In this document: piece after piece, positions 1-32,825 of the stretch | How positions within the stretch are numbered: the first letter of the stretch is position 1 | Layout of the letters: each line of letters starts with the position of its first letter | Assembly (NCBI GenBank): GCA_030425045.1 | Contig: JAUHVL010000033.1 | Location: 1 to 32,825 of the forward strand | Reading direction: 5' to 3' | Source of the DNA: a bacterium | GTDB taxonomy: Bacteria; Bdellovibrionota; Bacteriovoracia; Bacteriovoracales; Bacteriovoracaceae | Length of the DNA stretch: 32,825 nucleotides | The notes under the pieces: model-generated | What the model saw: only the letters and a program-made list of their open reading frames with translations | The model's database searches: none | Told to the model about the DNA's origin: nothing | Position numbers and translations under genes: made by a program

Positions 1-2573
1 GTTTTTCTGAAGAGATGGCCAATCCACTTATTCAAAATATAACTAAGTTTGATAAGCTTACAAATGATAGATTTCACCAGATTGAACTTCCTCTCGTTAA
101 TTTAGATCATGAATTAAAAGCTGAAACGATCTCATTAGAGATGAGTGATGAGGATCTTCTTAAGTTAAGTGATGATCGTTGTTTAGCGCTCTCTCTTGAT
201 GAGCTAAAGACAATAAAAAAATACTATCAAACACTTGGTAGATGGCCTACGGATGTTGAACTAGAAATTCTTGCTCAAACATGGAGTGAACATTGTAAGC
301 ATAAAATATTTGCCGCAAATATCAATTATTCAGAAAGTAATAGTCATCAGTATAAAAAAATTGAAAATAAAAAGATAAACTCTCTTTATAAAAGTTACGT
401 AAAAAAAGCGACCAAAGATGTAGAACAGCAAAGAGGGATCGATTGGCTTATTAGTGTTTTCAGCGATAACGCTGGTATTGTTCGTTTTGACGAAAAGCTA
501 GATCTCTGTATTAAGGTTGAGACTCATAATTCACCTTCAGCTCTTGATCCTTATGGTGGGGCTTTAACTGGCATTTTGGGTGTTAATAGAGATGTACTCG
601 GTACCGGTATGGGGGCAAGACCTATTGCCAATACCAATGTATTTTGTGTTGGTCCTTATACATGGCCTCGCAAAGGTTACAACGATCATATGCCACTTGG
701 ATTAATGAATCCTTCAGAAATCCTAACGGGAGTTCATAAAGGTGTAGTCGATGGTGGGAATAAAAGTGGTATCCCCACTGTAAATGGAGCGATGGCCTTC
801 GATCCTTGTTTTAGTGGAAAACCTCTTGTTTTTTGTGGAACAGTTGGCACCCTTCCTCCTAAATTAAATTCAGGTCGAGACTCTGGTAAAAAGTACGCAC
901 AAGCTGGTGATCATATTATTGTGGTCGGTGGATCAGTTGGTGCTGATGGTATTCATGGAGCAACTTTTAGTTCAAAGGAATTAGACGAATCTCCTCCCGC
1001 TACAGCGGTACAAATTGGAGATCCCATTACTCAAAAAAGAGTTGGTGACTTTTTAATGGAGGCGAGAGAGTTAGAATATTATTCTTCCATTACCGACAAT
1101 GGTGCTGGTGGTTTATCGAGTTCGGTTGGAGAAATGGCCGAAGCGACCAATGGGGCAAAAATTGATTTAAGTCTCTGTCCTTTGAAATATCCTGGGCTAT
1201 CCCCATGGGAAGTTATGATTTCTGAATCGCAAGAAAGAATGACTCTCGCCGTTCCAAAAGAAAACGTAGAAAAAATTATTGAGCTCGCTAACAGACGAAA
1301 TGTTCAAATTGTCGATATTGGAGAATTTACTGATACTGGTCGATTTGAAATATTTTGGAAAGATGAGTTAGTAGGGGATTTAACTCTTGAATTTATGCAT
1401 GATGGTCTACCCCCGATGAATTTAGAAGCCGTTTGGGAAGGGCCGAGAGAGATAAATCACTGGATGCCTCAAGAGCAAAAATTAAATTCAGTTGGCGTTT
1501 TAGAATCTTTAAAGACAGTACTTGCAGATGAAAATATTGCTTCAAAAAAATATTGGGTAAAACAATATGACCATGAAGTTCAAGCCGCAACGGTCATAAG
1601 ACCTTTTGTCGGGGCTGAGCAGAAAACTCCAAATGATAGTGGTGTAATCGCTCTTGGTGTTCACGGGGGTGAAGAGACAAACGGAGTCGCTATCTCTTGC
1701 GGCTTAGCTTATCAATTATCTCACGATGATCCTTATATTATGGCCGTAACTGCCGTGGATGAAGCTGTACGAAATTGTGTCTCTCAAGGTGCAAACCCAG
1801 AATATATTTGCTTACTTGATAATTTTTGTTGGCCAGATCCTGTCGTAAGTCAAAAAAATCCTGATGGTCGTTATAAACTAGGCCAGCTAGTTCGTACTTG
1901 TGAAGGTCTTTATGATGTTTGTGTCACTTACGGAATGCCTTTGGTTTCAGGTAAAGACAGTATGAAAAATGACTTTAAGGGACGAAACCGAAAAGGTGAA
2001 AAACTTGAAATTTCAATTGAGCCGACATTACTTGTTACAGCAATGGCGAAAATTGATATTGAAGACAGTGTATCATCTGATGTTAAAAATGTTGATGATT
2101 TGATGTACTTTATAAATGCACAGACGGGTCAATATTCACTTAAAAACTCTGTTTACTCACAATACTTTAATTCAGAATTTGATGATCTCAGAACTCCGGA
2201 TATGGCCAAAAATATTGAGTTCTATAAAAAGGTTTTTAATTACAACCGCACACATGGCCTTAAGTCTAGTCATGATGTTAGTGAAGGTGGCGTCCTCGTT
2301 TCTATTGTAGAATCACTTTTTTCATCTTTGGATGATATTTCTTTTGGAATTGATTTAGTTGATGAGAAAGAAGATTTTTATTTTTCAGAAGGAACGGGTG
2401 GTTTTGTTGTTAGTATTAATCCAAATAATCGTGAGGTCTTTGAAAATACATTCACTGGACAATTTAACTTTCTAGGAGAATTAAACTCTTCTGGTGTGAT
2501 TAAAATTAAAGATGATTCATTGTGCTTGGAAGATCTTTATACTAAGTGGCAAGGTCCATGGGGAGAAAACTAA
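1..2573 (+). CDS. purL: Phosphoribosylformylglycinamidine synthase, PurS-PurL fusion type (5' end cut off)
   Basis: This enzyme makes FGAM from FGAR, ATP and ammonia supplied by PurQ (purine synthesis step 4, cytoplasm). Family motifs are present: SEHCKHK at residues 91-97 counted from the ATG at 15, then ETHNSPSALDPYGG, GMGARPI, VSGKDSMK and HDVSEGG. The reading frame stays open upstream of that ATG to the window edge (codons for F-S-E-E precede it), and there is no Shine-Dalgarno at a usable distance. The residues around the ATG (EEMANPLIQN) resemble the C-terminus of PurS (LLANPVIE-like). I therefore infer that the real start lies outside the window and that PurS is fused in front. At least 852 residues is longer than the usual small PurL (about 740) and shorter than the E. 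coli enzyme (about 1295), which carries its own glutaminase. The next gene supplies PurQ. Family call firm; the PurS fusion is inference. Confidence 0.95.
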   Translation, partial: FSEEMANPLIQNITKFDKLTNDRFHQIELPLVNLDHELKAETISLEMSDEDLLKLSDDRCLALSLDELKTIKKYYQTLGRWPTDVELEILAQTWSEHCKHKIFAANINYSESNSHQYKKIENKKINSLYKSYVKKATKDVEQQRGIDWLISVFSDNAGIVRFDEKLDLCIKVETHNSPSALDPYGGALTGILGVNRDVLGTGMGARPIANTNVFCVGPYTWPRKGYNDHMPLGLMNPSEILTGVHKGVVDGGNKSGIPTVNGAMAFDPCFSGKPLVFCGTVGTLPPKLNSGRDSGKKYAQAGDHIIVVGGSVGADGIHGATFSSKELDESPPATAVQIGDPITQKRVGDFLMEARELEYYSSITDNGAGGLSSSVGEMAEATNGAKIDLSLCPLKYPGLSPWEVMISESQERMTLAVPKENVEKIIELANRRNVQIVDIGEFTDTGRFEIFWKDELVGDLTLEFMHDGLPPMNLEAVWEGPREINHWMPQEQKLNSVGVLESLKTVLADENIASKKYWVKQYDHEVQAATVIRPFVGAEQKTPNDSGVIALGVHGGEETNGVAISCGLAYQLSHDDPYIMAVTAVDEAVRNCVSQGANPEYICLLDNFCWPDPVVSQKNPDGRYKLGQLVRTCEGLYDVCVTYGMPLVSGKDSMKNDFKGRNRKGEKLEISIEPTLLVTAMAKIDIEDSVSSDVKNVDDLMYFINAQTGQYSLKNSVYSQYFNSEFDDLRTPDMAKNIEFYKKVFNYNRTHGLKSSHDVSEGGVLVSIVESLFSSLDDISFGIDLVDEKEDFYFSEGTGGFVVSINPNNREVFENTFTGQFNFLGELNSSGVIKIKDDSLCLEDLYTKWQGPWGEN

Positions 2574-3316
2574 TGAGCAAAGTTAAGGTTTTAGTTTTAA
2601 CTGGTGATGGAATTAATTGTGAAAAAGAAAGTGCGAGGGCCTTTGAACTGGCAGGAGCCCTGTCAACAATTGTTCATATTAACGATCTTTTGGAAAATAA
2701 AAATCAACTCGAACAGTTTCAAATTCTTTGCCTGCCTGGAGGTTTTTCTTTTGGAGATGAGCTAGGTAGTGGTCAAATCTTGGCCCATAAAATTAAGTAT
2801 GGATTGAAAGACGAGTTTTATCGCTTTGTCGAAGATAAAAAACCAATTCTCGGTATCTGTAATGGTTTTCAAGTTTTAACTAAGTTAGGTCTTTTACCTG
2901 ATTATCAATCTGAGCGTACGGTAGCGTTAGATCATAATCTTAGTCATAAATTTATCGATAAATGGACAGAGCTTCAAGTTGAGAATGAGACTGTTTGTAA
3001 GTGGACAAAAAATATAAAGACTATTTCACTTCCTATACGCCATGGTGAAGGAAGAGTGTGTTTTCCAAAAGGTAAAGAAAGTGAAGTGTATACTCACTTA
3101 AAAGAAAATGGTCAGATAGCCCTTCGTTACACTCAAAACCCAAATGGTTCTTCATATGATATCGCAGGGATTTGTGACAAAAATGGCCTAATTTTTGGTC
3201 TTATGCCTCATCCTGAAGCCGCCGTTTCTCATTTTTCTCACGTAAAAGGATCGGGAACGCAAGATAAAATGGGTGAAGGTCTTACAATGTTTAAAAATAT
3301 TCTGGAGATATTTTAA
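2573..3316 (+). CDS. purQ: FGAM synthase glutaminase subunit PurQ
   Basis: This is a class I glutamine amidotransferase that releases ammonia from glutamine for PurL. The nucleophile Cys96 sits in GICNGFQ, and the His213/Glu215 pair in MPHPEAA completes the triad. The oxyanion region LPGGFSFGDELGSG is intact. The start is the ATG overlapping the purL stop by one base (TAATG), preceded by GGGAG seven bases upstream. A longer reading from 2546 would only add nine residues that overlap purL, so I rejected it. The product is 247 residues, a little above the roughly 225 of Bacillus-type PurQ. The one-base overlaps with purL and purH suggest translational coupling, fitting a 1:1 complex. Confidence 0.96.
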   Translation: MSKVKVLVLTGDGINCEKESARAFELAGALSTIVHINDLLENKNQLEQFQILCLPGGFSFGDELGSGQILAHKIKYGLKDEFYRFVEDKKPILGICNGFQVLTKLGLLPDYQSERTVALDHNLSHKFIDKWTELQVENETVCKWTKNIKTISLPIRHGEGRVCFPKGKESEVYTHLKENGQIALRYTQNPNGSSYDIAGICDKNGLIFGLMPHPEAAVSHFSHVKGSGTQDKMGEGLTMFKNILEIF

Positions 3317-4866
3317 TGATAAAAATTAAAAGAGCGTTAATAAGTGTTTCTGATAAAACGGGAGTTTTAACTTTTGCTAAATTCTTGGTGGATAAAAATG
3401 TAGAAATTATTTCGACAGGTGGTACAGCAAAACTACTAATTGATAATGGAATTGAAATAACGCCAATAGAAAAAGTTACAGGTAATCCCGAAGCTTTTGG
3501 TGGAAGAATGAAAACGATCAGTTTTCAAATTGAATCAGCTCTTCTTTTTAGAAGAGATAATGATCAAGATGTCGCTCAAGCAAAAGAGCTTGGGATCGTC
3601 GCCATCGATCTCGTGGTCTGTAACCTTTATCCATTTCAAGAAGTAGCAAGACAACAAAGTGATATCGATACTCTTATTGAAAATATTGATATCGGTGGCC
3701 CTACCATGATTAGAGCTGCGGCAAAAAACTATAAGTCTATTTTAGTGGCCACAGATCCTTCTCAGTATAAGTCAATTATGAGTGAGGATTATACAGAAGA
3801 ATTTAGTCGAAACTTAGCACTTCAAGCTTTTAGGCACACGGCCCTTTATGATGGATTTATAACCAATACATTAGAAAAGAGATTTGAAGATGAGAATTTC
3901 ACTGCGAGTTTTTCCACTAAACAAGGTCAAGAATTAAGATACGGAGAGAACCCTCATCAAAAGGCCTATGTTGTTTCAGATGGTATTAGTGAAAGTTTAG
4001 CTCAGGTTGTTCCACTTCAGGGAAAGGCCCTTAGTTATAATAACTATCTTGATGCCGATGCAGCTTTTCGATGTAATAACGATATCAATGAGTTCAGTCA
4101 TCCAGACTTTAAAAACTGCGTAACCATTATTAAACATGCTAACCCATGTGGTTGTGCTCTTGCCTCAAATCCATTAGATGCATTAGAGCTTGCTTGGAAC
4201 GGTGATCCTATCAGCAGTTTTGGCTCCATTATTTGCTTTAATCATCCAGTTAACCTTGAGCAAGCTAATTGGTTAAGTGATAAATTTGTTGAAGTATTAA
4301 TTGCTCCTTCTTTTTCAACAGAAGCAAAAGAAGTGTTTGCTAGGAAAAAGAACTTAAGGTTATTAAATCTTAAGCCTGGTCACTCTCAAAAAGAATATAT
4401 GGTGAGAACGATCTCTGGTGGTCTCGTTGTTCAAGAAGAAGATTCAATATTTTCAGAAAATTGGGAATCGTCTACATCGCAAAAAATGAACGAAACTCAT
4501 ATTGAGCTAGCTAAGTTTGGGCAGAGAGTGGCAAAGCACTTAAAAAGTAATGCCATTGCTCTTGTTTCTAGTAGTGATAAAGGATTCTTTCTTGCTGGAG
4601 CAGGAATGGGCAATCCAAATAGGCTCATTAGTTTAGAGCAATCAATTAATAAAGCGAAAGAGAATAAGTTAACAAACTTTGAAGATATGGTACTCATCAG
4701 TGATGCATTTTTTCCTTTCAGGGATAATATAGATCTTGCTCATTCATTTGGAATTAAAAATATTTTACAACCTGGTGGTTCAATTAAAGATAGCGAGGTT
4801 GTACAGGCTTGTGATGAGTATGGAATTGCCATGATGTTTTCTAAACAAAGACATTTTAGACATTAA
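3316..4866 (+). CDS. purH: Bifunctional AICAR transformylase / IMP cyclohydrolase
   Basis: This enzyme catalyses the last two steps to IMP: formyl transfer from 10-formyl-THF to AICAR, then ring closure. The N-terminal MGS-like cyclohydrolase domain begins with RALISVSDKTG and contains STGGT and GGRMKT. The C-terminal transformylase domain carries RYGENPHQKA and IIKHANPCGCA, whose Lys273-His274 correspond to the catalytic pair known from E. coli (266/267). At 516 residues it matches the family (E. coli 529). The ATG overlaps the purQ stop by one base (TAATG). It sits third in the pur operon, with purM 20 bases downstream. Nothing odd was seen. Confidence 0.97.
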   Translation: MIKIKRALISVSDKTGVLTFAKFLVDKNVEIISTGGTAKLLIDNGIEITPIEKVTGNPEAFGGRMKTISFQIESALLFRRDNDQDVAQAKELGIVAIDLVVCNLYPFQEVARQQSDIDTLIENIDIGGPTMIRAAAKNYKSILVATDPSQYKSIMSEDYTEEFSRNLALQAFRHTALYDGFITNTLEKRFEDENFTASFSTKQGQELRYGENPHQKAYVVSDGISESLAQVVPLQGKALSYNNYLDADAAFRCNNDINEFSHPDFKNCVTIIKHANPCGCALASNPLDALELAWNGDPISSFGSIICFNHPVNLEQANWLSDKFVEVLIAPSFSTEAKEVFARKKNLRLLNLKPGHSQKEYMVRTISGGLVVQEEDSIFSENWESSTSQKMNETHIELAKFGQRVAKHLKSNAIALVSSSDKGFFLAGAGMGNPNRLISLEQSINKAKENKLTNFEDMVLISDAFFPFRDNIDLAHSFGIKNILQPGGSIKDSEVVQACDEYGIAMMFSKQRHFRH

Positions 4867-4886
4867 ATAATGATAAAGGGTTGAAT

Positions 4887-5852
4887 ATGAGTGAAGGATA
4901 TAAGGCCGCTGGTGTAGATATTGAAAAAGGTGATGAGTTAGTTGAACGTATAAAGAAAAAAGTTCAATCAACTTATGGTGATCGCGTATATGCAGGAGTT
5001 GGTGGTTTTGCCTGTCTTTATAAAGCGGGAGATCGTTTTTTGGCCGCGGGAACTGATGGTGTCGGGACGAAACTAAAATTAGCTCAGAAACTTAATACTC
5101 ATAATACGATAGGAATTGATTTGGTCGCTATGTGTATCAACGATATTCTCTGCACAGGGGCGAGACCATTATTTTTCATGGATTATCTCGCCTGTGGTTC
5201 GTTAGATTTAGAGATAAGTGAGGCCATTATTGATGGCGTTGTGAAAGGTTGTCAGTTAAGTGAAGCGGCCCTCATTGGTGGCGAGACAGCAGAAATGCCT
5301 GGTTTTTATGGTGTCGGTGAATATGACCTCGCGGGATTTGCCGTTGGGGAAGTATTCGAAAACGAACTTTTAGATGGATCAAAAATTAAAAGTGGTGATA
5401 CATTAATTGGTCTTAAATCATCAGGTTTTCATTCAAACGGATATTCCCTCGTTAGAAAGTTAATAAAAGATGATGAAATTGAATTAATGAAAGATTGTTT
5501 AAGGCCTACTGAAATTTATTGGTCTGCTGTGAAAACAATATTACCTCTCGTGTCAGGTTTATCTCATATTACGGGAGGAGGCTTTTCAAATATTGCTCGA
5601 ATGAATAAAAACTTCAACTACCATATAGATGATTTAACTTTTTTAGAAACGAAACCAAGTTTTATGACTGAGATTTGTCAAAGAAGTGGACTATCAACAA
5701 AAGAACTTTTCGAAGTCTTTAATATGGGAATAGGTATGATTATCTGTACGGATAAACCTGATCAAGTCATGGAAAAGCTAAATGGAGCACATGGTGCAAT
5801 CGTGCTCGGCCATGTTGAGAATGGAAATGGTCAGGTAATATTTTCCAATTAA
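4887..5852 (+). CDS. purM: Phosphoribosylformylglycinamidine cyclo-ligase (AIR synthetase)
   Basis: This enzyme closes the imidazole ring, converting FGAM to AIR with ATP, so it uses the product of PurL/PurQ directly. Family motifs are AGTDGVGTKLKLA (N-terminal ATP-binding part), INDILCTGARPLFFMDY, LIGGETAEMPGFY and HITGGGFSNI. The length of 321 residues is slightly shorter than E. coli PurM (345). I chose the ATG at 4887 because AAAGGG lies six bases upstream; a TTG two codons earlier is less likely. It is the last gene of the pur operon. The following 54 bases are AT-rich, and I see no strong terminator before the PilZ gene. Confidence 0.95.
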   Translation: MSEGYKAAGVDIEKGDELVERIKKKVQSTYGDRVYAGVGGFACLYKAGDRFLAAGTDGVGTKLKLAQKLNTHNTIGIDLVAMCINDILCTGARPLFFMDYLACGSLDLEISEAIIDGVVKGCQLSEAALIGGETAEMPGFYGVGEYDLAGFAVGEVFENELLDGSKIKSGDTLIGLKSSGFHSNGYSLVRKLIKDDEIELMKDCLRPTEIYWSAVKTILPLVSGLSHITGGGFSNIARMNKNFNYHIDDLTFLETKPSFMTEICQRSGLSTKELFEVFNMGIGMIICTDKPDQVMEKLNGAHGAIVLGHVENGNGQVIFSN

Positions 5853-5906
5853 TTCAATATTTACGACGAATAAAATAAATTTTATAAATTTTCCGTAAAG
5901 TAAGTT

Positions 5907-6599
5907 ATGGAAAATGAATCATTTCGCTACGATAGTAATGAAACTATTATTTTAGGGTTATTAGATAAAATAACTTCTGAAAAACAAGAAATTACTTTTT
6001 GGCAAAATATTAATAACAAGAGAATAGTTTATAAGGGATATGTTTTTGACCTCGATCCCTATAAGAAAATCTTTATTATAAAGTCCTTAAAAAATGAGTT
6101 ACTTCTCAAGTTACAAAAAGGACATCCTGTTTATTTTCATGCAAATGAAAGAAGTATGATATTTAAATCTGAAGATTATGTAAGAGAAGGGTCTTTACTC
6201 ATACTACCTATACCAAGACAGGTTAAGCTTAATGAACAGCGGTCATCTGTTCGATTTAATTTAAAGAAACATTTATTACGCTCAGTTCAGCATCAAAAAG
6301 AAGTGGGAGTTCCTGGTAGTGGTAAGTTTAAAACTTTTTCAGTTAATTGCTTAGATATTTCTCAAACTGGTATTGCCCTTGAAATTAATTCATCACACCT
6401 TACTCGCTATATAATTGGTGAGAAAATTGTGATTAAAGAAGTTGCAGGAATCCCCGTCAACAATATTGAGGCCGAAGTTATTCATATCTGTCCATTGGGT
6501 AAAAATAATAAGCTCTTTAGAGCAGGGCTTGTTTTTACAAAAACACTCACACCAAAAATTATTAGAGATATTTTATTTACAGGAAATGTCTCCGTATAG
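5907..6599 (+). CDS. PilZ-domain protein (probable c-di-GMP receptor)
   Basis: The C-terminal half carries both halves of the PilZ c-di-GMP site: R112-SSV-R116 (RxxxR) and D150-I-S152-QT-G155 (DxSxxG). The first 110 residues form a beta-rich N-terminal domain, as in YcgR-like proteins, in which this part often passes the signal on or contacts a partner. There is no signal peptide or membrane helix, so it should be cytoplasmic. The partner cannot be told from the sequence. It is followed after eight bases by two small secreted-protein genes on the same strand, probably co-transcribed. The Shine-Dalgarno is weak. PilZ assignment is good; the output function is unknown. Confidence 0.85.
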   Translation: MENESFRYDSNETIILGLLDKITSEKQEITFWQNINNKRIVYKGYVFDLDPYKKIFIIKSLKNELLLKLQKGHPVYFHANERSMIFKSEDYVREGSLLILPIPRQVKLNEQRSSVRFNLKKHLLRSVQHQKEVGVPGSGKFKTFSVNCLDISQTGIALEINSSHLTRYIIGEKIVIKEVAGIPVNNIEAEVIHICPLGKNNKLFRAGLVFTKTLTPKIIRDILFTGNVSV

Positions 6600-6607
6600 G
6601 ATGAAAG

Positions 6608-6925
6608 ATGAAATTATTTGTTTTATTATGCTTATTTACTTCACACTCCGTTTTCTCTCAAACAAATGCTGAACTTCAGCAACAGTTACTCGATCTGCAA
6701 AAGAGAATGAATGCCATGGAAAAAGGGAAAACGAAAAGTAACGGATTAAAAGTGAAGGACTTTGGAGGAAAAGAAACGAATGCTCCAGCAAATAGAGTCG
6801 GCAATTCAGGTTCTCAGATTCCTGAATCAAAAATGAGAGAAGTTATGGAATCTCTAAAAAAGGGAGATGCTTATATGAAAGAACGAGATCAACTTTTAAA
6901 AGAGATGGAAGATGAAGGTCTTTAG
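6608..6925 (+). CDS. Small secreted protein with a short coiled coil
   Basis: I do not recognise this 105-residue protein. It begins with a signal peptide (hydrophobic about residues 3-17, likely cleavage after VFS or near TNA). A short heptad-like stretch follows (AELQQQLLDLQKRMNAME), then a Lys/Gly/Asn-rich low-complexity linker, and a charged helical C-terminus (MREVMESLKKGDAYMKERD and on). There are no cysteines after the signal peptide. The ATG has AGGA six bases upstream. The gene follows the PilZ gene by eight bases and overlaps the next gene by 14, so the three probably form one operon. A periplasmic or surface role is inferred only from the signal peptide. Confidence 0.7.
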   Translation: MKLFVLLCLFTSHSVFSQTNAELQQQLLDLQKRMNAMEKGKTKSNGLKVKDFGGKETNAPANRVGNSGSQIPESKMREVMESLKKGDAYMKERDQLLKEMEDEGL

Positions 6926-7586
6926 TTTTTTAATCTTTTTACTTGTTTTTAGTGTAAGCGCAGCAGATTTAACTAAAATATTTAACGTAGGTAGTGGCCA
7001 AATCTATAAAATGACAAGTGATGGTTATCCAACATCTACGGTAACGATTTATTATACAAATGTTAAAAAAGAAAAGCTCTGGGTCGAGTTTTTTATTGAA
7101 AGTGGAGAAGGGCTTTTAAAAACAGGACTCTGGCAGCAGTTTGCATTTGAAAGTAAGGACGCCAAAAATATGAATTTAGTTGCGGGGTATATAAAAGATT
7201 ATTCAATGCCTGTGGCGGAAAAATTACCTCAAGAGAACTTAAAGGGAAGTGATAGTTTAAAAATGTCGCAGTTTTTATTTCAAGACCCAGAAAAAATTAA
7301 AAAACACTTTATAAAAAAAGAAGAGGTTTCTGTACCTGCAGGCACAGTTAATACTTCAAAGTATAAAATTGTTGGAAATGACCAAACAATTGAGTTTTGG
7401 TTGGCCGAAGACTCAACTCCACTCGTAATGGTGAAACTTATTTCGACGGGAAAAAAGAAAGTTAATAATTATCAAATGGAACTGATCACTCTTGCCGCAA
7501 ATGTAAAAGCTAAAATAGATCCAAATAATGCAAGAGAGCTCTCTGAAAAAATGAGAAAAGTGCTAGAGTCCACTCCTGTTAATTAA
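6912..7586 (+). CDS. Secreted beta-rich protein of unknown function
   Basis: This 224-residue protein has a signal peptide (residues 1-17, cleavage probably at VSA-AD). The mature part alternates short beta-like segments. A central segment (about 140-185, with VPAGTVNTSKYKI and then IEFWLAEDSTPLVMVKL) resembles in layout the periplasmic DUF3108/LolA-like folds, where a modified substrate or lipid is held by a beta sheet. That likeness is by eye only. It overlaps the preceding small gene by 14 bases, with AGAG seven bases before its ATG inside that gene, so the two are probably translated together. It ends eight bases into the convergent menC gene. There are no catalytic motifs. Confidence 0.7.
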   Translation: MKVFSFLIFLLVFSVSAADLTKIFNVGSGQIYKMTSDGYPTSTVTIYYTNVKKEKLWVEFFIESGEGLLKTGLWQQFAFESKDAKNMNLVAGYIKDYSMPVAEKLPQENLKGSDSLKMSQFLFQDPEKIKKHFIKKEEVSVPAGTVNTSKYKIVGNDQTIEFWLAEDSTPLVMVKLISTGKKKVNNYQMELITLAANVKAKIDPNNARELSEKMRKVLESTPVN

Positions 7587-8373
7587 GGCCATGGTACTCA
7601 TCAGGCCAAAAACTTGCCAAGTAGGATAAAAAAGGTTTCAAATAATTAGTTTCATAACAATGACTTAAGACCACTCTGTGATTAGTCTCTTTTAATTTAA
7701 TTAACTCATAACAGTCGCCAAATAATGAAGGTTTGATAACAAGGATTTTGTTTTTTTCTGTTAGTGCATGAGATAGGTTTTCATCAAAAGCGTGTGGTAT
7801 TTTTAAATTTTTATAATCGCTGTAACCTTTAAAAGGTTCTTCAAAATAATCAATTTGATGGTGAAAATCTTTAAGTTGATTCCAGAAGTATTGTAATTTC
7901 TCTAAATTGAGATTTTGATTAGCATCCAGTCTGATCTTTAAATGACTATTATTCTTGAGACAGCTTATAATATGGCCCAACTCTTCATCAGGTTGGGATC
8001 GGCCTATTTTGACTTTAATAACAGATGCACTGATTTCACTATCTAATTCTTTTGCTTGATATAAGTGAGATACTTTTAATGATTTAAACGGTGTAATGAG
8101 ATTTTCTTGTTGTAAAAGTAAATGTGATAAAACAAATTTAACTTCTGGTAACAAACCCCTTTGTTTTAAAGTTTCTTTATCTATATGTATATTTTTTAAT
8201 TGATCTATAATTTTATCTAGTGATGATCTATTAAAACCTGGAATATAGCTAATTTCAGACTGATATTGTTTAAACTCAAGGGGAATGGTGATTTTTTTAT
8301 AATTCCAGCACCCATTACTTTTGTTAAGTGGGCTTTCAAATATTGTCTCTGTCGCAGGTTTTATCTTAAGCAT
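7579..8373 (-). CDS. menC: o-Succinylbenzoate synthase (MenC)
   Basis: This enolase-superfamily enzyme dehydrates SHCHC to o-succinylbenzoate in menaquinone synthesis. Catalytic residues line up: K120-x-K122 (VIKVKIG), metal ligand D150 (RLDANQN), E178/E179 (FEEP), D197 (FDEN) and K214 (VIKPS). The spacing from K122 to D150 (28) and to E179 is the same as in E. coli MenC. At 264 residues it is short compared with about 320 in E. coli, mainly through a small capping domain. It is the last gene of the men operon, two bases after menA. Sequence alone could also suggest a dipeptide epimerase, but the neighbours make MenC the clear choice. Confidence 0.9.
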   Translation of the reverse strand: MLKIKPATETIFESPLNKSNGCWNYKKITIPLEFKQYQSEISYIPGFNRSSLDKIIDQLKNIHIDKETLKQRGLLPEVKFVLSHLLLQQENLITPFKSLKVSHLYQAKELDSEISASVIKVKIGRSQPDEELGHIISCLKNNSHLKIRLDANQNLNLEKLQYFWNQLKDFHHQIDYFEEPFKGYSDYKNLKIPHAFDENLSHALTEKNKILVIKPSLFGDCYELIKLKETNHRVVLSHCYETNYLKPFLSYLASFWPDEYHGLN

Positions 8374-8375
8374 GA

Positions 8376-9242
8376 TTATATTATGTTACATAAGGAGATA
8401 ATAAGGGCCGTTAAGGTTAAATATTTTCCCGTGTTTTTTAAATAACCATTAAATTTAGTATCAATAGGTGTTGTTAGGATATGCTTCCAGTTCATAAAAA
8501 ACAAAAATGCAGGAATGAGGGCAAGGTAAATTTTAGCATTATATCTCGTAAGATAGACTAATATAATGTTTGCAAAAATAATGTTGAGAAGTACAAATAT
8601 TCTAGCTTTTTGTTCTGTCATACTATTGGCCAATGTTTTTTTGTTGGCCTCTTTGTCTTGCTCTCGATCTCTTAAATTATTGATGGCCATAATGGCGGCA
8701 GCGATAAATCCAGGAACAAGGCCATATACCAATGAAAGATAATTTATAACACCTGTTTGGATATAATTACTTCCCACTACGGCCACAGGTCCAAAAAAGA
8801 TAAAGGCAAAAACTTCACCGAGAGCAAAATAACTTAAAGGATAGGGACCTCCTGTATAAAGGTAGGCAAAAACGATAGAAAGTATTCCCAAAGAAAAAAT
8901 AAAGATCCCTGAGTGAAAACTTAGAAAAAGACCAATAAAAAACGCAATTAAAAGAGTTATGATAAATCCAATTTTAACTTTATTTGCACTTAGTGAGCCA
9001 CTAGCGGTCATTCTTTGAAAGCCTATTCGTTTATTATTATCCGTACCCTTTATTCCGTCGTAATAATCATTAATCAAGTTTGAAGAAATCTGTAGAAGAA
9101 GGCAGGTAAGTAATGTAAGGGCACCTAGAAAATAGTTTATTTCAAAGTTTTGGTAATGTGCTAAAGAAATACCAATAAGTACTGGTGCAGCTCCTGCTGG
9201 TAGAGTGTGGATACGAATAGCTGCTAACCAGTGCTTTATCAT
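8376..9242 (-). CDS. menA: 1,4-Dihydroxy-2-naphthoate polyprenyltransferase (MenA)
   Basis: This UbiA-family integral membrane enzyme attaches the polyprenyl chain to dihydroxynaphthoate, giving demethylmenaquinone. Motif 1 is NDYYDGIKGTD (N58, D59, D62, D68) and motif 2 is NNLRDREQDKEANKKT near residue 190; both bind Mg-diphosphate. The rest is eight or nine hydrophobic helices. Its ATG overlaps the menD stop (ATGA). The divergent polyprenyl diphosphate synthase at 13055 is the likely source of its prenyl donor. The length of 288 residues is typical. Confidence 0.94.
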   Translation of the reverse strand: MIKHWLAAIRIHTLPAGAAPVLIGISLAHYQNFEINYFLGALTLLTCLLLQISSNLINDYYDGIKGTDNNKRIGFQRMTASGSLSANKVKIGFIITLLIAFFIGLFLSFHSGIFIFSLGILSIVFAYLYTGGPYPLSYFALGEVFAFIFFGPVAVVGSNYIQTGVINYLSLVYGLVPGFIAAAIMAINNLRDREQDKEANKKTLANSMTEQKARIFVLLNIIFANIILVYLTRYNAKIYLALIPAFLFFMNWKHILTTPIDTKFNGYLKNTGKYLTLTALIISLCNII

Positions 9243-10885
9243 AGGTTAAGTGTCCTAAGTTTTTCATAGATATAAAGATTATCTTCTCTTTTAAATTGTA
9301 TATCCCAAAGACAAGTTTTAGGGGATTTGTTCCAGTGTTTTATCTGTTCACTATAATTATTTTTGCTTTCAATTAGTTGATAATCTATTTTAGCTCCTTC
9401 ACAGAGTGATTTAAAATCAATTTTTGGCTCAGTAGTGATATGTTCTAAAAGCTCTTTGTCTTTTGATATTGGTAATAAATCAAAAATGCCACCTCCTGAG
9501 TTATTAGCACAAATAATAAGTAAGGGAGTTTGATAGTGGTGAGTATTAATTAATGAGTTGAGATCATGAATGAGAGAAATATCCCCAATGAATAATACGG
9601 TAGGAGTGTTATTTAAAGATACTCCTTGAGCACTAGCAACTAAACCTTCGATTCCACTAGCACCTCTATTGGCATATACATTAAAGTGTTTATCAGTTTT
9701 TGGTGAAGCGTAATAATCAAAACTTCTAATGAAGGTACTATTACCAAAAAAGAGATTTACACCCTCTTTAAAAGATTCAATGGCCATTTTGCTAATAGAT
9801 GGATAACTAAGAGGACCCTTTTCAATTAAAGCTGACTTTTGTTCAATAAATTCTTTGAAGTAATTATTATTTTGATCTTCAAAATTATGAACTATGGATT
9901 TTAAATAATCAATAATGGATGATTTTATATGGATGTCGGCCCTTTGTGCGGGGTCTTGCTCAAGGTGTGAATTATGAACAATTGTTAACTTAATATCTTC
10001 ATTTTCTTTCAAGTATTTATAGTATTGTTTTGAAACAACTCTTCCTCCTAAGTGAATAATCTCTGTCGGAGGATGATCTGAAAAGTATTGGTAAACTTCT
10101 GGATGATCAAATGATGGAATAGATTTGGTATTGTGATTAAATTTGATACCTGATGTGACATCTAGATAAAAAGAAGTAGGGAATATTTTTACAAGCTCGT
10201 TTAAATCTTTAACGTTTTCGTTATGATCGCCAACAACAAATAAAGGTTTTTTAGTAAGCTTATTTTGTAATAATGGCGCGGGTTTTGTTTCATTTAACCT
10301 TATTTTTAAATGATCGATTTCATATAAAAAATTTATGCTATTTTCAGTATGATCAAGTGGCTCATCAAAACCAAGATTGATATGAGTGGCACCTGGTAAT
10401 GATAATGACTTAATTACGTGAGGTAAGTGATCTCGAAGTCGGTCAAAAGACTCTTGAGTATTATCACAATAATGATCTAAATTATAATTTGAGTAAACTC
10501 CATAAATATTTTGTTGAATAATAGTTTGGTTGGCGTTTCCCTTTATTAATTTGGGAGGTCTATCTGCTGAGATGATAAGAAGATTATAACCGGTTTTATA
10601 AGCCTCTATTATTGTGGGAAAATAATTTGCAAGGGCGGTGCCTGAAGTACATATCAAGCATGCTGTTTTTCCTGTTGCCTTGGTAAAGCCTAGGGCACGA
10701 TAAGCATGCGCCCTTTCATCAATTCCATCGTAAATAAGGGCATCAGGGTGATAATGAGCGGCCCAAATGAGAGGGGAGTTTCTCATTCCGGGCGATATAA
10801 AAAAATGTATAACATCATTATTTATTAAAAAATCTATTAATGTTTTAGCGAAAACTCTTGTGTGATTAGATGGTTGATTCAACAT
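9239..10885 (-). CDS. menD: SEPHCHC synthase (MenD)
   Basis: This thiamine-diphosphate enzyme joins isochorismate and 2-oxoglutarate with loss of CO2, the first committed step to menaquinone. The N-terminal Pyr domain has SPGMRNSPL and DERAHAYRALGF with catalytic Glu57, then TSGTALANYFP and SADRPPKL. The C-terminal PP domain has GDISLIHDLNS and NNSGGGIFDLLP, the ThDP/Mg-binding Gly-Asp to Asn pattern. At 548 residues it is full length (E. coli 556). The ATG overlaps the end of menF by 20 bases. Its own Shine-Dalgarno is poor, so translation may depend on coupling to menF. Confidence 0.95.
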   Translation of the reverse strand: MLNQPSNHTRVFAKTLIDFLINNDVIHFFISPGMRNSPLIWAAHYHPDALIYDGIDERAHAYRALGFTKATGKTACLICTSGTALANYFPTIIEAYKTGYNLLIISADRPPKLIKGNANQTIIQQNIYGVYSNYNLDHYCDNTQESFDRLRDHLPHVIKSLSLPGATHINLGFDEPLDHTENSINFLYEIDHLKIRLNETKPAPLLQNKLTKKPLFVVGDHNENVKDLNELVKIFPTSFYLDVTSGIKFNHNTKSIPSFDHPEVYQYFSDHPPTEIIHLGGRVVSKQYYKYLKENEDIKLTIVHNSHLEQDPAQRADIHIKSSIIDYLKSIVHNFEDQNNNYFKEFIEQKSALIEKGPLSYPSISKMAIESFKEGVNLFFGNSTFIRSFDYYASPKTDKHFNVYANRGASGIEGLVASAQGVSLNNTPTVLFIGDISLIHDLNSLINTHHYQTPLLIICANNSGGGIFDLLPISKDKELLEHITTEPKIDFKSLCEGAKIDYQLIESKNNYSEQIKHWNKSPKTCLWDIQFKREDNLYIYEKLRTLNL

Positions 10886-12203
10886 TCTGGTACGTTTTGT
10901 TTTTAATAATTAGGTTTTCTGCCTTAAGGTTTGTTTCGTCCCATTCTTTTAGAGCTTGAGAGCCAGCGACAATGCCACATCCGCTTGTTAAGTGTACCTT
11001 GTTCTTATTGATGACTCCAGACCTTATCCCTACACCGAGTTCAGTAAATTCATTTGAAATAATCCCAAAAGGTGCTGCGTAAGGCCCTCGATGTCTTTTT
11101 TCAAGTTTTGCTAGGGTCTCTTGATAGAGTCCTCGGGGGTGTCCTCCAACTGCTGGAGTGGGATGTAGATGATCGACTATATCTTTTATTGTTGTTTCAC
11201 TATTCTTTTTGGCCGAAATAAGACCGTAAATATGTTGAATCCCAGGAAGTTTTAGTAACTCTTCAGATTTTAATATTTGAATGTGTTGAGAAATTTTTTC
11301 AAGTTGATTTAAAACATCAATCTTAACAAGTCTATGCTCGTGGAGGTCTTTCCACGAACGCAATAGTTCCTCACCGGCTTTTTTGTCTTCTTTTGCTAGA
11401 ATATTTCTTTTTGCTGTACCTGCAATGATATCTACCATTAGGTTTTCATTATTTAGTGAAAAAAGCTTTTCTGGCGAAAAAGAAAAAAAGGTGTATTCAC
11501 CCTCTTTTTTAAAAAACATATAACTATTTGTAGACTTATAAATATTTGTCAGTTCGTTAAAGTAGACTTCTGGTATCAATCTATCTTCGTAGAAAGCTTC
11601 TAAATCTCGTGATAAAACTATTTTTTCAAATTTATTGTCTAGTATCTTTTGTAGGGAGTGGTGGACCATGTCTTCCCACGAGCTTTTTGTTATTATTGAG
11701 TTTACTTTTTCAAGACGGTTTTTAAACGTCTTATTAAAATCTTCTTCTTTGAATGAATTCGTTAGTTTGTGAAAGTTTTGCTGTATTTCATTATATTGAG
11801 AAGTATGTTCTAAATTAAGATTAAACATCGCTCGTGTTTGATTGTTTTCACTTATAAATAAAAGTTGAGGAAGAACAAAATCACAAGAGAAGTAATGTTC
11901 TGAATCCTTTTCAAAACTAGTATTCCCAATAAAGGTTAGACTTTTATTGGGATTCTCTAGAAACGTATCAATTTCATCGAGATCATTTACTTGAATCACG
12001 CGACCATATGATAGAATTTTTTTATTATTATTTTTAGATACCCAAAAAGACTTCGAGTGATGATCAATACTGTTAAAGATATCTTCTATTCTATATGGTA
12101 CAGTGTACTGGTAAGTAATGATATTTAACTTTGGATTGTTATTATTTAAATTCCAAAATTTAACAAGATCATTAAAGTCGGGAAGAATATCAGTTATCTT
12201 CAC
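10866..12203 (-). CDS. menF: Isochorismate synthase (MenF)
   Basis: This enzyme isomerises chorismate to isochorismate, feeding MenD. The C-terminal chorismate-binding domain shows KIVLSRD, FSFSPEKLFS, IAGTAKR, HPTPAVGGHPRG, GPYAAPFG and GCGIVAGS, with LGVGIRSG in between. I place the start at GTG 12203, preceded by GGGGAG (spacer only three bases), which overlaps the menG end by 14 bases. A TTG at 12233 would add ten residues but has no ribosome site and overlaps menG by 44. The product is about 445 residues, close to E. coli MenF (431). The pairing with menD favours MenF over the siderophore paralogue EntC. Start choice is uncertain; family is not. Confidence 0.92.
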   Translation of the reverse strand: MKITDILPDFNDLVKFWNLNNNNPKLNIITYQYTVPYRIEDIFNSIDHHSKSFWVSKNNNKKILSYGRVIQVNDLDEIDTFLENPNKSLTFIGNTSFEKDSEHYFSCDFVLPQLLFISENNQTRAMFNLNLEHTSQYNEIQQNFHKLTNSFKEEDFNKTFKNRLEKVNSIITKSSWEDMVHHSLQKILDNKFEKIVLSRDLEAFYEDRLIPEVYFNELTNIYKSTNSYMFFKKEGEYTFFSFSPEKLFSLNNENLMVDIIAGTAKRNILAKEDKKAGEELLRSWKDLHEHRLVKIDVLNQLEKISQHIQILKSEELLKLPGIQHIYGLISAKKNSETTIKDIVDHLHPTPAVGGHPRGLYQETLAKLEKRHRGPYAAPFGIISNEFTELGVGIRSGVINKNKVHLTSGCGIVAGSQALKEWDETNLKAENLIIKNKTYQNVESTI

Positions 12204-12909
12204 GGTCTCCCCAGTAAAGAGTCGCAATTCCAAAAGTTAGTGTTTTATGTCCTGTGTTTTTAAAACCTGCTTTTTTGAACATATCTTCAAATTCATTTCC
12301 ATAAGGAAACTCTTCTACTGTTTGGTTTAAATAGGAATACGCATTTTTATGTTTACTTAAAATATTCCCTACAAAAGGAAGAAGGTATCTAAAGTAAAAT
12401 AAATATATCGCTTTTATGAGAAAGTTTTTAGGAAGTGAGAACTCTAGAATAATCAAACGACCATTGTTATCAAGGACCCTTAAGCATTCTTTTAATGATG
12501 AATCGACATCAAAAAAGTTTCTGATTCCAAATGATATAGTGACTAAGTCATAGGACTTATCTGGACCAGGGATAGACTGGCCATCACCACTGATCAGTTG
12601 AATTTTCTTTGAGAGCTTTTTATTATCAACTTTCTTACGCCCTATTTTTAGCATTTCTTCGCTCATATCAAGGCCTGTAATAGAATCAATATTTTTAGCT
12701 TTTGATAGAGTCAGTGCAAGATCAGCTGTACCTGTTGCAAGGTCTAATGCTTTGAGGTTTTCTCTTCTCGGTACGAGTTTTAAAAGTTGGTTTCTCCAGT
12801 AGATGTCGATACCAAAACTTAGGAGTCTATTTAAGGAGTCATAAGTTCCGGCAATTTGATCAAAAATCTGATAAGATTGTTTTTTGCTGCTTTGCAGTGT
12901 TTGGTCCAT
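12190..12909 (-). CDS. ubiE: Demethylmenaquinone methyltransferase (MenG/UbiE)
   Basis: This SAM-dependent methyltransferase performs the last step of menaquinone synthesis. The SAM-binding motif I is ALDLATGTADLA (about residues 54-65). The UbiE family signatures FDQIAGTYDSLNRLLSFG near the N-terminus, ISFGIRNFFD and LEFSLP follow. The 239 residues fit the family. The ATG has GAGAGG seven bases upstream. It is the first gene of the minus-strand men operon, so the operon promoter should lie in the 145 bases shared with the divergent polyprenyl synthase gene. No ubiquinone genes are visible here, so the menaquinone role is preferred. Confidence 0.95.
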   Translation of the reverse strand: MDQTLQSSKKQSYQIFDQIAGTYDSLNRLLSFGIDIYWRNQLLKLVPRRENLKALDLATGTADLALTLSKAKNIDSITGLDMSEEMLKIGRKKVDNKKLSKKIQLISGDGQSIPGPDKSYDLVTISFGIRNFFDVDSSLKECLRVLDNNGRLIILEFSLPKNFLIKAIYLFYFRYLLPFVGNILSKHKNAYSYLNQTVEEFPYGNEFEDMFKKAGFKNTGHKTLTFGIATLYWGDREDN

Positions 12910-13054
12910 TTTTTACCTCTCTCTAAAATGACATGTATCAAAAAAATGCTCTCTTGACCAAGTTTTAACAACGTCTTAGAAAGATTTTTGAAGTTTGTTA
13001 ATCTAACTTCAATGATTTACGTTATTAGCAGTAAATGGTACAAGACACGAATAT
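12910..13054. promoter_or_regulatory. Divergent promoter region with an 8+8 base inverted repeat
   Basis: These bases separate the men operon (minus) from the polyprenyl synthase gene (plus). A perfect inverted repeat, TTGAAGTT (12988-12995) and AACTTCAA (13005-13012) with nine bases between, lies in the middle. A possible plus-strand promoter is TTGACC (12954-12959) with TAGAAA 17 bases later (12977-12982); this is weak. The repeat would lie just at or after that start, as an operator or a hairpin in the 5' leader. Regulation of both units from here is inference. Confidence 0.4.
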
Positions 13055-14017
13055 ATGGGCCTATCAAGTATTTTTACAGACTTCTCTCCGGTGTTACTTA
13101 AGCGAGTAAACTCACTAAAATTTAATGTTGATCCCGTTTATGGACACAAAGAAATAGATAAACTCCTAGAAGCAACTGTTTTGATGGGAGGAAAAAGATT
13201 AAGACCTCTTTTAACGTTTCTTATGGCAGATTTCTTTCAAGTTCAAACCGACAAGGTTTCTGTTCTCGCTAAAACCATTGAGATGGTGCACGCAGCTTCA
13301 CTGGCCCATGATGATGTAATCGATCAAGCGACAATGAGAAGAGGTCAAGACTCTATAAATATCGCAAGCTCAAATAAAAAAGCAATTTTGGCCGGAGACT
13401 ATTTACTTGCGCATGTAATTGTTGAGTTATCAAAACTAGAAAATACTGATCTTATTAAAGAAATGAGCCTTGTTATTCAATCTCTTGCTAAAGGTGAGTG
13501 GTTGCAGGTTAAGGCCAGTGAACAAAGAGAGTACTCTCAACAGGTCATCAATGATATTGCCTTATGTAAAACGGCGAGTGTTATGAGTTGGTGTTGTCTT
13601 GCTCCTGCCATCTATGCTGGTAAAGGTCAGGGCTTTGTTGAAACATCTCGTGAGTTTGGAGTTTCTTTAGGACTCGCTTTTCAATTGATTGACGATGTGA
13701 TCGACTTTGAAAAAAGTAGTGAGAAAGAACAATTTATTGATCTAAAAAATAATCTCGTCAACTCTGTGACTTATGAATGGTTAAGTACTCATCCTCGTGA
13801 ACTTGAAAAATTTAAAAATGGTGAAAACTTAATTGACCTAGTCGATCTATCAACCATGAGTATTTCAAAAGAAACGGTACGGTCGAGGGCCCTTTCGTAC
13901 CTAGGTAAATGTAGGGATTTATTGGATGAAATGGAAGAGCATATTGATTGCCCTTCTAAAAAATCTAAAAACTCACTTCTTGCGGTCTTAAATTTCCTCG
14001 GTTCACGAACCAATTAA
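13055..14017 (+). CDS. Polyprenyl diphosphate synthase (long-chain, trans)
   Basis: This enzyme condenses isopentenyl diphosphate into a long trans-polyprenyl diphosphate, here most likely the menaquinone side chain used by MenA. It shows GGKRLRP (about 45-51), first aspartate-rich motif DDVID (86-90) with the RRG that follows, and second motif DDVID (213-217) preceded by FQLI. Small residues (A81, S82) before the first motif fit a long product, but chain length cannot be read securely. At 320 residues it is typical of hepta- to octaprenyl synthases (HepT/IspB). It is divergent from the men operon. The Shine-Dalgarno is weak. The C-terminus overlaps the convergent gene by four bases. Confidence 0.92.
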   Translation: MGLSSIFTDFSPVLLKRVNSLKFNVDPVYGHKEIDKLLEATVLMGGKRLRPLLTFLMADFFQVQTDKVSVLAKTIEMVHAASLAHDDVIDQATMRRGQDSINIASSNKKAILAGDYLLAHVIVELSKLENTDLIKEMSLVIQSLAKGEWLQVKASEQREYSQQVINDIALCKTASVMSWCCLAPAIYAGKGQGFVETSREFGVSLGLAFQLIDDVIDFEKSSEKEQFIDLKNNLVNSVTYEWLSTHPRELEKFKNGENLIDLVDLSTMSISKETVRSRALSYLGKCRDLLDEMEEHIDCPSKKSKNSLLAVLNFLGSRTN

Positions 14018-14514
14018 TTTCTTGTTTTATTACACTTTGGAATATGAACAAATGCATCTTTGAGTGCTCTTGTGCATCTTTCATTTCCCTTGAAGGTGAC
14101 TCTTGGAAATCCTCTTTCTACTTCTTTTTGAAAAAGTGTTTTATCTGATTTTCTAATGGTATTACCTTTGGCCTGTTTCAGTTCTAGCTTAACGATGCAG
14201 GGTGAGTATAGTGGTTTGATGAGTTTATTGACCATCTTACCATCAATTTTTTGTTTTCTGTTAACTTCTTTTGGTCTTGAGATAGAGAGATCGAGATACA
14301 TATCTCCCACAGTGAGTCTTTTATTATCAATTAAATTAACAGGTGAATAATTTCTCTCTTTTAACTTATTGAAGAAAATCTTTTTTAAAAACTTGTTTTC
14401 ACTATTAAAAGTTTTGACACGTATACTGCAATCTGGGTGATCGATTGAAAAATACTGTGCATGACTTGAAATTATGAGGAGGGAAACAATAATGCTGAAA
14501 AATCGTTTTGACAT
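14014..14514 (-). CDS. Secreted four-cysteine protein of unknown function
   Basis: I do not recognise this 166-residue protein. A signal peptide covers residues 1-19 (cleavage probably after SHA). The mature part is basic and beta-rich, with four cysteines at 29, 106, 147 and 161, an even number that would allow two disulfide bonds in the periplasm or outside. There are no catalytic motifs. It starts inside the end of the aminopeptidase gene (43-base overlap) and has a weak GAG five bases before its ATG, so it is likely the third gene of the lysS-pepP transcript. It overlaps the convergent polyprenyl synthase gene by four bases. Confidence 0.65.
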   Translation of the reverse strand: MSKRFFSIIVSLLIISSHAQYFSIDHPDCSIRVKTFNSENKFLKKIFFNKLKERNYSPVNLIDNKRLTVGDMYLDLSISRPKEVNRKQKIDGKMVNKLIKPLYSPCIVKLELKQAKGNTIRKSDKTLFQKEVERGFPRVTFKGNERCTRALKDAFVHIPKCNKTRN

Positions 14515-15821
14515 ACTTGCTCAACTTCTTTGATTTCTTTAGGAATGCTAACGGTTAAGTTTTCATGTCCCTTTTCAGTTATCAGTATATCATCTTCGAT
14601 ACGCACACCGATACCCTGGAAAGGATTAGGGGTGCTGTCGTTTTCAGGAAAATACAATCCTGGCTCAACCGTAAATACCATACCGGGAGAGAATACTATT
14701 TCTTCTCCATCAATGTCGTATGGGCAGGTATCATGGACGTCTAGGCCAATCCAATGACCAGTTCCATGAGGATAATATTTTTTTAATGATCCATTTTCGA
14801 TAACGTCATCAACAGATCCAGATAAAATATTATTCTTTATGAGAAAGTCTGCAAGAACTCGACAAGCTGCCATATGAACATCTTTAAGGGTATTACCAGG
14901 ACTCGCCTGAGCGATAGCATTTTTTTGTGCATCAAGCACAGCTTGGTAAACTTGCTTTTGAGGTTCACTAAACTTTCCATTAACGGGAAAGGTTCTTGTG
15001 ACATCACTGGCATAACCATTGAACTCACAACCGGCATCGATTAATAAAAGATCACCATCATTGAGCTGTTGATTGTTTTCGATATAGTGAAGGATATTAG
15101 CATTCACTCCACCTGCTACAATACTTTCGTAAGCTTGTCCGGATGCGTTTTCTTGGTTAAAGATAAAATTAATTATATTGTAAACTTCGCTTTCATTAAC
15201 CCCAGGAGAGGTTTTGGCCATGGCCGCGAGATGGGCCCTTTCAGTCAGCTTCGCCGCTCTTTTCATGGTTAAAATTTCCACTTGAGATTTAACTAATCTT
15301 TGCTTTCCGGTGTAGACGGGTAAATGGAGAAACTCGTTGGGAATAATCTGTCCTCTTCTTTTAAACCAATGAGGTCTAAGCATAGAGGTCACTAGGTCCA
15401 TTAGCTCTTTATTGGCCAAATCAAAGGCAATCTTTTTATGCCCTACGAGTGTATTTTTTAAAACATTTTCAAACTCAGAAAGAGGGTGGCCTTCATCAAC
15501 TTCAGAATAATCTTTTGCTTTTTCGTATCCAAGGCGAATTCCGTCCCATTGTTCCATTTCAGGGTTTTTATCCAAAACGAAAATCATCGACTTTCTATTT
15601 CCTGAAACATCATAGGAGAGAACAAGGTAACCATCTTGTTCATTAATTCCAGTATAGTATTTGTAATTACTATCTTGTCTAAATTTATAAGAAGTATCGT
15701 ATGACCTGGTTTTAAGTCCTGCCGCAGGGATGATAACAAGTGTATCCTCTAGATTATTTAAGAGTTCATCTCTTCTTTTTTTATATTGGTGATCATCTGC
15801 ATGCTCAAGATTAATTGTCAT
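14472..15821 (-). CDS. pepP: Xaa-Pro aminopeptidase, M24B family
   Basis: This dimetal aminopeptidase removes N-terminal residues that precede proline; it should be cytoplasmic, as no signal peptide is seen. All five metal ligands are present and spaced as in E. coli PepP: D262 and D273 (LLIDAGCEFNGYASDVTRTF), H356 (HGTGHWIGLDVHD), E386 (VEPGLYFP) and E409 (GVRIEDD). The N-terminal creatinase-like domain includes SNYKYYTGINEQDGYLVL. At 449 residues it is full length. GGAAG lies five bases before the ATG, and it follows lysS by nine bases, so the two are probably one transcript. Confidence 0.93.
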   Translation of the reverse strand: MTINLEHADDHQYKKRRDELLNNLEDTLVIIPAAGLKTRSYDTSYKFRQDSNYKYYTGINEQDGYLVLSYDVSGNRKSMIFVLDKNPEMEQWDGIRLGYEKAKDYSEVDEGHPLSEFENVLKNTLVGHKKIAFDLANKELMDLVTSMLRPHWFKRRGQIIPNEFLHLPVYTGKQRLVKSQVEILTMKRAAKLTERAHLAAMAKTSPGVNESEVYNIINFIFNQENASGQAYESIVAGGVNANILHYIENNQQLNDGDLLLIDAGCEFNGYASDVTRTFPVNGKFSEPQKQVYQAVLDAQKNAIAQASPGNTLKDVHMAACRVLADFLIKNNILSGSVDDVIENGSLKKYYPHGTGHWIGLDVHDTCPYDIDGEEIVFSPGMVFTVEPGLYFPENDSTPNPFQGIGVRIEDDILITEKGHENLTVSIPKEIKEVEQVCQNDFSALLFPSS

Positions 15822-15830
15822 AGGTCTTCC

Positions 15831-17420
15831 TTAATTAACTTTAGAAAAGAGGTTGAGTACCTTTTCTTTGCCAATGGTTCTTAAAAAACTAGCAAGCTTA
15901 GGCCCTTTTTCTCTGCTGATTAATATTTGATAGAGAGTAGGGAATATTTCACCTGCACTTAATTCGTGTTTATGGATATGCTCATAAAGATATTCGTGAA
16001 GTTCTTTGTCCGCCTGAAACTCATCCCATTTTTCACTCAGACCTTTTGTGATATCGGTGATAAATGCTCTTTGTTTATCATTGACAGAGACAACAGGGGT
16101 TTCTTTATTAATGCTAAATTTGAAGTCATCTGGAGCAAAGTTTTCTAACCAATAAAGAGCACAGGTCGCTCTTTGGTTAAATCTTCTCTCATCTCTTTCG
16201 TTTTTAATCTCAGAGCTATAGACTTCTTTGGCCATATCAATATTGCCATCGTGAATTTGGAGAATATTTGTCAAATGTCTAAAGCTCGGCTGAAAAGGTA
16301 TTTCTGAGGGCATAGACTCAAGTTGTGATAACTCATAAACTCTTTTGGCCATATTGACCTTTTTTTCATTGCCTGAATCTATCCCAAACGCGAGCCTTTC
16401 TTGTCTGTCAAAATCTTCATAGGTTTTAATCACATCTAAATCAAAACTGACAGCAAAGTCGACATTGGGTTTGTAACTAGCAAAAATCCATCTCACCATC
16501 TCTGGTTCATAAATATTTAAGACGTCATTTACCGTAATCACGTTTCCACTGGAAGAACTCATTTTTCCACCAGCGCCTTTTATTGATACAAAGTCGTATT
16601 GTAAATAAACAGGAGCATCTCCTCCAAAAAGCTTAACAATTTCTTTTGCTGTAGTATGGGATCCACCTTGTGAGGAATGGTCTTTTCCCCCTGGTTCAAA
16701 ATCAACTTTTTCAAACTCCCATCTCATGGGCCAATCGATTCTCCAAGGAAGCTTTAGTCTTTCACTCGAAAGCACTTCCTCTTTTCCTTGGTGACCACAG
16801 TTTTTACATTGGTAGGTAATGTGACCATCACTATATTTTTTATCTTCTATTTGGTTGTCAGTCTGACAGCCTTCACAATAAATCGATACCGGTAAATAAT
16901 CTTCTGGCAATGGCTGACTTCTAAATTCATTGAGTATTTTTCTTATTTCATCAGCTTTATCAATCGCTTCTTTAATTTTCTCATTATAAGTTTTAGCGCG
17001 ATATTTTTTTGCTTGATATAAAAACTCTACATCGATTCCTACTTTGCCAAGTTGTGACTCAAAACTTTTTTCATGGTGAGCGGCATATGACTCCTCTTTG
17101 TCCCAAGGATCTGGAGTATCGACTATTGGTTTAAACATATACTTTTCAAGCAATTCTTGCTTGGGCATATTCTTAGGAATTTTTCTAAAGGTATCGTAGT
17201 CATCCCAGCTGAAAATAAACCTTACGTTTTTCCCTCTGGCCCTAAGAGCGCGAGCAACAAATTCCGTTGTGATAACTTCTCTAAAATTACCAAAATGCAC
17301 TGTTCCAGAAGGGGTAATACCACTTGCGAGGACGTAAGAATCTTTATCACCTTTTTGGCGAATAATGCGATCTGCTGTTCCGTCTGCCCAATGAACTAAG
17401 GGGATTTCTCGGGTTTCCAT
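15831..17420 (-). CDS. lysS: Lysyl-tRNA synthetase, class I
   Basis: This enzyme charges tRNA-Lys. It is the class I (archaeal/spirochaete-type) enzyme, not the class II enzyme of E. coli. The HIGH-like motif is HFGN at 42-45 within SGITPSGTVHFGNFRE, and the KMSKS-like loop is GGKMSSSSGN (KMSSS at 286-290). Two cysteine pairs, C182/C185 and C205/C208, form a probable zinc-binding insert. I start at ATG 17420, which has AGAGAGG eight bases upstream and begins METREIPLVHWAD. A TTG at 17483 would add a hydrophobic 21-residue leader with no ribosome site, so I rejected it. The length of 529 residues is typical of the class I family. Class II LysRS was not seen in this window. Confidence 0.95.
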   Translation of the reverse strand: METREIPLVHWADGTADRIIRQKGDKDSYVLASGITPSGTVHFGNFREVITTEFVARALRARGKNVRFIFSWDDYDTFRKIPKNMPKQELLEKYMFKPIVDTPDPWDKEESYAAHHEKSFESQLGKVGIDVEFLYQAKKYRAKTYNEKIKEAIDKADEIRKILNEFRSQPLPEDYLPVSIYCEGCQTDNQIEDKKYSDGHITYQCKNCGHQGKEEVLSSERLKLPWRIDWPMRWEFEKVDFEPGGKDHSSQGGSHTTAKEIVKLFGGDAPVYLQYDFVSIKGAGGKMSSSSGNVITVNDVLNIYEPEMVRWIFASYKPNVDFAVSFDLDVIKTYEDFDRQERLAFGIDSGNEKKVNMAKRVYELSQLESMPSEIPFQPSFRHLTNILQIHDGNIDMAKEVYSSEIKNERDERRFNQRATCALYWLENFAPDDFKFSINKETPVVSVNDKQRAFITDITKGLSEKWDEFQADKELHEYLYEHIHKHELSAGEIFPTLYQILISREKGPKLASFLRTIGKEKVLNLFSKVN

Positions 17421-17519
17421 ATTTCTGGCCTCTCTTATGTGATAAAGATAGAATACAAGCGCTATGATATTAGCAAAAAGCAAGTTTCAAGGCCATAAAC
17501 AACTCAATGAAAAGGTTAG

Positions 17520-17723
17520 ATGGTGGTAGTTTCATTAATTATAAGAGCAGCTTTAATTTACCTCGGGTATCTCGTTATCAGAAAAGTCTGGATGGTCTTT
17601 AATAACGATCAGGTTGAGTTAAAAAATAAGCAGCAAAGAAACTCACAAGCAAGGTATCAACAGCAAAATGACAATATTGTCGAAGCAGATTATGAAGTAC
17701 TTAATGAAAAAGAGATTGATTAA
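17520..17723 (+). CDS. Small single-helix membrane protein
   Basis: This 67-residue protein has one membrane helix (about residues 3-24) and a hydrophilic, Gln/Asn-rich tail ending in acidic residues. No family is recognised. The ATG has AAAGG four bases upstream. Its stop overlaps the start of the next gene by one base (TAATG), which supports it being real and coupled to that gene. It is divergent from lysS. Confidence 0.7.
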   Translation: MVVVSLIIRAALIYLGYLVIRKVWMVFNNDQVELKNKQQRNSQARYQQQNDNIVEADYEVLNEKEID

Positions 17724-18118
17724 TGGAAGTTAGTTTAAAACAAATCATTCTTTATGCTAGAGATCCGCAAGTGACGGCAAAGTTTCTAACGGCGCTTTTA
17801 GACTTCGAAGACTATCAATTAGATTCACCTAAGGGTAAGGGGATTGTAATTGATAGTAAGGGATGGTCCTTTTTCATTTTAAAAGCAAAGGCCGAGCATC
17901 TTTTGGCCTTAGAAGAGTCCAGAGATATGGAAGTCAATTTTTCCGTGAGTTCTCGCGAAGTCTTGGATGATCTACTGCATAAATTACAATTTTATCAATA
18001 CCGTAGTGAAGAACATAAAAGTCATGAACCTCCAAAAATGATCAAAGACGATGATCATATCTATTTTAAAGCTATTGACCCTGACGGAAGAAGTTGGGTT
18101 TTTAGCTATTATCAATAG
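17723..18118 (+). CDS. VOC-superfamily (glyoxalase/bleomycin-resistance-like) protein
   Basis: This 131-residue protein has the beta-alpha-beta-beta-beta layout of the vicinal oxygen chelate fold. It opens with LKQIILYARDPQVTAKFLTALLDFEDYQ and closes with IYFKAIDPDGRSWVFSY, which matches the typical final strand of glyoxalase-like proteins. The N-terminal His metal ligand of glyoxalase I is replaced (IILYARD), so the metal site may be incomplete and the substrate is unknown. There is no signal peptide. It is coupled to the small membrane protein by a TAATG overlap. Fold call moderate, function open. Confidence 0.65.
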   Translation: MEVSLKQIILYARDPQVTAKFLTALLDFEDYQLDSPKGKGIVIDSKGWSFFILKAKAEHLLALEESRDMEVNFSVSSREVLDDLLHKLQFYQYRSEEHKSHEPPKMIKDDDHIYFKAIDPDGRSWVFSYYQ

Positions 18119-18196
18119 CGAGCTGCAATATTTTTTAAGATTCTGTGGGCCGCTTAGTAAATTATAAACAAGAGTAAAGCTGTCAGGAATTTTTAG

Positions 18197-18225
18197 TTGT
18201 CATCATTTCTCATGCCTAGTTTAAT
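18197..18225 (+). promoter_or_regulatory. Putative sigma-70-type promoter of the trypsin-like protease gene
   Basis: TTGTCA (18197-18202) and TTTAAT (18220-18225) are separated by 17 bases; each matches five of six consensus bases. The expected start near 18232 leaves a leader of about 34 bases before the ATG at 18266. This is a sequence match only. Confidence 0.4.
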
Positions 18226-18265
18226 TTTAAGGCACAACAAACAGATGACAGACAAGGGATAGTTG

Positions 18266-19147
18266 ATGCATAGCAAATTAGGATTGCTTCTTATTTTTAT
18301 CATTCTCTGCGCTCCCACGAAGGGAATAGAAAAAGTTATCTACGGATCGGATGACAGACTTGAGCTTTACGAAATCCAAAATGAAAATTTAAAAGTTTTG
18401 GCCAAAGCAACTGCTGCGAAGATTCGTAATACTTTACTTGATGACCTCGGTGACGAGTTCATGGTCAAGGGCCCAAGTTTGGAAATCAAACATAACCTTT
18501 GTCCTTCTGAGCCCTACGCCGAGCAACCGGCAACTGCCGATTGCTCTGGCTTTTTAGTCGCTCCCAATCTTCTCGTTACGGCCGGTCATTGTATGCAACA
18601 AAGCTGGAAAGGCGTTTACCCAGACTGTGGTCGTTATCAATGGGCCTTTGACTACAAAGCTGATCATTACGGCCAAACTGATTTCAAAGTAAAAAAAGAA
18701 AACGTTTATAGCTGTAAAAGAGTCGTGGCCCAAAAGCTTGATAAGGTCACCAACCTCGATTACGCCATCATTGAGCTTGATCGACCTGTGTACGATAGAA
18801 AACCTTTGAAGTTTAGAAACTCTGGAAAGATTGCTGATGACCAAGAGCTTTTTGTAATCGGTTACCCCTCTGGTTTACCTGCTAAAATCTCTGCTAATGC
18901 TAAGGTAAGAACTAATCACAACTCATATTACTTCTCTACAAACCTAGATTCGTTTGAAGGAAATTCTGGAGCACCAGTTTTTAATTCAAAGTCTGGAGAG
19001 GTTGAAGGGATTCTTGTAAGAGGAGAGACTGACTTTATTCGTCGATCAGATGAATGGTGTAAAGTATCTTATCGCTGTTCTGATCTTGGCTGTAAGGGTG
19101 AAGATGTGACGAGAATTACATCAATTCCCGAGTTAAAAAGTCTCTAG
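18266..19147 (+). CDS. Secreted trypsin-like serine protease
   Basis: This is a chymotrypsin-fold (S1, V8/glutamyl-endopeptidase-like) protease. The triad is visible: H108 in TAGHC, D165 in LDYAIIELDRP and S234 in EGNSGAPVF. A signal peptide covers about residues 1-20. A stretch of about 60 residues before the protease domain looks like a short propeptide. Ten cysteines lie in the mature part, including five near the C-terminus (265-276), so disulfides are likely after export. I start at ATG 18266, with AAGGG seven bases upstream, rather than a TTG one codon earlier. It stands alone before the subtilisin gene, 66 bases away. A role in digesting protein outside the cell is inference. Confidence 0.9.
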   Translation: MHSKLGLLLIFIILCAPTKGIEKVIYGSDDRLELYEIQNENLKVLAKATAAKIRNTLLDDLGDEFMVKGPSLEIKHNLCPSEPYAEQPATADCSGFLVAPNLLVTAGHCMQQSWKGVYPDCGRYQWAFDYKADHYGQTDFKVKKENVYSCKRVVAQKLDKVTNLDYAIIELDRPVYDRKPLKFRNSGKIADDQELFVIGYPSGLPAKISANAKVRTNHNSYYFSTNLDSFEGNSGAPVFNSKSGEVEGILVRGETDFIRRSDEWCKVSYRCSDLGCKGEDVTRITSIPELKSL

Positions 19148-19213
19148 TTGTTCATTTATTCATGTTGTAGGAAAAATTTGCCGATAAATCCTTGAATCAT
19201 ACAAGGAAGATTT

Positions 19214-20725
19214 ATGGCAAAACGGTTGTTGCTTCTCTACTTACTCATTTCTGTTTCTGTGAACGCTCAAAAGTCATATATCGTTTATTATAATGAACAA
19301 AATACTTCAGGAAAGCATCTCTCTTTAAACTCAAGTGAAACTGAAAAATTAATTGTAGATGTCAATGAGCACGAAGTTGACGAGTTCTTGGCCGATATGG
19401 ATCAAGATAATCGAGTCTTATTCGTAGAAGAAAATGTGATGATGCATATCACTTGGGAACCGGGTGAATTAGATGCAGATAATGAAGACACTTATTATTA
19501 TGAACAATGGGCCTTAAAAGACGAGTATAACGGTATTAGGATGCCAGAGGCTTGGGATCAATCTCAAGGTGAAGATATCGTTGTGGCAGTTCTCGATACT
19601 GGAATTCTTCCTACTATAGACGATTTTTATCATGTACTTGATGGTGCTGACCTTATCACAAGAACAAGTATTGCAAACGATGGCGATGGACGAGACCTCG
19701 ATCCAAGTGATCCCGGTGATTGGCATACACCAAATGAGTTTCCTACTTGTGGTAGAAGATATGTGAACTCAAGTTGGCATGGATCTCATGTCGCAGGCAT
19801 TATTGGCGCTAAAGGAAATAATGCGAAAGGTATTATTGGTGTCGCCCCAAAAGTTTCCATTTTGCCTGTTCGGGTACTTGGTAAATGTGGGGGAGAGTTA
19901 GCTGATATTGCTGATGGTATTCGTTGGGCCGTCGGTGGAAAAGTCGATGGACTGCCCATAAACCCAAACCCTGCAAATGTTATTAATATGAGTTTAGGGG
20001 CCGCAGGGGAATGTAGTTATACCATTCAACAAGCAATAAATTTTGCGAAATCAAAAGGTGCAGTAGTTGTCGTGAGTAGTGGCAATAGTGATTATAATCT
20101 CGATCAGAGGCCATTCAATCCTGCAAGCTGTTTTGGGATTATTAATACGGGAGCATCAGATCAATGGGCATCACGATCTCATTACAGTAATTATGGTGAA
20201 CAGATTGATGTGATGGCACCAGGTGGGTCAGGAAGATATGGTAAAGGTGTGATCAGTTTTTCAAATAATGGAAGAACAACTCCAAATGTTAATACTGTAG
20301 AAGAGAAAAGTGGTACATCTATGGCCGCTCCCCATGTAAGTGGTGTCGCTGCCCTTATCTTAAGTTTAAACCCAGGGCTTTATCCTGATCAGGTTGAACA
20401 GATTTTAAAAGATTCGTCAGACCCCATCGTTGGTAAAGGAACGGGTAGTGGTTTAATTAATGTTCCTGAAGCCCTTAGAATTGCGGGTGAAACAACACCA
20501 GATCCTTCTTTTAAATCGATAGAAAAAGATGCGGCTCCAAACACTTATCAGCCTTATACCAGTTTTTTAAACCGCACCGGAGATGAAGCTGGTGGAGGTA
20601 GTTGTGGTACAATCGATTTAAATAATGATGGTGGTGGCCCAGGCCCAGGTGGAAAAAATGGATTCTTTCTTACGATCCTTATGGGACTCGTTATGTCTCG
20701 TTTCTTTAAAAAATACTCTCTATAG
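19214..20725 (+). CDS. Secreted subtilisin-family (S8) protease with a C-terminal sorting-like tail
   Basis: The signal peptide (1-18, cleavage after VNA) is followed by an I9-like propeptide (about 20-80). The peptidase domain has D128 (VAVLDTGI), H189 (HGSHVAGI), oxyanion N291 (SSGNSDY) and S369 (GTSMAAPHVSG), so the catalytic site is complete. After the domain comes a linker, then a Gly-rich patch with one cysteine (GGGSCGTI, Cys464), a Gly/Pro stretch, a hydrophobic helix (about 483-494) and a basic end (RFFKKYSL). That order resembles tripartite C-terminal sorting signals that lead to anchoring or processing at the envelope. AAGGAAG precedes the ATG. The last 68 bases also encode the start of the next gene. 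Confidence 0.93.
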   Translation: MAKRLLLLYLLISVSVNAQKSYIVYYNEQNTSGKHLSLNSSETEKLIVDVNEHEVDEFLADMDQDNRVLFVEENVMMHITWEPGELDADNEDTYYYEQWALKDEYNGIRMPEAWDQSQGEDIVVAVLDTGILPTIDDFYHVLDGADLITRTSIANDGDGRDLDPSDPGDWHTPNEFPTCGRRYVNSSWHGSHVAGIIGAKGNNAKGIIGVAPKVSILPVRVLGKCGGELADIADGIRWAVGGKVDGLPINPNPANVINMSLGAAGECSYTIQQAINFAKSKGAVVVVSSGNSDYNLDQRPFNPASCFGIINTGASDQWASRSHYSNYGEQIDVMAPGGSGRYGKGVISFSNNGRTTPNVNTVEEKSGTSMAAPHVSGVAALILSLNPGLYPDQVEQILKDSSDPIVGKGTGSGLINVPEALRIAGETTPDPSFKSIEKDAAPNTYQPYTSFLNRTGDEAGGGSCGTIDLNNDGGGPGPGGKNGFFLTILMGLVMSRFFKKYSL

Positions 20726-21869
20726 CATTTGTATTTTTTTATTATGTTTCAACGCTTTTTCATTTGAGTGGGGTTTATCCTATGCCGAATCTCGCCAGCA
20801 ATTCTTAAAAAGAGCAGACTCTCAAGTAAAGTTTTATGAAGATGCCATTATTGATTCGATTGCATTAAATGATAAAAATGATCTTTTTATTGACTACCTC
20901 TATATCCCAGCAAGAAAAACTCATCAGAAGCTATGGGTTATAAGCGCAGGTGTACATGGAATAGAGTCTTTTGTTGGAAGCTCTATTATTAACTGGTTAC
21001 TCTATGAAAAGATAGAAGATATGGTAAGTGATGATGTTGGCATTGTTTTAATTCATTCACTAAATCCTTATGGTTATTCTAACTTAAGGAGAGTGAATGA
21101 AAATAATGTGGATCTCAATCGAAACTTTATTTTAGATTTTAATAAATTTAAAAATCCAAATCTCGATTATGCTAACTTTGATAATTTTTTAAACCCCAAA
21201 GAACCCGTGAGGCATTCCTTATTATCAAAAATGACCTTTTGGATGAGAGCGGCTTTTAATGTTTTACGCTATGGAATGGATAAGTTAAGGGAGTCAATTG
21301 TTGGCGGTCAGTATAGTCATAAAAAAGGAATTTTTTATGGAGGTAATAAAAAAGAGAAAAGCACGCTCATTTTTGATCAAATAACATCACCAATTGTTTC
21401 AAAGTATCAAACGATCTTTCATATTGATCTTCATACGGGGTATGGAAAAAGAGGTAAACTTCATTTTTATGGCATGAGTAACTATAAAAGTGACACTTTA
21501 GAAAAGCTTAATGAGTTGTTTCGTGGATTTAACATTGATAGAGGAAGTGATAAAGACTTTTATCGTGTCCATGGAGATATTACGAGCTTTTTCATGCTGA
21601 AGTACCCAGATAAACTTGTGGTGCCCATGACGTTTGAGTATGGAACATTGGATTCACAGACAATACTAGGAAGTATGGAAAGCCTGTATCGAATAAAAAG
21701 AGAAAATCAATTTTTTCACTATGGCTCCCTTGGAGATAAAAATACAAGTCTTATTAAAAAAGACTTTGTTGAGATGTTTAATCCAAGTGATCAAAAGTGG
21801 AAATTAAAAGTTGAAAAAAGCACTGTTGATACATTTCAGGTTTTAATACCAAGATTTATGAACATATAA
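20658..21869 (+). CDS. DUF2817 / M14-like zinc carboxypeptidase-type protein
   Basis: Zinc-site motifs of the M14-related DUF2817 family are present: H100-GI-E103 (SAGVHGIESFVGS), H259 in HIDLHTGYG, and the presumed catalytic E327 in MTFEYGT. NPYGYSNLRRVNENNVDLN supplies the substrate-binding arginines and asparagines. A signal peptide is likely (hydrophobic about 20-34, end near AFS). I start at ATG 20658, with AGGTGGA just upstream; this overlaps the subtilisin gene by 68 bases in another frame. An ATG at 20625 is also possible but gives a poor leader. The pair of genes is probably co-transcribed and co-secreted. The substrate is unknown; a peptide or peptidoglycan fragment is plausible. 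Confidence 0.85.
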   Translation: MDSFLRSLWDSLCLVSLKNTLYSICIFLLCFNAFSFEWGLSYAESRQQFLKRADSQVKFYEDAIIDSIALNDKNDLFIDYLYIPARKTHQKLWVISAGVHGIESFVGSSIINWLLYEKIEDMVSDDVGIVLIHSLNPYGYSNLRRVNENNVDLNRNFILDFNKFKNPNLDYANFDNFLNPKEPVRHSLLSKMTFWMRAAFNVLRYGMDKLRESIVGGQYSHKKGIFYGGNKKEKSTLIFDQITSPIVSKYQTIFHIDLHTGYGKRGKLHFYGMSNYKSDTLEKLNELFRGFNIDRGSDKDFYRVHGDITSFFMLKYPDKLVVPMTFEYGTLDSQTILGSMESLYRIKRENQFFHYGSLGDKNTSLIKKDFVEMFNPSDQKWKLKVEKSTVDTFQVLIPRFMNI

Positions 21870-21880
21870 AAAATAAACTG

Positions 21881-22102
21881 ATCCCCTTAATTGGAGATAA
21901 GTTTTCGACGTAAACTAGTAATATTTATTAAGTTCCAAATATTAACAAAAAATAAATTATAACTTCCATGTTTTGCGATAACCAATATCGGGTCATGCTG
22001 CCCCGACCCTTCTGGCAAATATTGGTCATCTCTTATTTTTAAAAAGGGGATGTTTAAAACTTGCCCACGTAGTGGGTGCGACCACGACGGGAGCATTTTA
22101 AA
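21881..22102. ncRNA. Putative structured RNA element, family not recognised
   Basis: Several arms pair well. (a) An outer stem joins 21881-21901 and 22032-22051: ATCCCCTT with AAGGGGAT, then TTGGAGATAAG with CTTATTTTTAA, including three G-U pairs on the plus strand. (b) Inside it, GAT-A-ACCAATAT (21977-21988) pairs with ATATTGGT-C-ATC (22019-22030); within that, GGGTC (21990-21994) pairs with GACCC (22005-22009) around a ten-base loop. (c) On the 3' side, TTTAAAA (22053-22059) pairs with TTTTAAA (22096-22102) and encloses CCCAC-GTA-GTGGG (22064-22076). The local base composition is richer in G+C than its surroundings. A plus-strand transcript would end at the 22194-22226 terminator. Strand is unsure: wobble pairs favour plus in (a) but minus in (b). 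It could be a small RNA, a 3' UTR structure or a mobile-element remnant. Confidence 0.4.
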
Positions 22103-22193
22103 TGTCTAAAAACAGGGAAGTTTTTATAGGACTTTCAAGAATAGATTAAATTTCAAAAATAAAACATATCCATTTAAGCAAATCAGTTTGTAT

Positions 22194-22226
22194 AAAAAAA
22201 GCCTCTAATATAGAGGCTTTTCTTTT
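22194..22226. terminator. Bidirectional Rho-independent terminator
   Basis: AAAAGCCTCTA and TAGAGGCTTTT form an 11-base-pair stem around an ATA loop. Runs of T follow on both strands (TTTTCTTTT on plus, TTTTTTT on minus). It would end nrdBA transcription on the minus strand, 20 bases after the nrdA stop, and any transcript crossing the intergenic region on the plus strand. Confidence 0.88.
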
Positions 22227-22245
22227 GAGAGTTTTTTAAATTTTC

Positions 22246-24648
22246 TTAAGAGCCACACATGACACAATCATCTGGATTTTCGATTGAGCAAACCATTGCT
22301 GCTCGTTCTTGTTCTTCGGCTGAAGAAAATTGTGCTGTTTGATCTAGAGTTTCACTTCTTTTATTGGTTTCAGGAGAGTCGTTTTTAACAGTAAACTGAA
22401 CGGCATTAACTGCGGCCCTACTTCTTAAGTAGTACATTCCTGTTTTAAGACCATTTTTCCAAGCATAGAAATGCATGGAAGAGAGCTTTCCAAAGTTTGG
22501 AGACTCCATATGAACGTTCATTGACTGACCTTGATCAATATAAGGAGCTCTTGCGACGGCCATATCGATCACAGAACGTTGCTTTATTTCCCAAACTGTT
22601 TTGTAGAGTTCTTTCAGCTCTTCTGGAATGCGGTCTATGTTTTGAACAGAACCATTTTGTGCAATGATTTCGTTTCTCAATTGATCATTCCACAGTCCAG
22701 CATCGATTAGGTCTTGAACAAGATATCTATTCACGACGGCAAATTCACCTGAAAGCACTCTTCTTACATAAATATTTGAAGTAATAGGCTCGAAACACTC
22801 ATTATTTCCTAGAATTTGTGAGGTCGAAGCCGTTGGCATTGGGGCAACAAGCAGAGAATTTCTAATTCCAACTTCTGCGACTTCTTTTTTCAAGGCGGCC
22901 CAGTCCCAACGTCCACTATCAGGAGTAACTCCCCAGAGGTCAAATTGAAATTGACCTTGAGAAACTGGAGAACCTTCATAAGTTTCATAAGGTCCTTCAG
23001 CAATGGCCGCATCTTTAGAAGCTGTCATCGCCGCAAAATAAATTGTTTCAAAAATATCTTTGTTTAATTTAAGTGCTTGCTCTGATTCAAAAGGGTACCT
23101 CATTAAAAAGAATGTATCAGCAAGACCTTGTACACCGAGACCAATAGGCCGATGTCGCATATTTGATTTCTTGGCTTCCGGTACAGGGTAGTAGTTGATA
23201 TCGATAATTCGATTGAGGTTCATGGTCATACGATAAACGGTATCGTAAAGCTTTTGATGCTCGTACTCTTTAGTTTCAGTGTTAACGAATTTATTTAAGG
23301 CAACGGAAGCAAGGTTACAAACAGCAACTTCATCAGGTGCTGTATATTCCATAATCTCGGTACAAAGATTTGATGATTTAATCGTTCCTAGGTTCTTTTG
23401 ATTTGACTTCTCGTTTGCTGCATCTTTGTAGAGCATATAAGGAGAGCCCGTTTCAATTTGTGATTCTAAAACTTCAAACCATAAGTCTTGAGCACGGATA
23501 GTCTTTTTTGCTTTTCCAGCTTCCTCGTATTTTGTGTAAAGCTTTTCGAATTCAGCACCATAAGTGTCGGCGAGTCCGGGGCATTCGTGTGGGCAAAAGA
23601 GTGACCACATACCGTCGGCTTCAACTCGTTTCATAAATAAGTCTGGAATCCAAAGAGCATAAAAAAGATCTCTAGCACGGGCCTCATCTTTACCGGTATT
23701 TTTCTTTAGTTCTAAAAATTCATGGATATCGGCATGCCAAGGTTCTAGGTAAATAGCAAAAGAGCCCTTTCTTTTGCCACCACCTTGGTCAATATATCTG
23801 GCCGTATCATTAAATACTTTTAACATGGGAACAATTCCGTTAGATGTTCCGTTTGTTCCTTTGATAAAAGAGCCTTTCGCTCTAATATTGTGAATAGAAA
23901 GCCCAATACCTCCAGCAGTTTGAGAGATGAGAGCTGTTTGTTTTAACGTATCGTAAATTCCATCAACACTATCATCTTGCATTGTGAGAAGGAAACAGCT
24001 TGAAAGCTGAGGCTTATTGGTTCCACTATTAAAAAGAGTTGGTGATGCATGAGTGAAAAACTTTTGCGACATGAGGTTATAAGTTTCAATGGCCGCATCA
24101 ATATTGTTGGTGTGGATACCGACTGAAACTCTCATGAGCATTTGGCCTGGACGCTCAACAATCTTGCCATCAACTTTTAAAAGGTAAGATCTCTCGAGAG
24201 TTTTTAGACCAAAGTAATCGTATGAAAAATCTCTTTTGTCGACAATCGCCTTGTCTAGTCTTTCGGCATTGGCCATGACTGTTTCATATAGCTCGTCAGA
24301 AACAAGAGGTGATTTTTCACCCGTAGCTGGATTGACGTAATGATAAAGAGTTTTAATGACTTCAGAAAAACAACCTTTGGTTTCCTTATGAAGATTGGAA
24401 ACAGCAATTTTTCCTGCCAGTTTGTTATAGTCTGGATGTTGAGTCGCTAAGTAAGCAGCAGTCTCAGCGGCCAGTTGGTCGAGCTCTCTTGTGGTAATTC
24501 CATCATAGATTCCATTAATTACCTTTTGGGCAATAATTGAAGAGTCGACAAATTCACTGTTTAGGCCTTTGGCCAGTGTTGAAATTCTTTCAGTAATCTT
24601 ATCAAATTTTATGGGCTCTTTTTCGCCACTTCGTGTGTGTACGTACAT
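22246..24648 (-). CDS. nrdA: Class Ia ribonucleotide reductase, large subunit (eukaryote-like)
   Basis: This catalytic subunit reduces ribonucleoside diphosphates to deoxy forms. An N-terminal ATP-cone (about 1-90) gives overall activity control. Active-site residues are C218 (SSCFLL), N427-C429-E431 (NLCTEI) and C444 (VAVCNLAS), the same residue numbers I recall for human RRM1. The radical-transfer tyrosines are in MYYLRSRAA, and the C-terminal CVMC (795, 798) is the redox shuttle pair. At 800 residues it is colinear with eukaryotic R1, unlike E. coli NrdA (761). The ATG has GGAG eight bases upstream inside the end of nrdB, and the genes are two bases apart, so translation is probably coupled. 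Confidence 0.96.
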
Positions 24649-24650
24649 AC

Positions 24651-25619
24651 TTAAAACTCCGCGTCTAAAGTAAATGTTTGATCAGACTTTTCAGTCATGA
24701 TTCCTGGTCTTTGATATTCAGATACTCTTTTTTCAAAAAAGTTAGTTTTTCCTTCAAGAGAAATCAGCTCCATCCAGTCAAAAGGATTATTTGTATTATA
24801 GACTTTTGGACAACCTAGATAAGATAGCCAGTGGTCAGCAACAAATTCGATATATTCTTTCATCATGTCTGCATTCATCCCGATAAGTGAAACGGGTAGA
24901 GCTTCTGAAATGAATTCTTTTTCTATTTCTACGGCCTCAGTGATGATGCTGGTGATTGTTTCAAGTGACGCTTTTTCATCTTTTTGTAACATTGAATGAA
25001 TAAGACAAGCGAATTCACAATGAAGACCTTCGTCACGGCTAATAAACTCGTTTGAGGTACAAAGACCTGGCATGAGTCCTCTTTTCTTTAACCAGAAAAT
25101 GGCACAAAAAGAACCAGAAAAGAAAATCCCTTCTACCGCGGCAAAAGCAACCAGTCGTTCAGCAAATGAACGGTCACTATTGATCCATTTCATGGCCCAA
25201 TTAGCTTTTTTGGTAACAGGGGCTAGAGTAGAGACGGCATTAAAGAGACGGTCTTTTTCTTTTGCGTCTTTGACATAAGTATCAATGAGTAAACTATAGG
25301 TTTCACTGTGGATATTTTCCATCGCGATTTGAAAACCATAAAAACATCTGGCCTCAGGAATTTGAACTTCGTTATAAAAACGAAGAGCAAGGTTTTCATT
25401 AACGATTCCATCACTTGCCGCGAAAAATGCGAGCACATGTTTAATGAAATGTTTTTCATCGTTATTAAGTTTTTCCCAGTCAGTGAGATCTGGCATTAAA
25501 TCGATCTCTTCAGCTGTCCAGAATACGGCCATATGTTTTTTGTACATTTCCCAAACTTCGTGATGTTTAATGGGAAAAATGACAAATCGTTGATCATTAG
25601 GTGCAAGTATTGAATCCAC
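24651..25619 (-). CDS. nrdB: Class Ia ribonucleotide reductase, small subunit
   Basis: This is the R2 subunit, which carries the di-iron centre and tyrosyl radical for NrdA. Ligands visible are D70 ([13 protein letters not shown]), E101 and H104 ([10 protein letters not shown]), E in [11 protein letters not shown] and E/H in RDEGLHCEF. The radical tyrosine Y108 is present, so this is a normal tyrosyl-radical type. The C-terminal tail FTLDAEF matches the conserved peptide that docks on R1. I start at GTG 25619, which has AGGAG at a seven-base spacing; a TTG directly before it would be only four bases away. The product is 322 residues. It is the first gene of nrdBA, with a palindrome in the promoter region. 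Confidence 0.95.
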
Positions 25620-26000
25620 CAAGCTTCTCCTGATAAAATTGGTTAAAAAAATCCCTCTACAACCAAGTTGTATAAAAAATAATGTTATTTTTTTGGTAAC
25701 TTTCTCTGATTTTTAACCGAAACTATCGGCCCTTGTGTGTTGGTGCAGAAAAAGTCCAAAGATTGTTGTCTCTAAAGAAAATTGTAACAAGGAATTTGAA
25801 AGTTCGATAGTCTTTTTTCTGATGAATTTAGTTTATGGTGTGTCAAAAATAAAAATGTTTTCATCAATCTTCTAACAAGTTCTAACAAAAAAAGTGTGAG
25901 AAAACTTCAATTAAAACTTATCACTTCTATTAGTTTTTCTTTTTCCTCATCTTTTAAATTTAACGAAAGCAAGAACAAATGAACCTTTTGAAGGTTTAGG
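25620..26000. other. Intergenic region upstream of nrdB, no gene found
   Basis: These 381 bases lie between the nrdB start and the recombinase stop. They hold the nrdB leader and promoter area with a palindrome (25658-25672). A longer inverted pair, GGTTAAAAA (25641-25649) and TTTTTAACC (25710-25718), flanks it. A ten-base tandem repeat, TTCTAACAA at 25870 and 25880, is also present. A weak hairpin (AACCTT and AAGGTT) near 25982-25996 follows the recombinase stop but lacks a T run. No coding sequence is supported. Confidence 0.5.
25658..25672. promoter_or_regulatory. Palindrome TACAAC-CAA-GTTGTA upstream of nrdB
   Basis: Perfect six-base arms with a three-base centre lie about 39 bases before the nrdB GTG. 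On the minus strand the arm overlaps a possible -10 box (TATACA). This is the size and place of a repressor operator. It does not match the NrdR box (16 bases, ACACWATATATWGTGT type), so a different regulator is implied if it is functional. Confidence 0.4.
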
Positions 26001-26918
26001 CTAGTAAGGCAATTTACTGATTGGGCTATCCGTAAATTGTTTTCGCCGCTTGTCGTATTGCTGTGTTGTTTTGACGCTTGAGTGATTGACTTCTCGTGCG
26101 ACATTGTAGATGTCGACACCGGCATCAAGCAGTTCGCTGATAAAAGTGGCCCTTGCTGAGTGAGGGGAGATTTTAAAATTAAGGCCTATTTTTTTTCCAT
26201 AGTGATCAAGAATTTCATTAATTGTTTTTGGGTTGAGTGGTTTGTTTAAATTTTTTGGATTTGCAGGGTTTTTCGTAGGTTGAAATAACCAATCTTCCGG
26301 TTGGTGTTCACGACCTTTTTCTTTCATCCAAAAAAAATACTGACCAAGAGATTCTATCGCCTTTGGATGCAGAAGTTTTTGTCCAACTTTTCCACCTTTT
26401 CCTTGGAACTCGATAACATGATAATCGTTAATCACACGATAGTTTTTAAATTTTAAATTGAGTATTTCTGATTTCCTAAGCCCCGTTGTAAAAAATGTTA
26501 TTAAAAGCGCTCGATGTAAAAAGCGGCTATCGTTTTCTTTGCTTTCGATCGCAGCAAAAAGCTCTTCGACTTGTTCTTTGTTAAGGGCCTGAGTTGGTTT
26601 TTTTACTTCTCTTCGAGGGCGTTTAATTGAAGTTGCGGGATTACTATCGTACTCACCAAGTTCAACTAGAAAATCAAAATAGCTTGAGATCGCCGCGAGT
26701 TTTCTGGCAATGGTTTTGGGAGCACTTGGGCCACCATCTGGTGCCCCCGCTTCAGCTAAAAAATTACGATAATCGACAATTTGATGTCTTTCTATCTTTT
26801 TTGAGTTTGGAAATTGTTCATGGATAAATTGAAAGAACTTTTTTAAATCAATAGCGTAAGAACGACGGGTATGTTCCGAGGTAAAATTTTTAAAAAATTC
26901 TTCATGAATTTTAGTCAC
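26001..26918 (-). CDS. Tyrosine recombinase, XerC/XerD-like
   Basis: This site-specific recombinase has all the catalytic residues of the family: R148 (TTGLRKSEIL), a lysine in GKGGKV (174 or 177), H253 and R256 (SPHSARATF), H279 (VNHSS) and the nucleophile Y288 (TTQQYDKR). The N-terminal SAM-like core-binding domain covers about 1-100. At 305 residues it is the usual XerC/D size. The start is GTG 26918; an in-frame stop lies just upstream and the Shine-Dalgarno is weak. It follows dapD by 41 bases on the same strand with no clear terminator between, so it may share the dap transcript. Chromosome dimer resolution is the likely job; an integrase is less likely as no mobile-element genes are near. 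Confidence 0.88.
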   Translation of the reverse strand: MTKIHEEFFKNFTSEHTRRSYAIDLKKFFQFIHEQFPNSKKIERHQIVDYRNFLAEAGAPDGGPSAPKTIARKLAAISSYFDFLVELGEYDSNPATSIKRPRREVKKPTQALNKEQVEELFAAIESKENDSRFLHRALLITFFTTGLRKSEILNLKFKNYRVINDYHVIEFQGKGGKVGQKLLHPKAIESLGQYFFWMKEKGREHQPEDWLFQPTKNPANPKNLNKPLNPKTINEILDHYGKKIGLNFKISPHSARATFISELLDAGVDIYNVAREVNHSSVKTTQQYDKRRKQFTDSPISKLPY

Positions 26919-26959
26919 ACCATTATTTTAAACGCTGTCGAATAAAGTACAAGCTTTTT

Positions 26960-27706
26960 TTATCTAAGAAAACTCTCGAGCTCTAGTGAGCCTTCTGATT
27001 TTTCATCACGGTATTTAATAATAATAGCGCAATTTAAAGCGAGACCTTGTTGTGAGGCCCATGGAAGTCTTTCAGCGTTGATTGGTCGAGACCCTGGAAC
27101 GACGACAGCATCAGCGGGGATGTCTTCGCCACGACCAAGCATTTTTTCGTTTACAGCATCAAAAACCGGGACACCTTGAGAGAGAATGACTCCAGGAGCG
27201 ATAACAGCACGTTCACCAACTTTGATTCCTTCGACAATGACTGAACCAGCACCGATAAAAGCATTATCTTCGATGATGACGGGAGCTTGTCCGATAGGCT
27301 CTAAAACTCCACCTATTTGTACACCGGCCGATAGGTGAACATTTTTACCAATTTGCGCACATGAACCAACGAGAGCGTGACTATCAACCATTGAGCCTTC
27401 GTCAACATAGGCGCCGATATTAATATATGCCGGAGGCATAATGATAACACCAGGAGCGACATAACTTCCTGTTCTAACAGAGCTACCACCAGGAACCATT
27501 CTGATTTTATCTTCAGGTGTAAACTCTCTTGCTGGTAAATTATGTTTATCAACAAATCCACCATCAAAAGTTTTTAACTCACCGGCCTTGAAGGCCTCGA
27601 GAATTCCTTTTTTAACTTCAGTATTAACAACCCATTCACCGCCTTTTTTCTCAGCAGCTCTTAGGGTTCCATTTTCTAAATTTTGTAATGTTTCTTGCCA
27701 GCTCAT
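26960..27706 (-). CDS. dapD: Tetrahydrodipicolinate N-succinyltransferase (DapD)
   Basis: This enzyme adds succinyl from succinyl-CoA to tetrahydrodipicolinate in the succinylase branch of the diaminopimelate/lysine pathway. After a helical N-terminal domain it shows left-handed beta-helix hexapeptide repeats from about residue 75 to 185. Family signatures are MPPAYINIGAYVDEGSMVDS, AQIGKNVHLSAGVQIGGVLEP, EDNAFIGAGS and VVVPGSRP. At 248 residues it is shorter than E. coli DapD (274), mainly at the N-terminus. AAGGA precedes the ATG. It lies 15 bases after dapA in the dapB-dapA-dapD order. Confidence 0.95.
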   Translation of the reverse strand: MSWQETLQNLENGTLRAAEKKGGEWVVNTEVKKGILEAFKAGELKTFDGGFVDKHNLPAREFTPEDKIRMVPGGSSVRTGSYVAPGVIIMPPAYINIGAYVDEGSMVDSHALVGSCAQIGKNVHLSAGVQIGGVLEPIGQAPVIIEDNAFIGAGSVIVEGIKVGERAVIAPGVILSQGVPVFDAVNEKMLGRGEDIPADAVVVPGSRPINAERLPWASQQGLALNCAIIIKYRDEKSEGSLELESFLR

Positions 27707-27721
27707 TTTTTATTTTCCTTT

Positions 27722-28612
27722 TTATTTATTTTTAAACCAGTTTTTTACCCAAGTATTGGCCTCAAGTTGATTTTGACAACTGGCCAAATCTTCATGGGTA
27801 AGGGGTAGTTTTAATAATGGTGTAGAGATCAGCCCAAGTTCATTCATTAATACTTTTGCAGGGATGGGGTTACTTACTTCAAAAAGAGAGTTACAGGCAT
27901 CTTCCCATCCTTTGATCTCTTCATTACTGAGAGAATTATTTAAACATGCTTTGGTATAGGCATGAGTTTCCTCTGGCCAGACATTCGATGCAACACTGAC
28001 CAGACCCACGCAACCAAGAGGAGCGAAGTCAGGTGTCAGGGCATCGTCACCACTATAAACTCTTGGAGAACTTCCGGCGGCACTTACATATTGTTTAAAG
28101 TCATCAGTTGATCCCGATGCTTCTTTTACGCCCCAGAAGTTTTGATGTGACGACAATTCTTTAACCACATCAAAACCTAGTTTTTTTCCAGTTCTACTGG
28201 GAACGTTATAAAGCATTACTGGTTTTTTTGCTGTATCCATTAGTGTTTTAAACCACGCCACTTGTCCTTTTGACTCAGGCTTTGAGTAAAGTGGTGTCAC
28301 CATTAAATAACAATCAATATTTTTTGTATTTAAAAACTCAACCCATTCTGTGGTTGCCTCTAACTCGTGACCACCAACCCCGGCCATAAGGGGAGCACTT
28401 AAGTTTTGATCGTGAACAAAAGAGATGATTTCTTTTTTTGTTTTAGTTGAAAGGTTTAATGATTCTCCCGTGCTTCCTAGAATTAAAATTCCGTTACCTG
28501 CCTCTTGTTGTAAGTTAAGAAGTTTTTTTAGAGATTCGTAGTCCACATCACCGTTTTCCAAAAAGGGAGTAATAAGTGCTGTCCAAAGGGGAGTCGAATT
28601 AATGTCTTTCAT
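27722..28612 (-). CDS. dapA: 4-Hydroxy-tetrahydrodipicolinate synthase (DapA)
   Basis: This enzyme condenses pyruvate with aspartate semialdehyde. The Schiff-base lysine is K163 (GVKEASGS). Y135 and R140 are in YNVPSRTG, and S47-T48 in GSTGE form the proton relay with Y109. The 296-residue length and TIM-barrel layout are standard. Its ATG overlaps the dapB stop by four bases (ATGA), so translation is coupled. Its substrate comes from the divergently encoded Asd. Whether lysine inhibits it cannot be read with confidence. Confidence 0.95.
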   Translation of the reverse strand: MKDINSTPLWTALITPFLENGDVDYESLKKLLNLQQEAGNGILILGSTGESLNLSTKTKKEIISFVHDQNLSAPLMAGVGGHELEATTEWVEFLNTKNIDCYLMVTPLYSKPESKGQVAWFKTLMDTAKKPVMLYNVPSRTGKKLGFDVVKELSSHQNFWGVKEASGSTDDFKQYVSAAGSSPRVYSGDDALTPDFAPLGCVGLVSVASNVWPEETHAYTKACLNNSLSNEEIKGWEDACNSLFEVSNPIPAKVLMNELGLISTPLLKLPLTHEDLASCQNQLEANTWVKNWFKNK

Positions 28613-29292
28613 AAAATTGCCTTTTTTGCGATATCTTCAAAGTGGTGAAGGCCAGCTTCGAGTGAATTATTTTTTAAATACTGGGCGCCCCAAATAGCGC
28701 CAGCAGCAAAGATCTTGCGATCCAAAGCTTTGTGATTGAGCTCAATGGTTTCAAAGGGAGTTTTTAATGTAAGGTAATGCTCTCCTACCACATCTCCTGT
28801 TCTTTCTGCTGTGATCTCAGCGTCTAGACCAAGCCAGTCTCGCCATTTAATGGCCGTACCACTTGGAGAATCAATTTTTTTAGTGTGATGAATATCGTGA
28901 ATAGAAAATTCAAACTGATCAAATAAGTTTTTTGTTTTAGACAAGGTCGAAATCATTGCATGAACTAAATTCATGCCAAGAGCAAAATTGTGACCATGAA
29001 TCCATGAGAGATTATTCTCCTTAAGTTTTGTGAGCTTTTCTTCAGGCCAATCAAAGCCCGTTGCACCAATAACCATGGGGAGTTTTGCCTCGATTAAGGT
29101 ATCTGCAATCTCCAAAAAATTTTCTCCTGTTAGAAAGCAAATACCAATATCACATTGGGCAAGTTTGTCTAAAGTAACAGGGTTGGAGGTTGAAAAAACT
29201 TCATGTGGCAATGATTTCTCTGTGGCAAGTTCGATGACTTTAGAACCGGTTTTTCCTCTACCGATAATGGCCAATTTTTCTATATTCTTCAT
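28609..29292 (-). CDS. dapB: 4-Hydroxy-tetrahydrodipicolinate reductase (DapB), short form
   Basis: This enzyme reduces the DapA product with NAD(P)H. The N-terminal Rossmann motif is IIGRGKTGSKV (GxGxxG). The substrate-binding and catalytic part is DIHHTKKIDSPSGTA (H135/H136, K139), with GHNFALGMN before it. I start at ATG 29292; a GTG at 29319 would add nine residues but has no better ribosome site. The product is about 227 residues against 273 in E. coli, with the missing part mainly between the Rossmann motif and GATGF. It is the first gene of the dap operon, divergent from asd. Confidence 0.92.
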   Translation of the reverse strand: MKNIEKLAIIGRGKTGSKVIELATEKSLPHEVFSTSNPVTLDKLAQCDIGICFLTGENFLEIADTLIEAKLPMVIGATGFDWPEEKLTKLKENNLSWIHGHNFALGMNLVHAMISTLSKTKNLFDQFEFSIHDIHHTKKIDSPSGTAIKWRDWLGLDAEITAERTGDVVGEHYLTLKTPFETIELNHKALDRKIFAAGAIWGAQYLKNNSLEAGLHHFEDIAKKAIL

Positions 29293-29320
29293 TTTTGTAA
29301 AGTAACTTTTTGAAAGCACC

Positions 29321-29348
29321 TTGCCAATATAAATAAATTGATTATGAT
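29321..29348 (+). promoter_or_regulatory. Putative asd promoter
   Basis: TTGCCA (29321-29326) and TATGAT (29343-29348, five of six matches) lie 16 bases apart. The expected start near 29355 leaves a leader of about 23 bases that includes AGAGG before the asd ATG. This is a sequence match only. Confidence 0.4.
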
Positions 29349-29377
29349 GCAGAAAATTAAAAAAAGAGGTTAAGTTT

Positions 29378-30442
29378 ATGAGTAAATCACTGGGGTTAAT
29401 AGGATGGAGAGGAATGGTTGGCCAAGTCTTGGTTGATCGTATGAAAGCAGAAGGTGATTTTAAGAAGTTTAAATCTCATTTCTTTTCGACTTCTCAAGCT
29501 GGTGAATCAGCTCCAGAACTCGCGGATCATAAAACGTTATTAGATGCTTACGATAAAAAAGCTCTCTCTGATATGGATATTATCATTAGTTGTCAGGGAG
29601 GAGATTATACAAAAGAAGTCTATGGTGCTCTTAGAGAATCTGGTTGGAATGGGTATTGGATTGATGCCGCTTCGGCGTTACGAATGGATGAATCAAGTTG
29701 TCTTGTACTAGATCCTGTCAATCGATCTGTCATTGATAAGGCCCTTAATGATGGAGTAAAAACATTTGTTGGAGCGAACTGTACCGTTAGTCTTTTATTG
29801 ATGGGTCTTTCTGGACTTTTTAACGAAGGGCTTGTGAACTGGATATCAACCATGAGTTATCAGGCCATTAGTGGCTCTGGAGCGAGGGCCGTAGAAGAAT
29901 ACGCTAAACAAATTAAAGAAGTTGGTGTGCAGATAAACGAAAAGTCGGCAATGGAGATTATTAATCATAATAATTTTTCTATGACTGAAGATGTGATTGG
30001 TGCCAAGCTCATGGCCGGACTCATTCCTTGGATTGATTCAGAGGTTGAGGGTGGTCAAACCAGAGAAGAGTGGAAAGCATCTGTAGAGGCCAGTAAAATT
30101 TTAGGTCATCAAATTGATATCGATGGAACTTGTGTAAGGGTAGGAAGTTTGAGATCTCACGCACAGGCCTTGACATTAAAACTTAATAAATCGGTAGAGC
30201 TTTCAACAATTGAAAATCTTATCGGTGAGGCCCATCAATGGGTAGAGTTAGTAGAAAATTCTCCAGAACAAACAAAAGCGAAACTTAATCCGCACTATAC
30301 GTCAGGTACATTAAATGTAGCAGTCGGAAGAGTGAGAATGTTAAAAATTGGTAATGAGAATTTATTGAATATTTTTACCCTTGGGGATCAATTACTTTGG
30401 GGTGCTGCTGAACCATTACGTAGAATGTTGAGTATAATTTAA
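29378..30442 (+). CDS. asd: Aspartate-semialdehyde dehydrogenase
   Basis: This enzyme makes aspartate semialdehyde from aspartyl phosphate, the branch point to lysine/diaminopimelate, threonine and methionine. The NADP motif is GLIGWRGMVGQ (6-16). The catalytic C135 in VGANCTVSLL has the same number as in E. coli. R254 and H261 in RVGSLRSHAQ are the substrate and base residues. At 354 residues it belongs to the Gram-negative Asd type (E. coli 367). AGAGG stands eight bases before the ATG. It is divergent from dapB across 85 bases, so the four dap/asd genes could be regulated from one region. Confidence 0.96.
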   Translation: MSKSLGLIGWRGMVGQVLVDRMKAEGDFKKFKSHFFSTSQAGESAPELADHKTLLDAYDKKALSDMDIIISCQGGDYTKEVYGALRESGWNGYWIDAASALRMDESSCLVLDPVNRSVIDKALNDGVKTFVGANCTVSLLLMGLSGLFNEGLVNWISTMSYQAISGSGARAVEEYAKQIKEVGVQINEKSAMEIINHNNFSMTEDVIGAKLMAGLIPWIDSEVEGGQTREEWKASVEASKILGHQIDIDGTCVRVGSLRSHAQALTLKLNKSVELSTIENLIGEAHQWVELVENSPEQTKAKLNPHYTSGTLNVAVGRVRMLKIGNENLLNIFTLGDQLLWGAAEPLRRMLSII

Positions 30443-30530
30443 AAAAACACTACTGCTTCGCAGATTCCTGAGCTTCAATATCTATATTAACATCCTATTA
30501 AAGGTACTTTCTTATTAGAAAAATCTCATA

Positions 30531-30554
30531 GAAAAAGCCGATCATTGATCGGCT
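30531..30554 (-). terminator. Rho-independent terminator of the gene at 30590
   Basis: AGCCGATC and GATCGGCT form a perfect eight-pair stem with an ATT loop. On the minus strand it is followed by TTTTTC, so it should end the 30590-30880 transcript. On the plus strand, after asd, the tail is TCTCTTA, so it would be weaker there. Confidence 0.8.
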
Positions 30555-30589
30555 CTCTTAAAAAGAATAAAGGGTGGGTGGTTATTCTT

Positions 30590-30880
30590 TTATAGCTTAC
30601 TCGCTAAATCGAGATAATCTTTATTAGTTGGATCTGCCATCAGCTTTTCGTACTCATGGGCCCAGTATTCATCTTCAGCCGTAAAAGAGGCGATATTTCG
30701 ATAATTGGCCAGGTCCTTTCTCAATTGCCTTGATTGTGAAATCAACGTTTCAATCTCTTCAGCGTTTTGCTTTTGATAGATATCGCTTGGTAGTTTTCCG
30801 AAGTTTTCATAGTCGTAGGCCAAAGCTTTTGCCGACATTATTATAAGTAGAGTAGTGGTGATTAATTTTAGTGTTTTCAT
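30590..30880 (-). CDS. Small secreted helical protein, unknown function
   Basis: This 96-residue protein starts with a signal peptide (about 1-21, cleavage after ALA). The mature 75 residues are charged and mostly helical, without cysteine and without a family I recognise. A strong Shine-Dalgarno (GGGAGGT) lies four bases from the ATG. A perfect -10 box (TATAAT) stands 48 bases upstream and a good terminator follows, so it looks like a well-expressed single-gene unit. Location in the periplasm or outside is inferred from the signal peptide. Confidence 0.72.
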   Translation of the reverse strand: MKTLKLITTTLLIIMSAKALAYDYENFGKLPSDIYQKQNAEEIETLISQSRQLRKDLANYRNIASFTAEDEYWAHEYEKLMADPTNKDYLDLASKL

Positions 30881-30927
30881 GATACCTCCCTTGGTCTTAA
30901 CCGGATCATTCCTAGATCCTTAAGTGC

Positions 30928-30933
30928 ATTATA
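30928..30933 (-). promoter_or_regulatory. Putative -10 box for the gene at 30590
   Basis: TATAAT on the minus strand matches the consensus exactly, but no good -35 is found at 16-18 bases. A small inverted repeat (GGATC at 30903-30907 and GATCC at 30915-30919) lies between it and the start codon, in the presumed leader. Confidence 0.35.
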
Positions 30934-31007
30934 GGACAGAAACCCTTCAAATCCCTCACAACTTAATCTTACAACAAAATACCAGTAATTTTTACAACAG
31001 GACTAGA

Positions 31008-31035
31008 TTGACACCATTTTTCATGGCAATTTGAT
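31008..31035 (+). promoter_or_regulatory. Putative promoter of the gene at 31077
   Basis: TTGACA (31008-31013) is a perfect -35. TTTGAT (31030-31035) is a four-of-six -10 after a 16-base spacer. The start would fall near 31042, giving a leader of about 35 bases with GGGGG before the ATG. Confidence 0.4.
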
Positions 31036-31076
31036 CAGGCTTTTAGCATTTAAGTATTCAGATTTGGGGGAAAATC

Positions 31077-31331
31077 ATGAAACGTTTTCAGTTTGGGGCA
31101 TTACTTATTTTAATTTTCTGTTTTCTAGTTGAGATCAAAGCAAGTGAAGAAGTATCAAAATGTAATGTCATTCCACAGGTGACGACAACCGCCGACGGTG
31201 GAGAAATCAAATTTAGAATCGTAAAAGATCAAACAGACCTTAATGTTCTCGATAATATTGAAGCAGCAATCAATGTTGCTTGTAATATGCAAAAAAACAA
31301 CGAGTGCTTTTACTCAAGCGAATGTAAGTAA
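31077..31331 (+). CDS. Small secreted cysteine-containing protein
   Basis: This 84-residue protein has a signal peptide (about 1-23, cleavage after KAS or so). The mature part of about 60 residues has four cysteines (29, 69, 77, 83), enough for two disulfides, three of them packed at the C-terminus. The middle (GGEIKFRIVKDQTDLNVLDNI) looks beta then helix. GGGGG lies six bases before the ATG. No family is recognised. It stands alone with its own likely promoter. Confidence 0.7.
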   Translation: MKRFQFGALLILIFCFLVEIKASEEVSKCNVIPQVTTTADGGEIKFRIVKDQTDLNVLDNIEAAINVACNMQKNNECFYSSECK

Positions 31332-31482
31332 AAATCAATATCAAAAATTTAATCAGTTTTTACCACGCTTTAAACTCTTAATATTTAAAGACTCTCTTTA
31401 AGACAGCTTTTTTACGCCATCTTTTGAAGGCATGTATACTTGCCAAATTTTGTGGTCACTAAAGTTTAAACAGTAATCACAT

Positions 31483-31519
31483 AAGTAATGAGAATTGCTC
31501 TTCTCCGTGCAATTCACTT
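31483..31519. other. Hairpin-forming inverted repeat upstream of the repeat-protein gene
   Basis: GAATTGC (31492-31498) and GCAATTC (31509-31515) pair perfectly around a ten-base loop. Outside, AAGT (31483-31486) can pair with ACTT (31516-31519) across a five-base bulge. It lies 64 bases before the ATG at 31583. It could be a leader structure or an operator; there is no T run for a terminator. The rest of the 251-base gap (31332-31582) shows only CTTTAAA/TTTAAAG arms (31368-31390), a weak possible terminator of the preceding gene. Confidence 0.35.
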
Positions 31520-31582
31520 AAGTATTTTCTTAACTTAGCCGATAATCAGACGTGTAGATTTATCTTTTCTAAGGAAAATTTT

Positions 31583-32825
31583 ATGTATCGTAGTTCAAAA
31601 AACTATTTGATTACTTTTCTTATTACATGTCTTTTTATTCAAGGGCAGGCTTTTTCAAGGGTTGATACAGGTCAGTCTCTTCAAGAGTATTACCGCGAAA
31701 TGGGAGTTGATTATTTTCAATTAACACCTCCAGAAAGACAATTAATTGATAATTTTTTAAGTCGAAATAATGGTAGCCCAACTGGTATCGGTTCTGTACT
31801 TGAAAGTATTAATTACGAAAGAGCACAAAATAATCAACCTCTTTATTCTCATCCTCGTTATGAGGTGAGAGAAGTTAACGGTGCGATGATCATTAGAGAT
31901 CCCGCCCTTGATGCCAGAAGAAGAGAATATCGTTTATCTGATATTGCCCGACAAGAAGCGGATATCATGGCCTTAGAAGATAGAATTGTTGGTGGCAACC
32001 TCTCTGAAGTGGCAAGACAACAAGATGAAAGAAGATTAGCTGAACTCATGGCCAATGCAGAGGCCAGAAGAAATACTGGTGCGGCCGATAACCCAGACGC
32101 GGCCAATGCGGCAAGGATCAATGCCAATAATCAACGTATTCAAGAATTAAGAGACTCATTATTAGATGTCGAAAATGGATCTCGTGAAGGAGATATTAGA
32201 GATGAAATTGCTCGATTAGAGGCCGATAATACAAGAATTCAAAACACAATGTTTGGTGATCTTGAAAATCGCGCTTTTGGTGGAGGTGACACAACAACGC
32301 CAACGCAAACAGCAGGTAATAGAAATAATCCCGATAGTTCAGATGCAGCTAGATTAAATGCCAATAGTCAAAGAATTAGAGAATTAGAGGACTCACTTTT
32401 AGATGTAGAAAATGCACCGAGAGAAGATGAGATCAGAGCAGAGATAAGTCGTTTACAACAAGACAATGACAATATTCGTGCTGATATGTTTACAAGATTA
32501 GAATCGAGGGCAGATGATGAAGCAGAGAGAGCAAGAATTAGAGAACTGGCCCTTTCGGGAAGACAACGAGCTGAAGCTGAAAGTAGAAGACTACAAGAAT
32601 TAAATAGAATTCGCGAGCGATCTCCTGATCAAATTGATGCTGAAAGAATCAATGCTAATAACCAAAGAATTTTAGAACTTCAGGCGCAAGCCAATGACCC
32701 CAGAAATGCAGATAGGGTAGGGGCCATTAACGCTGAAATTGCTAGAATTGAACAAGATACAACAGACACTCAAAATAGAATGTTTGCTCGATTAGAAAAC
32801 ACAGCAGATGCTGAAGCAGAAAGAG
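31583..32825 (+). CDS. Secreted coiled-coil repeat protein (3' end beyond the window)
   Basis: The frame is open from ATG 31583 to the right edge (414 codons so far). AAGGA lies seven bases before the ATG. A signal peptide covers about residues 1-24 (cleavage near QAFS). Residues 25-110 look globular and aromatic-rich. From about 115 the sequence is Arg/Glu/Ala/Asn-rich, strongly helical and probably coiled coil. It contains three imperfect repeats of about 63 residues (170-233, 249-312, 348-410). Their core is A-A-R-(I/L)-N-A-N-(N/S)-Q-R-I, followed by an EL segment, AEIARLE-like and MF-x-x-LE segments. Residues 155-170 and 232-250 act as Gly/Asn/Thr-rich linkers. No known family is recognised; a structural or surface fibre role is inference. 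Confidence 0.8.
   Translation, partial: MYRSSKNYLITFLITCLFIQGQAFSRVDTGQSLQEYYREMGVDYFQLTPPERQLIDNFLSRNNGSPTGIGSVLESINYERAQNNQPLYSHPRYEVREVNGAMIIRDPALDARRREYRLSDIARQEADIMALEDRIVGGNLSEVARQQDERRLAELMANAEARRNTGAADNPDAANAARINANNQRIQELRDSLLDVENGSREGDIRDEIARLEADNTRIQNTMFGDLENRAFGGGDTTTPTQTAGNRNNPDSSDAARLNANSQRIRELEDSLLDVENAPREDEIRAEISRLQQDNDNIRADMFTRLESRADDEAERARIRELALSGRQRAEAESRRLQELNRIRERSPDQIDAERINANNQRILELQAQANDPRNADRVGAINAEIARIEQDTTDTQNRMFARLENTADAEAER
32090..32812 (+). repeat. Three imperfect coding repeats of about 190 bases
   Basis: The units are 32090-32281, 32327-32518 and 32624-32812, all in frame within the repeat protein. Units one and two share the run SLLDVEN and the NP(D)-x-x-DAARxNAN opening. 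Unit three has diverged in its middle. Spacing between units is 237 and 297 bases, because the linkers differ in length. More units may lie past the edge. Confidence 0.75.

What the first reader, a model, noticed from the sequence alone, without database searches (positions are those of the whole stretch)
21881..22102. Unassigned structured element between the DUF2817 gene and nrdA
Seen: an outer stem of about 19 pairs including three G-U pairs (21881-21901 with 22032-22051) encloses a long hairpin (21977-22030). A second module (22053-22102) holds CCCAC-GTA-GTGGG. Within it GTGG (22072-22075) could instead pair with CCAC (22082-22085), so two folds compete. The element does not code, is richer in G+C than its flanks and ends at a strong terminator. 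I recognise no Rfam family (not 6S, SRP, tmRNA, RNase P or GEMM by eye). It may be a new small RNA; a decayed mobile element is the alternative.
Basis: partly seen in the sequence, partly recalled or inferred. Interest (0 to 1): 0.6.

Follow-up and report, generated by a model that had tools for sequence, protein, structure and literature searches.

The report
Mobile repeat carrying paired RNA modules
The "unassigned structured element" is one of more than 40 copies of a small jumping DNA repeat that carries, back to back and facing outward, two copies of an uncatalogued RNA fold found in several unrelated mobile elements across one bacterial phylum, with hairpin loops that look like docking sites for the global regulator CsrA.

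Summary
The host genome holds at least 41 copies of its core. The ends are imperfect inverted repeats (AAACTGATNNNYTTAAWTGG) and insertions are flanked by 9-bp target duplications; here TATAAAAAA, including the DUF2817 stop codon. The terminator at 22194-22224 lies outside the element. Inside are two diverged copies of one ~75-nt structured module in inverted orientation (22049-22126 on +, 21957-22030 on -). A covariance model trained without the 5' copy finds it on the opposite strand. G.U wobbles show that each module is structured on its outward-reading strand. The module occurs in 15 of 369 genomes of the phylum, in six families, within or beside IS110 elements, rve-type insertion sequences, a plasmid region, similar repeats and gene 3' ends. 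Stems covary strongly; no Rfam family matches. Loops a and c usually carry CANGGAYG-like sites as in CsrB, 26-28 nt apart, while the third loop does not; the host has an intact csrA. Most likely it is a MITE-type repeat whose 3'-UTR RNA modules bind CsrA. Mobility and RNA fold are well supported; CsrA binding is inferred.

The parts
21865..21873 (.). left target-site duplication TATAAAAAA (contains the TAA stop codon of the DUF2817 gene, 21867-21869)
   Evidence: same 9 bases at 22191-22199; across 22 scored copies flank positions -1 to -9 match at 73-86%, position -10 at 45%
21874..22190 (+). whole mobile repeat (317 bp), MITE-type, no ORF
   Evidence: about 40 further copies or parts in the same genome, 77-94% identical; alignment of full copies breaks at these ends
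21874..21894 (+). left terminal inverted repeat TAAACTGATCCCCTTAATTGG
   Evidence: pattern search: 40 sites in the genome against 1 for the reversed control
22170..22190 (-). right terminal inverted repeat CAAACTGATTTGCTTAAATGG
21957..22126 (.). core: two inverted structured modules; more conserved than the arms (0.93 against 0.88 mean column identity); also occurs without the terminal repeats
21957..22030 (-). 5' module, structured on the minus strand (outward): stem 22020-22030/21977-21987, hairpin b 22007-22015, hairpin a 21989-22005 (loop decayed here to CAGCATG), hairpin c 21961-21974 (CATGGAAG)
   Evidence: found on the minus strand by model R2, which was trained without any 5' module; 53 A.C and 0 G.T on + strand over 34 copies
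22049..22126 (+). 3' module, structured on the plus strand (outward): stem 22049-22059/22096-22106, hairpin b 22064-22076, hairpin a 22078-22094 with tandem G.A, hairpin c 22109-22124 with loop CAGGGAAG
   Evidence: 46 G.T and 1 A.C on + strand
22191..22199 (.). right target-site duplication TATAAAAAA
22194..22224 (.). host intrinsic terminator between DUF2817 and nrdA; outside the element, which was inserted between the stop codon and this terminator
   Evidence: inverted repeat of 14+14 nt; gene order

Best explanation
The feature is a non-autonomous mobile repeat of MITE type. It is moved by an unidentified transposase that recognises AAACTGA ends and makes 9-bp target duplications. Its cargo is two copies, in inverted orientation, of a ~75-nt RNA module: a closing stem holding a three-way junction with hairpins b and a, followed by hairpin c. 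Copies lie mostly within 30 bp of a stop codon, so they become 3'-UTR sequence of host mRNAs. Because the modules face outward on opposite strands, a transcript entering from either side contains one module in the correct sense towards its 3' end. The loops of hairpins a and c usually carry (C)A(N)GGA(Y)(G), and I infer that they bind a CsrA dimer, so that the repeats act as dispersed CsrA-binding 3'-UTR elements or as a collective CsrA sponge. Shown here: mobility signature, copy number, inverted duplication, covariation, strand of the structure, phylum-wide spread in unrelated mobile elements, GGA loops, csrA in the host. Inferred: transcription, CsrA binding, effect on hosts or elements.
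For: Copies, terminal repeats and 9-bp duplications. Position: of 31 scorable copies 15 lie between convergent genes, 13 between tandem genes, 3 between divergent genes and none inside an ORF. Inverted module pair: model R2, trained only on 3' modules plus two other genera, finds the 5' module on the opposite strand in nearly every searched copy (E 1e-10 to 3e-5). Covariation on module alignment A5: 19 of 26 pairs change on both sides (shuffled 7.9), score 0.350 against 0.131 shuffled and at most 0.068 slid. Strand: 0 G.T against 53 A.C read on + in the 5' module, 46 against 1 in the 3' module, with tandem G.A in hairpin a in several genera on the same strand. Spread: 8 of 129 genomes of the family, 15 of 369 of the phylum. 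Loops: GGA in hairpin c in 44/45 and 11/14, in hairpin a in 25/45 and 9/14, in hairpin b (internal control) in 1/45 and 0/14. Published CsrA sites: SELEX RUACARGGAUGU in hairpin loops, CsrB repeats CAGGA(U/A/C)G, one dimer bridging two sites 10-63 nt apart (PMC7652899). The loop GGAs are 26-28 nt apart in the 12 representatives that have both. csrA is present in G000, G069, G140 and G085, with a sub-threshold contig-edge fragment in G017; the host protein has L4 and R44.
Against: No transcript data. In most own 3' modules loop a is ACGAC, not GGA, and G248, G333, G238 and G050 have ACGAU, AUGAU or GUGAU there; G210's second copy has no GGA in either loop. So the conserved loop may be ANGAY rather than a strict CsrA site. 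In the window copy loop a of the 5' module is decayed (CAGCATG), so neither of its modules has both GGA loops. The orientation of the module relative to a neighbouring transposase varies: antisense in IS110 elements, sense after an rve-type transposase. Distribution is sporadic, not like a core Csr RNA. The transposase of the repeat was not found. A5 was fitted to the model's structure, which favours that structure.
Confidence: 0.47

Rival explanations
1. Same mobile repeat and same RNA fold, but the module works without CsrA: a transcribed 3'-UTR structure that protects or processes mRNA ends (nuclease barrier, RNase III or RNase E substrate), insulating host genes and the element from read-through.
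For: Insertion immediately after stop codons, none in ORFs; 3'-UTR positions in G238 and G210; hairpin c is an A-tract/U-tract hairpin in several genera; loop motif not always GGA.
Against: A mere nuclease barrier does not explain why loops a and c are kept while the stems are replaced, nor the near-constant spacing; G238 copies lack a U-run after hairpin c.
Confidence: 0.25
2. The hairpins act as DNA: single-stranded or cruciform recognition sites for a transposase, relaxase or site-specific recombinase, as in REP elements, attC sites or oriT (the complement of the loop, CATCCTG, resembles the MOB-P nic consensus YATCCTG; from memory).
For: Occurs in many kinds of mobile DNA, once upstream of a NikA-like gene where an oriT could be expected; inverted pair inside the repeat; G.T and tandem G.A are also tolerated in single-stranded DNA.
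Against: The structured strand carries GGATG, not CATCC. The repeat's own 9-bp duplications and terminal repeats point to a classical cut-and-paste type mechanism that needs no such hairpin, and a second repeat family with the same ends in G069 lacks the module.
Confidence: 0.18
3. The module is part of an IS110 bridge RNA/seekRNA or marks the preferred target of IS110/IS1111 insertions, and was captured by the repeat.
For: In G043 (three copies) and G017 it lies just after the IS110 transposase stop codon, in front of a conserved non-coding region. In Coxiella a MITE is an IS1111 target (PMC5896051).
Against: In G043 it is inside the repeated IS unit, not at its edge; its structured strand is antisense to the transposase; it also occurs with rve-type transposases, on a plasmid-like contig and in repeats without any IS110.
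Confidence: 0.06

Closest known systems
QMITE1 and QMITE2 of Coxiella burnetii (PMC5896051)
   Same: about 50 short non-autonomous repeats per genome, 7-11-nt direct repeats (QMITE2), placed in 3' UTRs, a source of small RNAs, linked to an IS110/IS1111-type element
   Different: no inverted pair of a covarying RNA module shared across families and mobile-element types was reported; GTAG REP instead of GGA loops; a different phylum
CsrB/CsrC and RsmX/Y/Z regulatory RNAs
   Same: CAGGA(U/A/C)G-type sites in hairpin loops, pairs of sites at a spacing that one CsrA dimer can bridge (PMC7652899)
   Different: only two sites per module, beside a three-way junction; multi-copy and mobile; no match to any Rfam family at gathering score; CsrA binding untested
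IS200 5'tnpA RNA (PMC12594629)
   Same: structured RNA from a mobile element with GGA motifs and a suggested protein-titration role
   Different: derived from a transposase leader; CsrA was only proposed there; unrelated sequence and structure
REPINs (paired inverted REP sequences)
   Same: two structured halves in inverted orientation, intergenic, many copies
   Different: here there are terminal inverted repeats and 9-bp target duplications; no RAYT was looked for; far larger modules

Membership tests
MITE | short, multi-copy, no ORF | tested here: met
   about 317 bp, at least 41 cores, no ORF of 80 aa or more within it
MITE | terminal inverted repeats | tested here: met
   about 21-bp imperfect repeats, 40 sites against 1 in the control
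MITE | target-site duplication | tested here: met
   9 bp, with a sharp drop at position 10
MITE | autonomous parent with the same ends | tested here: inconclusive
   no transposase found between such ends; three DDE_Tnp_1 matches in the genome were not examined for these ends; contigs break in the repeats
CsrB/RsmZ-type RNA | GGA in hairpin loops | tested here: met
   loop c 55 of 59, loop a 34 of 59, control loop b 1 of 59
CsrB/RsmZ-type RNA | match to a Csr/Rsm Rfam family | tested here: not met
   no match at gathering score; none among matches up to E 10 in the window
CsrB/RsmZ-type RNA | binds and sequesters CsrA | not testable with these tools
   needs a binding assay
CsrB/RsmZ-type RNA | host has CsrA | tested here: met
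IS110 bridge RNA/seekRNA | located in the non-coding region of an IS110/IS1111 element, guiding its recombinase | tested here: not met
   location true of only some copies (G043, G017, G248); most copies have no IS110 nearby
REPIN | REP sequence (GTAG/CGTC tag) with a RAYT | not tested
   no RAYT search was made

The most novel reading that the evidence does not exclude
Unrelated mobile elements of one bacterial phylum (MITE-type repeats, IS110 and rve-type insertion sequences, a plasmid) share a portable CsrA-binding RNA domain, arranged back to back in the repeats so that one copy is always sense, and by spreading it through gene 3' ends they rewire or titrate the host's Csr system.
Probability: 0.3. 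Interest if true: 0.82.

Novelty: new variant of a known kind. Interest (0 to 1): 0.62.

Why it matters
It is an uncatalogued structured RNA module with strong covariation that travels with several unrelated mobile elements across a bacterial phylum. If the loops bind CsrA, each genome copy places a regulator docking site at the 3' end of a host gene. That would be a concrete, testable way for transposons to enter a global post-transcriptional network. Even without CsrA, the two-strand outward arrangement is an unusual design that guarantees a sense copy whichever way the repeat is transcribed.

Tried and rejected
Rfam at gathering score for the window and 14 relatives: none. At E up to 10 the best matches were the flanking terminator scored as leader or small-RNA families, rejected as terminator similarity. 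Weak DNA matches in G003, G073 and G096 looked like chance: they lay in or beside ordinary genes. RNAalifold on the whole core gave almost no covariation and preferred the alternative inner pairing, because the two modules are structured on opposite strands; splitting them solved this. An apparent protein at the G069 contig ends was first taken for a transposase C-terminus; its first 14 residues match a host gene, so it is not used. One genome contigs pattern scan gave a single record, an Oligoflexia MAG; a viral scan gave nothing. A strict claim that GGA is invariant was dropped after G248, G333, G238 and the own 3' modules showed other loops.

Full report
What was checked first. The outer stem is however a property of this copy: 19 of 19 pairs here, 228 of 340 in 18 other copies.

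It is a mobile repeat. A DNA search of the window's own genome (3.97 Mb, 91 contigs) returned 43 matches, and the core alone 41 strong ones. Aligned full copies share both ends. The ends are imperfect inverted repeats WAAACTGATNNNYTTAAWTGG: 40 sites in the genome against 1 for the reversed control. The nine bases on either side match between left and right flank at 73-86% per position and drop to 45% at the tenth; mismatched left/right flanks give 3.9 of 9 (the automatic end-finder misplaced the end in a few of the 22 copies, among them the window copy, so these figures are conservative). In the window the duplication is TATAAAAAA at 21865-21873 and 22191-22199, and the left one contains the stop codon of the DUF2817 gene. 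The element therefore sits between that stop codon and the terminator at 22194-22224, which belongs to the host. Of 31 copies with usable flanks none interrupts an ORF, 15 are between convergent and 13 between tandem genes, and most lie within 30 bp of a stop codon. Many contigs end inside a copy, as expected of a repeat.

It contains one module twice. The core (21957-22126) is more conserved than the arms (0.93 against 0.88) and also occurs without the terminal repeats. A covariance model of the 3' module, trained on 3' modules and two other genera only (R2), found the 5' module on the opposite strand in nearly every searched copy at E 1e-10 to 3e-5. Aligned in the same sense the two modules share a closing stem, a CUUG-like linker, hairpin b, one U, hairpin a, one A, the 3' side of the stem, about two bases, and hairpin c.

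The structure is on the outward strand of each module. Over 34 own copies the 5' module has 53 A.C and no G.T combinations read on the plus strand, and the 3' module has 46 G.T and one A.C. Wobble pairs are thus tolerated only on the minus strand for the 5' module and the plus strand for the 3' module. Many of these cells are inherited together, so the number of independent events is smaller. Outside this genome the asymmetry is weaker (10 G.U against 5 A.C), but the tandem G.A in hairpin a, seen in several genera, lies on the same strand.

It is conserved as a structure. On alignment A5 (42 distinct modules) 19 of 26 pairs change on both sides (7.9 in shuffles), 136 cells against 43.8, and the covariation score is 0.350 against 0.131 shuffled and at most 0.068 when slid. 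A5 was fitted to the model, which favours the structure. A visible example is hairpin b: CCCAC-GAA-GTGGG here, CTTGC-GAA-GCAAG in G069.

Where else it occurs. Model R3 finds the module in 8 of 129 genomes of the same family and 15 of 369 of the phylum, in six families. Contexts: repeats with the same kind of AAACTGA end in G069, G140 and G022; IS110 elements in G043 (three copies, inside a ~1.65-kb unit about 99% identical) and G017, and next to an IS110-like gene in G248 (the G248 gene was called by eye); 11 nt after an rve-like transposase gene inside inverted repeats in G210, and at the 3' end of a similar gene in G333 (family called by eye, not by Pfam); between a NikA-like and a KfrA gene on a plasmid-like contig of G085, which is the Oligoflexia MAG record JADGAM010000102.1; directly after host genes in G238 (three copies) and G210. 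The sporadic, multi-copy pattern fits a module that travels with mobile DNA.

What the loops suggest. Stems are replaced between genera but loops a and c keep a consensus near CANGAYG, most often CAGGAUG, CANGGAUG or CANGGAYG. GGA is in loop c in 44 of 45 and 11 of 14 sequences, in loop a in 25 of 45 and 9 of 14, and in loop b, an internal control, in 1 of 45 and 0 of 14. The loop GGAs are 26-28 nt apart in the 12 representatives that have both (from the positions). Published CsrA sites are GGA in hairpin loops, SELEX consensus RUACARGGAUGU, CsrB repeats CAGGA(U/A/C)G, and one dimer bridges sites 10-63 nt apart (PMC7652899). The host encodes CsrA with L4 and R44, the residues highlighted in that review. 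CsrA binding is therefore the leading hypothesis, not a result. Against it, most own 3' modules have ACGAC in loop a, and several other genomes have CGA or UGA there.

How it would work. Inserted after a stop codon, the repeat is read as 3' UTR. Entered from the left, the transcript carries the antisense of the 5' module and then the 3' module in sense; entered from the right, the reverse. One module is thus presented in sense in either orientation. A CsrA dimer could hold loops a and c of that module. The effect could be on the host mRNA, on the pool of free CsrA, or on the element; nothing here decides.

Comparison with the known. As a mobile element it meets the tested MITE criteria, but no parent was found. 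As an RNA it resembles Csr/Rsm RNAs in its loops but matches no Rfam family. The nearest precedent is QMITE1/QMITE2 of Coxiella (PMC5896051), where MITEs give rise to small RNAs and lie in 3' UTRs. IS200 5'tnpA RNA has GGA motifs, and CsrA titration was only suggested (PMC12594629). I found no paper linking MITEs to CsrA, within an open-access library only. I rate it a new variant of a known kind.

Noticed in passing
G069 loci L121, L124, L125, L116: A second, different ~220-bp repeat family in G069 with the same kind of ends (AAACTGACCTACT...AGTAGGTCAGTTT) and direct repeats at the flanks, without the module; presumably moved by the same transposase.
   Followed up: partly
L157 1503-2023 and L156 downstream of 1496: IS110 elements of G043 and G017 share conserved blocks in the non-coding region beyond the module (for example AACCATAGGATG.TGAAGTT and TTTTCGGTAAGAG); candidates for their bridge RNA/seekRNA.
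   Followed up: no
L012/L059 (G000:C79:34836-35326) and L026 (G000:C35:42185-42626): Two cores side by side: a full repeat next to a core that lacks terminal repeats, so the core may predate or outlive the transposon ends.
   Followed up: partly
L191 694-794 (G209): A module match that is almost one long perfect hairpin (CGCGAAGCGCCCCGAAGGGGGCGGACC-ATGGAT-GGTCC...).
   Followed up: no
L157 2059-3072: A DDE_3 (IS630-like) transposase gene directly next to one IS110 copy in G043; in the other two copies the IS110 unit is flanked by 300-385-bp direct repeats.
   Followed up: no
L152 around 6700-6800: A long palindrome GTAAACTGTAATTACATAAAAATTTTATGTAATTACAGTTTAC between the module and kfrA on the plasmid-like contig, perhaps a KfrA or replication control site.
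   Followed up: no
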